Part shown: piece after piece, positions 1 to 54,428 of the stretch
Numbering within the stretch: the first letter of the stretch is position 1
Layout: every line of letters starts with the position of its first letter
IMG/VR virus record: IMGVR_UViG_3300037193_000230
Coordinates: 1 to 54,428 of that record
Source of the DNA: a virus
Length of the DNA: 54,428 bases
Direction: 5' to 3' (one strand)
Program-made: the position numbers and the translations under genes
The notes under the pieces: generated by a model
What the model saw: the letters and a program-made list of their open reading frames with translations, nothing else
Database searches by the model: none
What the model was told of the DNA's origin: nothing

Positions 1-465
1 AGCCCGGACCCCGGCGGGAGGGGTGCCTCCCCCGGGGGTCGCCTCACGTTACCGTATGCTGTTGTGTGCCACAACCCTACCCCATACCCCTGCCCTAGCG
101 CAACCCCCTGCGCAGTGCGCTAGCCCACACTGCGCACCCCTACCCACACGCACGCACCCTGTGCTATACGGGGCCACATACACAGCCCCTCTGTATACCC
201 ACCCTGTGCACACCCCATACTGCCCCCTGTACGCCCCATACAGGCCCTGTAGACCCCTGCCTAGGGTAAGCACACCACACAAGGGGGTAAGGGGCGTCTA
301 TGGACCTGTGAGAGGCCCTTATGGGGAAGGCCCTGATAGAGACCCCTCCTATGGGGCCGGAAAAAGGTCCCTTCCTGTGACCCGCACCACAATCCGCTTG
401 ACACGGAACCCCGCTCAGAGGAGATTGGTCAACGTCAGACCGGTACCCCGAAAGGAAGTCCCCCG
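1..465. other. Left-end non-coding region
   Basis: I see no convincing gene here. The stretch begins with a strong GC-rich hairpin (9-14 with 32-37, then 16-21 with 26-31) and continues as a C-rich, low-complexity tract with recurring CCCCATAC and CCCCTGT words. A TTGACA at 398-403 lies about 60 bases before the first gene but has no convincing -10 at normal spacing. The region could hold a genome end, packaging signals or early promoters; none of these is proven. Confidence 0.6.
95..136. repeat. Two overlapping, mutually exclusive hairpins
   Basis: CTAGCGCA (95-102) pairs with TGCGCTAG (116-123), and TGCGCAGTG (109-117) pairs with CACTGCGCA (128-136). Both stems are perfect (8 and 9 bp) and share bases 116-117, so only one can form at a time. 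The arrangement could be a protein-binding dyad or an RNA switch ahead of the first gene. Confidence 0.6.
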
Positions 466-1104
466 ATGAGCGTCAAGCGGAACTGGACAATCGCCTACCG
501 CATGAGCAAGTACGCGAACCACTACCGCCGGGTGACCAACTGGACGGGTACTTGGAGTGAGGCCCGTCTCATGGCTGCTGAGTTCGAGTCGCACAACCCG
601 GGGGCTGACGTGTGGTACGTCCCCTCCCGTGAGCACGAGATCCAGGAAGCCGCCCGCATCGAGTCGGGTGAGTCGGTCGACTACGGCCAGTCGGACGACT
701 GGGGCAACATCCTCATGGCCGACGGCAAGCGGCGCATCTCCATGCGGGAGACCGGTGAGGTCACCTCGGACATGATCGAGTCCGTCAAGTTCCAGTCCTG
801 GCAGGAGGACCAGCGGGAGGCGATGAACCGGGCCATGACCGAGGATGCGATCACCGAGCACGTCAAGGCCAACCCGGACGCCCCGGAGATGACCCTGGGC
901 ACCGATGACATGAACAACGTCGGGCGGTACGCCGACCTCCGTGGGGACACGGTCCCGGGGTCGCGTGGTTGGCTCGTGGTGGGGCGGGTCAAGGTGACCG
1001 AACGCCCGTACGCCTACTACTACGCGTTGGTGTGGCGTGGTGACGCCAACCGGCCCGACACCTCCCGCATCGTCCACGGGTCGAGCTTGACCAACCTCTA
1101 CTAG
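466..1104 (+). CDS. Hypothetical protein, first gene of the rightward arm
   Basis: A 212-residue protein starting at ATG after GAAAGGA, 8 bases upstream. I recognise no domain. It is soluble, with no signal peptide or membrane segment, is rich in Trp, Tyr and acidic residues, and has a Tyr run near residues 185-188. Codons are strongly G/C-ending. It is the leftmost gene of the early arm, where phages often put host-takeover proteins; that role is only an inference from position. Confidence 0.8.
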   Translation: MSVKRNWTIAYRMSKYANHYRRVTNWTGTWSEARLMAAEFESHNPGADVWYVPSREHEIQEAARIESGESVDYGQSDDWGNILMADGKRRISMRETGEVTSDMIESVKFQSWQEDQREAMNRAMTEDAITEHVKANPDAPEMTLGTDDMNNVGRYADLRGDTVPGSRGWLVVGRVKVTERPYAYYYALVWRGDANRPDTSRIVHGSSLTNLY

Positions 1105-1147
1105 TCCGTTCGCACCAACCACGCACGTCCACCCGAAAGGACCCGTC

Positions 1148-1648
1148 ATGATCAACCACTCCAAGCTCACGCAGGCTGAGTCCCGCATCATGCGGCTCAT
1201 GCTCTCCACGGTCGCGGCCCTCATCGGTTTCTGTGTGGGCACGGGCGTCCTGTGCCTGTTGGCCAACACGGTCCCGGTCACGGGCACGGCTCACGCGGTG
1301 GAGACCACGGCCCCCACGGCAACCGCAGTCCCGGTGATCGTCCCGGGTGTGGTCCCGACCGACACGGTGAGCGTGACCCCTTCGCCGGAGACCCCCGTCC
1401 CGGCCCCTGAGGTGCCCGTGGAGACGACTCCCGAGGTTCCCGAGGTGACCACCCCGGAGACGACGACTCCGACCCCTGAGACCACCACTCCGGCCCCGGT
1501 CGCGGAGGACGACCCGGGTTGGCGCTGCGACACCATGGGCAACCGGGTGTGTGGTGTCCCGGACGCCTACGGGACGTTCGTGCTGATCTGTCACGACGTG
1601 ACCGGCTACCCCATTCGGGTGGTTTACGACCCGACCACTTGTGCCTGA
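1148..1648 (+). CDS. Membrane-anchored protein with Pro/Thr-rich stalk
   Basis: A 166-residue protein with a hydrophobic segment at about residues 17-42, so it is probably anchored or exported. Residues 50-115 form a low-complexity stalk of Pro, Thr, Glu and Val, typical of cell-wall-spanning linkers. The last 50 residues hold four Cys and look like a small disulfide-bonded head outside the membrane. RBS GAAAGGA precedes the ATG. A surface role such as superinfection exclusion is inferred from this architecture alone. Confidence 0.8.
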   Translation: MINHSKLTQAESRIMRLMLSTVAALIGFCVGTGVLCLLANTVPVTGTAHAVETTAPTATAVPVIVPGVVPTDTVSVTPSPETPVPAPEVPVETTPEVPEVTTPETTTPTPETTTPAPVAEDDPGWRCDTMGNRVCGVPDAYGTFVLICHDVTGYPIRVVYDPTTCA

Positions 1649-1706
1649 CCCCTTCTCAGGGCTTGACTGCTCCCAGTTCGTTCGCCTCCCCGGAAAGGTG
1701 CCTCTC

Positions 1707-1967
1707 ATGCGAGTTCTCAAGTTCGTGACGATGATCCAGAACCTGACCCCCAACACGGTCCCCCAGTCCGTGACGGCCACGTTCGTCCCCGGGGGCAACA
1801 CCCTCAACGTCATCACCCGCAAGGGGAGCGGTCGGCCCCACGTGACCACCCACACGTTCACCCTGGGCATCATGGGGTGGAACGACACGCGGGTGCGTGG
1901 CTTCCTGGGCAACACGGTCTCCACCAACCTCATGAGCGTGCCCACCCACAACCTGATCGGCTCCTGA
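1707..1967 (+). CDS. Small hypothetical protein
   Basis: An 86-residue protein. I chose ATG 1707 because GGAAAGG lies 8 bases before it; an upstream in-frame ATG at 1641 has no such site. It looks like a small beta-rich domain with many Thr and Val residues and a basic middle. No family recognised. It is the third of four left-end genes that share the GAAAGG-type site and lie before a terminator. Confidence 0.75.
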   Translation: MRVLKFVTMIQNLTPNTVPQSVTATFVPGGNTLNVITRKGSGRPHVTTHTFTLGIMGWNDTRVRGFLGNTVSTNLMSVPTHNLIGS

Positions 1968-2040
1968 CCCCACGGGGCCGACTCCGGTCGGCCCCCTTTC
2001 CCTGGTACGTGGTACAAACCCTGATACGAAAGGCTCTGAC

Positions 2041-2268
2041 ATGCTCCTGAACATCGCACCCCGGTTCACCGCCCAGGCGTCGGCCCTGGTCCCGGACGAC
2101 TTCATTGTGATGGACGGCAAGACGGGCCGTCAGGTCATGGACGGGAAGGGCCTGCCGCTCGTGCTCGACACCTTGGCGGAAGCCCAGAAGGTGGCGGACA
2201 TCATGACCGAGCGGGTCAGGCTGCTCCCCGCGCCCAAGAGCATGGCGGAGCTGTTCCCGCTCGCCTGA
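2041..2268 (+). CDS. Small hypothetical protein
   Basis: A 75-residue protein following GAAAGG. It is the last gene before the terminator at 2284-2313. It contains two DGK motifs (near residues 24-27 and 33-36) and a helical second half ending in a short Pro/Leu stretch. No family recognised and no membrane segment. Confidence 0.75.
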   Translation: MLLNIAPRFTAQASALVPDDFIVMDGKTGRQVMDGKGLPLVLDTLAEAQKVADIMTERVRLLPAPKSMAELFPLA

Positions 2269-2283
2269 CCTCACGAGGTCCCT

Positions 2284-2313
2284 GACCCCTCACCTCCGGG
2301 TGAGGGGTCTTTT
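2284..2313 (+). terminator. Rho-independent terminator of the left-end gene block
   Basis: A perfect 11-bp stem, GACCCCTCACC (2284-2294) with GGTGAGGGGTC (2299-2309), loop TCCG, followed by TTTT. It ends the 466-2268 block and isolates it from the non-coding region downstream. Confidence 0.9.
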
Positions 2314-2644
2314 CGTGCCTGATGGATTTGCAAACGCACAAGATCATGACCTGGTGCCTGGGCCTGTGACCTCGACAGGGGTCAATAACACCGTCCAGAA
2401 ACGCCGTAGGCGGCCTGAAACCCTCGGCAGGGGTAAGGACACCCGACAGCCCTCTTGAGGCCGCACAGGCGCTCTCAGGGCCTCACAAGAAAGTGGTGTG
2501 GGCTGCGTCACAAACGTGGGACATGGGTCTTGACAGGGGCTAATGTTTGCCGTGTTCCACCAAGCACCACCGCCCCGGGGTCCGACTCCCCGGGCGGACA
2601 ACCCAGGCGACACGCTCAGGACCCGCAAGGGTCAGGGAGTCGAG

Positions 2645-2674
2645 TTGCGAGGGGTTGACACCACGTGCTAGAGT
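2645..2674 (+). promoter_or_regulatory. Predicted promoter 1
   Basis: TTGCGA (2645-2650), an 18-base spacer, then TAGAGT (2669-2674). The bases just before and into the -10, ACGTGCTAG, recur in promoter 2, as does the 18-base spacer. A TTGACA at 2655-2660 overlaps the spacer but would sit too close to this -10. Transcription from here would run into the structured element at 2719-2818. Confidence 0.5.
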
Positions 2675-2718
2675 GGTGGCACACCAACTAAATAGCGGGT
2701 CGAGCGGGACACCTGAGT

Positions 2719-2818
2719 CCAGCCGAAACAGACGGTAAGCCTCTGATATATGTAGGCCCATGGGGAGAAACTAGAGCACCCCGTCTGAAGTATGGCTGGG
2801 CGAAACGGTGCGCCAGCC
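2719..2818 (+). ncRNA. Candidate structured leader RNA with alternative pairing
   Basis: CCAGCC (2719-2724) can pair with GGCTGG (2794-2799), enclosing AGACGG (2730-2735) with CCGTCT (2781-2786), hairpin GCCT/AGGC (2739-2757) and a GGGG/CCCC stem (2762-2782) that partly competes with the second helix. A second CCAGCC (2813-2818) can take the same GGCTGG in a local hairpin. This reads as a multibranch RNA with a switch-like alternative. It may be a phage ncRNA or a 5' leader; no known family was recognised. Confidence 0.45.
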
Positions 2819-2821
2819 TGC

Positions 2822-2851
2822 TTGACCCGCACCTGGCCGACGTGCTAGGCT
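2822..2851 (+). promoter_or_regulatory. Predicted promoter 2
   Basis: TTGACC (2822-2827), 18-base spacer, TAGGCT (2846-2851), a good match to actinobacterial housekeeping promoters. It shares ACGTGCTAG with promoter 1 and probably starts the early operon that begins at 3314. Confidence 0.55.
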
Positions 2852-3198
2852 AAGCCCCACAACCGAATGAACAAACTCGCCAGGGAAGACAAACGCTAAC
2901 CCGCACTGTGGACCCTGCGCACTCGAACACGCATAGCTCAACTACATACGGTAGGAAGTGTGGCGAGAGACGGCCCTGTAACGGCCCCCCACTGTAATGA
3001 CCCCTAACCGAGGGTCGCCTACTGCAACCCGGTGCCAGACCCGGCCGGAAACGTGTACAGCAAAAGGTTTGGTCGAATTATCCGGTGACCCAAAGGTTTG
3101 AGCTGGGTTTCTAGGCATTCGTCCGAGTACCTGAAAAGGTATGAGCCGTTAGGTTCCCTGGGTTACTGTACCCTCAAAGCGACGTAAAGGCTTGAGAT

Positions 3199-3275
3199 TT
3201 CCTTTGGCGTGGTGCCCTGACCCGAGTACGTATTCCGAAAGGGTTGGCCCGGTTCGATTCTGGGATTGGAAACCA
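3199..3275 (+). ncRNA. tRNA-like element, possibly a degenerate tRNA
   Basis: The 3' half is tRNA-like: CCCGG (3248-3252), loop TTCGATT, CTGGG (3260-3264), then seven bases, an A and CCA. Its length from TTCC at 3199 is tRNA-sized, but only five of seven acceptor pairs form and I cannot fold a normal anticodon arm. It is either a decayed tRNA or a coincidental T-arm. Confidence 0.25.
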
Positions 3276-3313
3276 GGACTCAAGAGGTTTGAGTCTGTAA
3301 CGGAAGGTGTGTC

Positions 3314-3703
3314 ATGCCTGTCAACATCGAAAAGGCAAGAGCTTTCACGGCGGCACTGAGGTCCGACGAATACCGTCAGACGCTGGGCGAATTGAAGACT
3401 TGGCGTAACAAGGACGGTTACGAGTGGTCGGGGGATTGGGACAACATTCCCGACACTTACACGGAGTGCTACTGTGCAGAGGGCGTTTTCGCTCTGGTGG
3501 TACTGGATGCGGAGTTCGACCGGTTCGTACCGGTGATCGAATTCAACGGTGAGGTTCGCCGAGAAGCAGGATATCTCTCGGGTGACCTGATCACGCACGT
3601 GTTCGGTGAGTACGTGAACTTGCACGATTTGAACGATTCGGGTAAGTCGTTCGCGGAAATCGCGGATTACCTGGAAGCCCTCTTTCCCGAAATCAAGGCT
3701 TGA
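3314..3703 (+). CDS. Hypothetical acidic protein
   Basis: A 129-residue soluble protein, the first gene after the control region, with GGAAGG before the ATG. It contains a Cys pair within residues 50-55 and ends shortly before tRNA-Glu. It is acidic and helix-rich at its C-terminus. No family recognised; its lead position suggests early expression. Confidence 0.8.
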   Translation: MPVNIEKARAFTAALRSDEYRQTLGELKTWRNKDGYEWSGDWDNIPDTYTECYCAEGVFALVVLDAEFDRFVPVIEFNGEVRREAGYLSGDLITHVFGEYVNLHDLNDSGKSFAEIADYLEALFPEIKA

Positions 3704-3729
3704 CCCGAAGGGGTGGAAACACCCCGTAC

Positions 3730-3802
3730 GCCCCTATAGTCTAGTGGCCTAGGACGCCGGACTTTCAATCCGGAAACACGGGTTCGAATCCCGTTGGGGG
3801 CA
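3730..3802 (+). tRNA. tRNA-Glu (UUC)
   Basis: Acceptor GCCCCTA pairs with TGGGGGC. The anticodon arm is CCGGA-CTTTCAA-TCCGG with anticodon TTC, and the T-loop is TTCGAAT. Discriminator A; CCA is not encoded. Confidence 0.95.
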
Positions 3803-3897
3803 CGTTGAGTGTGAGACGCTATAAACTACAAAGGGGTATGTCTATGAATTCCCCGCACACTCACGCTACCTAATCCAATTCTGTCAAAGGATTGAAC

Positions 3898-4416
3898 ATG
3901 CTCATCACTGCGCAGACCATGATTCCGAACAACCTCCTTCCGGTCGAGATCGACTTGAGCGATTTCTCGGATGCGGCTGAGTTCGCCCAGGAGCTGTACA
4001 ACCGTAGCCGTGACTACGGCTTGGTCATGATTCCGGCCAAGGCCCACATCGAAGGGTATGAGTCCACGCTGGACGTGGCTACCGCGACCATTGAGGAAAT
4101 CTGGGCGCTGCATGAGGCGTCCGAAGAACACGGGGAGCCTTTCGGAAAGTGGCTCAGTGTCCAGGGTGAGCCCGGGTCGGACATGACCGATTGGGGCAGT
4201 GACTTCCAGGAGGTCTACCAGGGTGAGCACTCGTCGCGTGCTGCCTGGGCAGAGGATCTGATGTCCGAACTGTACCACGAGACGTATTCGTTGTTGGAAG
4301 AGTTGAACATGCTCTCCTACTTCGATTTCGAGGCTTGGGCGGATTCGGAGTTGGGCCACGACTACTCGTGGACCGAGGATTACACGGGTTCGGTGTTCGT
4401 GTTCAGAAACGCCTGA
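3898..4416 (+). CDS. ardA: ArdA-like antirestriction protein
   Basis: A 172-residue protein started at ATG 3898, which has AAAGG 7 bases upstream; the in-frame TTG at 3892 is too close to that site. The C-terminal half matches ArdA, a DNA mimic that blocks type I restriction enzymes: a YQGEHSS-type segment near residues 108-114, then a Tyr-Phe-Asp-Phe-Glu-Ala-Trp-Ala box and a final VFRN. Overall it is strongly acidic, as expected of a DNA mimic. The usual N-terminal ArdA box (Tyr-x-Gly-x-Tyr...Gly-x-Trp-Leu) is missing, so the first domain is shortened or diverged. It lies between tRNA-Glu and a terminator, so it may be a unit of its own. Confidence 0.8.
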   Translation: MLITAQTMIPNNLLPVEIDLSDFSDAAEFAQELYNRSRDYGLVMIPAKAHIEGYESTLDVATATIEEIWALHEASEEHGEPFGKWLSVQGEPGSDMTDWGSDFQEVYQGEHSSRAAWAEDLMSELYHETYSLLEELNMLSYFDFEAWADSELGHDYSWTEDYTGSVFVFRNA

Positions 4417-4434
4417 GAAACGGTGATCTACGTG

Positions 4435-4466
4435 CGATGAGGGCTTGCCCTCATCGTGCCTTTTTT
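4435..4466 (+). terminator. Rho-independent terminator after ardA
   Basis: CGATGAGGG (4435-4443), loop CTTG, CCCTCATCG (4448-4456), then TGCC and six T. It ends the ardA transcript. Confidence 0.9.
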
Positions 4467-4498
4467 ACCGGCTTCTTTAATCTTCGAAAGGCTTGACC

Positions 4499-5242
4499 AT
4501 GCCGCGTGATTTCGGTATTGACGACGAAACCCTGATCAAGGCTGCTCAGGAAGCTCTGACCCGACCGGAGTCCTTCCTGTACTACGGTTCTTTGCCTCTG
4601 TTCCAGTCGTGGGGCCTGACCTACACTCAAACCCGTGATTCGGATGTGCTCAACCGTTCCAACTTCCGGCGGTTGTTGGAAGACACGCAAGGGGTTGCGA
4701 CTGCGGAGGATGGGGACGACGCAGAAGACCACGCGGACTACGTCCAGGTTGAGCACTGCTCCCACTGGGCTTACGGCTACGCCGATCACATCGCGGTTCG
4801 GGTCTTGGAAGACCCCGAAGGGGACATCGTCCCGGAGAACATCACCCACACGTTCCGTTTCATGGCGGATGCGTGCCTGAGGTTGCGTGACGAGTACCCG
4901 GTTTACGACGAATCGGACTACTCCGAATTGGAGTCGGAGGAGTGTGAAGCTGCTTTCGATTCCGCTTGGGACGATGTGGATTGGGAGGAAAACGTCCCGG
5001 ACGGTACGCCCGACGATGACCTGAAGTGGTGTATTTACCGGAAGCTCACCGAAAACGATACCCCTGAGTGGTTCGACTCCGATGAGATTCTGTCGGAGTA
5101 CCTGGGCGCGGTTCAGTTCCAAGCCTACGCGGAGTACAACTCTCGGGAGACCTCGAACGGGCAGGCGGCTCTGTTCGATCACCCCCACTACACCAACCAC
5201 CCGGACGGTTGCCAGACTTGTGGTAACCGGTGGCAGCACTGA
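4499..5242 (+). CDS. Hypothetical acidic protein of a phage-conserved type
   Basis: A 247-residue protein; ATG 4499 was chosen because GAAAGG lies 7 bases upstream. It is very acidic, especially around residues 135-175. It has a Val-Glu-His-Cys-x-His-Trp box near residue 86 that I associate with widespread but uncharacterised phage proteins, and a C-terminal Cys-x2-Cys beside His residues that could bind metal. A DNA-mimic role, like its ArdA neighbour, is possible from charge but unsupported by motif. Confidence 0.75.
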   Translation: MPRDFGIDDETLIKAAQEALTRPESFLYYGSLPLFQSWGLTYTQTRDSDVLNRSNFRRLLEDTQGVATAEDGDDAEDHADYVQVEHCSHWAYGYADHIAVRVLEDPEGDIVPENITHTFRFMADACLRLRDEYPVYDESDYSELESEECEAAFDSAWDDVDWEENVPDGTPDDDLKWCIYRKLTENDTPEWFDSDEILSEYLGAVQFQAYAEYNSRETSNGQAALFDHPHYTNHPDGCQTCGNRWQH

Positions 5243-5256
5243 GACTGTTAGGAGAG

Positions 5257-5281
5257 CGTACGGGCCGCATAGGTCCGTACG
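5257..5281 (+). promoter_or_regulatory. Intergenic hairpin
   Basis: CGTACGGGCC (5257-5266) pairs with GGTCCGTACG (5272-5281) around loop GCATA: ten base pairs with one G-U. No T-run follows, so it is not a standard terminator. It may stabilise an mRNA end or bind a regulator. Confidence 0.5.
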
Positions 5282-5335
5282 TTCGATAACGCTACTCAGC
5301 GTGCCCCGATACTTGACAAGAAAGTGAGAGACACA

Positions 5336-5917
5336 ATGAACAACCTTTCCAAGCCGATGCGTGATGTCATCGAAGCTGCGACCGATGAGGGTCTGTTGAC
5401 GGCGGGTGCTGCCCGTACCGTGATGGCTCTCAAGACGCGTGGCTTGGTGGACGACGCTGGGCTGAGCCTGACGGACGCCGGTAAGGCTGTCCGGGCGGAA
5501 CTTCTGTCCGAGAATCAGGGCGACGTGAACCCCACTGCGGACGACGTGGCCAGTATGACGGGTGACCCCGTGTCTTGGGTGGGTTCCGTGGTCAAGCCTC
5601 AGGAGCAGTACGCCGAGTGGGAGCGCGAGTTGCTGGCCGATGCCAGGGTGGACCCGAACACCGGCGTTCCGGTGGCTGACAGCCCCGTGGAGACCACGAA
5701 CGACACCCCTGAGGGTGAGGACCCCCGGGAGGCTGTCCCGGGGCTTGAGAAGCTTCTGGACACGCCCCACGTGGTTCCGAACCGCAAGGATCGTCGGAAC
5801 CGCAAGCGGATCATGCGTGCGTTCAATCGCTTGTTTGCCCGCAAGAGGGACCAGCAAACCAAGAAGCTGACCGATGCTCGTAAGGCTGCCCGCAAGCGCG
5901 GTAAGGTCAGTGCCTGA
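5336..5917 (+). CDS. Winged-helix-like protein with basic tail
   Basis: A 193-residue protein. ATG 5336 follows GAGAG; GTG 5324 is an alternative start four codons upstream. Residues 1-55 look like a small winged-helix domain (helices, then an RGLVDD...LTDAGKA wing-like stretch). The middle is acidic and disordered, and residues 145-193 are strongly basic and helical. A DNA-binding or regulatory function is plausible from this layout, but no named family was recognised. Confidence 0.6.
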   Translation: MNNLSKPMRDVIEAATDEGLLTAGAARTVMALKTRGLVDDAGLSLTDAGKAVRAELLSENQGDVNPTADDVASMTGDPVSWVGSVVKPQEQYAEWERELLADARVDPNTGVPVADSPVETTNDTPEGEDPREAVPGLEKLLDTPHVVPNRKDRRNRKRIMRAFNRLFARKRDQQTKKLTDARKAARKRGKVSA

Positions 5918-5918
5918 C

Positions 5919-6182
5919 ATGTCCATCTCTGTTCTGACCCGTGATCCTGGAGTGGCCGAATCGTTGACTGACGACGACATTCGGTGCCTGTCCAGCTCGC
6001 TCTACCATGAGCTTGTCAGGGTCAACGACCCGCACGAGTTCGCAACCGCATTCGTCAATTGGCGTGTGAGGGCCCCGGAGGGTGCTACCATTGACCTGTT
6101 CTCCGCATACAAGGCGGTAGACTGGTGGCGTGCCTACGGGACGCTTGCGACGCTTCCATACGAAAGGCTTGGCAATGGATGA
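5919..6182 (+). CDS. Hypothetical protein
   Basis: An 87-residue soluble protein. ATG 5919 lies one base after the previous stop, with GGTAAGG upstream, so the two are translationally coupled. A Trp-Trp pair sits near its C-terminus. It overlaps the next gene by eight bases. No family recognised. Confidence 0.7.
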   Translation: MSISVLTRDPGVAESLTDDDIRCLSSSLYHELVRVNDPHEFATAFVNWRVRAPEGATIDLFSAYKAVDWWRAYGTLATLPYERLGNG

Positions 6183-6360
6183 CTACGTGATGACCTTGAC
6201 CTACCGTGGGTGGACGTTCACCCATGATGGCAAGTGGCTGACCATGCGCCAGGGTCAGAATTCCATGACCGTGAGTGGCCTGACCATCGAAAGGAAAGAC
6301 CTGGACACGTTCGCGAAGGGTTGGGCCACAGCAGAGCTTTTCCTGTCTCGGGAGGGTTGA
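6175..6360 (+). CDS. Small hypothetical protein
   Basis: A 61-residue protein; ATG 6175 was chosen because GAAAGG lies 8 bases upstream. It resembles a small beta-hairpin domain followed by a helix. No family recognised. It directly precedes the Fic gene. Confidence 0.75.
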   Translation: MDDYVMTLTYRGWTFTHDGKWLTMRQGQNSMTVSGLTIERKDLDTFAKGWATAELFLSREG

Positions 6361-6362
6361 CC

Positions 6363-6869
6363 GTGTCGGTTATGAAAAAGATTTTCACGGCGATTCAGAT
6401 CGAGTGTGACCGCCAGGAGGTGGGCCTGGATCGGGTGATGATGCTTGCCGATGTCTACTCGGATGCAATGCACATCGGCATGGACGATTTGGCACCCCGG
6501 GAAGACGATTTCTTGGAAAGGGATGGCTTCGCCTACCTGATCGAACCCAAGAATCGCGGACAGTACCGGCGTACTCCGGTGTTCTTTGCCGACCTGTCTA
6601 CGGCCATGGCCCCATCCCTCATCCCTTCCCAGATGACCAAGTGGTGGACCCGGCTTGATTGGGTGTGGGAGACTCGACACCAGTCCGACCCGATGCACTT
6701 CCGGGAGGATGTTGACGAGCTGATCCGAGAGTTCCTGGTCATTCACCCGTTCCAAGACGGCAACGGCCGTATCGCATGGCTGTTGCGGGTGTGGATGTTG
6801 CACCAGTGGGAAGACCCTGAGGAGTTGCCGAACTACTTCCCACAAAACGTGGGTAAGCAAACCGTCTAG
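6363..6869 (+). CDS. Fic family protein
   Basis: A 168-residue protein started at GTG 6363, with CGGGAGGG about 6 bases upstream; ATG 6372 is a weaker alternative. The Fic active-site motif HPFQDGNGR spans residues 128-136 with the catalytic His128, metal-binding Asp132 and the Gly-Asn-Gly-Arg anion hole all intact. Fic proteins usually transfer AMP from ATP to a target Ser, Thr or Tyr. The complete motif favours AMP transfer over Doc-type phosphorylation. No separate antitoxin gene or clear inhibitory helix is visible. In a virulent phage it may modify a host protein; the target cannot be inferred. Confidence 0.85.
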   Translation: MSVMKKIFTAIQIECDRQEVGLDRVMMLADVYSDAMHIGMDDLAPREDDFLERDGFAYLIEPKNRGQYRRTPVFFADLSTAMAPSLIPSQMTKWWTRLDWVWETRHQSDPMHFREDVDELIREFLVIHPFQDGNGRIAWLLRVWMLHQWEDPEELPNYFPQNVGKQTV

Positions 6870-6889
6870 ACTGTAAGGGGACGTATACA

Positions 6890-7087
6890 GTGGGTATTGG
6901 TAGGAAGATCGTCGAAGTCACGGCCCGTGTGGTTCGTGAGACCGCAATGGGGGATGGCCCGATTTGCGGTGTGTCCGATTACAAGGGTGGCAGTTGCAAG
7001 CGTAAGAAGCGCCCGGGTCACGCCACGTGCGGTTCCATGGAGTGCGAGACCAACAACGGCATTGCCGGCGGATGGATCAGGGACTGA
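6890..7087 (+). CDS. Small Cys-containing protein
   Basis: A 65-residue basic protein from GTG 6890 with AAGGGG upstream. Four Cys, the last three in a Cys-x11-Cys-x4-Cys pattern separated by a Lys/Arg run, suggest a small metal-binding fold. No family recognised. It sits between fic and the amyloid-motif gene. Confidence 0.65.
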   Translation: MGIGRKIVEVTARVVRETAMGDGPICGVSDYKGGSCKRKKRPGHATCGSMECETNNGIAGGWIRD

Positions 7088-7088
7088 G

Positions 7089-7328
7089 ATGAGCGACCGA
7101 CAGTTTCGCATCACCTTCCGCAAGGGGGGACAGACCAGGACCCTGGTCTACCCGGGGCACACCGCGTACGATGCGGAGAGGGATTTCACCACGGATCATC
7201 CCGACGCAGAGGTTCTTACGGTGATTGAGGACACCGTGTCGATTCGGAACACATTCAACGGCACGTCTTATGGTACGGTCAATCAGATGGGTGACGTTGA
7301 CGGAGACGTGAACTATTTCAGGGGGTAA
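7089..7328 (+). CDS. Small protein with RHIM/BASS3-like C-terminal motif
   Basis: A 79-residue protein with ATG one base after the previous stop. Residues 1-50 form a small beta/alpha domain. Residues 54-77 follow the pattern N-x3-G-x3-G-x-V-x-Q-x-G-x-V-x-G-x-V-x2-F. From established knowledge this is the pattern of bacterial amyloid signalling motif BASS3, related to mammalian RHIM and fungal PP motifs, which in actinobacteria link NLR-type sensors to cell-death effectors. A phage copy could jam such signalling, as herpesvirus RHIM proteins do, or trigger it. The function is an inference; the motif pattern is directly visible. Confidence 0.75.
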   Translation: MSDRQFRITFRKGGQTRTLVYPGHTAYDAERDFTTDHPDAEVLTVIEDTVSIRNTFNGTSYGTVNQMGDVDGDVNYFRG

Positions 7329-7331
7329 GGT

Positions 7332-7496
7332 ATGGCCGATTACATGTACGTGAACGACCTCAACAACAGCGAGTACCTGACCACGGAGCAAGAGAGGCGA
7401 TTCGAGGCAGCCAAGCAAAAGGCTACGGCTGAGGGTCACGAGTTCCTGAGTCCCGAGTGGAAGCGTGCTTGGGCCGATCACTTCGGAGAGCTGTGA
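7332..7496 (+). CDS. Small hypothetical protein
   Basis: A 54-residue helical protein from ATG 7332, with a GGGGGTAAGG site. It ends in an ATGA-like overlap with the next gene. Rich in Glu, Lys and Ala with several aromatics; no family recognised. It lies directly downstream of the amyloid-motif gene and may be expressed with it. Confidence 0.7.
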   Translation: MADYMYVNDLNNSEYLTTEQERRFEAAKQKATAEGHEFLSPEWKRAWADHFGEL

Positions 7497-7693
7497 GCGA
7501 CAACGTGCGTCTTGAGTCGGGTGACTCGTTCCTGGTCACCGACAGCGCTTTCACCAACCGGGTTTACCTGATTGTCGAAGAGCGCAAGGGGGCCCACAAC
7601 CCGAAGGGCGGGGTTGCGCTGGCCCAACTGAACAAGGCTGAGGTCGGCGAACTTATCGAGCGTCTGGAAACCCAGCGTAGAGGCATGACTTAA
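7493..7693 (+). CDS. Small hypothetical protein
   Basis: A 66-residue protein from GTG 7493, overlapping the previous stop by four bases. It has a beta-strand first half and a helix of Leu, Glu and Lys at the end. No family recognised. It is the last gene before the non-coding stretch 7694-7881. Confidence 0.7.
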   Translation: MSDNVRLESGDSFLVTDSAFTNRVYLIVEERKGAHNPKGGVALAQLNKAEVGELIERLETQRRGMT

Positions 7694-7721
7694 AACTGAA
7701 TATAGTCTCACTGAATGTAGT

Positions 7722-7736
7722 GCCCCGTTCCGGGGC
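7722..7736 (+). promoter_or_regulatory. GC-rich hairpin after the fic block
   Basis: GCCCCG (7722-7727), loop TTC, CGGGGC (7731-7736). It may protect the 3' end of the upstream transcript or act as a weak terminator; there is no T-run. Confidence 0.4.
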
Positions 7737-7813
7737 GGATAGGTGGAGTCGTTAATACCACTTATTGTGGGAGACAGGGAAGCCAAAGATTCCGCTTCGG
7801 AACGGTATTGATC

Positions 7814-7877
7814 AGCGCGGCTGTCAATGGCGTGTACAGACGGCACACCGTTAGGGACTAGCCACCCCTACCGCGCT
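7814..7877 (+). ncRNA. Cloverleaf tRNA-like RNA next to tRNA-Arg
   Basis: A 7-bp closing stem, AGCGCGG (7814-7820) with CCGCGCT (7871-7877), encloses three consecutive hairpins with almost no linker: CTGT/ACAG (7821-7824, 7836-7839), ACGG/CCGT (7840-7843, 7848-7851) and TAGGG/CCCTA (7852-7856, 7866-7870). All helices pair perfectly. It has the tRNA plan at 64 nt but lacks a seven-base anticodon loop and a TTCRA T-loop, so it is unlikely to decode. It ends 4 bases before tRNA-Arg. It may be a decoy, a processing signal or a decayed tRNA. Confidence 0.5.
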
Positions 7878-7881
7878 CTAA

Positions 7882-7955
7882 GCCCGTGTAGCTCAAAAGG
7901 ATAGAGCCAGGGTTTCCTAAACCCTAGGTTAGAGGTTCGAGTCCTCTCACGGGCA
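7882..7955 (+). tRNA. tRNA-Arg (CCU)
   Basis: Acceptor GCCCGTG/CACGGGC. Anticodon stem AGGGT/ACCCT with loop TTCCTAA, anticodon CCT at 7916-7918. T-loop TTCGAGT. No encoded CCA. Confidence 0.95.
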
Positions 7956-7956
7956 C

Positions 7957-8115
7957 ATGAACCAATGTAAAGAGATGGGGCCTTACACGGTAGACCTTCC
8001 TTTCCATTTCGGTCATTTCATTCTGTTGGCCGTGTTGGTGGGTATCGGTATGGGTATCGTGTTCGGCATCGTTTTGGAAAAGGCCAAAAATTACAAGGAG
8101 GACTCACGTGGGTGA
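7957..8115 (+). CDS. Small membrane protein
   Basis: A frame of 52 residues from ATG 7957, or 46 from ATG 7975; neither has a strong ribosome binding site, so the start is uncertain. A single hydrophobic helix of about 22 residues contains repeated Gly (a Gly-Ile-Gly-Met-Gly face). It is followed by a charged tail, so it is probably a one-pass inner-membrane protein. It begins 2 bases after tRNA-Arg. Confidence 0.6.
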   Translation: MNQCKEMGPYTVDLPFHFGHFILLAVLVGIGMGIVFGIVLEKAKNYKEDSRG

Positions 8116-8242
8116 GAAGATCATCAAGGAGGGTGGCGATTCTGATCAGGATAGGCTCCTCTCCGAACTTGCCAAGCTGGATCTGACGCAGGCTATCGAA
8201 GCTCAGGAAGCGGCCCAAAAGGCTCAGGAGGAGCAGAAGTGA
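8108..8242 (+). CDS. Small helical protein
   Basis: A 44-residue protein from GTG 8108 with a strong AAGGAGG site. Its second half is a Gln/Glu/Ala-rich helix that could form a coiled coil. It overlaps both neighbours by a few bases. No family recognised. Confidence 0.65.
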   Translation: MGEKIIKEGGDSDQDRLLSELAKLDLTQAIEAQEAAQKAQEEQK

Positions 8243-8469
8243 CCACGGCTACCACGACGCTGATCGGCACGCCCGACCGTGGGGAAATCACGGTCACCAA
8301 CCCGGACGTGTTCTTTACCGCCCGGGGTGTCGAGCTGGAATGTGTGAACTACACCGTGGACGGCCCGGAGAAGGTGACGATGGTAATCAGTCCCGATTAC
8401 CTGCCCTACATTCTGGGCGATTTGGCCAAGGGTGTTGACGAGTTTGGGAGGATCAAGAGTAAGGACTAA
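8239..8469 (+). CDS. Small hypothetical protein
   Basis: A 76-residue protein from GTG 8239, with a four-base overlap with the previous gene. It looks like a beta-rich domain ending in a short helix. It sits immediately upstream of the exonuclease gene and may be co-translated with it; no function recognised. Confidence 0.75.
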   Translation: MTTATTTLIGTPDRGEITVTNPDVFFTARGVELECVNYTVDGPEKVTMVISPDYLPYILGDLAKGVDEFGRIKSKD

Positions 8470-8483
8470 GAAAGGTAAACCGG

Positions 8484-9254
8484 ATGGTTGATTATCGAAG
8501 TGTGTCGCAAGTAAACGATATGGAGTGCGGTTACCGGTACTACCTCAGCCGGGTTCTACGGGTGTGGCGTAAGCCTGCCGCGTGGCTTGCCCAGGGAACG
8601 GCCTTCCATGAGGCCGTAGAGCGCTTCGAAAAGTCTGGAAGGGTGATGACACCCACCGAGGTGGTTGAGGCGTTCAGCGAGGCATACGACCGGGAAATCG
8701 GGCTTATGTCGGAGACCACACCGAATCATTCTGTCTGGTTTGCTTCCGGACCGTATCGCGGGTCAGAAGACATTGAGCGCAGATACGGTTTGGGAGTTGA
8801 CCAAACAGCCAAGTATTTGGAATACATCAAGGCTAACCCACACGAGGAAATCAGTCGGGTAGAAAATGAGCCATTGGTGGAAGCCGAGTACGCAGTCAAG
8901 TTCGGTGACGTAGAAGTACGAGGATATATTGACCAGGTGGTGAATTGGACACCCCGTGATTTGAAGACAGGCAAGCAACCCGGGTCGGAATTCCAGTTGG
9001 CCACGTACGCCTGGGCATTGAACCTCAAGTACGGTATCCCGGTCACCACGGGGGATTACTGGATGGCCCAGAAGGGTGGACCCACCAAGCCTTATGACCT
9101 GACTGAGTGGTCGCTACAGGAACTGGTGGACATCTACGGGGAGACCGATCAAAAGATTCGGGATGAACAGTTCGACCCCAACCCGAACGAGAAGGTTTGT
9201 ACTTTCTGTGATGTGAGTTCGTCTTGCCCATTCTCGCTAGCCCGGGAGTGGTAA
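8484..9254 (+). CDS. Cas4/RecB-like PD-(D/E)XK exonuclease with Fe-S Cys set
   Basis: A 256-residue single-strand-type exonuclease of the RecB/Cas4 superfamily, used in phage recombination and replication. Visible motifs: GTAFHE with His42, the Asp150 motif (RGYIDQ), the Asp159-x-Lys161 core (RDLKTG) and Gln171-x3-Tyr175. Cys15 plus Cys239, Cys242 and Cys248 give the C-terminal four-Cys set that holds a 4Fe-4S cluster in Cas4 and AddB. The length is normal for the family. It overlaps the next gene by one base (TAATG). Confidence 0.88.
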   Translation: MVDYRSVSQVNDMECGYRYYLSRVLRVWRKPAAWLAQGTAFHEAVERFEKSGRVMTPTEVVEAFSEAYDREIGLMSETTPNHSVWFASGPYRGSEDIERRYGLGVDQTAKYLEYIKANPHEEISRVENEPLVEAEYAVKFGDVEVRGYIDQVVNWTPRDLKTGKQPGSEFQLATYAWALNLKYGIPVTTGDYWMAQKGGPTKPYDLTEWSLQELVDIYGETDQKIRDEQFDPNPNEKVCTFCDVSSSCPFSLAREW

Positions 9255-9685
9255 TGGTGCTTCGTAGTACTCTGAGTACAGCCACCATGCAAGACTTGAA
9301 AGAATTCCTGAACGACCCGTTTCTCACAGTGGACCGGTTCATGGTGACCGGTTCCCGGGAATGGACGGATTGGGTTATAATCAGGGATGCTTTGAGGTCT
9401 GTGCATGAGCGCTTTCCTGAGGCTACCATGGCCAACGGAAAGGCTTATGGGGCCGATTGCATAGCCGCTGTCATGTGGACTCATGCGGGAGGGTGGGTGC
9501 AGTACTACCCACCCGATTACCAAAGGCATGGCAAATCGGCTACGTTTATCCGGAATGACGACATGGTCAATTCTGGTGTAGGGCTTTGTCTCTCCTTTTG
9601 TAGGGACGAATCCAACGGTACGGCTTACACAAGGGAAAAGGCTAGGGGTAAAGGAATCCCTACCTTCAATTTCACGGAGGGTTAA
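9254..9685 (+). CDS. SLOG-fold (YspA/DUF2493-like) protein
   Basis: A 143-residue protein from ATG 9254 with GGGAG upstream. It has the family order: a TGSREWTD nucleotide-binding loop, then GKAYGAD, a YYPPDYQRHGKSA segment and an RNDDM box. SLOG-type Rossmann domains bind nucleotides or related ligands, and some sense signals in defence systems. The usual Gly-Gly before GAD reads Gly-Lys-Ala-Tyr here. The reaction in phages is unknown; nucleotide-derivative binding is the safest inference. Confidence 0.75.
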   Translation: MVLRSTLSTATMQDLKEFLNDPFLTVDRFMVTGSREWTDWVIIRDALRSVHERFPEATMANGKAYGADCIAAVMWTHAGGWVQYYPPDYQRHGKSATFIRNDDMVNSGVGLCLSFCRDESNGTAYTREKARGKGIPTFNFTEG

Positions 9686-9688
9686 ACC

Positions 9689-10153
9689 ATGGGTTACACC
9701 AAGTACACGATCACCGGTCAGTCGAACCGGCGTCCCGAGAATCTGCCGGACGGCTTCGAGGTGGTGGCTGAGCCGGTTGTGTTCTCCAAGGAGACCCCTG
9801 GGTTCGCCTTGGCCGATTCGGCATACCGGGACGGCCAGTTGTTCATCAATCAGCAGGGGAGCTACGGTCGTCACTTCTCTGCGGAGGATGTCCGCGCACT
9901 GCGGGACGCACTCACGGAGTGGCTGAGCCAGACGTGCGCTATGCGGGTCGTGCACGATGAGAACGACAGTGCCACGTCGTCGTGGCGGTGGTACGAGATC
10001 AAGCCGAACAAGTTCGTTTACGATCTCAGCGAGCAGAACGCGCGTAGGGATGCGGAGCGGTTCAAGGACGGGCGTCCGACCACCGATCTGTTGTCGTTCG
10101 AAGAGATCGAGGAGCGTTACGGTATCCGCACGGTCACCACGTGGGAGGTCTAA
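9689..10153 (+). CDS. Hypothetical protein
   Basis: A 154-residue soluble protein with GGAGGG before the ATG. It is a mixed alpha/beta protein with a Trp-rich centre and an acidic C-terminus. I recognise no domain. It stands between the SLOG protein and the nucleotidyltransferase-like gene in one operon. Confidence 0.75.
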   Translation: MGYTKYTITGQSNRRPENLPDGFEVVAEPVVFSKETPGFALADSAYRDGQLFINQQGSYGRHFSAEDVRALRDALTEWLSQTCAMRVVHDENDSATSSWRWYEIKPNKFVYDLSEQNARRDAERFKDGRPTTDLLSFEEIEERYGIRTVTTWEV

Positions 10154-10157
10154 AGCC

Positions 10158-10937
10158 ATGACTACGTTGATCATCGGGTCAACCGCAATGTGGAACCTGG
10201 GTTTTTCGCATCGGGAACCGGATGATTTTGACGTGTTCACCGACACCCCGGACAGCTTCGAATCGGAAGGCTTCGATCCGTTCTGGCATGACTCGTTCTA
10301 TGAGTGGTTGGGTGACACTACCCTTCGATCCGCAACGCTTGACGAGTTGTACACCATCAAGTTGTCTCATTCGTATTGGGACCTCAAGAACGGTTCGTGG
10401 GACAAGCACGCATACGATCTGGTCGAGTTGAAGCGTGCGGGTGCCAAGGTTGACCTTAAGCTTCACAAGCTCCTGTACGGCGTCTGGGAGAGCCAGCACG
10501 GCCGTAAGCAGGTCGACCTTACCCAAGAGGCAGACGAGTTCTTTGCCGACGCTGTGAAGCGAAGGTACGACCACGACAGCATCCACTACTCAGTGGCCTA
10601 CGGGGACGTGCCGATGTATGAGCACATCCTCAAGGATGGTCACTCGGTGGATGTGGACCCAAAAAAGATGTGGGCACTCTCCCACAAGGATCTGGTCAGG
10701 CTCTTCCGAGAGGAGATCCTGGCAACCGCATTGGAAAGGATTGTCATTCCCCGGAACTACCAGTGTTCTCCGGGGGCTGCCTACTTGTGGGCGCTCAAGC
10801 GTACTGCTACTTCCCTTACCAAGGGTAAGTCCGCACGATTCATCATGGACAACTTCGAGGAGTTCCGTACGCCCGATTCGGATTATGTCGAGCGGCACAA
10901 GTCGAAGAGTCACCTTCTCATTCCGTTGGAGAACTGA
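10158..10937 (+). CDS. Nucleotidyltransferase-fold protein
   Basis: A 259-residue protein from ATG 10158 with GGAGG upstream. Residues 7-29 contain Gly-Ser, a turn, HREP and Asp23-Phe-Asp25, the arrangement of polymerase-beta-like nucleotidyltransferases: GS motif, then metal-binding DxD. The spacing is also reminiscent of the head of class II CCA-adding enzymes. The rest is helical with no clear RNA-binding domain. None of the 19 tRNAs here has an encoded CCA, so a tRNA-end role is attractive but speculative. Abi-type toxins are another possibility. Confidence 0.5.
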   Translation: MTTLIIGSTAMWNLGFSHREPDDFDVFTDTPDSFESEGFDPFWHDSFYEWLGDTTLRSATLDELYTIKLSHSYWDLKNGSWDKHAYDLVELKRAGAKVDLKLHKLLYGVWESQHGRKQVDLTQEADEFFADAVKRRYDHDSIHYSVAYGDVPMYEHILKDGHSVDVDPKKMWALSHKDLVRLFREEILATALERIVIPRNYQCSPGAAYLWALKRTATSLTKGKSARFIMDNFEEFRTPDSDYVERHKSKSHLLIPLEN

Positions 10938-11170
10938 TGGGTTTCTGGGATTGGTTCTGGTTGGTCTACTGGATCGGTCTGACCCCTGCGTGGCTTGTGA
11001 TGAGCAAGTTCATGCTGAAGATCGGTATGGAAGACACAACCCGATACAAGGAAAAGGCCGATTCGGGTGACCGCTTCGCAGCAATCGGGTTGGGCTTCTG
11101 CCTGATGTGGTTCTGGCCGCTGGGCATCCCGTTCACCGCAATTTGGAAAGCTTTGGAGAGCGATGACTGA
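10937..11170 (+). CDS. Two-helix membrane protein
   Basis: A 77-residue protein with TGATG coupling to the previous gene. It has two Trp-rich hydrophobic helices (about residues 3-28 and 46-68) with a charged loop between them. Probably an inner-membrane protein; no family recognised. Confidence 0.75.
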   Translation: MGFWDWFWLVYWIGLTPAWLVMSKFMLKIGMEDTTRYKEKADSGDRFAAIGLGFCLMWFWPLGIPFTAIWKALESDD

Positions 11171-11336
11171 ACCCACTCCCCCAGGGGAGCACCTATCCGA
11201 CGAAGAGTTGGAAGAGCACAGACAGGTTCTGGACCAGGCGGAAGAAATGGCCCGGAACGTTACGCCTGTGCCCAAGCTGACACGTAAGCAACTGAGAGAA
11301 AAGCTTTCACAGAAGGAGAACGATGGACTACGCTGA
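11163..11336 (+). CDS. Small charged helical protein
   Basis: A 57-residue protein from ATG 11163, overlapping the previous stop and the next start. It is rich in Glu, Gln and Lys and looks like one long helix with a Pro-containing middle. No family recognised. Confidence 0.6.
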   Translation: MTEPTPPGEHLSDEELEEHRQVLDQAEEMARNVTPVPKLTRKQLREKLSQKENDGLR

Positions 11337-11640
11337 ACGTGTTATCTACGAAGGTCTGAAACAGCATGTCACGGGCTTGTTCAGGATCTACGCCGAATTC
11401 GTTCCGGGAGTGCCTTTCAGGCTGCTCACCGAGGATGGTCAGGCCCTTCGGTGTGAGATCGTGGAGCACAGCCTGGACCAGGTCTACTCGGATGACTACA
11501 TTCCGATCTACATCGTATTCAAGTGCGGGGTCACATACTTGAAGCTTTCGGGCTACCAGGACTCTTACGGTGGATACGAGTGGGACAGTTTCGTGACCGA
11601 AGTCGAGCGCAAGGAAAAGGTGGTGTACCTGTATGAGTGA
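11323..11640 (+). CDS. Tandem paralogue family, member A
   Basis: A 105-residue protein with an AGAAGGAG site. It is the first of four related proteins in a row. They share a C-terminal block of about 30 residues: Gly-Tyr-x2-Ser-Tyr-x-Gly, then a Trp-Asp, x-Glu-Val, and a Lys-x-Val-x-x-Tyr-Glu end. This copy has GYQDSYGGYEWDSF. Probably a small beta-rich domain; function unknown. It overlaps the next gene by eight bases. Confidence 0.75.
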   Translation: MDYAERVIYEGLKQHVTGLFRIYAEFVPGVPFRLLTEDGQALRCEIVEHSLDQVYSDDYIPIYIVFKCGVTYLKLSGYQDSYGGYEWDSFVTEVERKEKVVYLYE

Positions 11641-11974
11641 CACGTGTTTGAAGTGCCGTACCGAAGATGCTCTGATGGCTACCGACAAGGGTTGGTGGTA
11701 CATTTCGGAGTACGGCGTGTCTGCTGAAGTGGACGGTATTCCGATCCAGAAGGTGGAAGTTTTCAAGTCGTCCGATGAGGTCCAGGACTACTACGGCGAG
11801 TACCCTCAGGGTTGGGAGGGTAAGATGTGGATCACCTTCCGGGTGGGCAACCGGTTCTTCCGGAAGATGGGCACCATCTCTTCCTATGGTGACGAGAAGT
11901 GGGACGGCCGGTTCCAGGAAGTTTTCGCGACCGAAAAGACGGTTACCGTGTTCGAGTTCAAGGAGGAGAAGTGA
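11633..11974 (+). CDS. Tandem paralogue family, member B
   Basis: A 113-residue protein beginning in an overlap with member A. The shared block here is ISSYGDEKWDGRFQEVF followed by EKTVTVFE. An N-terminal Cys-x2-Cys (residues 5-8) is unique to this copy and may be half of a metal site. Function unknown. Confidence 0.75.
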   Translation: MSDTCLKCRTEDALMATDKGWWYISEYGVSAEVDGIPIQKVEVFKSSDEVQDYYGEYPQGWEGKMWITFRVGNRFFRKMGTISSYGDEKWDGRFQEVFATEKTVTVFEFKEEK

Positions 11975-12252
11975 GTATTTTCAACCGCAAGAAGCGCAAG
12001 GAGAAGCGGGGTATTACCCCGGTTGCACCCGAGAAGACCTACCCGGCGGCTTCTTATTGGGAGACCTACGAGGGTGGGGAGTACATCGAGACGCCTGCTC
12101 CGTCCTACGACAGCAGCCCGACCACGTACGACACCCCGACCTACTCCACGCCGTCTCAGAGCTACGACAGCTCGTCTTCGTCCGGCTCTGGGTACTCCGG
12201 TTCGGATAGCAGCTCTTCGTCGTCCAGCAGCGATTCTGGGGGTTCTTGGTGA
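11971..12252 (+). CDS. Ser/Tyr-rich low-complexity protein
   Basis: A 93-residue protein from GTG 11971, with AGGAGGAG upstream and a four-base overlap with member B. Residues 1-15 are strongly basic. From about residue 40 it is almost only Ser, Tyr, Thr, Pro and Gly, ending in a poly-Ser stretch and Gly-Gly-Ser-Trp. It is predicted to be fully disordered. Ser/Tyr-rich segments can self-associate, so it may act as a scaffold; that is inference. It interrupts the four-paralogue cluster. Confidence 0.7.
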   Translation: MSIFNRKKRKEKRGITPVAPEKTYPAASYWETYEGGEYIETPAPSYDSSPTTYDTPTYSTPSQSYDSSSSSGSGYSGSDSSSSSSSSDSGGSW

Positions 12253-12611
12253 AGACGTGGGATGAGGTCGGGTACGAGGGTTTGTTCCGGAACCTGGCGG
12301 CTTACACCGGAGACGATGATGTCGACAACTTCGACCCGGACCGCCAGTTCGAGTTCGGTGATGTCGAGTGGGATGAACTCTGGCGGTCTGACTGGGTGGG
12401 TACCCGCGATTTCCGATTCCGTAACGTGGAATCTTATGGTGGTGAGGGTCAGGGCGACGATTACTGGTTCATCCTCGAAGTCGAGTTCTCGGACCAGATC
12501 AAGACCTTCGAAATCAGCGGTTACTACGCGTCTTACTCGGGTGGTTACTACGAGGAGATCAAGGAAGTCAAGCCTCAGGACAAGGTGGTGACCGTATGGG
12601 TCTCAGCGTGA
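12249..12611 (+). CDS. Tandem paralogue family, member C
   Basis: A 120-residue acidic protein; GTG 12249 overlaps the previous stop by four bases and is preferred over TTG 12246. The shared block reads GYYASYSGGYYEEIKEV then DKVVTVW. The N-terminal half differs from the other members and is rich in Asp and aromatic residues. Function unknown. Confidence 0.75.
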   Translation: MKTWDEVGYEGLFRNLAAYTGDDDVDNFDPDRQFEFGDVEWDELWRSDWVGTRDFRFRNVESYGGEGQGDDYWFILEVEFSDQIKTFEISGYYASYSGGYYEEIKEVKPQDKVVTVWVSA

Positions 12612-12922
12612 AGGAAATCGAAAACCTCCTCTTCAATTACCAGGACGACTGGTACTCTGAGGGTTGGAGCTACTGGGACAACGAGAACTACGGCACTGTC
12701 ACCCTGTCCATCGGCTTGGATGCGGATCTCGTGGCCAAGGGTGGCCCCACCGGACTCGACTACGAGAAGTGGTTGGTGGTCAGGGTCACCGATATGGACG
12801 GTACGGAGAGGTTCTTCAAGAAGATCGGCTACTACAGCTCGTACGAAGGTACTTCCTGGGACGGCTCTTTCCACGAGGTGTTTCCCCAGCAGAAGACCGT
12901 GACGGTTTACGAGAAGGAGTGA
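12596..12922 (+). CDS. Tandem paralogue family, member D
   Basis: A 108-residue protein overlapping member C by 16 bases. The shared block is the best preserved of the four: GYYSSYEGTSWDGSFHEV then KTVTVYE. A KxWLVVRVTD strand precedes it, similar to the WITFRV strand of member B. It stands directly before the RNA ligase gene. Confidence 0.75.
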   Translation: MGLSVKEIENLLFNYQDDWYSEGWSYWDNENYGTVTLSIGLDADLVAKGGPTGLDYEKWLVVRVTDMDGTERFFKKIGYYSSYEGTSWDGSFHEVFPQQKTVTVYEKE

Positions 12923-12923
12923 C

Positions 12924-14057
12924 ATGGTTTACCTGGACGATATCCTGAACACGGATCGTCTGGGCAGGGAAATTGCGGACGGGTACGTACGGGTGGGAGA
13001 CCACCCGTACTTGCCTCTCAACATTCTCTGCTACGAGCACAAAGCCATGATCGACCAGCATTGGACTCACGAGGTTCGAATGAGTCGTGGTCTGATCTAC
13101 GACGGTATCAGTCTCAAGGTTGTGGCCCGTCCGTTCGAGAAGTTCTTCAACCACGGTGAAGAGCACGCCCCGGAAATCCCCGCAAACACCCCTGTAAAGC
13201 TCTACGACAAGATCGACGGGTCGTTGGGTATCGTCTACCCCATTGCCAACGGCAAGTACGCGGTAGCCACCAAGGGGAGCTTCACCAGCGAGCAGGCTGC
13301 CAGGGGTACTGAGATTTGGCGGCGTGACTTCGAGGGACGGTTCCGACCTCCCAAGAACCTGACCATTCTGGTAGAGATCGTGTACCCCGAAAACCGGATC
13401 GTTCTGGATTACGGGAAGCAGGAGAAGTTGATCTTGCTAGGGGCGGTGGATATTGAAACCGGCCTGAGCTATTCTCCGGAAGACATCATTTGGTGGCCCG
13501 GTGAGAAGGCGGAGCAGGTAGGATCTGGCAGTTGGGGTTTCATTACCAGCAACCCGGATCTTCCAGTGTTCCATCGGCCCAATCGGGAAGGTGTGGTTGC
13601 TTGGTCGCCCACTCTGGATGTTCGGGTCAAGCTCAAGCAGGAAGACTACATCGAGAAGCACAAGGCGGTCTTCGGCCTCAACGAAAAGGCAGTGTGGGAC
13701 GCCTGGGATGAGAACCGGATCACGGAGTTCATCAACGGGCTTCCCGAAGAGGTTCAGGAGTGGGCAAGGGAGACCCACATGAAGTTTTGGGAGGAGCACC
13801 AGCGCAGGTTGGACCAGGTAGCCGACATCTGGGAATCCTGGATTGTCTGTGCTCAGGACTTCTCGTCGGACCGTGCCAACCGGGCCCATTTCGCCAACTG
13901 GGTAAAGGGTAGTGGGTGTGCACACCTCATCGAGGTGCATGGCAGGTGGCTGGAAGCAGCACTGTTCGCGCATTTCGATAGGGACTATTTGCGGGCGTCC
14001 AGCATCATCCGAAAGTCGCTTAAGCCGCATGGTCAGACCGAAAAGGCCAAGTGGTAA
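12924..14057 (+). CDS. RNA ligase, T4 Rnl1-like
   Basis: A 377-residue ATP-dependent RNA ligase that joins 3'-OH and 5'-phosphate RNA ends, classically to mend tRNAs cut by host anticodon nucleases. The nucleotidyl-lysine motif is KIDGS with Lys96. SRGLIYD (about 54-60) precedes it, an EIVYPENRIV segment lies downstream and DVRVKLKQEDY provides motif V with its lysines. The C-terminal third is helical, as in T4 Rnl1. It forms a repair set with the kinase/phosphatase at 14445. Confidence 0.88.
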   Translation: MVYLDDILNTDRLGREIADGYVRVGDHPYLPLNILCYEHKAMIDQHWTHEVRMSRGLIYDGISLKVVARPFEKFFNHGEEHAPEIPANTPVKLYDKIDGSLGIVYPIANGKYAVATKGSFTSEQAARGTEIWRRDFEGRFRPPKNLTILVEIVYPENRIVLDYGKQEKLILLGAVDIETGLSYSPEDIIWWPGEKAEQVGSGSWGFITSNPDLPVFHRPNREGVVAWSPTLDVRVKLKQEDYIEKHKAVFGLNEKAVWDAWDENRITEFINGLPEEVQEWARETHMKFWEEHQRRLDQVADIWESWIVCAQDFSSDRANRAHFANWVKGSGCAHLIEVHGRWLEAALFAHFDRDYLRASSIIRKSLKPHGQTEKAKW

Positions 14058-14083
14058 TCTCAACCAGGAAAGAGGCTCGCTCC

Positions 14084-14305
14084 ATGAGTCGGTCTAAGAA
14101 TTCACCCTTCAAGGGTGAGAAGAAGTGGGGAGAGTTCGACGCCCCCGGTAAGTGGTCGGGAATCAAGGATCTTCGTCGCCGGTACAACCGGCGTACCCGG
14201 CACACCTTCCGAACCGAGGTTCGTACCAAGGACTGGGAAGACCTGGACGACTTCCCGGAGTACGAGGATTATCGCAAGCGTGATCAGGCCAAGTGGGATC
14301 TTTGA
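14084..14305 (+). CDS. Small highly charged protein
   Basis: A 73-residue protein; ATG 14084 has GAAAGAGG 8 bases upstream, unlike GTG 14051. The first 50 residues are basic with Arg-Arg-Arg-Tyr-Asn-Arg-Arg, and the end is acidic and aromatic. It may bind nucleic acid. It lies between the RNA ligase and Pnkp genes. Confidence 0.7.
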   Translation: MSRSKNSPFKGEKKWGEFDAPGKWSGIKDLRRRYNRRTRHTFRTEVRTKDWEDLDDFPEYEDYRKRDQAKWDL

Positions 14306-14328
14306 AGGAAAGTGTGGTGTGACTGGTA

Positions 14329-14445
14329 ATGGGTCAGACTGAAGATGAACTGAAGAAGGAACTGGAAAGGGTTCTCCAGGAAGAGGAGATGATCCAGAGG
14401 GACAACCCGATCACTCGCAAGAGCAAGGATGAGGAAGACGACTGA
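14329..14445 (+). CDS. Very small helical protein
   Basis: A 38-residue Glu/Lys-rich peptide from ATG 14329, coupled to the next gene by TGATG. The ribosome site is weak (AAGGAAAG, too far upstream). It could be a real small protein or a leader for the kinase gene. Confidence 0.45.
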   Translation: MGQTEDELKKELERVLQEEEMIQRDNPITRKSKDEEDD

Positions 14446-15359
14446 TGACCAGTCTTATTGTCACGGTGGGTTTGCCCGGGTCTGGAAAGACCCGGGCCGC
14501 CCGGTACATTCAGGAAATCGACACTCAGACTTGGGTGTTGGTTTCGCGGGACGACATCCGAGAGTCCCGCTTCGGAGCACACGGAATTCTTGATGGTCTG
14601 GAAGACATGGTCACCCAGTTCGAAGAGCAGGATGTCATTTCTGCTTTGAAGGCGGGTTTCAGTGTCATTGTCCACGACACCAACCTTCGGATGAGGTACC
14701 GCCGTAGGTGGCAGCAGATCGCAGACGAGTACGGAGCAACCTACGAGCAGATGGACTTCACGGGGGTGCCACTGGAGACGTGCTTGAAGCGTAACCAGGA
14801 GCGTGACCGCCAGGTTCCCGAAGCCGAAATCCAGAAGCTCCACCGCAAGTTCATCAAGCCCCTCAAGGGGCAGCCCATGCCGTACCCTGAGAGCGTCGCT
14901 GAGGCGACTTCAGGGGTGGTCCCTTACTCGGGTACCCCAGGAGCCCCCAAGGCCATCCTGGTGGACGTAGACGGCACGGTTGCTAAGATGAACGGAAGGT
15001 CACCCTTCGACTACTCAAGGGTGTCGGAAGACCTGCCCAACCAGCCCATCATCGACCTTGTGCGTGCTGCTCATTACGACTTGGGTTATAAGACCGTGTT
15101 CTTGTCGGGTCGCCCGGGTTCTTGTCGGGATGACACCGAGGAGTGGTTGTACGAGCACGTCAAGGTTCCGATCGAGCTGTTGGTCATGCGACTGACCGGG
15201 GATGGTCGAACCGACTACGTGGTCAAGCAGGAATTGTTCGACCAGCACATCCGAAACTACTACGATGTCCGCTGGGTCTTGGACGACAGGAACCAGGTTG
15301 TCAAGATGTGGCGTTCAATGGGTCTGACTTGTCTGCAAGTAGACGAAGGGGACTTCTGA
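14445..15359 (+). CDS. pseT: Polynucleotide kinase/phosphatase (T4 Pnkp-like)
   Basis: A 304-residue two-domain RNA-end healing enzyme. The kinase domain has P-loop GLPGSGKT (9-16) and SRDDIRES with Arg35 and Asp36. The phosphatase domain has the haloacid-dehalogenase motif DVDGT with Asp174 and Asp176, an SGRP motif and a WVLDDR motif. It removes the 3' phosphate and phosphorylates the 5' end so that RNA ligase can seal. Domain order and length match T4 Pnkp. It lies in the same operon as the Rnl1-like ligase. Confidence 0.9.
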   Translation: MTSLIVTVGLPGSGKTRAARYIQEIDTQTWVLVSRDDIRESRFGAHGILDGLEDMVTQFEEQDVISALKAGFSVIVHDTNLRMRYRRRWQQIADEYGATYEQMDFTGVPLETCLKRNQERDRQVPEAEIQKLHRKFIKPLKGQPMPYPESVAEATSGVVPYSGTPGAPKAILVDVDGTVAKMNGRSPFDYSRVSEDLPNQPIIDLVRAAHYDLGYKTVFLSGRPGSCRDDTEEWLYEHVKVPIELLVMRLTGDGRTDYVVKQELFDQHIRNYYDVRWVLDDRNQVVKMWRSMGLTCLQVDEGDF

Positions 15360-15556
15360 TGAAGGCGGCTGTGGGTTTTCTGTTCGCCCTGATGACAGCT
15401 TTTTACATCTACATGGCGGTTAACATTCCGGTCATCTGGCCGGATCAGCCCCAGTACCACATGACGGTTCAGACCACAATGTGGGGTTTCGCAGCCGGGG
15501 TCATGTTCTGTGCTGCGATTATGAGCTTGCTCAATTGGGCCAGGAGTGTAAGGTGA
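15359..15556 (+). CDS. Two-helix membrane protein
   Basis: A 65-residue protein with TGATG coupling to the kinase gene. Two hydrophobic helices (about 3-24 and 42-60) flank a short polar loop. Probably an inner-membrane protein; function unknown. Confidence 0.75.
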   Translation: MKAAVGFLFALMTAFYIYMAVNIPVIWPDQPQYHMTVQTTMWGFAAGVMFCAAIMSLLNWARSVR

Positions 15557-15605
15557 TTCGTGCCCATGAACGGTATGCAATCAGCCCAAAAGACAAGGAG
15601 ACCGA

Positions 15606-15893
15606 ATGAACAAGAAGCTGACCGCCCTGGCGGTTTCCCTGGTCACTGGGACGGTAGTCCTGACCGGGTGCGGCATGTACGAGATCGACCGAAACGCAGT
15701 GAACGCGGTAAAGGTTGAGGGCACCGCCAATCTCTGGCGGTTCTGTGATGGCCCTACCCTGGTTTACTACCAGGACTTCGACGGGGCTGAGGATGAGATC
15801 GTGGCCATGTTCTGGGGGGCTTGTACCCCTGAGGGTGGCTTGACCGGTCCCCAGGATGATCGTGTAGTGGGAGGCGACACCGGAAATGGCTGA
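15606..15893 (+). CDS. Lipoprotein
   Basis: A 95-residue protein with an AAGGAG site. It has a signal peptide and lipobox Leu-Thr-Gly-Cys22, so the mature 74-residue domain should be lipid-anchored outside the membrane. It has two further Cys that could form a disulfide. One of five lipoproteins in this arm; an envelope or superinfection role is inferred. Confidence 0.8.
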   Translation: MNKKLTALAVSLVTGTVVLTGCGMYEIDRNAVNAVKVEGTANLWRFCDGPTLVYYQDFDGAEDEIVAMFWGACTPEGGLTGPQDDRVVGGDTGNG

Positions 15894-16164
15894 GGCAAAG
15901 ACGGGTACAACCGAGAAGGTTGTAGTGAAGATGGTAGAGACCACGGAATCTATTCCGGTAATCAACCTCACCCTTACCCCGGGTGAAGCTCAGGTTCTTT
16001 ACGGGGTTTTGTCCCGGGTCGGGGGTCACGAAAAGGGTTTTCGGGGTGTTGTCGATGACATCTACAATTCCCTGACCAATCTTACTCCGGAATTGGAGTA
16101 CGGAACCTCATCGTACAACACGATTTCCAGGAGCCTTGAGGGTCACCTGGTCTTTCAGGAGTAG
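15886..16164 (+). CDS. Hypothetical protein
   Basis: A 92-residue protein starting inside the lipoprotein's last codons. After a Lys/Thr-rich N-terminus it has an INLTLTPGEAQVLYGVLSRV helix typical of small phage domains built on LTxxEAxxL. No function known. Confidence 0.75.
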   Translation: MAEAKTGTTEKVVVKMVETTESIPVINLTLTPGEAQVLYGVLSRVGGHEKGFRGVVDDIYNSLTNLTPELEYGTSSYNTISRSLEGHLVFQE

Positions 16165-16166
16165 TG

Positions 16167-16319
16167 ATGGGTAAGCATCGAAGGGACGAGGGTCCGGACA
16201 CCGAGATTTTCAATGTCCAGGGTGAGTTGGACAAGGTCGACACGTTCGAAGAGGAATACAAGCCCCGGAAGTACGAAGAGCACGTAGGCGAAGTCACCAA
16301 AATGAGGGAGCAGGAGTGA
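16167..16319 (+). CDS. Small charged protein
   Basis: A 50-residue protein rich in Glu, Lys and Arg, started at ATG 16167 two bases after the previous stop with CAGGAG upstream. It ends in a GTGA overlap with the next gene. No family recognised. Confidence 0.65.
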   Translation: MGKHRRDEGPDTEIFNVQGELDKVDTFEEEYKPRKYEEHVGEVTKMREQE

Positions 16320-16636
16320 CCTACGAGGAGATTCTGAAGAATTGGGGTCGGCTTCGACTCCTGGCCGATAAGCCGGAGTTGGGGCTGAGCGATTCCGTCG
16401 TGGAAGTCACTTCGGTGGACATCTACGAGTGTGAATCCATGGGCTACTGCGAGACGTGTTGGTCTCCGGCCTACATCGACATCACCATCAACTACACGGT
16501 TGACGGGGTGGAAGGCTCTCACTACCTCAATGCCCGGGAGGACGAAGGATGGGCTGACAACGACTTCAACACCCTGACCGGGATCGTTCGGGAACTGGAG
16601 AAGCTGGCTGAGGATATGGATAGGAAGGGCGAGTAG
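16316..16636 (+). CDS. Hypothetical protein with central Cys-x2-Cys
   Basis: A 106-residue protein from GTG 16316. A Cys-Glu-Ser...Cys-Glu-Thr-Cys stretch near residues 39-48 could bind metal. The rest is beta-rich then helical. No family recognised. It shares a base with the next start (TAGTG). Confidence 0.75.
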   Translation: MTYEEILKNWGRLRLLADKPELGLSDSVVEVTSVDIYECESMGYCETCWSPAYIDITINYTVDGVEGSHYLNAREDEGWADNDFNTLTGIVRELEKLAEDMDRKGE

Positions 16637-16770
16637 TGCACTTCTCGAAGATTAAGACCGCGTTGGCGGTTATCGGATTCTGCACGGTTCTTTACCTGTT
16701 CGGAAGCTGGGCTATCGAAATCATCGACCAGATCAAGGTCTGGTTGGAAGGAACCGGCGTTACGCAGTAA
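16636..16770 (+). CDS. Small membrane protein
   Basis: A 44-residue protein from GTG 16636 with AGGAAGGG upstream. It has a single hydrophobic helix at about residues 9-30. Membrane-inserted with short ends; function unknown. Confidence 0.7.
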   Translation: MHFSKIKTALAVIGFCTVLYLFGSWAIEIIDQIKVWLEGTGVTQ

Positions 16771-16787
16771 CTGTCCACAAAGGACAG
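16771..16787 (+). promoter_or_regulatory. Hairpin between operon segments
   Basis: CTGTCC (16771-16776), loop ACAAA, GGACAG (16782-16787), then TATACA at 16789-16794 that could be a -10 without a good -35. It may mark an internal transcription boundary. Confidence 0.4.
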
Positions 16788-16821
16788 GTATACACTCCCA
16801 CCAAATTTGAAAGAGGCTTCG

Positions 16822-17082
16822 ATGATTAACGACGACATCAACACCATCGTGGAGAACGAGATCGAAAAGGAGTACGCCCGCCTGGTGGCCGTGCTGGCTG
16901 CCATGGAAGACAACGGCGTTACCGAGGCAGACCAGTTGGCCTATTTCAAGGGCCTCTTGGGTGCCCAGTATGCCTACCTGAACGGTCTTCTGAGCGAAGA
17001 GGTTCACACCAAGCTCATGAACCAGTTGTACGACGTGGCGGGTCTCCACGGGGACCACAAGTTCGCCCACCTGTTTGTCTGA
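16822..17082 (+). CDS. Hypothetical helical protein
   Basis: An 86-residue protein; ATG 16822 follows GAAAGAGG and is preferred over TTG 16807. All-helical, acidic, no Cys. It stands in front of the helicase gene with the next small helical gene. No family recognised. Confidence 0.75.
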   Translation: MINDDINTIVENEIEKEYARLVAVLAAMEDNGVTEADQLAYFKGLLGAQYAYLNGLLSEEVHTKLMNQLYDVAGLHGDHKFAHLFV

Positions 17083-17116
17083 TAACAACCCAGCAATAAC
17101 TACAGAAGGAGAAAGC

Positions 17117-17395
17117 ATGAGCGACACGATTCTGGGCTACAACCGTTCCCAGGTTGAGGCTGTTACCTACGAGCTTCAGAGCACCGTGATGGACCTGATC
17201 ACGATTTCCGAGTCCGAGGGTACCGAAGCCGCTGTGGACGTGGTGGTTACCGGTCTGGCCGTCCGCATCGCGATTCTGGAAGAGCTGATCACCCCGGAGG
17301 ATGCCCAGAAGCTGGTGGAAGACAGCCAGGGTAACTTCGTCGCCATCACCCAGGAGCTTCAGTCTCGGGCCCTGGCCAAGCTGCTGGCTGGGTGA
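17117..17395 (+). CDS. Hypothetical helical protein
   Basis: A 92-residue, all-helical acidic protein with a strong AGAAGGAG site. It is similar in size and character to the preceding protein but shows no clear alignment to it. Directly upstream of the helicase gene, so a replication accessory role is possible. Confidence 0.75.
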   Translation: MSDTILGYNRSQVEAVTYELQSTVMDLITISESEGTEAAVDVVVTGLAVRIAILEELITPEDAQKLVEDSQGNFVAITQELQSRALAKLLAG

Positions 17396-17399
17396 TCAT

Positions 17400-18257
17400 A
17401 TGTTCTCGCTTGCTCAGAGTTTGAGGGCACGCGGGAACGCTGGTGATCCCTTGCCTACCGTTTGGCAAGCTTTGGAAGACATGGGTATCGAGTTCCGCCG
17501 TGGCCAGCTCGTCTTGGTCGCGGCGGGACCCGGTACCGCTAAGTCGGCTCTCACGCTGACCTTGTCTCTCCAGTCAAAGGTACCGAGTCTGATCTTTTCT
17601 GCGGACTCGGACGCATTCACTCAGTTGACCCGTGCTATCTCAATCCTCACGGACATTCCCATGAGTGCGTCGTCCCAAATGGTGTTGGACGACAAGATGA
17701 CAGAATCAGTCCTCTCCGCCTTGTCCTCAGTTCCGTTGCGCATCGACTACGAAGCGTCGCCTACGATTGATGATATCGAAATGCTCATCGAATCGTACTG
17801 GGAACTTTACGGAGAGTACCCGGGTATCATTGTGGTGGACAACATCACCAACGTGGATACCCAAATGCCTCAGGACCAGGACAACTATTCGTCCAACCTT
17901 GAGGGCTTGATGGATTACCTACACGGTGTGGCCAGAGAAACCGCTGCTTGTGTGATCGGGTTGCACCACGTAACCGGTGAGTACAACAATGGTGACAAGC
18001 CCATTCCGTTGAATGGTGTCAAGGGTCAGATCACTAGGGTTCCTGAAATGGTCTTGACTCTCCACAAGAAGAACAACCCGGACGGCACAGCCACCTTGTG
18101 TGTGTCTCCGGTGAAGAACCGTGGCGGACAACCCGACGCCACCGGACAGAGTTATGCACAGTTGGAATTCCTTGGGGACTACATGAGCATCAAGGACTTC
18201 AGCTTTGCTAATGATCAGGCAATTTCTCATTGGGACGAACAACGACTGATGGAGTAA
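17400..18257 (+). CDS. DnaB-like helicase/ATPase
   Basis: A 285-residue RecA-fold ATPase of the replicative helicase class. Walker A is GPGTAKS (43-49), Walker B is IIVVDN (143-148), and a GLHHVTGEYNN segment resembles motif 3. The N-terminal DnaB domain is absent, giving the short phage form. The Walker A is unusual, with Thr-Ala-Lys-Ser in place of Gly-Lys-Thr. Its neighbours, the primase and polymerase downstream, support replication. Confidence 0.82.
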   Translation: MFSLAQSLRARGNAGDPLPTVWQALEDMGIEFRRGQLVLVAAGPGTAKSALTLTLSLQSKVPSLIFSADSDAFTQLTRAISILTDIPMSASSQMVLDDKMTESVLSALSSVPLRIDYEASPTIDDIEMLIESYWELYGEYPGIIVVDNITNVDTQMPQDQDNYSSNLEGLMDYLHGVARETAACVIGLHHVTGEYNNGDKPIPLNGVKGQITRVPEMVLTLHKKNNPDGTATLCVSPVKNRGGQPDATGQSYAQLEFLGDYMSIKDFSFANDQAISHWDEQRLME

Positions 18258-18259
18258 CC

Positions 18260-18466
18260 ATGCCGAAGGTGTACCACGCCAGATGCCAGCACTGTCAGGA
18301 GCCGTTCAACAACTTCAGCAAGTCCCGACTGGATGTCATCGTGGCCAACCACGAGATGGTGTGCGACAGCAACCCGGACAAGGAGTTCAACCGGGAGGCA
18401 GACCGCCACGGACCCGACCTGAAGACCGCTCTGGACAGGGCCAGGAAGGAGCTGGGTGACTGGTGA
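18260..18466 (+). CDS. Small C2HC zinc-finger protein, NPD family
   Basis: A 68-residue protein with Cys-x2-Cys at residues 9-12, then a spaced His and Cys and an Asn-Pro-Asp tail after the last Cys. The same plan occurs at 18463 and 33318, so these are paralogues. Probably one zinc ion per chain; target unknown. It overlaps the next gene by four bases. Confidence 0.75.
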   Translation: MPKVYHARCQHCQEPFNNFSKSRLDVIVANHEMVCDSNPDKEFNREADRHGPDLKTALDRARKELGDW

Positions 18467-18627
18467 AACCTGTAGTATCCCATACCGCAGTGTGTCAGTA
18501 CTGCTTGGCTCACTTCACCGAGAAAAGCAAGGCGTTGGCCGAAGCTTCTCGGAACGCACACGAAGAGGTATGCGGAGACAACCCCGACGCACGGGACAGT
18601 AGCAACCGATGGAAAGATGACAAATGA
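18463..18627 (+). CDS. Small C2HC zinc-finger protein, NPD family
   Basis: A 54-residue protein from GTG 18463 with AAGGAG upstream. Cys11-x2-Cys14, His33 and Cys37 followed by GDNPD match its upstream neighbour. Probably zinc-binding; function unknown. Confidence 0.7.
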   Translation: MKPVVSHTAVCQYCLAHFTEKSKALAEASRNAHEEVCGDNPDARDSSNRWKDDK

Positions 18628-19076
18628 ACTGCGCCCATCGAAAGGGACCAGGGAAATGTGAATGGTCCTGGTGTGTCAATCATGGTAAAAACGAATGCTA
18701 CTTGTGCGGAATAGGAGATGACAACCACGTGAGCTACGTCGAGTCCAGCCGGTATGAGTCCGAGACCCAGATCGAGCAGACCACCCGTATCATCGGGGAG
18801 CTGAGCAGCCAGCTCGAAAACGCCCGAAAGCGTCTGGAAGAGCTGAAGAACAAGCGTAATCTGGATCTGTTGGACAGCTTGGGTGACCGGGCGGTCGTTA
18901 GGTTCAGCCGAAAGTTCAACCGAGGAGGTACGATCTACCACTACGCGGCCATCAAGTTGGGTAGTTGGTGGTACATCACGTCTGACGGTACGGAGTACAA
19001 GCGGACCACCGAGTCACTGAAGCTTTTCATTGGTGAGAACCGGGTAGACATCATGACTCCGGACAAGAGCCTGTAA
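18624..19076 (+). CDS. Cys-rich protein with coiled coil
   Basis: A 150-residue protein. Residues 1-30 hold a Cys/His cluster (Cys3, His5, Cys12, Cys17, His20, Cys25, Cys28) suited to zinc. Residues 45-85 form a coiled coil of Glu, Leu and Lys, and the remainder is a beta-rich domain. The layout suggests an oligomeric nucleic-acid- or protein-binding factor; no family recognised. Confidence 0.75.
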   Translation: MNCAHRKGPGKCEWSWCVNHGKNECYLCGIGDDNHVSYVESSRYESETQIEQTTRIIGELSSQLENARKRLEELKNKRNLDLLDSLGDRAVVRFSRKFNRGGTIYHYAAIKLGSWWYITSDGTEYKRTTESLKLFIGENRVDIMTPDKSL

Positions 19077-19282
19077 TGGCCCACAAGGGCGGCGTTCTGT
19101 TTGTTTGGATTGCCGAAAAGATGGCAGAACTTCAGGACGAATCGGGAAAGATGGTGGAGTGGTGCTCTGGGGTGACCCGGGGCACTGCCCTTGCCCAACT
19201 CAAGTGTATCCAAGAAACCGCATGGATTGATTCGGGGGATGCCAATAAGTTCTACTGCGGAGTTTTGTACGAGGAGGAATAG
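19076..19282 (+). CDS. Small hypothetical protein
   Basis: A 68-residue protein with TAATG coupling to the gene before. It contains three Cys and several Trp residues and ends in Glu-Glu-Glu. No family recognised. Confidence 0.7.
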   Translation: MAHKGGVLFVWIAEKMAELQDESGKMVEWCSGVTRGTALAQLKCIQETAWIDSGDANKFYCGVLYEEE

Positions 19283-19485
19283 TGTGCGCATGGTGTGTTA
19301 ACGGGCCACCCACAGAGATAGACGTTTACTTTGCAATGGGGGAGATGCAGACCGAAGATTACCAAGAAGCGGCCGACGCTACTCGTATGTTGTATTGGTC
19401 CACGATGTGTGCCAAAGCTCAGAATTCACCCCGCGAACGGTTGTTCCGGGTTTACGAATTCTCCTGGCCGGATCACGATAAGTGA
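19282..19485 (+). CDS. Small hypothetical protein
   Basis: A 67-residue protein from GTG 19282, which shares a base with the previous stop. It has an N-terminal Cys-x2-Cys and an acidic, aromatic body. It overlaps the endonuclease VII start. Confidence 0.7.
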   Translation: MCAWCVNGPPTEIDVYFAMGEMQTEDYQEAADATRMLYWSTMCAKAQNSPRERLFRVYEFSWPDHDK

Positions 19486-19895
19486 TGACACGCCCCAAAA
19501 CGTGTAAGGATTGTGGGAGCAGTTCGAGAAAGCTGCCCCACCCGGGACCCAGGTGCGCGACCTGTCACAGGAATCGCCGTAAAGGGGTCTCAGAGGCTCG
19601 TAGGCTGACGTACGTGGCCAAGCAGTACAACCTATCCCCACAAGAGTATCAGGCGCTTGTAGAGGCTTTCAGCGGGCTCTGCTGGATTTGTCGACGTAAC
19701 AAGGGACGCCAAGTAGACCACGACCACAAGTGCTGCCCCGGCAAAACGTCGTGTGGCAAGTGTGTGCGTGGGCTTCTTTGTGGTCCTTGCAACAAGTTCC
19801 TGGGTCACATTCGGGATAACCCGGAGATAGCAGTCAATATCGTGAGGTATCTCGAAGCCTACGAATTCCAACGACAATCCATGGAGAAGAAGTGA
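19485..19895 (+). CDS. Recombination endonuclease VII
   Basis: A 136-residue Holliday-junction-type endonuclease of the T4 gp49 family, which trims branched DNA before packaging. Cys-x2-Cys pairs at 7/10 and 24/27 form an N-terminal zinc knuckle. The catalytic ββα core has WICRRNKGRQVDHDHK, then RGLLCGPCNKFLG. ATG 19485 (overlapping TGATG) is preferred; GTG 19482 is one codon earlier. Confidence 0.9.
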   Translation: MTRPKTCKDCGSSSRKLPHPGPRCATCHRNRRKGVSEARRLTYVAKQYNLSPQEYQALVEAFSGLCWICRRNKGRQVDHDHKCCPGKTSCGKCVRGLLCGPCNKFLGHIRDNPEIAVNIVRYLEAYEFQRQSMEKK

Positions 19896-20029
19896 GACTC
19901 GGAAAGACTCTTATCGGTGCGTTCCTTATCGTGGTGCTGGTGAATGGTTGCCAGCCTTCGGGGAGGATCAATATCAAACCGGCAGACACCAAGACTGCCG
20001 CAGTTCCTACTGCACCCCCTACCAATTAA
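19892..20029 (+). CDS. Small lipoprotein
   Basis: A 45-residue protein from GTG 19892 with GGAGAAGA upstream. It has a signal peptide and lipobox Val-Asn-Gly-Cys20. The mature part is only about 25 residues and Pro/Thr-rich, so it is a lipid-anchored tail. Function unknown. Confidence 0.65.
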   Translation: MRLGKTLIGAFLIVVLVNGCQPSGRINIKPADTKTAAVPTAPPTN

Positions 20030-20041
20030 TAAGGAGACATG

Positions 20042-20446
20042 ATGGATGAGTATGTCGACTCGACCATGCAGGATAACCTGGAAGAGCTTCGAGACGAGGT
20101 TGTAGGCCACAAGATTGTCCACGCGGGTCGGACCAAGGTCCCGTCCAGGTGGAGCGGAGAAGAGGAAGTTTTTCAGATCACGCTGGACAACGGAAAGAAG
20201 GTGATCCTGAGGGACACCGACGACTGTTGTGCGTACACCGAGCTGGAAGCGTTCCTGTTCCATGCGGACCAGGTGGACAACATTGTCACCTCGGTTGAAG
20301 GGCAGGATGACTACAGCAAGTGGTTCGTGTTGGCAGACATGTCCAAGGTTCTCGAACTGACTGTGGGTTGGTCGGAGGGTTCGGGTTACTACGGCTACGG
20401 ATTCAGCATTGAGGTTCAGGATGCACCCGATCTGCCCGTTGTGTAA
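20042..20446 (+). CDS. Hypothetical protein resembling DUF7448-type phage proteins
   Basis: A 134-residue acidic protein. ATG 20042 has better spacing from AAGGAG than ATG 20039. The pattern of a Leu-Asp-Asn-Gly strand, a Thr-Asp-Asp-Cys-Cys box near residues 58-62, then a Tyr-Tyr-rich C-terminal strand recalls the DUF7448 group. The assignment is tentative and no activity is known. Confidence 0.65.
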   Translation: MDEYVDSTMQDNLEELRDEVVGHKIVHAGRTKVPSRWSGEEEVFQITLDNGKKVILRDTDDCCAYTELEAFLFHADQVDNIVTSVEGQDDYSKWFVLADMSKVLELTVGWSEGSGYYGYGFSIEVQDAPDLPVV

Positions 20447-20477
20447 GAAGACCGTAGACAAATGTAAGGGACACTGA
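20421..20477 (+). CDS. Possible 18-residue zinc-knuckle peptide
   Basis: ATG 20421 with GAGG 6 bases upstream opens a frame of 18 codons whose product has Cys-x2-Cys, a further Cys and a final His, spaced to bind zinc. It overlaps the previous gene in another frame, so it could be chance. Confidence 0.3.
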   Translation: MHPICPLCKKTVDKCKGH

Positions 20478-20486
20478 AGGAGAACC

Positions 20487-20852
20487 ATGTACGACTACAC
20501 CGATAATGTTCGACGGGGTATTGCTCTTCTGGACGCCAAGGCCCCGGCAGGCTGGCGGGACCGGATCGACTGGCCTACCGTCAACATCTACGACATCCGA
20601 AGGTGTGTGGCCTCCCAGGCTATTCCTCCGCAGAAGGAAGAGGGTTACTACGGGTCGATTGAGGTCAGTGGTTACACTCTCGCCTATGAGTGGATCGAGA
20701 CCCTGAACCACGAGAATGACACCGACTACAACTGTGAGGACTTCGGGTTCAACACCCACACCGACGATGATTGGGACGAGGAGGAGAGTTTCTACAGCCC
20801 CGAAGAGAACCTGATCGGTGTGTGGAAGCGTGAGCTGGGGGTGTCTTCGTGA
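20487..20852 (+). CDS. Conserved actinophage protein of unknown function
   Basis: A 121-residue protein with AAGGAG. Its opening (VRRGIALLD..APAGWRDRID) and the CVASQ box match a small protein common in actinobacteria and their phages, usually annotated as hypothetical. Acidic second half. Neighbours give no function. Confidence 0.75.
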   Translation: MYDYTDNVRRGIALLDAKAPAGWRDRIDWPTVNIYDIRRCVASQAIPPQKEEGYYGSIEVSGYTLAYEWIETLNHENDTDYNCEDFGFNTHTDDDWDEEESFYSPEENLIGVWKRELGVSS

Positions 20853-21178
20853 GCCGTGTTCATGTCGGTGACGTTTTCGTGGATGCCGGGGCAATCTGGG
20901 TAGGCGACCCGTGTTATGTGATTTCCTCGGATGCTGAATACGATAAGATGACCTGGAACGAATTCTGTGACAAGTGGTTCGTGTTTGGAAGTGTGGATCA
21001 CGAGTTGAGGAATTCGGAAAAGCCCCACGTTTCCGCAGTTTTGGGGTTCGGCATCGGGTTGGCCATCGACACCGCTTGGGGTGATGGGTCGTACCCGGTT
21101 TATGTGGAATACAACTCGGACGGGCGTCCGTCTCGGGTTACCATCGAGTTCGAAGGTTCGGAGGATGACGATGAGTGA
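20849..21178 (+). CDS. Hypothetical protein with WGDGSYPV motif
   Basis: A 109-residue protein from GTG 20849 with a four-base overlap. It contains VGDPCYVI near residue 18, and a TAWGDGSYPVYVE segment that recalls DUF4241-like proteins. Highly acidic last ten residues. Function unknown. Confidence 0.75.
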   Translation: MSRVHVGDVFVDAGAIWVGDPCYVISSDAEYDKMTWNEFCDKWFVFGSVDHELRNSEKPHVSAVLGFGIGLAIDTAWGDGSYPVYVEYNSDGRPSRVTIEFEGSEDDDE

Positions 21179-21392
21179 GCGCAAGTCTCCAGAAGCAATG
21201 ATCGCACTGTTCGCAGAGGTCTTCCACCAGGAGTTCCCGCTGGGCGTGTGGACTTCGGACAACCACGACACGCCTTTCGATGAGTCGTGGCGGTTCGAGG
21301 TGGGTTCGGACGGGCAGGGTGTTCTTCGACTGGTCATGGATGATGGTGAGACCCGTGAGGAGTTCGAGTGGACTCTGAACCTCCGATCGTAA
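21171..21392 (+). CDS. Small hypothetical protein
   Basis: A 73-residue acidic protein, ATG 21171 overlapping the previous stop, GGAGG upstream. It overlaps the primase start by 25 bases. No family recognised. Confidence 0.7.
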   Translation: MSERKSPEAMIALFAEVFHQEFPLGVWTSDNHDTPFDESWRFEVGSDGQGVLRLVMDDGETREEFEWTLNLRS

Positions 21393-21739
21393 GGCTTCTC
21401 AAGTCCTGGTATTGGGACTGGGAGTTGCCCGGAGGTTCAAAGAGGTGGTTGTCGTGTCTCTGTCCTTTTCACGGGGACACGACCCCCTCTGCGTCTGTTT
21501 CCCCTGAGTACAATTACTTCCAGTGCCGTGCGTGCGGGATGAAGGGAGACGTAATCGGTCTTATCATGAGGAAGGAGGAAGTTCCATTTGTCGAAGCCAA
21601 GCGACGTGCAGAGAAATTTTTTGATGGAAGCCACGTCCCAGTATCATCAAAGCCTCAAGGGAAGTCCGGGCGACGAGTATCTTCGAGGCCGAAGTTTGGT
21701 AGGCCCCGAAATCGACAAGCTTCGGTTGGGCTACGTTGA
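21368..21739 (+). CDS. DNA primase, CHC2 zinc-finger part
   Basis: A 123-residue frame from GTG 21368 with GAGGAG upstream. Residues 32-56 are the primase zinc finger: Cys32-x2-His35 and Cys53-x2-Cys56, with the family GDTTPSASVS and GDVIGLI motifs. The remainder after about residue 85 overlaps the Toprim frame and looks non-native. The catalytic Toprim half lies in the +1 frame from 21588. So the primase is split, and is either made as two chains or joined by a +1 shift on the six T at 21618-21623. Confidence 0.85.
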   Translation: MDSEPPIVRLLKSWYWDWELPGGSKRWLSCLCPFHGDTTPSASVSPEYNYFQCRACGMKGDVIGLIMRKEEVPFVEAKRRAEKFFDGSHVPVSSKPQGKSGRRVSSRPKFGRPRNRQASVGLR

Positions 21740-22262
21740 CAACCCCCTTCCAGGACACAACATGTTCGAAGGCTGGCTGTCCATCCCGTACCTGAGATGG
21801 TCTCCTGGCCAAGGCTGGGTGGTCATCGGCATGAGGTTCAGGTGCCTGGAAGATCACAACCACAAGGCAGCACACGGGGGCGGCAAGTACATGGCCCACC
21901 CCGGAAGCGGTACCCACCTGTACAACACCCTGTCTGTCTTGAAGTCCGAAGACGAGGTGTTCATCACGGAAGGGGAGCTGGATGCGGCGGCTGCCTCATT
22001 GATCGGTCTTCCGGCAGTAGGAGCCCCCGGGGCCGATACATGGAACCCGGTGTTTGCTCGTATCTTCCGAGGTTACGAGAAGGTATGGGTACTGGCAGAC
22101 GGAGACAAGGCGGGTCGGGAGTTCTCCGACCGTGTAAAGGACACACTGAACAACGTCTGGGTGGTTCCCATGCCGGACGAGCACGATGTGAATTCGACCA
22201 TTCAAACCTTTGGTGCTGAGGAAATCTACAGATTGGTGGGACGTAATGTTCCAGGTAAATGA
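21588..22262 (+). CDS. DNA primase, Toprim catalytic part
   Basis: A 224-residue frame from TTG 21588, which has AAGGAGG 9 bases upstream inside the zinc-finger gene. The Toprim motifs are intact: TEGELDA (127-133, catalytic Glu128) and DGDKAG (171-176). The segment EATSQYH...DEYLRGRSL is the usual linker between zinc finger and Toprim domain in phage primases. Either internal initiation at the strong SD or a +1 frameshift would supply this domain. Confidence 0.85.
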   Translation: MSKPSDVQRNFLMEATSQYHQSLKGSPGDEYLRGRSLVGPEIDKLRLGYVDNPLPGHNMFEGWLSIPYLRWSPGQGWVVIGMRFRCLEDHNHKAAHGGGKYMAHPGSGTHLYNTLSVLKSEDEVFITEGELDAAAASLIGLPAVGAPGADTWNPVFARIFRGYEKVWVLADGDKAGREFSDRVKDTLNNVWVVPMPDEHDVNSTIQTFGAEEIYRLVGRNVPGK

Positions 22263-22476
22263 CTACGTGATCATCCTTGGTGGTAAGTGGTTTGGGATGC
22301 CCGGACTGGTGACAGGTTATGGTGCGGGGTTTGCGGACACCTACCGGGTCACCATCGGTGAAGAAGTGGAGACCTACCCCGGGGATCAGTTGGAGATGTT
22401 GTATCGACTCATGGAAGGTGAGTTCATTGCGGTGGAAGAACGAGAGGATGAAGGCGCTTCAGAAGGGGTGTCCTGA
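22246..22476 (+). CDS. Small KOW-like beta-barrel protein
   Basis: A 76-residue protein from ATG 22246 with GGTGGG. The layout of VNDYVIILGGKWFGMPGLV, then a variable loop and a strand with DQLEML, is that of a KOW/SH3-like barrel. Three later small proteins (24829, 25030, 25310) share it. The acidic tail is probably disordered. It may bind nucleic acid or protein. Confidence 0.65.
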   Translation: MFQVNDYVIILGGKWFGMPGLVTGYGAGFADTYRVTIGEEVETYPGDQLEMLYRLMEGEFIAVEEREDEGASEGVS

Positions 22477-22582
22477 TTATCCTAATATCCCAGACGACTG
22501 CCCGGACCCCGAGGCGTGTATGCAGGGTATTCCGTGCGAAATTGTGAGGAAGGCGGCAAAGGTTGAAGATTCTGACGGTTGA
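22448..22582 (+). CDS. Small Cys-rich protein
   Basis: A 44-residue frame from ATG 22448 overlapping both neighbours. Four Cys within residues 8-30 are embedded in Pro/Asp-rich sequence, consistent with a small metal-binding or disulfide fold. The ribosome site is close to the start, so translation is uncertain. Confidence 0.5.
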   Translation: MKALQKGCPDYPNIPDDCPDPEACMQGIPCEIVRKAAKVEDSDG

Positions 22583-23297
22583 TATCGAAACCAGCCCTCA
22601 TATGGGCTTCCATTTCGGGTTGTTCAATCAGAATTTCGGGTTGAACCAGATCGAAGAGTGGACCCGGGTTATCTGTTTCGCGGCCAAGTGGTACGGGGAA
22701 GACGAGGTGTTGTTCCACTCCGATTTCCATGATGGTCACAGCAACATGGTTCAGGAAGCCTACAACTTGGTTGACGAGGCTGACGTGTTGGTCACCTACA
22801 ACGGTGCGTCCTTCGACGTGAAGCACCTCAACCGGGAGTTCCTGTTGCTGGGTCTTGCGCCCCCGGCGGCTTACCAGCACATTGACCTTTACCAGGTCAA
22901 CCGGAAGCAGTTCCGGTTCGGGTCTACCAAGCTGGATCACCTGGCCCAGGAGCTGGGTGTGGGACAGAAGGTGAAGCACGAAGGGTTCGGCTTGTGGCTG
23001 GCCTGTCTGAACGGTGACATCGACGCGTGGAACCGGATGAGGGAGTATAACAAGGAGGATGTCAGGATCACCGAAGACGCATTCACCAAGCTGCGTCCTT
23101 GGATTCCGAATGCCCCTAACGTCAACCTCTACGACGAAACCGAACACCTCTGCCCGAGGTGTGGTAGTGAAGACCTCGAACGCCGTGGGTTCAGGTACAC
23201 AGGTATCGCAAAGTACCAGCGATTCCAGTGCCGGGATTGCCGGGGTTGGTCTTCGAGTGGTAAGGCGGAACAAATTTCCGAGCTGAGGAGCGCATAA
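22563..23297 (+). CDS. DnaQ-like 3'-5' exonuclease with C-terminal zinc ribbon
   Basis: A 244-residue protein from TTG 22563. RNase H-fold exonuclease motifs: VDIET (Exo I, Asp7 and Glu9), YNGASFDVKHL (Exo II) and YNKEDV (Exo III, Tyr-x3-Asp type). A C-terminal zinc ribbon has CPRCG near residue 198 and FQCRDC near residue 222. It probably degrades or proofreads DNA ends near the primase and polymerase. The TTG start has GAGGAAGG about 9 bases upstream. Confidence 0.85.
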   Translation: MKILTVDIETSPHMGFHFGLFNQNFGLNQIEEWTRVICFAAKWYGEDEVLFHSDFHDGHSNMVQEAYNLVDEADVLVTYNGASFDVKHLNREFLLLGLAPPAAYQHIDLYQVNRKQFRFGSTKLDHLAQELGVGQKVKHEGFGLWLACLNGDIDAWNRMREYNKEDVRITEDAFTKLRPWIPNAPNVNLYDETEHLCPRCGSEDLERRGFRYTGIAKYQRFQCRDCRGWSSSGKAEQISELRSA

Positions 23298-23312
23298 ACA
23301 GAGGGAGGTCTA

Positions 23313-23930
23313 ATGCTCAATCAGGACATCCCTGACGAGTTTTACGATAGGGTCGAACGAGTGGCCCGACAGGTTCAGAACAAATGGCCCACTCTGGAAT
23401 GGGAAGACATTCGCCAAGAAACGTGGTTGTATCTGGTAGAGCGTCGAACCCAGTTGCTTGTGGTTGTGTTTGACCCTGAGCAAGAAAAAATGCTACGGAA
23501 AATTGCCAGCGAGTGTGCCCAGAAGATGGCTCAAGAAAACGAGGTGGCTTGGGGCAAGTACGAATACGGAACTAAGCACGTTCGGTCCATGCTGGGTGCG
23601 GGGTTTCTGACCGACCACCGAATGGGTACGCTTTCTGAGCACCACGATTTGACCAACGGCATGAGGTCTCTTAAAGAAGAATACCCGAATCACTACGTTC
23701 GGATTATGGACAAGTACGGACCGGATGTAGAGCCGACCACTCTGTCAGGGGCGGAACGTATGTACCTGACCCGGGCGGTTGACAAGCTGACCGAGTTGAT
23801 GAACCGATACCGATTGATGCAAATTGTCGATCATATCGGACTCAATTCCGACGAACCAAGCCCGCCATTTGATGTCATCGAAGACATGTTCGGCGGAGAC
23901 GAAGAATTGTATTACTCAAACATGCACTAA
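23313..23930 (+). CDS. Sigma-70-like regulatory protein
   Basis: A 205-residue protein with AGGGAGG. Residues 20-45 (EWEDIRQETWLYLVER) resemble sigma region 2.1-2.2, and a later SGAERMYLTRAVDKLTELMNRYRL helix pair could correspond to region 4. The match is partial. If real, it could redirect host RNA polymerase to phage promoters. An alternative is a helical DNA-binding protein. Confidence 0.5.
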   Translation: MLNQDIPDEFYDRVERVARQVQNKWPTLEWEDIRQETWLYLVERRTQLLVVVFDPEQEKMLRKIASECAQKMAQENEVAWGKYEYGTKHVRSMLGAGFLTDHRMGTLSEHHDLTNGMRSLKEEYPNHYVRIMDKYGPDVEPTTLSGAERMYLTRAVDKLTELMNRYRLMQIVDHIGLNSDEPSPPFDVIEDMFGGDEELYYSNMH

Positions 23931-23946
23931 CAAAGGAGAGAAAACT

Positions 23947-24531
23947 ATGGCAGCACGTAAGGCGAACACGACCTTTGGTAACCCCTTCGGGAACGACAAC
24001 CCCGATGAGGCTCAGACCGAAGTCACTTCAGCCCCGGCTGAAGACACCCCGCCGTGGGGTGATGAGAAGGGCGACTCCAAGGAGGAGAAGCCTGCCGGTA
24101 CGGTGAAGGTCAAGGTTACTCCGGAGATCGGGGAGGTTGACCTGAGTGGCAACAAGATCACGCTGACCCTCAAGGCGGGGCTGAACAACGCTCCTTGGGT
24201 GGTGCTCCACGGAGCAGACGCGGCGGATCTTCTCACCACGATGAGCGATCCAAACTTCACTAAGCTTCTGGCATGGGCCAACAAGGCGGGCCAGACGTTC
24301 AGTGAGGGTTGGAACCCTCCTGCCCCTACCCAGAACACCAGCCAGGCTGCTTCACAGCCTCAGGGGCGTCCTCAGGCGGCAACTCAGGCCCCTAACAATG
24401 ACACCCGCTACTGCAAGCACGGTGAGATGCAGTACCGGACCGGTTCCAAGAACGGCAAGACGTGGAAGGGCTTCTTCTGCCCCACTGAGAAGGGCACGCC
24501 CGACCAGTGCTCTCCCGAGTTCATCCGATAG
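23947..24531 (+). CDS. Candidate ssDNA-binding protein with C-terminal zinc site
   Basis: A 194-residue protein with AAGGAGAG. An acidic, disordered N-terminus is followed by a beta-rich core (about 55-115), a Gln/Pro linker and a C-terminal CKHGEM...GFFC...CSPEF cluster that probably binds zinc. Proteins with this tail are common next to actinophage replication genes. An SSB-like or recombination-mediator role is inferred. It is followed by a terminator. Confidence 0.55.
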   Translation: MAARKANTTFGNPFGNDNPDEAQTEVTSAPAEDTPPWGDEKGDSKEEKPAGTVKVKVTPEIGEVDLSGNKITLTLKAGLNNAPWVVLHGADAADLLTTMSDPNFTKLLAWANKAGQTFSEGWNPPAPTQNTSQAASQPQGRPQAATQAPNNDTRYCKHGEMQYRTGSKNGKTWKGFFCPTEKGTPDQCSPEFIR

Positions 24532-24541
24532 CACTTAAACC

Positions 24542-24570
24542 GGACGGGGGCTTCACGGCCCCCGTCCTTC
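24542..24570 (+). terminator. Rho-independent terminator or attenuator
   Basis: GGACGGGGGC (24542-24551) pairs perfectly with GCCCCCGTCC (24558-24567), then TTC. The T-tract is short, so some read-through to the polymerase operon is likely. Confidence 0.7.
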
Positions 24571-24584
24571 ACCCAAGGAGAACC

Positions 24585-24749
24585 ATGCTGCTTTCACAGA
24601 TCGCACGTAAGGTGGCCGAAGACATTCTGGTCGGGACCGAATTCGAAACGATCGAGCTTTTGGCTTTGACCCATGACAGGGACCTTCGAGCAGACGAGAT
24701 TGACGAAATCTACGAGCTGATCACCGAAGGTGGCGTTGTGCTGCTATGA
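24585..24749 (+). CDS. Small hypothetical protein
   Basis: A 54-residue helical acidic protein with AAGGAG directly after the terminator. It overlaps the next ATG by four bases. No family recognised. Confidence 0.7.
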   Translation: MLLSQIARKVAEDILVGTEFETIELLALTHDRDLRADEIDEIYELITEGGVVLL

Positions 24750-24826
24750 GAGAAGACCCGGTGGTGCAAACCGAAGAAGAGTTTCACGACAAATACGTTC
24801 CCATCAAGATACCTAAGGACGACTGA
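24746..24826 (+). CDS. Very small acidic protein
   Basis: A 26-residue frame coupled by ATGA to the previous gene and placed two bases before the next ATG. Codon use resembles its neighbours. It may be a genuine mini-protein or only a coupling device. Confidence 0.45.
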   Translation: MREDPVVQTEEEFHDKYVPIKIPKDD

Positions 24827-24828
24827 AC

Positions 24829-25017
24829 ATGTTTCATGAGGGTGACCGTGTGGTGATTACCAACCCGGTGATCGGGTCTTTGGACGGCTACACCGGGTTG
24901 GTCGAGATGACCAGGGATAGTTACACCCCGTACGGGGTTCGACTGGATGCCAATGGAGAGTTGTGGTTCTTCTCCGAAGATGAGCTTTCCCGAGGCAATG
25001 GGAGTTACATTTACTAG
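24829..25017 (+). CDS. Small KOW-like beta-barrel protein
   Basis: A 62-residue protein with AAGGA upstream. The opening FHEGDRVVIT...GLVEM and a final SEDEL box mirror the barrel proteins at 22246, 25030 and 25310. Probably a single SH3-like barrel; ligand unknown. Confidence 0.7.
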   Translation: MFHEGDRVVITNPVIGSLDGYTGLVEMTRDSYTPYGVRLDANGELWFFSEDELSRGNGSYIY

Positions 25018-25029
25018 CAAGGAGTACAC

Positions 25030-25323
25030 ATGGCACTGAAATACGTACTTGGGGATCGCGTCCTGGCACTGGGTAGACCCGGAGTCGTGGCGGAGCTGTC
25101 CGAAGACCTCAATGCGGCTTACCCTTATCGCATATCGTTTGTGGGTTCTGCCGACAAGCTGTTGTACGCAGAAAGAGAGTTGGAACCCATGCCGGATCAG
25201 GGATCGGATGCGGTGTGGGAGGCCATGGCTTACTCTTATTGGAAGCAGTGGCGAGAGACGCAAGATAAAATGGACGAACTAAAACTGAAGATACGGGGGT
25301 TGATCGAAGATGCCTTTGCCTGA
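25030..25323 (+). CDS. KOW-like barrel with helical tail
   Basis: A 97-residue protein with CAAGGAG. Residues 1-52 repeat the barrel plan (LGDRVLALGRPGVVAEL...ERELEPM), followed by a long charged helix. It overlaps the next start by 14 bases. Confidence 0.7.
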   Translation: MALKYVLGDRVLALGRPGVVAELSEDLNAAYPYRISFVGSADKLLYAERELEPMPDQGSDAVWEAMAYSYWKQWRETQDKMDELKLKIRGLIEDAFA

Positions 25324-25489
25324 CATTGGTTCCAGGGTCCAGATTGTTCGAGTGGAAGACCCTGACCTGAAGCAGTTCATCGGATTTCAGGGGGCTATCA
25401 TCGAATTCAGGGGTGATAAGATCCTTATTCGACTGGATGGGCTTCCCCACCCGATGGAGTTCACGACTCGGGACGTTGTATTGCTTTAA
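25310..25489 (+). CDS. Small KOW-like beta-barrel protein
   Basis: A 59-residue protein from ATG 25310: GSRVQIVR...FIGFQGAIIEF...TTRDVVLL. The Phe-x-Gly-x-x-Gly turn and the end strand fit the same barrel family. It directly precedes the DNA polymerase gene. Confidence 0.65.
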   Translation: MPLPDIGSRVQIVRVEDPDLKQFIGFQGAIIEFRGDKILIRLDGLPHPMEFTTRDVVLL

Positions 25490-25500
25490 CGGGAGGATGA

Positions 25501-27324
25501 ATGAAGGGAACACTTGTATTCGATATCGAGTCCCATGAAGCTGACGCCATCCACTGGATGAAGCCGGAAGAGTTTGTCAGGCTTAGTGGTTATAAGTGGG
25601 TAGGTAAGGATCAAGTGTTCCTGACCTCCGACTTGGAAGAGCTTCGGGAAGTCATCCGTTCGGCCAGGTATTTGATCGGCCACAACATCATCATGTTCGA
25701 CTTGCCCGCCATCTTCGGACCCGATTCGGACGAGTGGTTGGAGCTAGTGGATTCGGGGAGAGTTCTGGATACCTGGGTTCATGCGACCCAGGTAAATCCT
25801 GCTCCGTATACCTACATCAACCGTTTCGGCAAGAAGGCATTGGCCGATAAGCCCGAGAAGATGAAGGCGTGGTACGGCCTGGACGAACAGGCCCACCAAT
25901 TGGGGGTTGTGGGTAAGACCCAGAGCCTGGCTGATCTTGCCAAGGAGTTCGGAGACCCCTCACTTCCGGCCAAGCTCCGACTGAAGGACGGCTTCGGCAA
26001 GATCCCGGTGGACGATGAGAGGTACCGAGACTACCTACGGGGCGACGTATTGGCCTCTGAAGCGGTCGCTGAGGCTCTGTTGGCCAAGGGTGAGGTCACC
26101 GACTACATCTTCCGTGAGCACCGCATCCAGAGCCGTGCAGCAGTCATCCACTTCAACGGGTTGCGGGTCGATCAGGAGAAGGCTCAGGCCCGGGTAGACG
26201 AGTTGGCCGAACGTCGGCAGGTGATTCTGGATGAGTTGGTGGAGAAGTACGACTTCCCCACCGAAGGAAAGGCCCCTTGGTCTACCACCGAGGGTAAGGA
26301 AGCCATCATGGCAGCCTTGGCCGATCACGGGATCACCCCCAAGACGGTAAAGAACTGGACCAGGACGGCTACGGGTAATCTCTCCTTGGGCGGAGACGTT
26401 CTGAAGGAAATCACCAAGGGAACACCCGCTGAGGATCTGGGTATTGCCTTGGCCGAACTGAAGGGCCAGAGGTCGTTGGCCCAACTCGCTCTTGATTCCA
26501 TGTACCCGGACGGATTTGTTCACCCAGAAATCACTATGCTCCAAAGGTCGGGAAGGTGGTCCACCACCAAGCCCGGGTTGACCGTATGGACAGCCCGTGG
26601 TCCCGGGGCCAAGGAGAAGGAGTACTTCATACCCGACTCCGAAGACCACGTGTTGCTGGAAATCGACTACTCCAACGCAGACGCACGGGGTGTGGCTTCC
26701 ATCAGTGGTGACAAGGAGTACGCCAAGCGGTTCGAACCCGGTCAGGATGGTCACCTCATCAACGCATTGATTGCGTGGGGTGAAAAAGCTGTGCTGGCCA
26801 GCGATGAATCCAAGAAAAAGTACCGCCAGATGGCAAAGCCTCTGGGTCATGGTTGGGGGTACTCGGCACGGGCCAAGAAGTTGGCAGCCCAGACGGGAAC
26901 CCCGTTGGCAGACACTGAACGATTTGTCAACAACATGGATGCACAGTTCAAGTTCGTAGTGGGGTGGCAGAACCGGGTTCGACAGGAGGGTTACCGAGGC
27001 TATGTGACCAACCTGTGGGGTCGTAAGATGAAGATCGAAGACGGACGTGCTTACACACAGGCTCCAGCCCTTATCGGTCAGTCCACGACAAGGGAGATCG
27101 TGTGTGACGCTCTGCTTCGAATGCCTTATCACATCCTGAGGATGGTCAAGGCTCAGATCCATGACGCCCTGTTGTTCTCGGTGCCTCGGAAGTTCTACGA
27201 GGATGCCAAGAAGTACCTATGTGACCTGATGTTTGCTGTCCTGGACCCGCCACGCGGGTTGAGAATGGAATTCCCGGTGGAAGCCGGGCCCCCAGGAAAC
27301 AACTGGTACGAAGCTGGTCACTGA
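25501..27324 (+). CDS. DNA polymerase I, family A
   Basis: A 607-residue replicative polymerase with a 3'-5' exonuclease domain. Exonuclease: FDIES (Asp8, Glu10), GHNIIMFDL, and YRDYLRGD. Polymerase motif A is EIDYSNADARG with Asp389, motif B is RQMAKPLGHGWGYS from Arg442, and motif C is QIHDALLFSVP with His554-Asp555. Motif C has Ala where most family members have Glu, and motif B has His-Gly where a Phe-Gly is usual; both look like phage-type variants. GGGAGG lies before the ATG. Confidence 0.93.
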   Translation: MKGTLVFDIESHEADAIHWMKPEEFVRLSGYKWVGKDQVFLTSDLEELREVIRSARYLIGHNIIMFDLPAIFGPDSDEWLELVDSGRVLDTWVHATQVNPAPYTYINRFGKKALADKPEKMKAWYGLDEQAHQLGVVGKTQSLADLAKEFGDPSLPAKLRLKDGFGKIPVDDERYRDYLRGDVLASEAVAEALLAKGEVTDYIFREHRIQSRAAVIHFNGLRVDQEKAQARVDELAERRQVILDELVEKYDFPTEGKAPWSTTEGKEAIMAALADHGITPKTVKNWTRTATGNLSLGGDVLKEITKGTPAEDLGIALAELKGQRSLAQLALDSMYPDGFVHPEITMLQRSGRWSTTKPGLTVWTARGPGAKEKEYFIPDSEDHVLLEIDYSNADARGVASISGDKEYAKRFEPGQDGHLINALIAWGEKAVLASDESKKKYRQMAKPLGHGWGYSARAKKLAAQTGTPLADTERFVNNMDAQFKFVVGWQNRVRQEGYRGYVTNLWGRKMKIEDGRAYTQAPALIGQSTTREIVCDALLRMPYHILRMVKAQIHDALLFSVPRKFYEDAKKYLCDLMFAVLDPPRGLRMEFPVEAGPPGNNWYEAGH

Positions 27325-27482
27325 TGAACATACCCAACGACTGGAGTTGTGAACACAAGAACGGACTGGAAGTTCTTCGGGATGGCGCAGGCACGTATTG
27401 GTTGGTCTGCGCCAACCCCGACTGTAGACAAATGTTGAAAACCATATCCGAGAAGGATGCCGACGAAGCCAGGAGGAATTGA
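27324..27482 (+). CDS. Small zinc-ribbon-like protein
   Basis: A 52-residue protein with TGATG coupling to the polymerase gene. Cys9-x-His11 and Cys29-x4-Cys34 could bind one zinc ion. No family recognised. Confidence 0.7.
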   Translation: MNIPNDWSCEHKNGLEVLRDGAGTYWLVCANPDCRQMLKTISEKDADEARRN

Positions 27483-27823
27483 TGTCCGACCAAGTCAGTG
27501 GTAAGGCGTACGTAGGGTACTCGTCAAACAACTCAGGCGGGTACTGGTGGTTGAGTGACCGGGACTGGGAGGCTCTGGAAGAGGCTGGTTGGGTTGTGGA
27601 TTGGGTCAAGAGCGACCCTGCCATGAAGGGGCTTCGTGACGCGAACGGGACGTGGTTGGGTGCCAAGGCCACCAACGCCAAGCGTTATGGTCTGCCACTG
27701 GAACTGGCCATTGCCGAGTGGTCCATGATCACGGGGCAGTCTGCTGAGGACGAGGGTTGCGATTGTTGCGGCCAGCCTCACAACTTTTACTCTTACGACG
27801 AGAACGGGCGGATGATCTGGTGA
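27482..27823 (+). CDS. Hypothetical protein with CDCCG motif
   Basis: A 113-residue protein with AGGAGG; ATG 27482 overlaps the previous stop. Trp-rich N-terminal half, a helix, then EGCDCCGQPH, a Cys/His cluster that may bind metal. No function known. Confidence 0.75.
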   Translation: MSDQVSGKAYVGYSSNNSGGYWWLSDRDWEALEEAGWVVDWVKSDPAMKGLRDANGTWLGAKATNAKRYGLPLELAIAEWSMITGQSAEDEGCDCCGQPHNFYSYDENGRMIW

Positions 27824-27924
27824 GTGCGTGTGAACACCTTATGTGGCGTAGGGGCAGCAACGGAAGCATTGTTTGTGCGGACTGTGGAGAAGTCATTTCC
27901 AAGGGGAGGTCTTGTCATGAGTGA
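27820..27924 (+). CDS. Mini zinc-ribbon protein
   Basis: A 34-residue protein from GTG 27820 with a four-base overlap. Cys4-x-His6 and Cys19-x2-Cys22 (CADCGEV) form a typical one-zinc ribbon. It overlaps the start of the second RNA ligase. Confidence 0.6.
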   Translation: MSACEHLMWRRGSNGSIVCADCGEVISKGRSCHE

Positions 27925-28648
27925 TATCGACACGTTTGGTGAGTTCAAGAAGTGGGGTTCCACTCCGCGCTTCCACAAGGGTCTTCATATCACGATGAAG
28001 ATTGACGGTACCAATGGGGGTGTCAGTGTCGAGTTCGTAGAGCCGGCCGACATTTCCTGGCATTACTCGGGTCAGATTCCGGAGGATGCGATCTGGGTTC
28101 CCGCGTGGGTGGATGGTGAGCCCCACAAGGAGCTGGGCTACCTGGTCCGTGCTCAGTCCCGTAAGCGGATCATCACGCCTACCAACGACAACTTCGGCTT
28201 TGCCAGGTGGGTGTGGGACAACGCCGAGAAGCTTGCCAATCTCCTGGGAATGGGCTACCACTACGGTGAGTGGTACGGTGAGGGCATCCAGGGCAACCCC
28301 ATGGGCGTTGCAGGCCGAAAGTGGGCACTGTTCAACACCTGGCATTGGGCGCGTCCTGAGAACGCCATTGCTCTGAAGAACAGCGGCATCCCGGGCATCA
28401 CGCATGTTCCGGTTCTTCATGACGAGCAGATCCACGGTCCGGCCGACTACACCACGATTCCTAACATCATGCTGGACCTTCCGATGTTGGGCGACCTGGT
28501 GGATGGTTACCGTACTCACCCCACGTCCCGCAAGATGGACAGCCACATGGTGAAGGACCCCGAGGGTATCATCGTGTGGCACCGGGAGACCCAGCAGAAG
28601 TACAAGATCCTTCTGCACAACGATTCTCTTCACAAGGGGCAGCAGTGA
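27917..28648 (+). CDS. Second RNA ligase (Rnl2-like nucleotidyltransferase)
   Basis: A 243-residue protein with GGGGAGG before ATG 27917. Motif I is MKIDGTN with Lys28. GEWYGEGIQG matches motif III, and EGIIVWHRETQQKYKI gives motifs IV and V with their Glu and Lys. It lacks a clear C-terminal domain, so it is shorter than T4 Rnl2. Together with the Rnl1-like enzyme at 12924 the phage has two distinct RNA ligases, perhaps for different break types. Confidence 0.8.
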   Translation: MSDIDTFGEFKKWGSTPRFHKGLHITMKIDGTNGGVSVEFVEPADISWHYSGQIPEDAIWVPAWVDGEPHKELGYLVRAQSRKRIITPTNDNFGFARWVWDNAEKLANLLGMGYHYGEWYGEGIQGNPMGVAGRKWALFNTWHWARPENAIALKNSGIPGITHVPVLHDEQIHGPADYTTIPNIMLDLPMLGDLVDGYRTHPTSRKMDSHMVKDPEGIIVWHRETQQKYKILLHNDSLHKGQQ

Positions 28649-28806
28649 AGGGAGGCCAGTTCAGGAAGAGTGGTTCTAAGAAATCGGCCAACGTAATTCT
28701 TCCTACCGTGGTGGATAAGTGTAGGTGGTGTGGTACCATTCAGAACAAGCACGCCCGCAATTGCCCCAACCACCCTCGAAACCTGCCTACCGAGGAGGAC
28801 GAGTGA
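28645..28806 (+). CDS. Small zinc-knuckle protein
   Basis: A 53-residue protein from GTG 28645 coupled to the ligase stop. A basic N-terminus is followed by CRWCG and Cys-x2-His, a likely zinc site. No family recognised. Confidence 0.65.
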   Translation: MKGGQFRKSGSKKSANVILPTVVDKCRWCGTIQNKHARNCPNHPRNLPTEEDE

Positions 28807-28991
28807 ACCACACTCAGTGTAAGATCGTCAGTGCCGAAGACAAGCATGAGCCCCAGGGAAACAAGTACTTCAAGATTTACCGGTACTTTTACTGCCAGCA
28901 CGGGGAAGTGGTCAGCAACGAATTCATCGACAACTATGTCGAAGGAAACATCGCGGGTGCCTACCAAGAGGAGTGGGGTAAGCATGGCTAA
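28803..28991 (+). CDS. Small hypothetical protein
   Basis: A 62-residue protein from GTG 28803, four-base overlap. Tyr/Phe-rich with a Cys-x-His (CQHG). It may bind metal with its other Cys; function unknown. Confidence 0.7.
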   Translation: MNHTQCKIVSAEDKHEPQGNKYFKIYRYFYCQHGEVVSNEFIDNYVEGNIAGAYQEEWGKHG

Positions 28992-29160
28992 GCACAGGAA
29001 GCCGATAACCTCTTTCGATGAGCTTCACGAGGAGATGGTAGCCCAGGGTCTGTTGAGGGGCCGTGGCGTCACTATTCGTCGTGGCTCTGTCCACGAGGTT
29101 GACAGGAGCGATACGGATCTGTTGGAGCTAGGATCACGGGTTGCGGAGGAGCTAAACTGA
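28984..29160 (+). CDS. Small hypothetical protein
   Basis: A 58-residue protein overlapping both neighbours. Basic first half with an Arg-Gly-Arg-Gly stretch, acidic helix at the end. No family recognised. Confidence 0.7.
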   Translation: MAKHRKPITSFDELHEEMVAQGLLRGRGVTIRRGSVHEVDRSDTDLLELGSRVAEELN

Positions 29161-29336
29161 TGGGCCGTAAGGCACAGATCGTTTTCCACTACATGAAGCC
29201 TCGGACCAAGACGCGGGTTGTCACCCTGCCCGACGATTGGGACGACTACAACAAGGCTGAGCGGGACGAGTTCTTCCGGGATGAGTGTCCGGTTCCCGAC
29301 TGGGAGCTGGATCGGTTCGAAGTGGTTGTGCATTGA
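29160..29336 (+). CDS. Small hypothetical protein
   Basis: A 58-residue protein from ATG 29160 that shares one base with the previous stop. Basic N-terminal strand, acidic helical centre with Asp/Trp residues. It overlaps the next start by four bases. Confidence 0.7.
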   Translation: MGRKAQIVFHYMKPRTKTRVVTLPDDWDDYNKAERDEFFRDECPVPDWELDRFEVVVH

Positions 29337-29566
29337 GCGTGTGGTGGTCGGTAGTCCTGACTGCGGTTGGGGCTACCGCTACCTTCCTTACTTTCAGAAA
29401 GAAGTGGTACGGAGCCGCTTTGGGTTTGATAGCTCAATTCCTTTGGCTGGTCTACGCTATTGTTACCAGACAATGGGGGTTCCTGGGATCTGTAATGGTG
29501 TATGGCACCCTGAATTTTTGGGGAATGATGTCTTGGCGAAAGGAGAAAACCGATGCCGGTAAGTGA
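29333..29566 (+). CDS. Membrane protein resembling a half-size PnuC
   Basis: A 77-residue protein from TTG 29333. Three hydrophobic stretches with Trp and short charged loops (FRKKWYG, TRQWG, WRKEK) recall the repeat unit of nicotinamide riboside transporters. Such short PnuC-like proteins are common in actinophages; transport is unproven. Confidence 0.6.
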   Translation: MSVWWSVVLTAVGATATFLTFRKKWYGAALGLIAQFLWLVYAIVTRQWGFLGSVMVYGTLNFWGMMSWRKEKTDAGK

Positions 29567-30083
29567 TGCTGAGGGTAAGAGCTGGATTAGAGGGACGCTG
29601 AAGGACTTGGATGTGAAGCCCTACGTGGTGTACGACTTGGGGGCCGGGGCTGGTACTTACGCCAAGCTGCTGATGGATGACTTCCCTACCGCTGAGTGGG
29701 TGGCAGTGGAAATCTTTGAGCCCTACATCAAGCAGTACGGCCTGGAAAAGCTGTATGACCGGGTCATCCCGGGTGATCTCATGGACGTGGAATACCCCAA
29801 GCGCCGGGAAGACGGCATGGTGATTGTCGGGGATGTCCTCGAACACCTCATCGAAGAGGAAGCCCATACTCTTATCGAGTACTTGAAGGATCGGTTCGCG
29901 GTTATCGTATTGAGTCTGCCGATTGTTCACTCGCCCCAGGGTGAGGTTAACGGGAACATCCACGAGACCCACTTGAAGGACTGGTCTTTCCGAGAGGCCA
30001 AGGAACTGATGGACGGCACCAGGTACGACTTCAAGGGCCACACCATCGGGGCATTCATCTGGTTGAGGTCTGAACATCGCTAG
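29553..30083 (+). CDS. SAM-dependent methyltransferase
   Basis: A 176-residue class I methyltransferase. Motif I is VYDLGAGAGTY, the acidic end of strand 2 is AVEIFEP, a GDLMD follows, and GDVLEHL marks motif IV. No target-recognition domain or DPPY-type DNA motif is seen, so the substrate is probably not a DNA base; RNA, a small molecule or a protein is possible. Confidence 0.82.
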   Translation: MPVSDAEGKSWIRGTLKDLDVKPYVVYDLGAGAGTYAKLLMDDFPTAEWVAVEIFEPYIKQYGLEKLYDRVIPGDLMDVEYPKRREDGMVIVGDVLEHLIEEEAHTLIEYLKDRFAVIVLSLPIVHSPQGEVNGNIHETHLKDWSFREAKELMDGTRYDFKGHTIGAFIWLRSEHR

Positions 30084-30091
30084 GAGGTTTT

Positions 30092-30343
30092 ATGCCCAGG
30101 AAGGAACCCAAGGGCGGCTTCATGCACGGCTCCAGCGGATACGACAACTACGGATGTAGGTGTGATGTCTGCCGTGCGGGTAATGCTGCCAAGCAGAAGC
30201 GTATTCGAGAAAGCAACCGTGAAGAGCGGGAGTTGGTTGACGGGGTATGGGTTCACCCGCTGGCCACACATGGCACACTGACTGGTTACCAGTACTACAA
30301 GTGCCGTTGTCGGGATTGTACACGAGCATCAAGGGAGGCGTAA
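30092..30343 (+). CDS. CRC-motif zinc protein, copy 1
   Basis: An 83-residue basic protein with CTAGGAGG. Two internal repeats of His-Gly-x2-Gly-Tyr-x4-5-Cys-Arg-Cys-x2-Cys, each suited to one zinc. Its paralogue lies at 30600. Proteins of this type are frequent in actinophages; function unknown, nucleic-acid binding likely. Confidence 0.78.
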   Translation: MPRKEPKGGFMHGSSGYDNYGCRCDVCRAGNAAKQKRIRESNREERELVDGVWVHPLATHGTLTGYQYYKCRCRDCTRASREA

Positions 30344-30504
30344 TGGACTACGAAGAGCCCGTCATGACCACTCAGACGGCCCAAGACCTGGTGGATTACC
30401 ACGGCTTGGATTCCAAGCGAGCGTCCGAACTGGTGGGGTTGACCTACCAGCAGGCAGCAGTTCAGATCGGTAAGTGGTTGCGTGAAGCCGAAAAGAACCT
30501 ATAA
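30343..30504 (+). CDS. Small helical protein
   Basis: A 53-residue protein with TAATG coupling and AAGGGAGG. A helix-turn-helix-like arrangement (SKRASELVGLTYQQAAVQIGKWL) may bind DNA. No named family. Confidence 0.65.
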   Translation: MDYEEPVMTTQTAQDLVDYHGLDSKRASELVGLTYQQAAVQIGKWLREAEKNL

Positions 30505-30592
30505 ACCGTCTTTGTTTTTGTTCTGGTTCTACTTGGGGTTCCCCACAGTGACATTAATTCTGTTGCTGTGGGCCTCTTGTTCCGAGTCTTAG
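30482..30592 (+). CDS. Small membrane protein
   Basis: A 36-residue frame from GTG 30482, overlapping the previous gene. A basic start is followed by a 24-residue hydrophobic helix that ends in Ala-Ser-Cys. The site resembles, but does not match, a lipobox. The ribosome site is weak. Confidence 0.5.
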   Translation: MKPKRTYKPSLFLFWFYLGFPTVTLILLLWASCSES

Positions 30593-30599
30593 GGGAGGA

Positions 30600-30857
30600 A
30601 TGGCTAAGTTCACTCATGGTGCGGCTGGGTACAACAACCATCACTGCCGATGCGACGTATGCAAAGCAGCCAACGCCGAACGTATCAGGAATCATCGTCT
30701 CCGTAACGGGGACGAACGGGAAGATTCTAATGGGACGATGGTACACCCTCTAGCCCCGCACGGAACTGTCAACGGCTACATTAATTACATGTGCCGTTGC
30801 TTTCCTTGTCGAAACGCACACTACAACGACAGGAAGAATCGAAAGGAGAAGGAATGA
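30600..30857 (+). CDS. CRC-motif zinc protein, copy 2
   Basis: An 85-residue paralogue of 30092 with the same double repeat: HGAAGYNNHHCRCDVC, then HGTVNGYINYMCRCFPC. GGGGAGG is very close to the ATG. The pair is split by two small genes, suggesting an old duplication. Confidence 0.75.
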   Translation: MAKFTHGAAGYNNHHCRCDVCKAANAERIRNHRLRNGDEREDSNGTMVHPLAPHGTVNGYINYMCRCFPCRNAHYNDRKNRKEKE

Positions 30858-31102
30858 ACCAAGGCTATGAATACGCTATCCAGTACCGGGAGAATCCGGA
30901 TGAGGACTGGCGGTTTTACTACACCAACAAGTTCAACGAGGAACGGCCCTACCCCAGTAAGAAGTCGGTAAACAACGCACTGGCCCAGATCAAGAACCCG
31001 CCCAGGTGGTCTTACCGGCGACAGATCGTGGACACTCGGGAATACCGTATCGTCTCCCGACCATACGGAGAGTGGGTGATCCCGGGTGAGCCGTCCGAGT
31101 GA
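30854..31102 (+). CDS. Hypothetical protein
   Basis: An 82-residue basic, aromatic-rich protein with AAGGAGAAGG and a four-base overlap. It looks like a compact beta domain (repeated Tyr-Arg and Trp). No function known. Confidence 0.75.
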   Translation: MNQGYEYAIQYRENPDEDWRFYYTNKFNEERPYPSKKSVNNALAQIKNPPRWSYRRQIVDTREYRIVSRPYGEWVIPGEPSE

Positions 31103-31238
31103 CGAATACCTTCAGCGGTTGGTGGAGTCGGAGGTTCTTATCCCCTCCGAAATCGTGGACATCGAGCTGATGGACGATCGAACCGCAACTGAGTTTGTCG
31201 AGCAGAAGAAGAGGCAGTTCAACCGAGGGGGTTGGTGA
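31086..31238 (+). CDS. Small hypothetical protein
   Basis: A 50-residue frame from GTG 31086 overlapping the previous gene by 17 bases. Acidic and helical, ending in a basic Lys-Lys-Arg-Gln-Phe stretch. No family recognised. Confidence 0.55.
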   Translation: MSRPSDEYLQRLVESEVLIPSEIVDIELMDDRTATEFVEQKKRQFNRGGW

Positions 31239-31239
31239 A

Positions 31240-31419
31240 ATGAAGGCTGATGGCGGCATGGATGACAACGAGATTGACGAGTACGTGGTCCGTGGTTACA
31301 TCCTTGATGTGGATGGGATCATGCTGAAGAAGTTGGACGGGCCCGATCAGGCTCTTTACCTTGAGTCGGTGTTGGACGCAAAGCGGGCTGAGAAGGACAG
31401 GGGGCATCCCCACCTATGA
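31240..31419 (+). CDS. Small hypothetical protein
   Basis: A 59-residue acidic protein two bases after the previous stop, with GAGGGGG upstream. It overlaps the exoribonuclease start by four bases. No family recognised. Confidence 0.65.
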   Translation: MKADGGMDDNEIDEYVVRGYILDVDGIMLKKLDGPDQALYLESVLDAKRAEKDRGHPHL

Positions 31420-31910
31420 GGTACTTCTACGACAGTGAGTTTTACGAAGACGGAGAGCGCATTCACCTCTTGTCCATCGGCTTTGTCGCTGAGGATGGAC
31501 GTGAGCTGTATCTGGAGAATGGCAACTTCGATTGGGACATCGTCCCTGAGGATCACTTCGTGAGGACCAATGTCCTCCCGTGGCTCTACATGGATGACCA
31601 CAGGTACGCCACTACCAAGACCCGTCTGCGGGACGCGGTGGCAGACTTCATCACCTGTACCGAAGACAACGAGCTGTGGGCTTACTACGCGGCTTATGAC
31701 CACGTGGTGCTGGCTCAGTTGTTCGGTCGCATGGTCGACATGCCCCTGGGCATCCCGTGGTACACCAATGACCTTAAGCAGGAGGCTGTCAGGCGGGGCT
31801 TCGACACGGCCACGGTGATTCAGGCAGACGTGGTCCACCACGCTTTGGGTGACGCCAGGTGGAACAAGCGCCTTTACGACGCCATGATGGATTCTGCGGA
31901 GGGATCGTGA
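31416..31910 (+). CDS. 3'-5' exoribonuclease, Rv2179c-like
   Basis: A 164-residue DEDD-type nuclease. YDSEFYEDG carries the first Asp and Glu, AYYAAYDHVVL holds the second Asp, and HHALGDARW gives the His-x4-Asp motif. This set matches Mycobacterium Rv2179c-like RNases that trim RNA 3' ends. With the RNA ligases and kinase it may prepare or recycle broken RNA. Confidence 0.85.
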   Translation: MRYFYDSEFYEDGERIHLLSIGFVAEDGRELYLENGNFDWDIVPEDHFVRTNVLPWLYMDDHRYATTKTRLRDAVADFITCTEDNELWAYYAAYDHVVLAQLFGRMVDMPLGIPWYTNDLKQEAVRRGFDTATVIQADVVHHALGDARWNKRLYDAMMDSAEGS

Positions 31911-32074
31911 CCCAGATACCTGACGGCGATTGGACGTGCCTGGTTTGTGGAACAGGCATCCAGTGTTCCGATAGAAACCTGTTCAACACGCTTGTGACCC
32001 GTCACATGAGCAACCACAGTAAGGAGGACTATGAGAGGAGCCAGGAGGATGACAGCGGATCTGGTATGCGATAG
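31907..32074 (+). CDS. Small zinc-finger protein
   Basis: A 55-residue protein from GTG 31907. CLVCG followed by an Arg-His-Met-x-Asn-His pair gives a C2H2-type site, then an acidic tail with an Asp-Asp-Ser-Gly end. DNA or protein binding is possible. Confidence 0.65.
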   Translation: MTQIPDGDWTCLVCGTGIQCSDRNLFNTLVTRHMSNHSKEDYERSQEDDSGSGMR

Positions 32075-32135
32075 ATCCGGAAGACATCCCGACTCTTGTC
32101 CTGACGATTGTCCGTGTAGGGAGTGGTCGAAGTGA
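32031..32135 (+). CDS. Very small Cys-rich protein
   Basis: A 34-residue frame from ATG 32031 with AAGGAGG 3 bases upstream; ATG 32049 is an alternative. Four Cys in residues 13-29. It overlaps both neighbours in other frames. Confidence 0.45.
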   Translation: MRGARRMTADLVCDRSGRHPDSCPDDCPCREWSK

Positions 32136-32524
32136 AGTCAAGTCGAGTGGAGCTGTCCTTCGTTCCGGTTGTGGCGGCTCTGCTTGTCCTTTCCGGGTGT
32201 GCCAATGGTTCATCACAGCCCGAAGAGGCTGGTATCTGTGTTGATGAGGCCACCCATTTGCGTATTGATGATGACCGATGTGGGGATTTCCTGGAGCATG
32301 GACATTCTGTTCACTCGGGTACCTACGTGATGTGGATGGACACTCGAAGTAATCATATGGTTCCGGCCATTGGCAGTAACGTCCCTCCGAATATCGGTCA
32401 CCGTAACACAATTCCTCAGGGTAAGGTTGTAGCAAAGGGCCTTCCTCCTGGGGGTAGCAACATGTCCACAATTGCCCGGGGTGGTTTTGGCATCTCGGGT
32501 GCCAAGGGTTCTGCCGGTTCCTGA
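32132..32524 (+). CDS. Lipoprotein with Gly/Ser-rich tail
   Basis: A 130-residue protein from GTG 32132 with GGGAG upstream. Lipobox Leu-Ser-Gly-Cys23. The mature protein has a two-Cys domain and ends in ARGGFGISGAKGSAGS, a tail seen in some YgiB-like surface lipoproteins. Probably anchored on the outer face of the membrane. Confidence 0.78.
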   Translation: MKSSRVELSFVPVVAALLVLSGCANGSSQPEEAGICVDEATHLRIDDDRCGDFLEHGHSVHSGTYVMWMDTRSNHMVPAIGSNVPPNIGHRNTIPQGKVVAKGLPPGGSNMSTIARGGFGISGAKGSAGS

Positions 32525-32533
32525 GGAGGAAAC

Positions 32534-32941
32534 ATGCTGGTTCGTAAGAAGGCTGTAGTCGTGGAAGCCCATCAATTCAAGGTCCCTCAGCTTGAGCCGG
32601 TACCCGAGTGGTACCAGGAAGCGGTTCGGGAGGGTGTTCTGGAAGTGGTGCCGGATGGTGACTTCAATGACCTGATCGTGCGTACCCTGGAAGACGGCAG
32701 GGACGGTTTGGCCCGCCACGTGGCATCCGAGGGTGACTACATCATCCGGGGAGTACAGGGCGAGCTGTACCCGTGTAAGCCCGACATCTTCTGGCAGACC
32801 TACGAGATGGCCGATGCCGAAGACAAGTGGGCCAAGGCTGACAAGTGGCTTGGTCGTATCACACCGTGGGTGCATGTCATCTCCCTGACCCTGGCTGTGA
32901 TCTTCCTTCTGGTTGTGGGTACCGTGGCGGTGTTCTCATGA
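32534..32941 (+). CDS. Phage-conserved protein with C-terminal membrane helix
   Basis: A 135-residue protein with GAGGAGG. The core SEGDYIIRGVQGELYPCKPDIFWQTYE is a widely distributed phage motif of unknown role. Here it is fused to a single transmembrane helix at about residues 113-134, which is unusual and would tether the domain inside the cell. Confidence 0.75.
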   Translation: MLVRKKAVVVEAHQFKVPQLEPVPEWYQEAVREGVLEVVPDGDFNDLIVRTLEDGRDGLARHVASEGDYIIRGVQGELYPCKPDIFWQTYEMADAEDKWAKADKWLGRITPWVHVISLTLAVIFLLVVGTVAVFS

Positions 32942-33174
32942 AGAAGGCTCTGATTACGGCTCTAACGGTCGTTACATTGATCCTGGTAGGTTCGTGTGGG
33001 TCTACCGCTTCTGGTGGCTCACAGGGCTTCTCAGGCCGTATTCTAGATCGGTATGAGCTTCCCGGCGGGGACGAGGTAACCGTCTACTGCATGGGGGCCG
33101 ATCTCATGATCTACATGGACGGCTACAAGTCGGGCAGTGTCCAGATGATTCCCAAGGAGCCTCGCTGTGCCTAA
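32938..33174 (+). CDS. Lipoprotein
   Basis: A 78-residue protein coupled to the previous stop. Signal peptide and lipobox Val-Gly-Ser-Cys20, then a small beta domain with two Cys. Function unknown. Confidence 0.75.
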   Translation: MKKALITALTVVTLILVGSCGSTASGGSQGFSGRILDRYELPGGDEVTVYCMGADLMIYMDGYKSGSVQMIPKEPRCA

Positions 33175-33331
33175 GAAGGATGACCCCATTAGAAGAGACA
33201 ACACCGACATCGAAATGCTTCGAAGGAGATGGCCCAACCGATCCGACGACGAGATTCTGAAGCTTCTTTCCGAGTTTACTGCGGACTTGGACAGTCAAGA
33301 AGAACAGGACAAGCGGGATGGCAAAGCCTGA
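33167..33331 (+). CDS. Small charged protein
   Basis: A 54-residue protein from GTG 33167 with AAGGAG. Basic at the start, acidic helix afterwards. It overlaps the next ATG. No family recognised. Confidence 0.65.
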   Translation: MPKKDDPIRRDNTDIEMLRRRWPNRSDDEILKLLSEFTADLDSQEEQDKRDGKA

Positions 33332-33470
33332 GTACCGAACCGCGTGCAAGTACGGGTGTGGCGAACGATCCTTCTCTCACGAATCCCAGGAAGATGCGGA
33401 TCGTCGTATCCACAATCACGAACAACGCTGCTTGAACAACCCCGACAACGATCCGGAGGCGATTAGGTGA
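33318..33470 (+). CDS. Small zinc-finger protein, NPD family
   Basis: A 50-residue paralogue of 18260 and 18463: Cys10 and Cys14 (spacing one longer), His34, Cys38 and a LNNPD end. A GTGA overlap links it to the next gene. Probably zinc-binding. Confidence 0.7.
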   Translation: MAKPEYRTACKYGCGERSFSHESQEDADRRIHNHEQRCLNNPDNDPEAIR

Positions 33471-33709
33471 AGACCCTGATGTTAATCCCTGTGTTGGCTC
33501 TCAGCCTAACCGCATGTTGGGACCCACCCAAGCAAGTTTCTTCTATTGCGAAGATTGACCACCGGTCGGCGTATTGTGGGGGCCCACTCCACACACGATT
33601 GATGATCCAGACCTCTTACAACTCGCAGGCCCCGAACTATCGGTACGTCTGTGTCTCTACGGATGTATTCAAGAAGAAGGGTTACCGACTCGGGTCCACG
33701 TACCCGTAA
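33467..33709 (+). CDS. Lipoprotein, last gene of the rightward arm
   Basis: An 80-residue protein from GTG 33467. Signal peptide, lipobox Leu-Thr-Ala-Cys17, then a small domain with two Cys. It ends just before the bidirectional terminator. Confidence 0.75.
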   Translation: MKTLMLIPVLALSLTACWDPPKQVSSIAKIDHRSAYCGGPLHTRLMIQTSYNSQAPNYRYVCVSTDVFKKKGYRLGSTYP

Positions 33710-33718
33710 ACGAGAAAA

Positions 33719-33751
33719 GCCCCCAGGCACCAGCCTGGGGGCGATTCTTTT
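33719..33751. terminator. Bidirectional terminator between converging arms
   Basis: GCCCCCAGGC (33719-33728) pairs with GCCTGGGGGC (33733-33742). A T-run follows on the plus strand (33748-33751 region), and the A-run at 33715-33718 gives T residues for the minus-strand transcript. It separates the early and late operons. Confidence 0.92.
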
Positions 33752-33758
33752 TGCTTAT

Positions 33759-34013
33759 TTAGTTAGCATGGCGAACTACGTTGTCCTCCGGGGCGCTACC
33801 CGAAGCCTGAGGTACGTTCGGGTCACCCGCGCTCTTGGTAGCCAGACTCTTCAGGGTGAAGAGAACGGCCGCGCCAAGACCCACGCTCAGGCCCTTGCCC
33901 CAGTCGAACGTGAGGACATCAAGCACGTCCCCACCGACTACGGACAGGAACCCGGCGGAGAAAGCAGTCACCGAGTCCTCAAGTACTCTCTTCCAGTATG
34001 CTAGCGTAGTCAT
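33759..34013 (-). CDS. Holin, r1t-like
   Basis: An 84-residue protein. Its pattern (YWKRVLEDSVTAFSAGFLSVV, a Trp-containing loop, then a Gly/Ala-rich hydrophobic helix ending in LKSLATKSAGDP) matches r1t-type holins that form membrane holes for endolysin release. GGAGG lies upstream of the ATG. The endolysin is about 18 kb away, an unusual separation. Confidence 0.78.
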   Translation of the reverse strand: MTTLAYWKRVLEDSVTAFSAGFLSVVGGDVLDVLTFDWGKGLSVGLGAAVLFTLKSLATKSAGDPNVPQASGSAPEDNVVRHAN

Positions 34014-34020
34014 TACTGTG

Positions 34021-34311
34021 TTAACCTCCGTTCTTGGAGACGAATCCCCAAATCAGTAGAACACCAATAGGCAGAACCAACGAAGTCAGGATCGAGAACC
34101 AGAACTGCTTCACCAACTGGTCACGCTGAAGCTTTTCCTGTTCCATCTTGACCTGCATATCAAGTAAATCCTTGGCCAGGTCTTCGATACGATGATCCAT
34201 GGAATTACTCTGAACTGTCTGCTTGCTCATAAACTCGGATAGTCGTTCACCGAGCTGTCTCAGTTCTGTATACAATTCCACGAATCCAATCTTGTAACCA
34301 TCATCACTCAT
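34021..34311 (-). CDS. Coiled-coil membrane protein, possible lysis accessory
   Basis: A 96-residue protein. A helical coiled coil (about residues 15-65) is followed by one transmembrane helix and a short basic end. ATG 34311 is preferred because the earlier in-frame ATG overlaps the previous gene. Position next to holin suggests a lysis accessory. Confidence 0.65.
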   Translation of the reverse strand: MSDDGYKIGFVELYTELRQLGERLSEFMSKQTVQSNSMDHRIEDLAKDLLDMQVKMEQEKLQRDQLVKQFWFSILTSLVLPIGVLLIWGFVSKNGG

Positions 34312-34324
34312 TATTCCACCAGCC

Positions 34325-34807
34325 TCAGGAGATACCATTACCTGTCACCGACATTCGTGTGTGACCCGCACCGTTTACGGTGACAACCCCACCCGATCCC
34401 ACCTTGGCTACTCGTAGCTGGATGGTATGTGCTCCGACCGTGGCCAATACAACCGGCCATTCCAGGGCTACTGTAGCACGAACCGCAGTGCCCATGACGT
34501 GTGCTTCACCGGTCTGGGTCGCACCATTGGCGAAACAGGTTCCGACGAAGATGTCACCACCCCCCGAGACATCGACATCGAAATAGCCTCGGACATACAC
34601 CCGAGTGTTGGCTTCGATTGTCGTCACGGAAATGGATGTGGAGACAGCCGGGCTGGTTGTGGCCGTGATCGTAGCGGCTGACTGATTGGAGAACTTCGTA
34701 TACGACTTCATGGAGTTGAGATACTCGATGTTGTCGATTAGCTTGTTGTACTCTGCGGACAAAGCGATCTGTCCGGCTACGGCATCCGCCATTGAAAGAA
34801 GTGGCAT
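34325..34807 (-). CDS. Minor tail or fibre protein
   Basis: A 160-residue protein with TGGGG upstream of ATG 34807. N-terminal helix ALSAEYNKLIDNIEYLNS typical of phage fibre heads, then a Thr/Ser/Val-rich beta domain of the tail-fibre type. It sits after the large minor tail gene, so it is a candidate receptor-binding component. Confidence 0.65.
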   Translation of the reverse strand: MPLLSMADAVAGQIALSAEYNKLIDNIEYLNSMKSYTKFSNQSAATITATTSPAVSTSISVTTIEANTRVYVRGYFDVDVSGGGDIFVGTCFANGATQTGEAHVMGTAVRATVALEWPVVLATVGAHTIQLRVAKVGSGGVVTVNGAGHTRMSVTGNGIS

Positions 34808-34809
34808 TA

Positions 34810-37224
34810 TCAACCCCAAATGAAAGTAGGTGTGTCCCAACGACCCATCAGCGGATCGTCCCAAATACCGGCTGGCCTACGGGATAGTTCGACAGAATAG
34901 GTGTCGGTAAGACCGGTTTCCACATCGTAGACCCGATCAATGCTGTACACCTGGACATCGAACTGAGACCCGAAACCGTCCGGGTCGACAATACGCAAAG
35001 CGTCTGCCAACTGAATGCGGGGATCTCCCGCCATGGAAACCTGCGTTGTGGTCGGCACGGGGTAGCTCGTCCGGTTCAGCATAGTGTCGAGCAAGCCCGC
35101 GTTGTTGCTGAACTCCTGATGCCACTCACTGTTCAGTAGCATGTTGCGTCCCTGGAAGCGGTCGATAGAGGCCGTATCCTTGACGGAGAGCGCCTGAGAG
35201 CCCTCATCCTGTAGGAAGGTACCCCGGACCCTGAAAGCGGGCTGTGTGTCGCTGATAGCCAGCCTTGCGGGGAAGCCGTATCCGTTCCAGATGTCGACTA
35301 CCACCTCACCGAAGGCGTTGAGATAGCACCTGATGTCCACACCCGAGATGAAGTCGGCCCGCTCCTCCCAGACAGCCCCGGTGAACCACTGGACCACATA
35401 GCCGAAGTTGACCCACTCGTCCCAGGTTGCGCTGGTGTATCGGGTAACCTGTCCCGGGTCGATATTGGCCACGTTGTCGTACCAGAGCCGGAATGTCCGG
35501 TTGGTACCGGCAGGTGTATAGAACTGGTCGGCTCCTTCGGCGTCGATTACCGTGTTGAACACCGCAATCTTTCGGTCGGCATCCAAAGTCCAGATGTTTC
35601 GTACCGAATCCAACGTGTTGGTGATGCTAAGCCCGGTCAACTGGTCCAGGTGAACCTCTCGTACAACACTTCCGGCCTTGGCCTGAACGGTTTCACGGTT
35701 CCAGAATCGGAAAATACCCGACTCATCCCAGAAAGCAGCTCCGAACTCGGCTCCGACTACTGCGGAAATCACATCCCAGGCATCGGTACCATTCACGTCG
35801 GGCTGGAAACTCAGCCGGTTCAGCCCACGGTCCAGAGAAGCCGCATAGGTCGACTGCCTTCCGGCCCATGGCACAAAGAAGTCCGGATCTACACCGCTAC
35901 TACCAAACTGGGTAGCCGTCCAAAAGATATCCTGCATGGGAACCTTACGGTATGTCCATACAAAACCCTTCAGGTTGTCTCCCACGAATGGGTTAGTCAG
36001 AATTGTTCCTGTGTTCGTCCAGGAAACGCCCGAAGTATTCGACCCAGCCTGTACCCATACACGGGCACCCGAGGGGTGGAACGCATCCCAAATAACAATC
36101 ATTCGGAAAGCATCGCCCGAAGTGGGAATGGTCACCTTGGGGGAGGTTACAGTCTGAACCGGAGATGCACTCTTCCAGATAGACCAGAACTTACCGGTGT
36201 CACCAATCCACAGCTCCAGGTTACATTCGTCTCCAAGGTCGATATCCATGACCTTGAAATCAGGGGCCGTCTTGTAGTAGTCACCATTGGTGCCACGGGC
36301 CACCAGAGTGAACCCTGCGACCTGGACACCGTTCTTGTTCAGGGTCTGACGGTTCAAAGCCGAGTAGACAAGGGTCTCATCGGTGCCTGAGCCCACGCCT
36401 GCGAGGTTCATCGGGCGTACCCCGTCTGTTACCCCTGGATGAGGCCAGCCCTGCTGCTCGTACATCTGAGCGCCTGTTGCCTCGGTGTTGGGGAACTCCT
36501 GTTCGGGGTAGTTGTTGATCCACCCGATACTCGGAATCCATCCACCCACGCCTGAGACCCATAGCTGAGGACCAGTAGGGTCATCATCGGCCAGTCCGTT
36601 CTCTTCACGAGTGGCCGGACGGAAAGGGGTCGGGGACACGTCAGACGACTTGAGGCAGTGGTCGATGATCCATTCGGACCCCACCAACTGGCCTTCAACC
36701 CTGCCCTGAACGATGCGCTGGTAATCGTACATGGCCCAGAACGGGATCTGAACAGGACGACGAAGCTTTTCCACGCGGTCAAGGGCTGTCAGACCTACGT
36801 AACCGCTGCCTCGGTTGGGGCTTGTCTCCCTGACCTGGCCCACGAACTGAGGATACCAGACAATTCCCAGAGCAGTCTCGACACCCAAGTCATAAATGAC
36901 TTCGACACCCACGGTGTCCTTGCCCCAGAAGATGGAATCAGGCTGATACGGAGAGAACACCTTGAACAGGGGTACGTTGTTGTGATACCCCGAAAGCTGG
37001 ACATCCAATTCGGCCGCCGAAGCCCCCTCGATAAGAAGAATTTCTTCCGGGGCCGAACCACGGAGGCTTCGACGGGTAGTGACGTTCTTGATGAACTTGG
37101 ACATGTCGGACAAAGCATGGGAAAAGGCCCCGTCATTGTTCCAATCGACCCTCAGCCTGGGGATAAACCTTCTCTCCGGCGACAGAATCGCATCGTTTGC
37201 GGCTGTGCCGCCATGAGTCTGCAT
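34810..37224 (-). CDS. Minor tail protein, tail-tip hub
   Basis: An 804-residue protein. Its first 150 residues (VDWNNDGAFSHALSDMS..., then a LTALDRVEKLRRP segment) follow the actinophage minor tail protein plan. The centre has a lectin-like beta domain and the end returns to a hub-like fold. It follows the tape measure and distal tail genes as expected of a tip component. Possible host-wall contact. Confidence 0.8.
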   Translation of the reverse strand: MQTHGGTAANDAILSPERRFIPRLRVDWNNDGAFSHALSDMSKFIKNVTTRRSLRGSAPEEILLIEGASAAELDVQLSGYHNNVPLFKVFSPYQPDSIFWGKDTVGVEVIYDLGVETALGIVWYPQFVGQVRETSPNRGSGYVGLTALDRVEKLRRPVQIPFWAMYDYQRIVQGRVEGQLVGSEWIIDHCLKSSDVSPTPFRPATREENGLADDDPTGPQLWVSGVGGWIPSIGWINNYPEQEFPNTEATGAQMYEQQGWPHPGVTDGVRPMNLAGVGSGTDETLVYSALNRQTLNKNGVQVAGFTLVARGTNGDYYKTAPDFKVMDIDLGDECNLELWIGDTGKFWSIWKSASPVQTVTSPKVTIPTSGDAFRMIVIWDAFHPSGARVWVQAGSNTSGVSWTNTGTILTNPFVGDNLKGFVWTYRKVPMQDIFWTATQFGSSGVDPDFFVPWAGRQSTYAASLDRGLNRLSFQPDVNGTDAWDVISAVVGAEFGAAFWDESGIFRFWNRETVQAKAGSVVREVHLDQLTGLSITNTLDSVRNIWTLDADRKIAVFNTVIDAEGADQFYTPAGTNRTFRLWYDNVANIDPGQVTRYTSATWDEWVNFGYVVQWFTGAVWEERADFISGVDIRCYLNAFGEVVVDIWNGYGFPARLAISDTQPAFRVRGTFLQDEGSQALSVKDTASIDRFQGRNMLLNSEWHQEFSNNAGLLDTMLNRTSYPVPTTTQVSMAGDPRIQLADALRIVDPDGFGSQFDVQVYSIDRVYDVETGLTDTYSVELSRRPAGIWDDPLMGRWDTPTFIWG

Positions 37225-38055
37225 TTAAACCTCCAGTAGGGTGATAGAACAATTCATCAAAGGAAACCTGGGGGAATTAGCAGGCATCTGGTCGATAAGT
37301 ACTTCTACTTCTCCTCCCCCCTGGTCCCAAGAAGTAGCGGTTGCACCCTCTTCCCACTGGGCAGCAGCCATCTGGATGTTGTCGGTGCTGACCGCACTGA
37401 CCTTGAGACGGCCCAAGTAAGCCCCAGCAGGAGCGGTCCTGGTAATACTGAATCGGGCCCAGGCTGTAGTAATGGCCGCGTTCTCCGTGGTCGAACTCGA
37501 AAGAACCGTGCCGTATGCGTCCAGCCAATCAATCTGAAGTGTGGCCGTGAAGGAAGTCGAACCCTTCAGATACACCGAACCGGTAACCACGTCGCCCGGA
37601 ACAACCGACTCTCGGCGTTCCACGTCGAAATAAGCGATCGAAGATGCGGTACGGCTAGACCACAGTGTCGACCTACTACCCGGGCCTGCGGCGGTAGGCC
37701 ACTCGTTTACCCAGCTCCATGAGCCCGCGCTGAACCACACGCCATGGCGTCGGCTAGGAGTGGGGTTACATGATGCGGCGTACATGCTCATTCGATTCTT
37801 ACGCAGCGGGTTGATAAGGCGGTGTGATCCTGGGATATGACGAGTGTGAAGAGCCTGCAACCACCTGTAATCCTCTTCGTCCAAGTACTCGAACGTCAAA
37901 GTGATGTCTGTCTTCACACCCGTCACGTCCATGGCCCTTGCGCCATTCAGACCCTGATGAACACCCCCGTACCTAACCTCTGTAATGGAAATCCCGGTTT
38001 CGGGTGTTTCCAGTTCACGGAGGTCACCTGGGGGTCCTAGTAGCCAAGTAACCAT
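37225..38055 (-). CDS. Distal-tail-type minor tail protein
   Basis: A 276-residue protein whose gene overlaps the tape measure stop (TAATG). It resembles distal tail proteins in position and N-terminal beta domain. An inserted carbohydrate-binding-module-like region spans about residues 105-245 (APAGAYLGRLKVSA, QMAAAQWEEGATATSW are typical of it). It may help bind the cell surface. Confidence 0.75.
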   Translation of the reverse strand: MVTWLLGPPGDLRELETPETGISITEVRYGGVHQGLNGARAMDVTGVKTDITLTFEYLDEEDYRWLQALHTRHIPGSHRLINPLRKNRMSMYAASCNPTPSRRHGVWFSAGSWSWVNEWPTAAGPGSRSTLWSSRTASSIAYFDVERRESVVPGDVVTGSVYLKGSTSFTATLQIDWLDAYGTVLSSSTTENAAITTAWARFSITRTAPAGAYLGRLKVSAVSTDNIQMAAAQWEEGATATSWDQGGGEVEVLIDQMPANSPRFPLMNCSITLLEV

Positions 38056-40340
38056 TATCGCCTCTCGTTCCTACGATTCGCTCGGTTTACCAACTGTGCA
38101 ATTCCGTTGGCGTCAATCTCTACAGTCCACCCCGACAGGGCTTCTCGTACGCGGTCTCCCACGCCTCCGAAACCGTCAGACTGAACCAAGGCGTTCAACT
38201 CCATGGAACCGGAGGTAGCGTTCATGGCTTCGTCAATGGCCTTCACAGCCGCCGGAGTACCCTGTTCGATACCCCTTGCCCAGTCCGTCATCAAAGCCAT
38301 ACCCGAGTAGAGCGTGTAGCCCCTTCCGGAGAAGGCACCTTCCTTGGCGGGCGAGAACGGGAAGAAGTCACGTACCGCACTGACCACTTCCTTGGCCTTG
38401 TTTACGGCCTGTCCTACCATCTGCTGGATACCCTCGATGAATCCTCGAATCAGGGACTTACCCGCTTCGATTAGGAGTCCACCCAGGTTACCCAAGGCAC
38501 TGATGATACGACCCGGCAAGCCCAGGAACATGATGTTGATGGCGTCCAAGGCAGTCAAGAATGCGCCCTTGACGTTTTCCCACAATCCGCGAACCGTCTG
38601 CTTGATTCCTTCGGCCATCATATCCCAGTCGCCGGTAAACAACCCGACAAAGGTCTTGATGATACCCGTGATGAAATCAATCGCACCCTTCACCATCGAA
38701 GAAACGTGTTCCCACGCGTCTCCCATTATCCGGGCCATGTCCTGGATGATAGGTACCAAGAAGTCCAAGATAAGAATGGCAAAGTCAGTCAGGATGACTG
38801 TCACATCCGCCAATACGGTAATCAGATCCACCAGTGAAGGCACGATCTTGACAACCGCGTCCAAGAACTTCGGCATCGCTTCGCCTGCGATCAGCATCAG
38901 GTCCGGCATCAGCTTCTGAAGAACATCCAAGAAGCTCTTCAGAGCCGTATCGGCCAACTGGAACAATGCGGGTAGCAATGGTTCCAACGCGATCATCAGG
39001 TTGACCAGGAACTGAACCAACTGCTGGATGAACGGCATGATCAGAATCAACGCTTCGGCCAGGGTACGACCAAGCAGGATTGCCATGTTGCCGAAGAAGT
39101 TGAGCAGCGGTGCCAGCAGAGGCTGAAGCACGGTCAGAATGGACAGAAGCGAGTCACTAAGAATCCTTACCAGAACCATGAGGATCGGGGCAAGAATCTT
39201 AATGGCCTCTCCCAAGACCGTACCCAGGGTGTTGGCAATGACCTGGATCAGTGGTGTCAACTGCTGGATGATAGGGGCCAAAGCGGTCAAAGCCTGCCCG
39301 AGCACATCCGCAATCAAGCCGGAAATGATACCCAGGATAGGCATAAGAGCCACCAGAACATCGGTCAGACCCGTAATCAGACTGGCCAGTGGACCACCCA
39401 GAGGACCCATAACGCGGATACCCGCTTCGAAAAGCCGGTTGAACGCGCTCAGAAGTGAATTGGTCACTTCGGCGAGTCCTACAAACGCAGCCCGCAACGA
39501 CCCGTCTGCGGCTACTCGCTGGACTACCGCGTTGAAGTCGCTGAGGAAGGTATTGAACCCGACTGCCAGCAGATCAAACGACTCGCTTCCTTCCCGTCCC
39601 AGGGTCAACAGGGACTGGGTGAACGCCTTGACGCCTGTGTCGATCTGCGAGAAGAACTTCCCGGTGTTGAACAGGATTTCCTGGATGTCCCTCAGGCCCT
39701 GCTTGGATGTGATGACCTCAGTGAAGGCCCCAGCCATCTGTGAAAGTCCCACAGCGATTCGCTGGAGTCCGCCTTCGAGGGTCGGGAAAATCTTGTTCAA
39801 CTGCTCGAAGATCGGGCCTAGCGTACGTTCGAACGTGGCTGACAGAGAGCCCTTCAAGCGGTCGATAGACGGCTTCAGAACCTCAGCCGCCTTCTTGATC
39901 CCGTCCATGCCCAGTCCGATAGCAGCAAACGCACCTGCCGCAAGGAATAGCAAGGAGGGAAGCCCCGCAATCAAGGTGGAGATCACACCCAACGCGGGGG
40001 CCAGCAAAAGGGCAACACCCAGACCGATGGCCATATAACGGGACATGCCGAGAATCTGCCCCCCGGCACGGCCCGCACTATCACCTACGGTTCGGATCTG
40101 CTTGTCGAGATCCCTGAAGCGTGTATTGATGTTGACGTTTCGATCAAGGCTGTCCAATCGCTTCTTCAGTACCGCCACGCTTCGTAGCGCCTGACGCGTA
40201 TCGAACTCCACAGGGATTTCCACCCTGAGGTCACGTTCGATCTTTTCCAGCTTGGTCTTGAGGGTACTGCGAAACTTGTCGAGATCGGGCATTACCCTGA
40301 CCGATACACGGCCTACTTCGATACCGCCGGGACCCGCCAT
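38055..40340 (-). CDS. Tape measure protein
   Basis: A 761-residue protein with GGGAGGG. It begins VRVMPDLDKFRSTLKTKLEKIE, a typical tape measure opening, followed by coiled coil, then long Leu/Ile/Val-rich helices and a Gly-Leu-Met region. It sets tail length and is injected ahead of DNA. At about 1.5 Å per residue this suggests a tail near 115 nm. It follows the two tail-chaperone frames. Confidence 0.93.
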   Translation of the reverse strand: MAGPGGIEVGRVSVRVMPDLDKFRSTLKTKLEKIERDLRVEIPVEFDTRQALRSVAVLKKRLDSLDRNVNINTRFRDLDKQIRTVGDSAGRAGGQILGMSRYMAIGLGVALLLAPALGVISTLIAGLPSLLFLAAGAFAAIGLGMDGIKKAAEVLKPSIDRLKGSLSATFERTLGPIFEQLNKIFPTLEGGLQRIAVGLSQMAGAFTEVITSKQGLRDIQEILFNTGKFFSQIDTGVKAFTQSLLTLGREGSESFDLLAVGFNTFLSDFNAVVQRVAADGSLRAAFVGLAEVTNSLLSAFNRLFEAGIRVMGPLGGPLASLITGLTDVLVALMPILGIISGLIADVLGQALTALAPIIQQLTPLIQVIANTLGTVLGEAIKILAPILMVLVRILSDSLLSILTVLQPLLAPLLNFFGNMAILLGRTLAEALILIMPFIQQLVQFLVNLMIALEPLLPALFQLADTALKSFLDVLQKLMPDLMLIAGEAMPKFLDAVVKIVPSLVDLITVLADVTVILTDFAILILDFLVPIIQDMARIMGDAWEHVSSMVKGAIDFITGIIKTFVGLFTGDWDMMAEGIKQTVRGLWENVKGAFLTALDAINIMFLGLPGRIISALGNLGGLLIEAGKSLIRGFIEGIQQMVGQAVNKAKEVVSAVRDFFPFSPAKEGAFSGRGYTLYSGMALMTDWARGIEQGTPAAVKAIDEAMNATSGSMELNALVQSDGFGGVGDRVREALSGWTVEIDANGIAQLVNRANRRNERR

Positions 40341-40343
40341 TGG

Positions 40344-41071
40344 TTACCCTCCCTTGGTCTTCTTAGCCTGTAGTTGCTTACGGAACGGATTGTTTTCCCC
40401 GCGACCTGTCTTCTTCTGTGGGCGCGGTACAGGCTTCGGAGCCTTAGGCTTCCGCTTGGAATTGGAAGCGATAACCGCATAGGTTGTGGAGTTAACCGCG
40501 TCGATCAATTGAGCAAAGTGATACCTGTCCACACCCCATCCAATATACTGTTCGCCACCACGCAGAGCGGCAACCGTTCTGGATTCCAATGGGAACTGTT
40601 GGATAAACGCCAGGATATGGCGGGGTGTATGGGAGCCACCCAGCATCTTCACGAAATCCAAACCCAAGTAATGCTGGAAATCATAGATAAGTGGAGCCCC
40701 GTCGATCTTTTCTATCAGACGGACGAGGCTGGAGCTTCCCCCGCCTGTGTGTTTTCCATCCAGTGCTCGAAGAGTACCTTCAGCCGAAGCAGATCCCCTT
40801 CCAGGCTGGCCACCAGCTCGTCTCCCTTGTTGTCGGCCGTGGCAGTCCTGAGGACAAAGGTCAGCGTGTCTCGAACCATGTCTTCGGTCATGTCCTCTTC
40901 CGTAGTCTCCTGAAGCATCTCCAGCTTGGCTACTACGGCTTCACGCTCGGTGGACGACATACGTAGGATCTGACGTAGGGTGTACTTGTTCTTGCCCGCC
41001 TGAAAGATCATGGGGGCATACGTTTCGTTGAGCGACTTGTCGATGTCGTCAAGAGTAAACACATTGGTCAT
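40344..41071 (-). CDS. Tail assembly chaperone GT (frameshift product)
   Basis: The second chaperone frame is open from the slippery site down to 40344 and sits in the -1 frame relative to the first. Reading 41071 to about 40737 in frame 0 and then slipping back one base gives about 242 residues. The joined sequence LVRLIEKIDGAPLIYDFQHYLGLD is sensible protein. The C-terminal basic Lys/Pro tail is usual for GT. It guides tail tube assembly on the tape measure. Confidence 0.85.
40715..41071 (-). CDS. Tail assembly chaperone G
   Basis: A 118-residue protein; ATG 41071 has GAAAGGG upstream. An acidic helical protein in the usual place between major tail and tape measure genes. Its 3' end holds G-GGG-GAA (minus strand, plus positions 40736-40742), the slip site for the GT product, 18 bases before the stop codon. 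Confidence 0.88.
   Translation of the reverse strand: MTNVFTLDDIDKSLNETYAPMIFQAGKNKYTLRQILRMSSTEREAVVAKLEMLQETTEEDMTEDMVRDTLTFVLRTATADNKGDELVASLEGDLLRLKVLFEHWMENTQAGEAPASSV
40736..40742 (-). promoter_or_regulatory. Slippery sequence for programmed -1 frameshift
   Basis: Minus-strand GGGGGAA read as G GGG GAA in frame 0. A P-site tRNA on GGG can re-pair with GGG one base back. It lies in the overlap of the two chaperone frames, which differ by exactly -1. Confidence 0.8.
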
Positions 41072-41108
41072 GGCGAACCCTTTCAATGCTTGCTCGGACC
41101 CTGAACAT

Positions 41109-41151
41109 GAAAAGAGGGGCACAGTCGGGTCCGCCGAATAACTGTGCCCCT
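41109..41151 (-). terminator. Terminator or attenuator after the major tail gene
   Basis: Minus strand: AGGGGCACAGT pairs with ACTGTGCCCCT (plus 41141-41151 and 41115-41125), followed by CTTTTC. It would lower expression of the tail chaperones and tape measure relative to the major tail protein. Confidence 0.8.
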
Positions 41152-41161
41152 CCTAGTCAAA

Positions 41162-41740
41162 TTACGATTCGTTTACACCCGTGTCGAGAGAGATCCACGA
41201 CAGGATCGGATCGGTGTCGTTCTTGAGGAACGTCGCACGAAGAGGTAGGTAAGCAAACTCGTCTACCGCAAGTTCGATCGAATCCTCACGACGAATGGAT
41301 ACCCGTGTGGCGTGCATGGCGATGTGCGTACTTCCGTCTGTGATGACGATAAGCAGCGCTCGCTCCACCGGAGTAACCGAAACCTCGGACACGGCGAATA
41401 CACCATCCGTGGACCCGGGGTCGGTTACACCGTAATACAGACCCAGTGTATCCTCATCAAACTGATGGGCATTGAACGTCACATAGTCGGTGGCAACCTC
41501 GGTAACCACTTCCCGGAAGGACGCATTCTGCCAGGTGCCCAGAACCTCGGTGTCCCCACCATCAAATCCGAATACCGGCAGTTCGTCACGGGCTGTGTGA
41601 CCCAGGTTATCCCAACCCGAAAGTCCTGTGGTTGGGTCAAACGAGTCGATAGCCGCCGGGGTCGGAGCCGCTGTTCCTACAGGGGCTGTGTAGATGTAGC
41701 CCTTGGCGGGTAGGATGACCGCATTTGGGTTAATTGGCAT
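41162..41740 (-). CDS. Major tail protein
   Basis: A 192-residue tail-tube protein. The start (NPNAVILPAKGYIYTAPVGTAAP) and the pattern WDNLGHTARDELPVFGFDGGDTEVLGTWQN are typical of actinophage tube subunits. Length and place, after the tail terminator and before the chaperones, agree. AAGGAG lies upstream and a terminator follows. Confidence 0.9.
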   Translation of the reverse strand: MPINPNAVILPAKGYIYTAPVGTAAPTPAAIDSFDPTTGLSGWDNLGHTARDELPVFGFDGGDTEVLGTWQNASFREVVTEVATDYVTFNAHQFDEDTLGLYYGVTDPGSTDGVFAVSEVSVTPVERALLIVITDGSTHIAMHATRVSIRREDSIELAVDEFAYLPLRATFLKNDTDPILSWISLDTGVNES

Positions 41741-41754
41741 CTTGGCCTAACTCC

Positions 41755-42168
41755 TTAGTCTACTCGTGTTGGCCGAAGGCCAAGTTGGATTAGTCCCTGG
41801 ATTCGCCAGGTGTTTTCGTACGGTGAGTCAAACTGAGTGGGACCCATCGTTTCAAACATGGAGTGGAGATAACCGTTTTCTGTCAGAGTCTGGTTATCCA
41901 CCGCGTTCTGAAGCACCTTTCGGGCGTCCAGGTACAAATCCTCACACGCAACCAGACCTTCTGTGTGGTAGGCAGTGAGTTCGATAACAGGCAAGTCCAA
42001 GTAGTCGATGTCCATGGCCAACCCACCCAGTCGGCGAACATTCACGATGGGGTAAACCCGGTCATCCACGTCAGGAATCCAGGAATAAACATTGATTCCG
42101 GGACCCAACCCGTCCCGTAGGAGGGGGATTACTACATCCTGGATTCGGGGCATACGCCGTACTACCAT
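41755..42168 (-). CDS. Tail terminator protein
   Basis: A 137-residue protein directly before the major tail gene. RIQDVVIPLLRDGL, DRVYPIVNVRRLGG and IELTAYHTEG are typical of the tail-terminator fold that caps the tail tube at the head-tail joint. Length is usual. Confidence 0.8.
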   Translation of the reverse strand: MVVRRMPRIQDVVIPLLRDGLGPGINVYSWIPDVDDRVYPIVNVRRLGGLAMDIDYLDLPVIELTAYHTEGLVACEDLYLDARKVLQNAVDNQTLTENGYLHSMFETMGPTQFDSPYENTWRIQGLIQLGLRPTRVD

Positions 42169-42178
42169 TTAATCCCCC

Positions 42179-42499
42179 TTAGGCGTTCAAATAAGCCTGT
42201 GTGATGATGTACAAACCGTCAACTCGCTTGAACCCACCACTAGGCAGCTTAAGATAATGTCCGAATTCGATACTGGCGGCTGCTTCGTCCACCAACGACA
42301 CGAACCAGTCGATGTGGCCGTACTTGACGTTTCTACGACGTTCAAGTTCGATCTTGGCGGCACCTGTATCACGATGCATCAGCAAGTAGGCCGAAGCCCT
42401 TCGAAAGATTTTCTGGGCTGCGTTCCGCACGGCCTTCTGAACCTTCTCGTCTTGAGCCAAAATGCGGTTCATCTTGTCGGCTCTCATCAAGTACACCAT
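42179..42499 (-). CDS. Neck protein (DUF5403/HK97 gp10-like)
   Basis: A 106-residue protein. A first half of basic helices, then VSLVDEAAASIEFGH and YIITQAYLNA, match the small neck proteins (DUF5403-like) between stopper and tail terminator in actinophages. It joins head to tail. Confidence 0.75.
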   Translation of the reverse strand: MVYLMRADKMNRILAQDEKVQKAVRNAAQKIFRRASAYLLMHRDTGAAKIELERRRNVKYGHIDWFVSLVDEAAASIEFGHYLKLPSGGFKRVDGLYIITQAYLNA

Positions 42500-42852
42500 T
42501 ACGAGCGCCTGATTACGTAGTCGACATGTGCAGTCCGATTGGAGCCGTTGTACCTACGGACCTTACCGACCACGTGCCACCTCATGCCCAGCCAATCGAC
42601 CTGAGCCTGTGCCCCCAGAATGAACGGGAAGCTCCGTGGCAGCCTCATTCGGTACATGTCTTCGGTTTCGTAACCTTCGTTGGTCTGCTCTGCTCGTCGC
42701 TGGGAAGTACCAGACTGGATCATGGGCTGGATCGTGGCGATACTGGTTACCCCGATGGGGCTTACGCCCTTGATGATATTCCCGTCCCGGTCGATCTGGT
42801 CTTCTTCCTGATAAATGACAACCGTTTCCCGGCCCCTGTCTAGTAGGCTCAT
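42499..42852 (-). CDS. Head-to-tail stopper
   Basis: A 117-residue beta-rich protein. LLDRGRETVVIYQEE and the C-terminal WHVVGKVRRYNGSNRTAHVDY fit stopper proteins that close the portal before the tail attaches. Overlap with the adaptor gene supports the neck cluster. Confidence 0.78.
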   Translation of the reverse strand: MSLLDRGRETVVIYQEEDQIDRDGNIIKGVSPIGVTSIATIQPMIQSGTSQRRAEQTNEGYETEDMYRMRLPRSFPFILGAQAQVDWLGMRWHVVGKVRRYNGSNRTAHVDYVIRRS

Positions 42853-43253
42853 AGCGTCACCCAGGGGTCTGGTGGGCAGTTATCGTAGTAAGGAGCCAGA
42901 TTGGTGCGAATGGTGAACACACCCGAGGTGATCCCCAGGAGTGCCCATTCACTGGCAAGGATGTCGAGTCGACCCGAAGCAACCCTGTCGTCAATCTGAT
43001 ACGAGTAGTTACCATCCGTTTCGGATCGGTACCCGTCGACGTTCTTGATCAATCGGAGAACCGTGTCGGCTTCGACCATGACCAGAATGGACTCGTTGAT
43101 CCGACCATCCGCAACCTGGGCGTCCAAGTCGGGGATCTTGTGACGGATCAGAAGCTCCACGTCGTTGAGACGGGTTTCCACGATTTCCTGTTCGCCCGCT
43201 TCGAGTGACCTACCCAGGCGGGCTTCTACGTCGGCTACTGTTGCGTAGGCCAT
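42849..43253 (-). CDS. Head-to-tail adaptor
   Basis: A 134-residue protein. YATVADVEARLGRSLEAGEQEIVETRLNDVE is the characteristic helical opening of adaptor proteins that bind below the portal ring. It overlaps the stopper gene by four bases. Confidence 0.85.
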   Translation of the reverse strand: MAYATVADVEARLGRSLEAGEQEIVETRLNDVELLIRHKIPDLDAQVADGRINESILVMVEADTVLRLIKNVDGYRSETDGNYSYQIDDRVASGRLDILASEWALLGITSGVFTIRTNLAPYYDNCPPDPWVTL

Positions 43254-43262
43254 CTCTGCTCC

Positions 43263-43484
43263 TTAGAAAGTCTCTGGCTTCAGCACCGAGCGGATCAGCG
43301 CCATGAAACCGGTCTGAAGGTCGGTACGGGCAATAGCCGCCCACCGCTTGTCTGTCTCGTCACGGTTGAAAATCTCTTCGACCTTCGTCCCTACGAGCTG
43401 GGCAAGTTCCTTCAGCTCATTGGCGATTCGGATCTCGTCTTCGGATAGTTCTCGATACCCCGTAATGGGGGCTGACTTAACCAC
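43263..43484 (-). CDS. acb2: Acb2-like anti-CBASS protein
   Basis: A 73-residue protein from GTG 43484 with GAAAGGA upstream. Residues 10-18 (YRELSEDEI) and 45-65 (Asp-x-Arg-Trp...Thr-Asp-Leu-Gln-x-Gly-Phe-Met-Ala-Leu-x-Arg) with a final Pro-x2-Phe are the signature of the Acb2/Tad1 hairpin family. Acb2 proteins form hexamers that soak up cyclic di- and tri-nucleotides, switching off CBASS and related signalling. Placement between capsid and neck genes would give high late expression. Confidence 0.8.
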   Translation of the reverse strand: MVKSAPITGYRELSEDEIRIANELKELAQLVGTKVEEIFNRDETDKRWAAIARTDLQTGFMALIRSVLKPETF

Positions 43485-43662
43485 GTGGTGTATCCTTTCG
43501 GGGACGGCCGCGCTTCTTGGGCGCAGGAGTAGGCGTTACGGGCTCTGAGACGGCTTCTGACGGACTTTCAGGCTCAGTCCGGTACTTGAACCCGGACGTG
43601 TCCCAAAGGCGCTCAGCGATCCTCTCAGACACTTCTACGAGCACCCCCGTAGGGGAGATCAT
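43477..43662 (-). CDS. Small structural-operon protein with AT-hook-like tail
   Basis: A 61-residue protein; ATG 43662 is preferred, TTG 43671 is possible. N-terminal strand and helix (GVLVEVSERIAERLWDTSGF), a Pro/Glu/Thr linker, then KKRGRPRK, the core of an AT-hook. Similar proteins lie beside capsid genes in other actinophages; function unknown. Confidence 0.7.
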   Translation of the reverse strand: MISPTGVLVEVSERIAERLWDTSGFKYRTEPESPSEAVSEPVTPTPAPKKRGRPRKDTPRG

Positions 43663-43664
43663 GG

Positions 43665-44627
43665 CTACCAATTTTCGACCAACCTTTCAATCGACTCGAC
43701 CCAACGGGCGAGTTCCGGATTTGGGTCCAATTCTGCGGACCTCTTCAGGGCCAGTCGGGAAGCCGCGTTCCAATCGGTATCGTTCAGGAGTTGTAGAATA
43801 GTAGCTTCGTACCCGTTCTTGTCGTCCCGGTCCACGAAAAGACCGAACGGACCCTGCGATTCCTTGAGACCCGGAGTGGGGTGGGCAATAACCGGGATTC
43901 CCGACGCCAACGCTTCGACTCCGGCCATACCGTAGGACTCATAGATACTCGGCATGAGAAGAATACGGGTCTTGGACCAGACGTTCTCCTTCATGTCAGG
44001 GGTGTGTTCCTGGATCTCCACGTTGGGAAGGTCCCTACGGATGATCTGCTCACCATGACCGCCTACCACGCCCAGGAATTCGACATCCGGCATGGATTCG
44101 GCCAGGCTGTAGAACAACCCGGACCCCTTGTTGGCGTTGAGGTTGACCAGAGTCACCTTGTCGCCCGGACTTGTCTTGTGCTCTTCCGGAAATACAGGAG
44201 GGTGGATCACCACAGAGTTCATGCCTGGCTTTTGGAGCTTCTTTTGAATCCATTCTGTATTGAACACCACCAACGAAGGCCCGAACCCGAGGTGGGTCTG
44301 GACACCCGCCATGTCGTTATGGCAGATGAAGACCCAGGGGATTCCCAGCTTTCGGGCAATCTGGGCTGTGTAGACCGTGTTGTCGTGGTGGGTAATGATC
44401 AGGTCGGGTCGCCAGGCTTGGATGTTCTGTCGTCCGTAGACCACATTGGTTGTGAGGACATCCACATCTTCGTAGGTGTAGCTCATAGGGGCTTCCGGGA
44501 GTACCGTAGCCACCACGGCCACATCGTGACCCGCCTTCTGAAGGGCCTTGACCATTGCATGGAGCATGGTTTCCGACCCGGCATTACGATAAGGCACGTA
44601 AAAGTGCACGAACACTGCGATTCTCAT
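43665..44627 (-). CDS. Glycosyltransferase, GT4-like
   Basis: A 320-residue GT-B enzyme with AAGGAG. N-terminal HFYVPYRNAGSETMLHAMVKAL with the Gly-Gly-type acceptor loop replaced by Asn-Ala-Gly, and the C-terminal nucleotide-sugar motif PSIYESYGMAGVEALASGIPVIA, with the Glu-x7-Glu pair. It lies just after the capsid gene, so it may glycosylate capsid or tail proteins. Substrate sugar unknown. Confidence 0.88.
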   Translation of the reverse strand: MRIAVFVHFYVPYRNAGSETMLHAMVKALQKAGHDVAVVATVLPEAPMSYTYEDVDVLTTNVVYGRQNIQAWRPDLIITHHDNTVYTAQIARKLGIPWVFICHNDMAGVQTHLGFGPSLVVFNTEWIQKKLQKPGMNSVVIHPPVFPEEHKTSPGDKVTLVNLNANKGSGLFYSLAESMPDVEFLGVVGGHGEQIIRRDLPNVEIQEHTPDMKENVWSKTRILLMPSIYESYGMAGVEALASGIPVIAHPTPGLKESQGPFGLFVDRDDKNGYEATILQLLNDTDWNAASRLALKRSAELDPNPELARWVESIERLVENW

Positions 44628-44710
44628 TGGCGGACTCCTTGGAGAAGGACGGGCTGTAGTCCGGCATACCTACATTTAATTCACTGGCCAAGTGAAACCC
44701 GTCCCACGAA
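44628..44710 (-). other. Intergenic region after the capsid gene with long inverted repeat
   Basis: On the minus strand GGACGGG soon after the capsid stop pairs with CCCGTCC before TTCTCC; CACT/AGTG forms a smaller inner stem. The wide loop makes it a weak attenuator at best. It would reduce transcription from capsid into the glycosyltransferase. Confidence 0.4.
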
Positions 44711-45709
44711 TTAGCTACCCGAAGGGTTTGTCAGCTTCACAAACGCATCCAGGTCACCAACCACCCAGCCGAATGTTACTTCGACCAGGAGCGCAACCTG
44801 GTTCGTCTGCCACATGGAAACGGTGTTTACTCCGTCAGTCAGTGTGGCCTGGTCGCTGATCTTGTAGCGGATCTCGTCCGCGAATCCCCAACGAAGCTGC
44901 GAGAAGTCTCCACCGATGATTCGAGTCGGAGTAGCCGTAGCCGCTCCGAGGTCACCACGTACGGCACGGCCGTAGTATGACGGGAATCCGAGGATGTTAC
45001 CCACAGTGCCATTGAAGTTGATACCGGCCGGGTTGACCAGGTTACCATTCGCGTCACGCTCCGCACCCTCACGGATCAGTCGAGCACGGAAACGAGGGTC
45101 AACCGCCCAACCGTCGAAGTCGAACTCACCAGCCGACGCCATTTCGTACGCCGTGATTAGCTCGTCATAAACGGAGTTGGTTGTGTCCGCGTCCATGTCG
45201 ACCACGTTGGCCGTGTTGTTCAGAACGTTGTCTGTGTCGATACCCTGAAGAGCCGCCCCTGTGTCAGGACGCTTTCCGTGGAATACAGCCAGGTCGATAC
45301 CGCGACCAATCGCGAAAGCCAGGTCGTTCTGGAGCTTGGTGTAGAAACCCTGTGGGTTGGTACGCGCAAATTCCTCGGACACGGTCACGATAGTGGCCAG
45401 CTTGATCGGGCTGAACGAACGGCTGTCCCACGCAGTACCGCTCAGCGGCTTGAGGCCACCTTCACGGAGAGCGTTGGTAGTACCAGTACCTACCTGGCCT
45501 ACCTCAGGACGACGAGTAGTCACCGGAATGACAGTCTCACCATAAGAAACCGGGATTCGCTCACCCAGCCGAAGAACCAGGGATGTCTCCTGGGCCTTCT
45601 CGAAAATCGGGCCTACGATCGTCTTGGGCAGTAGATCGTCAGGCACATACGCAAGTCGCCCCTGGTGGTAATCAGCGGTATTCGGGGCGAGTTCGTTAAT
45701 CATTGCCAT
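44711..45709 (-). CDS. Major capsid protein
   Basis: A 332-residue HK97-fold capsid protein. LLPKTIVGPIFEKAQETSLVLRLG, then VPVTTRRPEVGQVGTG and SPIKLATIVTVSEEFART are the classical N-terminal and E-loop/P-domain landmarks. No N-terminal delta domain, consistent with the separate scaffold gene upstream. AAGGAAA precedes the ATG. Confidence 0.94.
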   Translation of the reverse strand: MAMINELAPNTADYHQGRLAYVPDDLLPKTIVGPIFEKAQETSLVLRLGERIPVSYGETVIPVTTRRPEVGQVGTGTTNALREGGLKPLSGTAWDSRSFSPIKLATIVTVSEEFARTNPQGFYTKLQNDLAFAIGRGIDLAVFHGKRPDTGAALQGIDTDNVLNNTANVVDMDADTTNSVYDELITAYEMASAGEFDFDGWAVDPRFRARLIREGAERDANGNLVNPAGINFNGTVGNILGFPSYYGRAVRGDLGAATATPTRIIGGDFSQLRWGFADEIRYKISDQATLTDGVNTVSMWQTNQVALLVEVTFGWVVGDLDAFVKLTNPSGS

Positions 45710-45721
45710 GTTGTGGTTTCC

Positions 45722-46198
45722 TTATCGCTTGGTATGGGACTTGAATAGCTCCGCAAGCGCATCGGCCGGGTCCATTCCAGAAGTTCCGTTAAGGCCCTGT
45801 GAAGGATCTGTAGCCTTTGGCTTGGTGCCGGGGTTGAACATCTTCTTCAGAGTCTCCGCGTGGGCGGTGTACTCCTCTGTGTTCGAACCCTGTAGCAGCT
45901 TGGAAAACTCCACGGCGGACTCACCTGGAATACCTGCCTGGAGAGCAACTACCAGCTTGTCAAACTGGCTGGCAGCGTTGTCTCGCTCTGCGAGAACGGT
46001 TGTCTTCTCTTCCAACACCGACTTGAATTCGGCCTGGTGCTTCTGTTCTAGCTCCGCACGCACCTCATCGGCTACGGCCTGAGCCTTTACCCGATACTTG
46101 GCGGCTTCGGCGTTAGCCTCGCTGAGCTTCTTTCGTGCCCACTCCGGGAGTTCATCCGAAGTAGTGTTCTCAGTCTGCGTGTTCTCGGTGTCGGACAT
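45722..46198 (-). CDS. Scaffolding protein
   Basis: A 158-residue, Glu/Lys/Ala-rich coiled-coil protein; ATG 46198 has AGGAGG upstream. It stands directly before the capsid gene, as scaffolds do. Its acidic helical first two thirds and the short C-terminal tail with basic residues fit a capsid-binding scaffold. Confidence 0.85.
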   Translation of the reverse strand: MSDTENTQTENTTSDELPEWARKKLSEANAEAAKYRVKAQAVADEVRAELEQKHQAEFKSVLEEKTTVLAERDNAASQFDKLVVALQAGIPGESAVEFSKLLQGSNTEEYTAHAETLKKMFNPGTKPKATDPSQGLNGTSGMDPADALAELFKSHTKR

Positions 46199-46245
46199 TT
46201 TGCCTCCTGGGCATTCTGATAGAGATCCCACCCGGGGATCTACAT

Positions 46246-47034
46246 TTAAGCCACCGACATATCGGCGGGGTCAATTTTTCCTGATTCAATGGCACGGCGA
46301 AACGCATTGAGAGCGTCTCGTCCGCTGTAGCCCTTGGTGACTTCCTTCCAAAGCTCGTACGCTTCGAGGTAGTCTTGCTTTCCTGGCCAATCCTTCTTGG
46401 TGTCGAATACGGGTACGATCTTGCAATCACACCCGGGGTGCCACCTGGTCATCAGCTCGGTAAGAGCTGCGTTACCCTCTTCGTCAAGAAGGTCCAGGGC
46501 ATCCGGTCCTGCCTCGGCCCCGGCTCGATCCGGGGTGATATAAACCGGTCCACGAGAGACCAGCATGAGACAGAATCCGCATGTTTCAGCACCGGTTGCC
46601 ACGCGTGCCCACCTCGGACGCTTACCATCCTTTTGAATGGCGTACAGCATGGTCCGTCGTCCACCGTTCTCGACTTCCTTGGCTACCCGAAGGGCCGCCT
46701 GGGTCACTTCGCCCAAGGATGTGTCGATAAGACGGAACTTTTGTCGTGAGGGTCGCATGGCTTCTTCGAACCATTCGTATTCATAAGGGGCCAGGTCGAT
46801 GTCGTACTGTTCGTCAGGGTATTCGAGTTCCCTTAGTGTGTCGTAGAATTCACGAGCAAGTTCGGCGGATTCCCGTCGAGCATCCTCTACAGATGGGTAG
46901 ATTGTTCGCAGGATCAGATCCCAAGTCTCATCTTCGACCGGTACGCCCCGAAATGGGAGAAAGATACCCAGAATGGAGCGTACGATCCGGCGGACGATAC
47001 TAGCCTGTCGGACGACGTACGTTTCGAGTTCCAC
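46246..47034 (-). CDS. MuF-like minor head protein
   Basis: A 262-residue protein from GTG 47034, overlapping the portal gene by 35 bases. The MuF core is clear: RWARVATGAETCGFCLML, then GPVY, and HPGCDCKIVPVF, with a Cys/His arrangement. It is probably injected or helps capsid maturation. No toxin domain is fused. Confidence 0.88.
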   Translation of the reverse strand: MELETYVVRQASIVRRIVRSILGIFLPFRGVPVEDETWDLILRTIYPSVEDARRESAELAREFYDTLRELEYPDEQYDIDLAPYEYEWFEEAMRPSRQKFRLIDTSLGEVTQAALRVAKEVENGGRRTMLYAIQKDGKRPRWARVATGAETCGFCLMLVSRGPVYITPDRAGAEAGPDALDLLDEEGNAALTELMTRWHPGCDCKIVPVFDTKKDWPGKQDYLEAYELWKEVTKGYSGRDALNAFRRAIESGKIDPADMSVA

Positions 47035-48409
47035 TTGTCGCCCCTGCCTGCGTAGTTGTTGTAGGCTGAACCGGTGGGTTCAGAATCGCGTTGAGCTGAG
47101 AAGTGGGGTCTGACTTGTCCCATTCCTGCATCTGCTTGCGCTGAACGTCGGTGTAGCCCATTTCGATTCGGGCCTGCTCGGTCGGGATTACTCCGTCAGC
47201 ATGGAGCTTGACAACCCCGTCCGCCTTTGAGGCGAATGTAGGTGTCGACGGATCGGCCCATACGGATTCAAGCCGGTACATATTGGTAGGAATAGAGCCG
47301 TCCATGACCAGTACGCCCAGACGCATCATTTCTTCCCAACCACCACCGAATACACGGGACTTTCGTTCGGCCTTCTTGACCATACGAGATTCCGATGACT
47401 TGATGGCTTCGGCGGAAGCCGGGTTCTCCGAAGAGAACGAAAGATACTGTGGGGGTAGACCGGTATATGAGGCTACCTGCTTGGCCAGTTCCTGTAGGGC
47501 TTCGGTGAAGTTCCTCAGGTCGGCCGCAGAGAACTGGTACGCCTTGACCTGGTCGCTTTCGAAGGCCAGCATTCGTGCCATGTAGGCATCCCAAACGGCC
47601 CCGGGATCTGCCGGATTGGCCGCGAACTCACTTTCGGCGACACCCATCAGGATGCGCTGAGGAACCGCCATAAGCTCTGAGGCTGTCTGAAGGTTCATGA
47701 GGATGCGGGAAGCCGCGTCGGTGGCACTTCGGATCTCCTGGGTGATCTCAGACCGCCCAAAACGCTCGCTCAGCCTCTCCCGGTTGACCAGGAGGGCAAC
47801 AGGTACTCGACCCAGCTCGTGCTCGATCTTGTCGTCTACACGCCACTGTGCGTACGGACCGCCACGGGCCAGGAAGACTGTCTCGTCGGGTAGGAACAGG
47901 GTGGCCCTGTCCTCCTGAGGAAACATGGGGTGTCGATAGAAGCGCAAAGCCGACTTGGGCTTTCCTGTCCGGAAATCCAGATCCGCAATGAAGTCGAACG
48001 GCGACTCCACGCTGAAAATAGGGGTTTCCGGATCGTCCCCGGCGTCTTCGTCGGGTGCGGCCACGGTAACGTAGGCCACGCCATGGATCATGGCTTCGAG
48101 GTGGCCCATTCCGGAGGAGATATCCATCCGGTTGGTCTGCCACCACTTACGAAGTCGTTCGTCTCCTTCGGCTCCGTCTGCTTCCCGGAAGTCCTGAAGG
48201 TCCAAACGCTCTTCCAGGGAATCCAGGTACATCCGGGGCCAACCGATGCTGGCTGTGAGGAAACGGAGTTCGGGTGGGGTGCTCAAGCCCAGTGCCTTCA
48301 GACGGAATTCGGACTCGTAGTAGGAGAGATTGTTCTCCAGAGTGCCCTTCATGCCGGTCATCTTGTTTGCGAGATCATTTACTACTGTCTCGTACTTGGT
48401 TTCTGCCAT
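47000..48409 (-). CDS. Portal protein
   Basis: A 469-residue SPP1 gp6-type portal. Landmarks: YYESEFRLKALGLSTPPELR, IGWPRMYLDSLEERL, GHGVAYVTV-type strand, and TGLPPQYLSFSSENPASAEAIKSSESRMV near residue 320. It forms the dodecameric DNA channel. Gene overlaps terminase stop. Confidence 0.93.
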   Translation of the reverse strand: MAETKYETVVNDLANKMTGMKGTLENNLSYYESEFRLKALGLSTPPELRFLTASIGWPRMYLDSLEERLDLQDFREADGAEGDERLRKWWQTNRMDISSGMGHLEAMIHGVAYVTVAAPDEDAGDDPETPIFSVESPFDFIADLDFRTGKPKSALRFYRHPMFPQEDRATLFLPDETVFLARGGPYAQWRVDDKIEHELGRVPVALLVNRERLSERFGRSEITQEIRSATDAASRILMNLQTASELMAVPQRILMGVAESEFAANPADPGAVWDAYMARMLAFESDQVKAYQFSAADLRNFTEALQELAKQVASYTGLPPQYLSFSSENPASAEAIKSSESRMVKKAERKSRVFGGGWEEMMRLGVLVMDGSIPTNMYRLESVWADPSTPTFASKADGVVKLHADGVIPTEQARIEMGYTDVQRKQMQEWDKSDPTSQLNAILNPPVQPTTTTQAGATSGTRNVRRPTG

Positions 48410-50085
48410 TACTTGAACACCATCACCTTCTTGGACTTGTTGTTCTTGGACATGACGTATTCCTGCCTCGCGCCAAACGCAAGTACAGCGCAGACAGCAG
48501 CGTCAATCTTCCTAGAGCTGTCCTTGGTGGCCTTACTGATAGAAATTCCGTAGTTGTTAGGACGCCTTACGGCATTCATGATGTGGGTCCGGAGAACCTG
48601 AGACCCGTCATGGACCAGACTGTTTTCGAAAACAGCGTCCTGGAACCGCTCGCAGTCCAACGTGAAGTTCTTGATGTTGGACCTCATGTCATACGCGATC
48701 GGGTGCTTCGCGGTGGCCTTCTGCTTCAGCTTCTTGCCGTACTTGGCTCCCCACTGGTCCACATACGCTTCGAATTCTCGTACGTCGGACCTGAAGGCCA
48801 CAACGTCGTATGTGTTGAATGCCCATTCAACCGTGTTGTCGACATCCTCACGGGGAACTTCGTCCCCGTACTTGGCGGGATTCCAGACCTTGATCGGGAA
48901 AATAGCCGCGTCTTCTACTCGGCAAGCCACCAGGGCTGTCCAGTCGTTGGACTTGGAACCGTCGAAGCCCAGTGTGATACGATCTCCCTTGGCCAGAGGA
49001 GTCAAACCCGGGTCCATGCACTTGTCCCACTCGCGTGGGGAGATCCAGGCATCTTCGGCCGCGTTGATCTGGTTGAGGAACTTACGACGGGATTCGGTAA
49101 CATCGTTCTTGACATCCAGAATGGATTCCAGAATGGTTTCGACATCCAACCACTCGGCATCGCCACGGGCTACAATGAGCCCCTGACGAAGCTTTTCGAT
49201 GGCGGCTTCGTAAGCTTCCGGATCTTCTGTGAGATCGGCAATCTCGCCCACAGGCGTGTCTGCGGGGGCTTCTAGGGCGTCGTACAGGAACTTGTTGTCC
49301 ACAGCCTGACCGGACTGCACAGCCTGATAAGCGTCCCAGTCGCGCTCAGCGTCGGATTCTTCACCCGGGCGGTGGGCGTTGCAGATGGACAGCGAACGAC
49401 AGGTGGCATAAGCACCCTTGGTCACGTTACCCTGGATGACGTTGGACATATCAAGTCCGGAGTTAGCTTCCACCCACCACTGCGTCTCATTCTTGATGAC
49501 GAAGGTAGGCCGCTTGCCCTCAAGAGCCAGAGGAGAAGACGTAACCGCTTCGATCATTCCACCCGCCTTGGTGTAAATGATCGTCTTGTGAACTTCCATG
49601 CCGAATTCGTCGCGCATCTTCTTGGACGCCATGGCAGGAAAAAGTGTGAATGTGTTGCGGGTCTGGTCCTGAGACACAGCCGCGATCTGAACCCAGGCAG
49701 ACGCCTTGGGCTTGCCTACCGGGTTACCCTCTTCGTCCCAATGGGAGAACTGAACAGGTCCACAGAGTTCGGCCAGAGCCATTGCGGCTGCAAGCGGGTC
49801 CTTACCCCAGCCCTTGAGCCTGCGCAAAAGGCCGTTGCGGTACAGGAATCGTCCGGAATAAGGGTCTACGGCGTACCACCACAAAAGGAAACGGTACTGC
49901 TCATCGGTAACCAGAAACGGCTCCCCCGCCCGAGGCCCAGAAGGCTGAATGACATACTTGTACATCCAGTTGACAATCTGGTCCCCCAGTGTCTTCTCGG
50001 GCAGATAAAACCCACCCGACTTCAATCTCTGCCAGGTTGGGCCGATGATGTGGCTCGGTGAAGGGAGCAGATCATCTTCGTTCAT
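48409..50085 (-). CDS. Terminase large subunit
   Basis: A 558-residue packaging motor. The ATPase domain has a diverged Walker A RRLKGWGKD (88-96) and a Walker B-like FVIKNET, with Asn in place of the usual Asp. The nuclease domain begins at GFDGSKSNDWTAL with its first Asp and has a KIDAAVCAVLA end. AAGGAG precedes the ATG. Small terminase lies 3.3 kb upstream, separated by lysin and tRNAs. Confidence 0.92.
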   Translation of the reverse strand: MNEDDLLPSPSHIIGPTWQRLKSGGFYLPEKTLGDQIVNWMYKYVIQPSGPRAGEPFLVTDEQYRFLLWWYAVDPYSGRFLYRNGLLRRLKGWGKDPLAAAMALAELCGPVQFSHWDEEGNPVGKPKASAWVQIAAVSQDQTRNTFTLFPAMASKKMRDEFGMEVHKTIIYTKAGGMIEAVTSSPLALEGKRPTFVIKNETQWWVEANSGLDMSNVIQGNVTKGAYATCRSLSICNAHRPGEESDAERDWDAYQAVQSGQAVDNKFLYDALEAPADTPVGEIADLTEDPEAYEAAIEKLRQGLIVARGDAEWLDVETILESILDVKNDVTESRRKFLNQINAAEDAWISPREWDKCMDPGLTPLAKGDRITLGFDGSKSNDWTALVACRVEDAAIFPIKVWNPAKYGDEVPREDVDNTVEWAFNTYDVVAFRSDVREFEAYVDQWGAKYGKKLKQKATAKHPIAYDMRSNIKNFTLDCERFQDAVFENSLVHDGSQVLRTHIMNAVRRPNNYGISISKATKDSSRKIDAAVCAVLAFGARQEYVMSKNNKSKKVMVFK

Positions 50086-50130
50086 GCCTGCTCTCCTTGT
50101 CGTCTTAATGGTGACTGAAACTTCGAAACG

Positions 50131-50204
50131 TCAGACTGGGAGGATTCGAACCTCCGACCCCGTCCTTCCAAGGGACTCACTCTGCCTGGCTGAGCTACAG
50201 TCTG
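50131..50204 (-). tRNA. tRNA-Pro (UGG)
   Basis: Minus strand CAGACTG/CAGTCTG acceptor, anticodon loop CTTGGAA (TGG), T-loop TTCGAAT. Its 5' end overlaps the last 10 bases of the zinc-ribbon gene. Confidence 0.9.
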
Positions 50205-50344
50205 TCTGGGTAAATCTTCTGCTTCAATACGTGTCCACAGTTCTCACACTTGGTGATGGAACCCACCACCTTTTCAGGGTCTTGCTCGTGCCGTATTTCT
50301 TCTACGGCGGTCTTACGCATTTTGCACTTCGGACACTTCTGCAT
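50195..50344 (-). CDS. Zinc-ribbon protein inside the tRNA cluster
   Basis: A 49-residue protein from ATG 50344 with AGGAGG upstream. CPKCK near residue 4 and CENCG near residue 34 form a classic zinc ribbon. It is the only protein gene in the tRNA cluster, and its end overlaps tRNA-Pro. Possible RNA or polymerase-binding factor. Confidence 0.75.
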   Translation of the reverse strand: MQKCPKCKMRKTAVEEIRHEQDPEKVVGSITKCENCGHVLKQKIYPDRL

Positions 50345-50346
50345 TG

Positions 50347-50419
50347 TGCCTCCTGAGGGAGTCGAACCCCCACTGATCACGTTCTAAGCGTGATGCCTCT
50401 TCCGTTGGGCTAAGAAGGC
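50347..50419 (-). tRNA. tRNA with Leu anticodon (UAG) but class I body
   Basis: Minus strand GCCTTCT/AGGAGGC acceptor, anticodon arm TCACG-CTTAGAA-CGTGA, T-loop TTCGACT. The anticodon UAG reads CUA, but the variable region is only five bases, whereas bacterial tRNA-Leu carries a long arm. Charging identity is therefore uncertain. Confidence 0.8.
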
Positions 50420-50420
50420 G

Positions 50421-50491
50421 CAGGGACACTCCGATTTGAACAGAGACTAATCGGGTTGGAGCCGATCGTTCTACCGTTAAACTATATCCCC
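50421..50491 (-). tRNA. tRNA-Trp (CCA)
   Basis: Acceptor GGGGATA/TGTCCCT with two G-U pairs. Anticodon arm ATCGG-CTCCAAC-CCGAT, anticodon CCA. Discriminator G as in bacterial tRNA-Trp. Confidence 0.9.
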
Positions 50492-50495
50492 ATGG

Positions 50496-50566
<71 letters not shown>

Positions 50567-50587
50567 GCTGGTTGCCCAGTGTGACGC

Positions 50588-50658
50588 TGCCCGCCAAGGA
50601 TTCGAACCTTGACTTCCTGGTTCAGAGCCAGGTGTGCTGCCTTATTACACAAACAGGC
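50588..50658 (-). tRNA. tRNA-Gln (CUG)
   Basis: Acceptor GCCTGTT/GGCGGGC with three G-U pairs, anticodon arm CCTGG-CTCTGAA-CCAGG (CTG), T-loop TTCGAAT. Confidence 0.9.
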
Positions 50659-50665
50659 ATTGGAA

Positions 50666-50740
50666 GTACCGTACTTTGTCCCGGAGACCCGGGTCCGGTT
50701 GATCAATCCCGGTTGGATTATACCGCTTTGAATACGGTAC
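50666..50740 (-). ncRNA. tRNA-sized RNA-like element, possibly a decayed tRNA
   Basis: An 8-bp closing stem GTACCGTA/TACGGTAC encloses 59 bases with hairpins AATCC/GGATT and CCCGG/CCGGG. Its length of 75 and its place between tRNA-Gln and tRNA-His fit a tRNA, but no seven-base anticodon loop or TTCRA T-loop exists. Confidence 0.4.
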
Positions 50741-50744
50741 AGCG

Positions 50745-50816
50745 CTTGGATGATGGGATTCGAACCCACAATGGCCGGGATCACAACCCGGTGCTTTACC
50801 GTTAAGCTACACCCAA
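50745..50816 (-). tRNA. tRNA-His (GUG)
   Basis: Acceptor TTGGGTG/CATCCAA, anticodon arm CCGGG-TTGTGAT-CCCGG (GTG), T-loop TTCGAAT. The base before position 1 is T rather than the G(-1) normally needed by histidyl-tRNA synthetase. Confidence 0.88.
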
Positions 50817-50819
50817 AAT

Positions 50820-50909
50820 GGCGGAGAGAAAAGGAATCGAACCTTCAGGCCCACGGGGTTCCTGGCACGGATTAGCAATCCGCTTTGACACCTTGTCGCT
50901 TCAATCCGC
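50820..50909 (-). tRNA. tRNA-Ser (GCU)
   Basis: Class II tRNA: anticodon arm GCGGA-TTGCTAA-TCCGT (GCT), long variable arm with paired CC/GG segments, T-loop TTCGATT. The acceptor stem is imperfect (five pairs, GCGGA/TCCGC), so the ends are approximate. Confidence 0.75.
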
Positions 50910-50911
50910 AG

Positions 50912-50992
50912 AGGAGGGTAAAGGACTCGAACCCTCGGGTATCACCCCGGCCCGGTTTTCAAGACCGGTTTGCCGCCTTGGCGCTACCCTCC
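50912..50992 (-). tRNA. tRNA-Ser (UGA)
   Basis: Acceptor GGAGGGT/ACCCTCC, anticodon arm CCGGT-CTTGAAA-ACCGG (TGA), long variable arm, T-loop TTCGAGT. Confidence 0.9.
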
Positions 50993-50999
50993 ATTGAAG

Positions 51000-51073
51000 T
51001 GGCCCCGGTAGGATTCGAACCTACGACCTACCGATTAAGAGTCGGCAGCTCTGACCTACTGAGCTACGAAGCC
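51000..51073 (-). tRNA. tRNA-Lys (CUU)
   Basis: Acceptor GGCTTCG/CGGGGCC, anticodon arm GCCGA-CTCTTAA-TCGGT (CTT), T-loop TTCGAAT. Confidence 0.92.
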
Positions 51074-51162
51074 AGGGGCTGGCCCACAAAGGCCCTTAAT
51101 AAACAGCCTTGAGCCTAACGCACACCGCGTGCGGACGGTTTAACGTATGCACCGACAACTCG
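51074..51162 (-). other. Inter-tRNA spacer with hairpins
   Basis: No tRNA can be folded here. The spacer holds GGCTG/CAGCC enclosing a GGCC stem, and CGCAC/GTGCG. These may be processing signals or the remains of a lost tRNA. Confidence 0.4.
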
Positions 51163-51237
51163 TGCACGCCCCAGGTTTCGAACCTGGCACCTTCGCTTCA
51201 TCAGAGCGATGCTCTAACCTAAATGAGCTAGGCGCGC
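51163..51237 (-). tRNA. tRNA-Ile (GAU)
   Basis: Acceptor GCGCGCC/GGCGTGC, anticodon arm TCGCT-CTGATGA-AGCGA (GAT), T-loop TTCGAAA. Confidence 0.9.
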
Positions 51238-51238
51238 G

Positions 51239-51309
51239 TGGGTCCACAGGGAATCGAACCCTGATCTACGGTGTGTAAGACCGCTGCTCTCCCGTTGAGC
51301 TACAGACCT
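51239..51309 (-). tRNA. tRNA-Val (UAC)
   Basis: Acceptor AGGTCTG/TGGACCC, where A1-C72 does not pair. Anticodon arm GCGGT-CTTACAC-ACCGT (TAC), T-loop TTCGATT. Confidence 0.88.
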
Positions 51310-51313
51310 AAAG

Positions 51314-51387
51314 AGCCGCTTGAGGGACTTGAACCCACAACCACCTGTTTACAAGACAGGTGCTCTTCCAAATTGAGCTAAAACGGC
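51314..51387 (-). tRNA. tRNA-Thr (UGU)
   Basis: Acceptor GCCGTTT/AAGCGGC, anticodon arm CCTGT-CTTGTAA-ACAGG (TGT), T-loop TTCAAGT. One T-stem mismatch. Confidence 0.9.
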
Positions 51388-51462
51388 AAACCGACAAATT
51401 ACGGGATTGTCGTCAAACCGGAGGGTTTCCTACTCTTGGATTTTAACCCACAAACTAACCCG
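51388..51462 (-). other. Inter-tRNA spacer of tRNA length
   Basis: A 75-base gap that holds hairpin CGACAA/TTGTCG (51392-51412) and a GGGTT/AACCC pair, plus a D-arm-like TAGTTTGTGGGTTA word on the minus strand. No closing acceptor stem. Probably a decayed tRNA. Confidence 0.35.
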
Positions 51463-51535
51463 CTGACCTAACAGGATTCGAACCTGTACCTAAGGGATTA
51501 ACAGTCCCTTGCACTACCTATTGTGCTATAGGCCA
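51463..51535 (-). tRNA. tRNA-Asn (GUU)
   Basis: Acceptor TGGCCTA/TAGGTCA, anticodon arm AGGGA-CTGTTAA-TCCCT (GTT), T-arm ACAGG-TTCGAAT-CCTGT. Discriminator G. Confidence 0.92.
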
Positions 51536-51539
51536 TTGC

Positions 51540-51591
51540 GGAGTCCACCCTTGGGCACGTTATGCCCCCGTAGGCCGCGTTTAAGGACTCC
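51540..51591 (-). ncRNA. Mini tRNA-like element
   Basis: A perfect 7-bp stem GGAGTCC/GGACTCC closes 38 bases that contain hairpin GGGCA-TAACG-TGCCC. At 52 bases it has the acceptor and one arm of a tRNA only. It sits between tRNA-Asn and tRNA-Asp in regular spacing. Confidence 0.4.
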
Positions 51592-51594
51592 AAG

Positions 51595-51666
51595 CGCAGA
51601 CGACGGGATTCGAACCCGCGCCTCCCGGCTCGACAGGCCGGTATTCTTCCGCTGAACTACGTCTGC
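51595..51666 (-). tRNA. tRNA-Asp (GUC)
   Basis: Acceptor GCAGACG/CGTCTGC, anticodon arm CCGGC-CTGTCGA-GCCGG (GTC), T-loop TTCGAAT. Discriminator G as expected for Asp. Confidence 0.93.
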
Positions 51667-51670
51667 ATTG

Positions 51671-51744
51671 CCGGAACACCTGGAGTCGAACCAGGGACAC
51701 GCCGAGCTTCAGTCGGCTGCTCTACCATCCTGAGCTATATTCCG
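51671..51744 (-). tRNA. tRNA-Phe (GAA)
   Basis: Acceptor CGGAATA/TGTTCCG, anticodon arm GCCGA-CTGAAGC-TCGGC (GAA), T-loop TTCGACT. Discriminator reads G instead of the usual A. Confidence 0.9.
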
Positions 51745-51767
51745 TGAGCCGGGGGACGGCTCTTGAG

Positions 51768-51841
51768 TTGCCCCGACAGGATTTGAACCTGCGACTACCC
51801 ACGTTCGTAGCGTGGTGCTCTGTCCGCTGAGCTACAGGGCA
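51768..51841 (-). tRNA. tRNA-Arg (ACG)
   Basis: Acceptor TGCCCTG/CGGGGCA, anticodon arm CCACG-CTACGAA-CGTGG (ACG), T-loop TTCAAAT. It decodes CGU, and CGC/CGA if A34 is deaminated by the host. Confidence 0.92.
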
Positions 51842-51869
51842 TAGGGGACGCTAACAGGGGATGCCTGCG

Positions 51870-51942
51870 TGGGGAGAGGTGGATTCGAACCACCGAGAAT
51901 GAGCTTATGAGACTCAGAGCTAATGCCTCCGCTTTTCTCCCC
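51870..51942 (-). tRNA. tRNA-Met (CAU)
   Basis: Acceptor GGGGAGA/TCTCCCC, anticodon arm TGAGT-CTCATAA-GCTCA (CAT), T-loop TTCGAAT. Elongator type is likely; an Ile2 tRNA with modified C34 cannot be excluded. Confidence 0.88.
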
Positions 51943-51971
51943 GCCGGGGGCTTTCGCCCACGGGTGGTTTC

Positions 51972-52829
51972 TTAGCTGGTTACCCTACGGTCGTACTTCT
52001 TCAGCAGGTCTTCAAGCTCGAAAGCGCTCACACCCACGTAAAGAATCATGGCTTCCTTGCACGACGCCCGAAGGTTGGCCGCGTTCATTCCCGTGGCCAC
52101 CAGGTTCAGGGTGTCGATGAGACAAGCAAAACCGGTAGGATACTTGTCGTTACCCTCAATTACTTCTACCGCAAACAGATTCATACGCTTCTTCCTTGTC
52201 TTTACTACAGGAGGAACCTCGGGTCCCTCTCCCCCAGGATTTCCGGGATTGTGGCGGTCGAACTTGGCCGCTTCCCTGCGGAACATATCCATGTCGATGG
52301 CGATGCCACCTGTTGTTCCGGGGTCCCACTTTCCGTCATAACCTCGTCCGTTGACTTCGGAGTGACCACGGATATACTCCAGATTACCTCCGGCAAACAT
52401 GTCGGCTACCGTCTTGGAGAACACCATCGCAGTATTCCACTGTGCGACAGTCATTGGCTTGGACCCTGGGTATACGATTTCGAGCCCTACGGTGTAGTAA
52501 TTTCGGTTGTTCGCGTATGGAGCCAGTGGCCCCTGGTTAGGCCCGTACCCACCGCCCGCGTGCCAGGCTAGACCGCTGGCCAGAACCGTCAGGCTACCGT
52601 CTACGTTTCCAGAGAAGTTGGACAGAACCCCACCTCGAAGGTCGGGGCGTGTAGACGATACGAGACCCGGGAAGGCGAACCCGTAATCAGTCCCTGTGTG
52701 GTGGATGATAGCGCCCTTTGGGTCGATCTGGGAAATACCACTGTTGCCACGGCCGTCCCATCCCGCCCATTCGTGAACTACGACCCCTCGGTTTCGTAGC
52801 TCGTTGACCAGATTTCGAATAGCACCCAT
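51972..52829 (-). CDS. Endolysin, N-acetylmuramoyl-L-alanine amidase
   Basis: A 285-residue zinc amidase; ATG 52829 has AAGGA upstream. The amidase_2 fold is marked by IIHHTGT (His43, His44), a WHAGG turn (His90), the GLEI strand and GHSEV...DPG (His156, Asp169). A basic linker around residue 210 leads to a C-terminal domain of about 65 residues that may bind the cell wall. It cuts peptidoglycan stem peptides at lysis. It is transcribed with the tRNAs and terminases, far from holin. Confidence 0.9.
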   Translation of the reverse strand: MGAIRNLVNELRNRGVVVHEWAGWDGRGNSGISQIDPKGAIIHHTGTDYGFAFPGLVSSTRPDLRGGVLSNFSGNVDGSLTVLASGLAWHAGGGYGPNQGPLAPYANNRNYYTVGLEIVYPGSKPMTVAQWNTAMVFSKTVADMFAGGNLEYIRGHSEVNGRGYDGKWDPGTTGGIAIDMDMFRREAAKFDRHNPGNPGGEGPEVPPVVKTRKKRMNLFAVEVIEGNDKYPTGFACLIDTLNLVATGMNAANLRASCKEAMILYVGVSAFELEDLLKKYDRRVTS

Positions 52830-52968
52830 TTTATTCCTTAAAGTTGATAGAAGATGGATTACCACTCTCCCGGCGAGTATTAGTTATATTCCGGGGTTGA
52901 ACCCATCTCCTATTGTTTGACCCTGTGAGAGCAACGGAAGGAGGACATTGCTGCGATCACAGGGAAAG

Positions 52969-53412
52969 TTAGATCGCTGCGTTACTCTTCTGGCGCTCCC
53001 TGAACAGGGCTGCGACATCCACTAGGTCTCCCATGGCCGCACCACGCTCGACTTCGATACGGACGCGCCTACGGTCTCCCTCGGTCACAAGGAGATTGCT
53101 CAGCATTGTGTTGACCGAAGCAAGCATAACCGCCGAAGGCGTGTTGTTCCGTAGGAGCTTGTCGATGAAATGCATGGTGAACCTGGCAAATTCCCAGTCG
53201 GATGGCTCGTAGTACTTCGCTTGGGCTGAATCGGCTAGTGAGTTGTACAGGCTTACTGTGAGTGGATGGGGATCGTCCATATCCAGCGGCGGTTGTTCCA
53301 CATTACCCACCATCGTAATGGTTTCGATGGGAACAGCATCCTTGTTTGTTCGGAGTCGCTCGGACGAATGCTTTGGCACTGGTCCGCTGAACCCCTTCTC
53401 GCCCTTTGGCAT
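52969..53412 (-). CDS. Terminase small subunit
   Basis: A 147-residue protein; ATG 53412 has GGAGGGGG upstream. PVPKHSSERLRTNKD, YNSLADSAQAKYYEPSDWEFA and VTEGDRRRVRIEVER are typical of actinophage small terminases that recognise the packaging site. It lies between the HNH and endolysin genes. Confidence 0.88.
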   Translation of the reverse strand: MPKGEKGFSGPVPKHSSERLRTNKDAVPIETITMVGNVEQPPLDMDDPHPLTVSLYNSLADSAQAKYYEPSDWEFARFTMHFIDKLLRNNTPSAVMLASVNTMLSNLLVTEGDRRRVRIEVERGAAMGDLVDVAALFRERQKSNAAI

Positions 53413-53433
53413 GAACACCCCCTCCTGGAAGGC

Positions 53434-53775
53434 TTATTGACCGGGCTTCCTGAGCCCGGGATGGTTTTCTATGGGTCGCTTCTTTCGAATACGTGTCCGG
53501 GTGGACGCGTAGTTACCCTCCTTGGACGACTTGATTCCGTGGCACCAGGCACAAACGGCTTGCAAGTTTTCCATGGAGTGGTCATCTCCTGGTTTGATAT
53601 GGTCTACTTCTGTGGCCTTGGTCAAACAGCCACGGTACTTCAACCGACATATCCGTGAATCCCTGGACAACACCCTCATTCGAAGGCTGCCCCAGTTCGC
53701 GGGGAGTCGTGACTTACGGTTCGAAGAAGACCAGGACTTGTTCAAAATCCGGTCCTGTTCGTTTCTTCTGAACAT
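53434..53775 (-). CDS. HNH endonuclease
   Basis: A 113-residue HNH nuclease: RVLSRDSRICRL, then EVDHIKPGDDHSMENLQAVCAWCHGIKS, with the HNH Asp-His and Asn and two of the usual zinc Cys pairs partly kept. HNH proteins next to terminase often assist cos cleavage during packaging, so the same is likely here. Confidence 0.9.
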   Translation of the reverse strand: MFRRNEQDRILNKSWSSSNRKSRLPANWGSLRMRVLSRDSRICRLKYRGCLTKATEVDHIKPGDDHSMENLQAVCAWCHGIKSSKEGNYASTRTRIRKKRPIENHPGLRKPGQ

Positions 53776-53821
53776 GCGGTTTTATTGAACATCATGATCA
53801 TCGGCGGAACCCCAATGGTTC

Positions 53822-53841
53822 GAGGCGACTGGCGTCGCCTC
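53822..53841 (+). terminator. Hairpin, possible terminator
   Basis: GAGGCGAC (53822-53829), loop TGGC, GTCGCCTC (53834-53841), then TCTTT on the plus strand. No plus-strand gene precedes it, so its role is unclear. Confidence 0.5.
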
Positions 53842-53862
53842 TCTTTGCCATGGAGACAGGAT

Positions 53863-53900
53863 GGCAGAGTTGTGGCCAACTCTGTTCCCTATGAACAGAG
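53863..53900. repeat. Pair of competing hairpins
   Basis: CAGAGTTG with CAACTCTG around TGGC, and CTCTGTTC with GAACAGAG around CCTAT, share the CTCTG in the middle. Only one stem can form at a time. Confidence 0.6.
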
Positions 53901-53910
53901 AATATATTTA

Positions 53911-54005
53911 TATAACCCCAAGGGCAGGGCTTTAAAGGCCCTGCCTTTGTATAACCAGTTAATATAACTATATACTACTAGTTATATTATAAGTACTTAT
54001 ATAAC
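53911..54005. repeat. AT-rich TATAAC repeat cluster, candidate origin
   Basis: TATAAC occurs at 53911, 53950, 53963 and 54000 and inverted as GTTATA at 53981, with an 8-bp-plus hairpin GGCAGGGC/GCCCTGCC between the first two. The tract is far richer in A and T than the rest of the genome. Repeats of this kind serve as iterons or operator sites. Confidence 0.5.
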
Positions 54006-54428
54006 GCGTGTACGCGCGAGGCGCATTCGTTGACCCAGCAGTGATAAGTAAATCCACCCGGGACTGTGCGGAACCCTACGGGGTAGGGGGTGATGGGTTT
54101 CTACGACCATCAGCGCTTCATCGTGGCTTCAGTGGGTGGTACCATGACCCCCTATGGCGGGGTGGGTTCTTCTTGAGCGGTTAAACCAGCCTCAAGCGTC
54201 AATCGCCGTGTCATGGTGGGGTCCAGAGGTCTGGGTCACCAGTCTAGGAGGGTTTTCGAACCCTTCTACTTATGACGTGCCTGTTGCGTTCGGGGGTCCG
54301 AGGCTCTGATGTGGTACACGTCACAAGAACTTCTACAGATCGTAGCAAATCTTGTGGTAAGTACCTACTCTGTGTGACAGATAGTCACTCTATGATATCT
54401 ATAACCCGTATCGGACTTGGGAGCCGCT

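Follow-up and report, generated by a model that had tools for sequence, protein, structure and literature searches.

Does a small phage protein whose tail resembles bacterial amyloid signalling motifs carry a genuine motif of this kind, and if so, would the phage use it against its host? In bacteria, such motifs are found at the N-termini of NLR proteins and at the C-termini of small partner proteins, according to PMC7889193. The protein in question, P0001, is encoded by the virus record IMGVR_UViG_3300037193_000230, which was analysed over its whole length of 54,428 bases (the window). An initial annotation, made from the letters alone, had described its tail as a BASS3/RHIM-like motif of which no phage example was known.

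The virus and the small gene

With an identity of about 66%, the terminase of the window resembles its counterparts in Rhodococcus phage RGL3 and in mycobacteriophages such as Theia; the capsid protein shares 70% identity with mycobacteriophages, the DNA polymerase 64% with M. abscessus prophages and the Cas4-like exonuclease 46% with Fromanvirus Goose and Rerduovirus Phrankenstein. By these identities the virus is classed as an actinophage. We call it cluster-A-like ('cluster A') and one part of it the 'right arm'; both labels are our own. Inspection by eye of the region between the arms revealed no integrase. As no lysin B gene was noticed from the amidase to the terminase gene, the host may be one without mycolates.

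P0001 lies amid many small ORFs on the same strand (Table 1). Its packing between same-strand ORFs, with gaps of only 1 nt after the upstream stop codon and 3 nt before the next start codon, makes a real gene very likely. The coordinates 7089-7328 in the initial annotation were right, as the plus-strand translation gives 79 aa. The Fic-domain protein encoded two genes upstream is matched over part of its length by PADLOC PDC-S04 and SoFic. Neither this protein nor the Cas4-like exonuclease had homologues in the viral contigs when searched with exact peptide patterns, which reach close relatives only. P0001 likewise had none by the same kind of search, with the same reach. Moreover, it matched no Pfam family at E<=10, no PHROGs family and no PADLOC model, and tblastn against phages gave nothing convincing, only four rows of Cronobacter tail fibres with E=2.

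Table 1. Coordinates of P0001, its neighbours and parts, and other viral carriers of the motif
Feature	Coordinates	Strand	Basis or remark
Fic-domain protein (HPFQDGNGR), two genes upstream of P0001	6372-6869	+	Pfam PF02661, E=2.7e-9
65-aa ORF, no function assigned, directly upstream of P0001	6890-7087	+	ORF list
P0001, 79-aa small gene	7089-7328	+	ORF list and translation
Residues 4-48 of P0001, predicted beta-beta-alpha-beta domain	7098-7232	+	AlphaFold2, single sequence
Residues 51-79 of P0001, predicted unstructured C-terminal tail	7239-7325	+	pLDDT mostly <50
Residues 54-77 of P0001, BASS2-type amyloid-signalling-like motif	7248-7319	+	exact pattern
54-aa ORF, no function assigned, directly downstream of P0001	7332-7496	+	only sub-threshold matches
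G447 97-aa protein (L239/L250, IMGVR_UViG_3300044999_000013)	L250 1691-1981		C-terminal motif HVTGHVTGTVIQAGNIDGGVRL
Three adjacent G448 microproteins, 63, 49 and 56 aa	L249 4862-5513		
L166 (G450) NACHT protein	L166 3610-5757	opposite to flanking terminase and portal genes	N-terminal motif NEITGSVRGNVLQIGNMYGDV

Predicted structure of P0001

The best AlphaFold2 model of P0001 reached pLDDT of 78-92 by ten-residue block over residues 4-48. The fold, a beta-beta-alpha-beta domain with an unstructured tail, is tentative because the other four models were poor (mean pLDDT 42-46) and no alignment exists; since the tail was also modelled without an alignment, its low confidence is expected anyway. 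The best structural match was T7 Gp2 (4lk0_M, Z 6.3, rmsd 1.4 over 49 residues, 14% identity), which is weak (Foldseek E 0.18), and the likeness may merely reflect a common arrangement. The same arrangement as in the N-terminal 50 residues occurs in p56 and YkzG, and further matches were ribosomal proteins and many unrelated proteins; those in the virus structure library were small and mostly unnamed phage proteins. Homology with Gp2, or a role as a Gp2-like inhibitor of RNA polymerase, is not claimed, as values of Z below 8 are common. To our knowledge, T7 Gp2 does not have such a C-terminal tail.

The maximal 19-residue hydropathy of P0001 is -0.02, so it has no hydrophobic stretch, and the best value of 20 bacterial proteins with the motif at the C-terminus is 0.43-2.00. 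Thus, P0001 lacks signs of the Bell domain (helical, with a hydrophobic helix), as judged by hydropathy and predicted fold as proxies for a Bell profile.

Family of the tail motif

Residues 54-77 of P0001, NTFNGTSYGTVNQMGDVDGDVNYF, end 2 residues before the C-terminus and fit the pattern N-x3-G-x3-G-x-V-x-Q-x-G-x-V-x-G-x-V-x2-F exactly. The initial annotation was correct in this pattern and in the C-terminal position, but its assignment to BASS3/RHIM was wrong. The published BASS3 peptide of Frankia ORT49035.1 (VDLRDAKGVQVGDGNVQINRF; PMC8086366, table 2) has VQ[VI]GDxNxQxN in common with 11 instances from Streptomycetaceae, which come from 7 of the 61 genomes searched. P0001 scored -2.1 bits on a BASS3 model of these sequences (p ~0.18), on which its shuffles reach 18.7 bits, and the core (V/I)Q(V/I)GDxNxQxN with two Gln seven apart is missing, as it has Q66 but D73. 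The direct model score and the absent core rule out this identity. No Pfam family matched at E<=10; the HMMER filters drop weak matches, and a RHIM model may or may not be among the families searched. The BASS3/RHIM/PP motifs are coupled to NLRs or necroptosis, and what P0001 shares with them is a short Gly/Gln-containing, putatively amyloid motif with Q-x-G-D.

The pattern of P0001 belongs to a separate actinobacterial motif, NxxSGxxxGxVVQA[RG]xIxGGV, which is probably BASS2, a type from the work of Dyrka et al. 2020 as relayed by PMC7889193, PMC8086366, PMC9815663 and PMC12261475. The label 'BASS2-type' was chosen because the three-mer 'ARD' is stated in PMC9815663 to occur in BASS2 C-termini; the name depends on this one statement.

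To describe the bacterial family, we used the pattern above without the final F and with [GR] and [VI] allowed, as bacteria vary. It matched once in each of 6 genomes among 296 Actinomycetes and 18 times in 17 of 150 Streptomycetaceae genomes, and the reversed pattern as a control gave 2 and 0, respectively. Because two genomes (G098 and G199) are common to both sets and one match was counted twice, these are 23 distinct loci (L142-L164). By eye they all form one motif family, and Q-A follows V-x in all of them. In 20 loci the motif starts within the last 50 residues of a small protein, and it is N-terminal in the other three, two of which (L143 and L146) precede NB-ARC domains and one (L145) has no assigned domain. 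This layout is that published for bacterial amyloid signalling sequences (PMC7889193), and the likeness of the P0001 tail to an actinobacterial NLR-associated motif, also proposed initially, was borne out by the same pattern before NB-ARC domains and at small-protein C-termini.

A profile (A1) was built from 16 of the 23 motifs. At E<=0.05 it matched 12 genomes in a set of 98 and 5 in a set of 21, with some genomes in both counts, and the weakest of these matches are probably chance; the matches include two neighbours in G098, an NB-ARC protein (6013071, L185) and a small protein (6015478). Motif-only tblastn found six actinobacterial records among plasmids as a positive control and nothing among phages, where queries of 23-27 aa are insensitive.

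P0001 has the BASS2-type spacing N-x3-G-x3-G-x-V-x-Q-x-[GR]-x-[VI]-x-G-x-[VI] at the C-terminus of a small protein, and its lead-in 'SIRNT' resembles SVRNS and SVRNT of L147 and L158. On the other hand, it differs from the bacterial sequences by being phage-encoded, by the lack of a hydrophobic helix and of any NLR noticed nearby, and by reading V-N-Q-M at the position of the invariant Q-A (N-Q-M for V-Q-A). Q-A is also absent in two viral proteins, L166 (NACHT, Q-I) and L167 (Q-S).

Strength of the match

P0001 scored 16.1 bits with A1, 15.2 bits with a profile of all 23 motifs and 11.0 bits with an independent model of 12 motifs, and shuffles of P0001 scored as high 0, 1 and 5 times per 200,000, respectively. 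The training motifs of the former two were found with the initial pattern and are circular at its fixed positions. The independent model consists of 12 hand-chosen A1 matches that do not fit this pattern, registered on V-Q-A, with the other rows left out. Over all comparisons, P0001 reached 14.4-17.7 bits with pattern-selected profiles and 10.4-11.7 bits with the independent one. The E-value of A1 in the 54 kb record was 2.8e-4 (17.7 bits), and P0001 ranked first of 20,179 viral ORFs with the 23-motif profile (E=0.026). Because of the pattern controls, the shuffles and the E-value in the record, the match exceeds chance within the window. By our own estimate, about 1e-6 per protein multiplied by tens of millions of proteins makes it not exceptional across the whole virus collection.

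The A1 survey covered 26,029 six-frame ORFs. They came from 157 viral sources: the window, loci chosen because they match part of the motif, two phages fetched for the exonuclease, and additional stretches from G447 and G448. The top scores were 35.7 (L167), 33.0 (L165), 30.9 (L239), 21.9 and 18.0 (L205/L249, the same DNA) and 17.9 (L166). The window, with 15.3, stands below these six genuine-looking ORFs (>=17.9) and above the best noise (13.5, in a noise class of our own definition), so P0001 scores lowest among the putative viral motif instances. With the independent model in the same survey, the window (10.4) is inside the noise, which reaches 17.0; the score of L239 likewise drops, to 12.9, and the matches listed do not include L166. 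A 33-aa frame, L230, scored 13.5 with A1 and 17.0 with the independent model, and was taken as noise as it is not convincing as a gene.

DNA patterns were also searched in a viral collection of 2.9 million contigs. The strict pattern gave three other matches, all of them genuine-looking. Among the 17 matches to the relaxed pattern, 4 seem genuine and 13 look unrelated (e.g. tape-measure-like proteins), and V-[VI]-Q-A gave 19 with two genuine-looking ones (L165 and L239). A loose core pattern occurred in at least 120 stretches, mostly by chance; L003, with the loose core near the C-terminus, is among the matches listed. Taken together, the match of P0001 to the BASS2-type motif is suggestive and borderline on sequence grounds, and we lean towards a genuine motif in the window.

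Other viral carriers of the motif

The initial remark that no phage example was known was not borne out, since other viral contigs carry the BASS2-type motif more clearly than P0001. One is the 97-aa protein of G447, which scored 30.9-33.9 bits on the motif profiles. The G447 record (41.7 kb) is a tailed-phage contig with portal, capsid and WhiB by Pfam, and the gene is perhaps early, as its place is close to WhiB and at a distance from the structural genes. Its model is helical with low confidence (mean pLDDT 50.8, and below 50 in the last 26 residues), and searches for its homologues gave nothing convincing. The maximal 19-residue hydropathy (0.97) is inside the bacterial range, and by this likeness the protein may act as an effector and not as a decoy.

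G448 (L205/L249) is a phage-like element of 58.8 kb with terminase and portal. It encodes three adjacent microproteins, preceded by the Shine-Dalgarno-like sites AGGAGG, AGGAAGG and AAGGAG. The first two are little beyond the BASS2-type motif, and the third has only partial likeness (TVVQAQ). In three further contigs the motif is N-terminal: L166 encodes a NACHT protein, which looks like a defence moron, and L165 and L167 encode small proteins, the former adjoining a portal gene. Among the papers listed by searches of an open-access library without bioRxiv preprints, none was on phage-encoded BASS motifs, and the word 'phage' does not occur in PMC7889193 and PMC12261475.

Possible roles of P0001

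If the motif is real, the likeliest role of P0001 is that of a decoy of the host NLR-effector amyloid relay, because P0001 has no hydrophobic helix, no partner NLR was noticed and no integrase was recognised. P0001 would then be a small phage protein with a beta-beta-alpha-beta domain and a flexible C-terminal BASS2-type motif. Through this motif it would join assemblies formed by the matching motif of NLR sensors of the host, of their small partner proteins, or of both. It would cap or divert the growing amyloid and thereby keep the death effector from acting, much as necroptosis is held back by herpesvirus RHIM proteins. Amyloid formation by the tail, contact with a host partner, and blocking in preference to triggering are all inferred. 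VZV ORF20 (PMC7375649) and HSV ICP6 (PMC12133306) are precedents of viral RHIM proteins. What they would have in common with P0001 is a host-type amyloid relay motif encoded by a virus, and they differ in the motif family and in the host, which is bacterial for P0001.

With the doubt about the motif included, the decoy is a plausible reading somewhat short of an even call. It is favoured by the exact pattern and its C-terminal placement, as in 20 of the 23 bacterial loci, by the ranks among viral ORFs with the 23-motif profile and A1, by the lack of a hydrophobic stretch, by the viral RHIM precedents and by the clearer instances in G447 and G448. It is disfavoured by N-Q-M in place of Q-A, the lowest viral score, the position inside the noise with the independent model, the partly circular training motifs and the lack of any P0001 homologue found that would show conservation, and for the G447 instance by its effector-like hydropathy. 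A resemblance by chance has about the same likelihood as the decoy. In that case P0001 would be one of the usual small phage proteins, its N-terminal domain either Gp2-like or of a generic beta-beta-alpha-beta type and its real job an unrelated host takeover by this domain, and the disordered tail, rich in Gly, Asp and Val, would fit the pattern by accident. The middle-ranking score in the A1 survey, the noise-level score with the independent model, the 13 unrelated-looking matches among 17 of the relaxed pattern, the estimated frequency over the whole virus collection and the best folds (T7 Gp2, YkzG, ribosomal proteins and small phage proteins, most of them without a name) all fit this explanation. 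However, the strict pattern had only three other matches in the viral collection, all genuine-looking, the tail is where most bacterial loci have the motif, and the lead-in matches those of L147 and L158.

A trigger or defence role for P0001 is less likely than the decoy, and the G447 protein may have such a role. As defence cargo, P0001 would be adaptor or effector to an NLR of the host or of a prophage, and would help to exclude competing phages or trigger suicide. The NACHT protein with its N-terminal motif between terminase and portal genes, the small N-terminal-motif proteins in two more viral contigs and the moderately hydrophobic helix of the G447 protein, as in the bacterial proteins, speak for such cargo. 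For P0001 itself we consider it unlikely: by eye no NLR was noticed among window ORFs of at least 200 aa, no adjacent NLR or effector gene shares the motif, the profile search found a single copy in the window record, the hydrophobic stretch is lacking and a benefit to a lysogen is not evident as no integrase was recognised. Slightly more improbable still is self-assembly for a purpose of the phage, such as a scaffold or condensate, unrelated to host immunity. A short motif with a small domain could polymerise alone, and the G448 microproteins come as an adjacent set, but the motif family goes with NLRs and small partner proteins in the bacterial loci examined.

Extended beyond P0001, the decoy reading would mean that actinobacterial phages and phage-like elements deploy small proteins and bare-motif microproteins with BASS2-type motifs to jam host NLR-to-effector relays. 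Such a class would be a prokaryotic counterpart of the viral RHIM decoys, with the window (weak motif, no hydrophobic helix), G447 (clear motif, decoy or effector) and G448 (bare-motif microproteins) as candidates. We regard this generalisation as possible but rather doubtful, and rate it slightly lower because the G447 protein may have an effector helix. Phage copies of the motif would be an expected mark of an arms race and ready-made tools for testing, and the G447 and G448 instances keep the idea testable even if P0001 is a chance match.

Other features of the window

Besides P0001, the window encodes two RNA ligases (PF09511 and PF09414) and a PNKP-type kinase/phosphatase (12924-14057, 14445-15359 and 27914-28648), and 18 tRNA genes, 16 of them in one cluster (3730-3803, 7882-7956 and 50130-51942). 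Together these may serve the phage to repair and replace its tRNAs in the face of tRNA-cutting defences. In the structural region, an 804-aa protein (34813-37224, minus strand) had no tblastn match at E<=1e-5 in 50,697 phage records, in contrast to the terminase and capsid protein of the same window, which are 66-70% identical to known ones. The gene for the major capsid protein (44711-45709) is followed directly downstream by one for a GT4-family glycosyltransferase (43665-44627, minus strand), a possible sign of virion glycosylation. Moreover, two similar-looking small Cys-rich ORFs stand in series at 30092-30343 and 30600-30857.

Follow-up and report, generated by a model that had tools for sequence, protein, structure and literature searches.

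What a putative cyclic-nucleotide sponge does among the genes that build a phage head is the question raised by the window, by which is meant all 54,428 nt of IMG/VR record IMGVR_UViG_3300037193_000230. The original prediction placed an Acb2-like gene here, within the head-tail operon. Inspection of the minus strand reveals an open reading frame of 73 amino acids with a GTG start at positions 43263-43484, the full translation of which is MVKSAPITGYRELSEDEIRIANELKELAQLVGTKVEEIFNRDETDKRWAAIARTDLQTGFMALIRSVLKPETF. The sequence signature from which family membership had been proposed is present in this protein, with GYREL at residues 9-13, DKRW (DxRW) at 45-48, TDLQTGFMALIR at 54-65, and PETF at 70-73. 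The gene and its annotated surroundings are as follows.

48409-50085, minus strand: TerL
44711-45709, minus strand: major capsid protein (MCP; phrog_10, E 7e-57; 70% identity to cluster A mycobacteriophages)
43665-44627, minus strand: GT4-type glycosyltransferase (PF13692, 50.5 bits; phrog_26352, E 6.5e-93)
43477-43671, minus strand: DUF7302 gene (PF23976, 27.7 bits; phrog_748 head-tail connector, E 0.001)
43493-43498, minus strand: Shine-Dalgarno-like AAAGGA, 8 bases before the Acb2 GTG (from sequence)
43263-43484, minus strand: Acb2-type hairpin protein, 73 aa, GTG start, TAA stop (PF24729, PDB Acb2 matches, fold)
42849-43253, minus strand: head-tail adaptor Ad1 (Phage_Gp19; PF09355; phrog_137, E 1e-34), next downstream of Acb2
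42499-42852, minus strand: head closure Hc1, or stopper (phrog_320, E 3e-41)
42179-42499, minus strand: neck gene

An 8-nt overlap joins the Acb2 start to the TAA end of DUF7302, the gene before it, and translation of the two is therefore probably coupled. Comparison of the window gene with eight relatives gave dN/dS values of ∼0.12-0.21, as obtained from a short gene with dS near saturation; acb2 is conserved at the protein level and is under purifying selection.

The order on the minus strand is TerL, portal, protease, scaffold, MCP, GT4 glycosyltransferase, DUF7302, Acb2, adaptor, stopper, neck, tail terminator, and major tail protein. Placement between capsid and neck genes, as had been proposed, was borne out, with the MCP gene on one side and the adaptor, stopper, and neck genes on the other; two genes, encoding the glycosyltransferase and DUF7302, separate acb2 from the capsid gene. 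Given the tightness of this gene order, acb2 is likely to be co-transcribed with the capsid genes. Candidate promoters and terminators were no more frequent in a scan than in shuffled sequences, a result that is neutral on the existence of a single operon. An actinobacterial host is likely because the MCP is 70% identical to those of cluster A mycobacteriophages (“cluster A” being the usual label for these Fromanvirus phages) and because most matches were to actinobacterial phages. Bacterial genome contigs contained no relative of either the window Acb2 or the capsid protein, and so no prophage host was identified. The glycosyltransferase gene lies between the capsid gene and DUF7302 clade-wide, and contig L209 carries a related glycosyltransferase (49%) in the same interval without Acb2. 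It thus seems to be an accessory gene in its own right and may serve in glycosylation of the virion.

Family membership was assessed by profile and sequence searches. The window protein matched PF24729 (Acb2_Tad1_hairpin) in hmmscan with an E value of 6.4e-14 and 52.3 bits, well above the curated cut-off of 27 bits; the corresponding scores for PaMx33 Acb2, T4 Vs.4, and Xandras gp101 were 66.1, 71.4, and 59.1 bits, respectively. A phmmer search returned the solved Acb2 of phage PaP2, “p26” (8ixz and 8h2j), at E 5e-11, and a profile built from 51 relatives recovered 8ixz/8h2j at 3e-24 and T4 Vs.4 (7uq2) at 5.5e-7. The signature is accordingly no chance match, and assignment of the gene to the Acb2 family is solid. 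A second anti-CBASS gene was also looked for, and a profile search over the whole length of the window matched PF24729 once. No PADLOC or NCBIfam model matched the protein, which is uninformative on membership, and PF10469, chosen to represent the 2H fold found in Acb1, had no match in the window, a weak test because this profile does not model Acb1 itself. Earlier annotations of Acb2 in actinophages exist, namely Xandras gp101 in cluster E (PMC11953737) and Statler gp57 in cluster EG, named by its authors (PMC13348362); the present gene is another, with a position in the head operon.

An AlphaFold model of the monomer (mean pLDDT 89.8) contained two long antiparallel helices, spanning residues 15-39 and 46-68, like those of solved Acb2. 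When this model was compared with the PDB using Foldseek, the sole matches at E ≤ 0.001 were four Acb2 chains from 8h2x/8h2j; the next was T4 Vs.4 with cGAMP (7uq2), at E 0.02-0.03. TM-scores were moderate (0.57-0.70 on the query). Although the C-terminal hairpin of Tad1 is shared with the window protein, as the Pfam domain name reflects (PMC12043709), Tad1 also has an N-terminal antiparallel β-sheet domain, for which 73 residues leave no room. The model contains zero strands, and the open frame reaches just 90 amino acids when extended upstream of the GTG. Tad1 was rejected as an identity for these reasons. Membership of the joint Acb2/Tad1 hairpin family, as first proposed, was clearly upheld; the architecture within it is Acb2-like, a hairpin alone, and not Tad1-like, no N-terminal β domain being encoded.

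The window protein was compared with characterized proteins. The Acb2 proteins of Pseudomonas phages PaP2 and PaMx33 (8h2j and 8ixz) share with the window protein the motifs GYRxLS and RWxAIxxTDxQTGxMAxIR as well as the C-terminal PxxF, at 38% identity over 92% of the protein. T4 Vs.4/Acb2 (7uq2) also belongs to PF24729 and retains equivalents of Y8 and K23 but has a longer hairpin and only ∼29% identity to the window protein, consistent with a broad family. Across the 51 relatives, G9, Y10, L13, E17, N22, R47, T54, Q57, M61, R65, and P70 (window numbering) were invariant, and K25 and F73 almost so. Alignment equates window Y10, N22, K25, R47, T54, R65, and P70 with PaMx33 Y11, N23, K26, R67, T74, R85, and P90, and also T4 Y8 with PaMx33 Y11 and window Y10. 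The tyrosine of the dinucleotide pocket is thereby kept, and in T4 Acb2 the substitution Y8A disrupts cyclic dinucleotide binding (PMC12657218). The ligand-stacking F82 of T4 Acb2 (PMC12657218) is replaced by L68 in the window protein and by A88 in PaMx33. Since PaMx33 has a proven Acb2, an aromatic residue at this position is not a family-wide feature, and its absence does not exclude membership.

A structural difference concerns the hairpin tip. PaMx33 Acb2 has 93 residues, ∼20 of them additional at the tip, whereas the window protein has 73; the insert would fall between window residues 42 and 43. Most of the relatives found also have no insert, and the short form is therefore ordinary in the family. 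With the insert of the solved PaP2/PaMx33 proteins missing, ligand range or oligomeric state may differ from theirs.

Occupancy of the acb2 slot was compared across 25 distinct contigs of the window's clade with both MCP and adaptor genes (the window included); some are near-duplicates, and the set does not represent 25 independent events. Acb2 was present in this slot in 24 of the 25, intact in every case, the sole exception being L042 (IMGVR_UViG_3300013096_000002). The MCP-adaptor interval of 26 more distantly related contigs, in which gene order is unchanged, yielded no Acb2, and four records of this distant group, searched whole, contained no family member. Head operons of the related cluster A mycobacteriophages have neither the glycosyltransferase nor Acb2. 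That of Atkinbua (cluster A) runs from MCP through one small gene to the adaptor, and a search of the whole Atkinbua record found no PF24729 protein.

L042 is a near-identical counterpart of carrier L002, with 96.7% identity over flanks of 5.0 and 3.9 kb (8.9 kb total) and MCP, adaptor, stopper, and tail terminator proteins 98-100% identical. Relative to L002, precisely the acb2 gene is missing (L042:4803-5010), and the alignments on its two sides share 5 bases, CTAAG, which form a 5-bp repeat flanking acb2. An apparent remnant of the acb2 start in L042 is uninformative because the same bases encode the end of DUF7302. Given the nested position of L042, loss of acb2 in this contig is more likely than independent gains elsewhere.

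A distinct, VGNWVDIVLDDP-like type of Acb2, here called type B, was found in seven contigs (L022, L024, L027, L030, L031, L032, and L037). These sequences formed one fully supported group in the Acb2 tree and were scattered in the MCP tree. Both the MCP data (AU p 4.7e-6) and those for the adaptor (p 0.005) rejected a single type-B clade; when the tests were reversed and run on the Acb2 alignment, which is short, p was 0.04 and 0.02. All of these values are optimistic because the groups were chosen after the trees had been seen. That the same Acb2 type sits in different head-gene lineages indicates allele exchange in the slot. Because L042 is without exactly acb2 and trees of the head genes disagree with that of Acb2, acb2 is an exchangeable accessory gene and no required part of the virion. 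Loss or swapping in the slot is as expected for a counter-defence gene rather than for an essential particle part.

One further difference was observed in L042, in which MCP residues 11-14 (gene at L042:2763-3758) read SSTN as opposed to TTND in carriers L002, L003, L004, and L006. The difference recalls published capsid escape mutants of phage deleted for acb2 (PMC10419184), but L172, not assigned as carrier or non-carrier, also has SSTN and the patch varies in other relatives too, and so no conclusion is drawn from it.

Computation establishes that the gene is real, that its product belongs to the Acb2 family, has the predicted fold of that family, and retains the pocket residue, and that it behaves as an accessory gene, as seen in clean absence and allele exchange. 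Homology with solved relatives, which are hexamers bearing three dinucleotide and two trinucleotide sites, suggests oligomer formation, ligand binding, and CBASS inhibition, and homology together with the conserved pocket residue points to cyclic-nucleotide sequestration. In the reading that we regard as highly probable, the window gene encodes a short Acb2 whose two-helix hairpin probably assembles into an oligomer that would sequester, without degrading, the cyclic di- and/or trinucleotide alarm signals of CBASS-type defences, such that the CBASS effector would stay off. Lying in the late head operon, after the coupled DUF7302 gene and before the adaptor gene, acb2 would probably be expressed alongside the capsid proteins, and late expression timed with CBASS, as originally suggested, is plausible.

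A same-fold sponge might instead act mainly on another signal, such as the gcADPR of Thoeris or the cA3 of type III CRISPR, and not on CBASS dinucleotides. The ligand set of the family is wide and Tad1 has the same hairpin (PMC12043709), and specificity could be altered by a shorter hairpin and by L68 at the position of F82. However, gcADPR binding by Tad1 uses loops of the N-terminal β domain (PMC12043709) that are absent from the window protein, and the window protein retains the tyrosine on which dinucleotide binding by T4 Acb2 depends, making this reading improbable. That the gene is a degenerate or non-expressed passenger is extremely unlikely: it is short and missing in one close relative, but it is intact in 24 contigs, has a low dN/dS, and is preceded by a ribosome-binding site with a coupled start.

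Recruitment of the hairpin to the head-tail connector, where a small protein of this kind would serve in structure or assembly and no longer bind signals, would account for a slot fixed across the clade between DUF7302 (itself a weak connector match) and the adaptor, and Acb2 relatives elsewhere often adjoin portal, protease, or scaffold genes. This reading was rejected, and we consider it very unlikely, in view of the natural absence of acb2 from L042 with all head genes intact and of the heads built without Acb2 by cluster A relatives. Exchange of Acb2 sequence types independently of the head genes and the invariance of the pocket tyrosine also argue against it.

With sequestration of CBASS signals as the preferred function, the question of position can be approached through the report that acb2-deleted phages escape CBASS via mutations in the capsid gene (review, PMC10419184), which might hypothetically be a reason for making the sponge together with the capsid. 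Conversely, Panoptes is triggered by Acb2 (PMC12657218), and one hypothesis is that Panoptes underlies the loss of acb2 in L042. A broader and rather doubtful extension would be that the MCP-adaptor interval is an anti-defence slot in the capsid operon, in which sponge dose is tied to synthesis of the capsid implicated in CBASS escape, opposing pressures from CBASS (keep) and Panoptes-type systems (lose) turn over the sponge or its allele, and the glycosyltransferase is a second cargo. The proposed conflict becomes testable on natural sequences, as a natural near-isogenic phage pair with and without acb2, together with swapped alleles in one slot, provides unusually clear evidence of natural presence or absence and of allele exchange. 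With these observations, the known settings of Acb2 come to include the capsid operon of uncultured phages related to the best studied mycobacteriophages, and there is support for interpreting comparable small genes of head operons as counter-defence genes as opposed to “hypothetical structural proteins.”

The genomic location of acb2 differs among phages. In PaMx33 the gene closes the replication region, close to genes for a MazG-like protein, primase, and DNA polymerase, and in T4 it lies among vs/regB/tk genes, in both cases outside the structural operon and in contrast to the head-operon gene of the window; the Acb2 relatives of MQM1 and Strzyga are found among replication or nucleotide-metabolism genes. 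In Thiohalocapsa phage MD04, by comparison, a relative lies between portal and scaffold. Among 18 other viral contigs, picked for a large gene adjoining an Acb2 relative and biased by that choice, the large neighbor was a head, packaging, or tail gene in 10, a replication gene in 5, and a transposase gene in 1, with no assignment in 2. Together with MD04, these 10 contigs indicate that placement in the head region is a recurrent one for the family, of which the window phage is not the only example. Xandras gp101 has only ∼9% identity to the window protein by alignment despite its PF24729 score of 59 bits, and its gene lies in the right-arm DNA-metabolism region rather than in a head operon. 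Encoded at L103:12262-12459, it is a very divergent PF24729 member that is listed as “hypothetical protein” in its own record.
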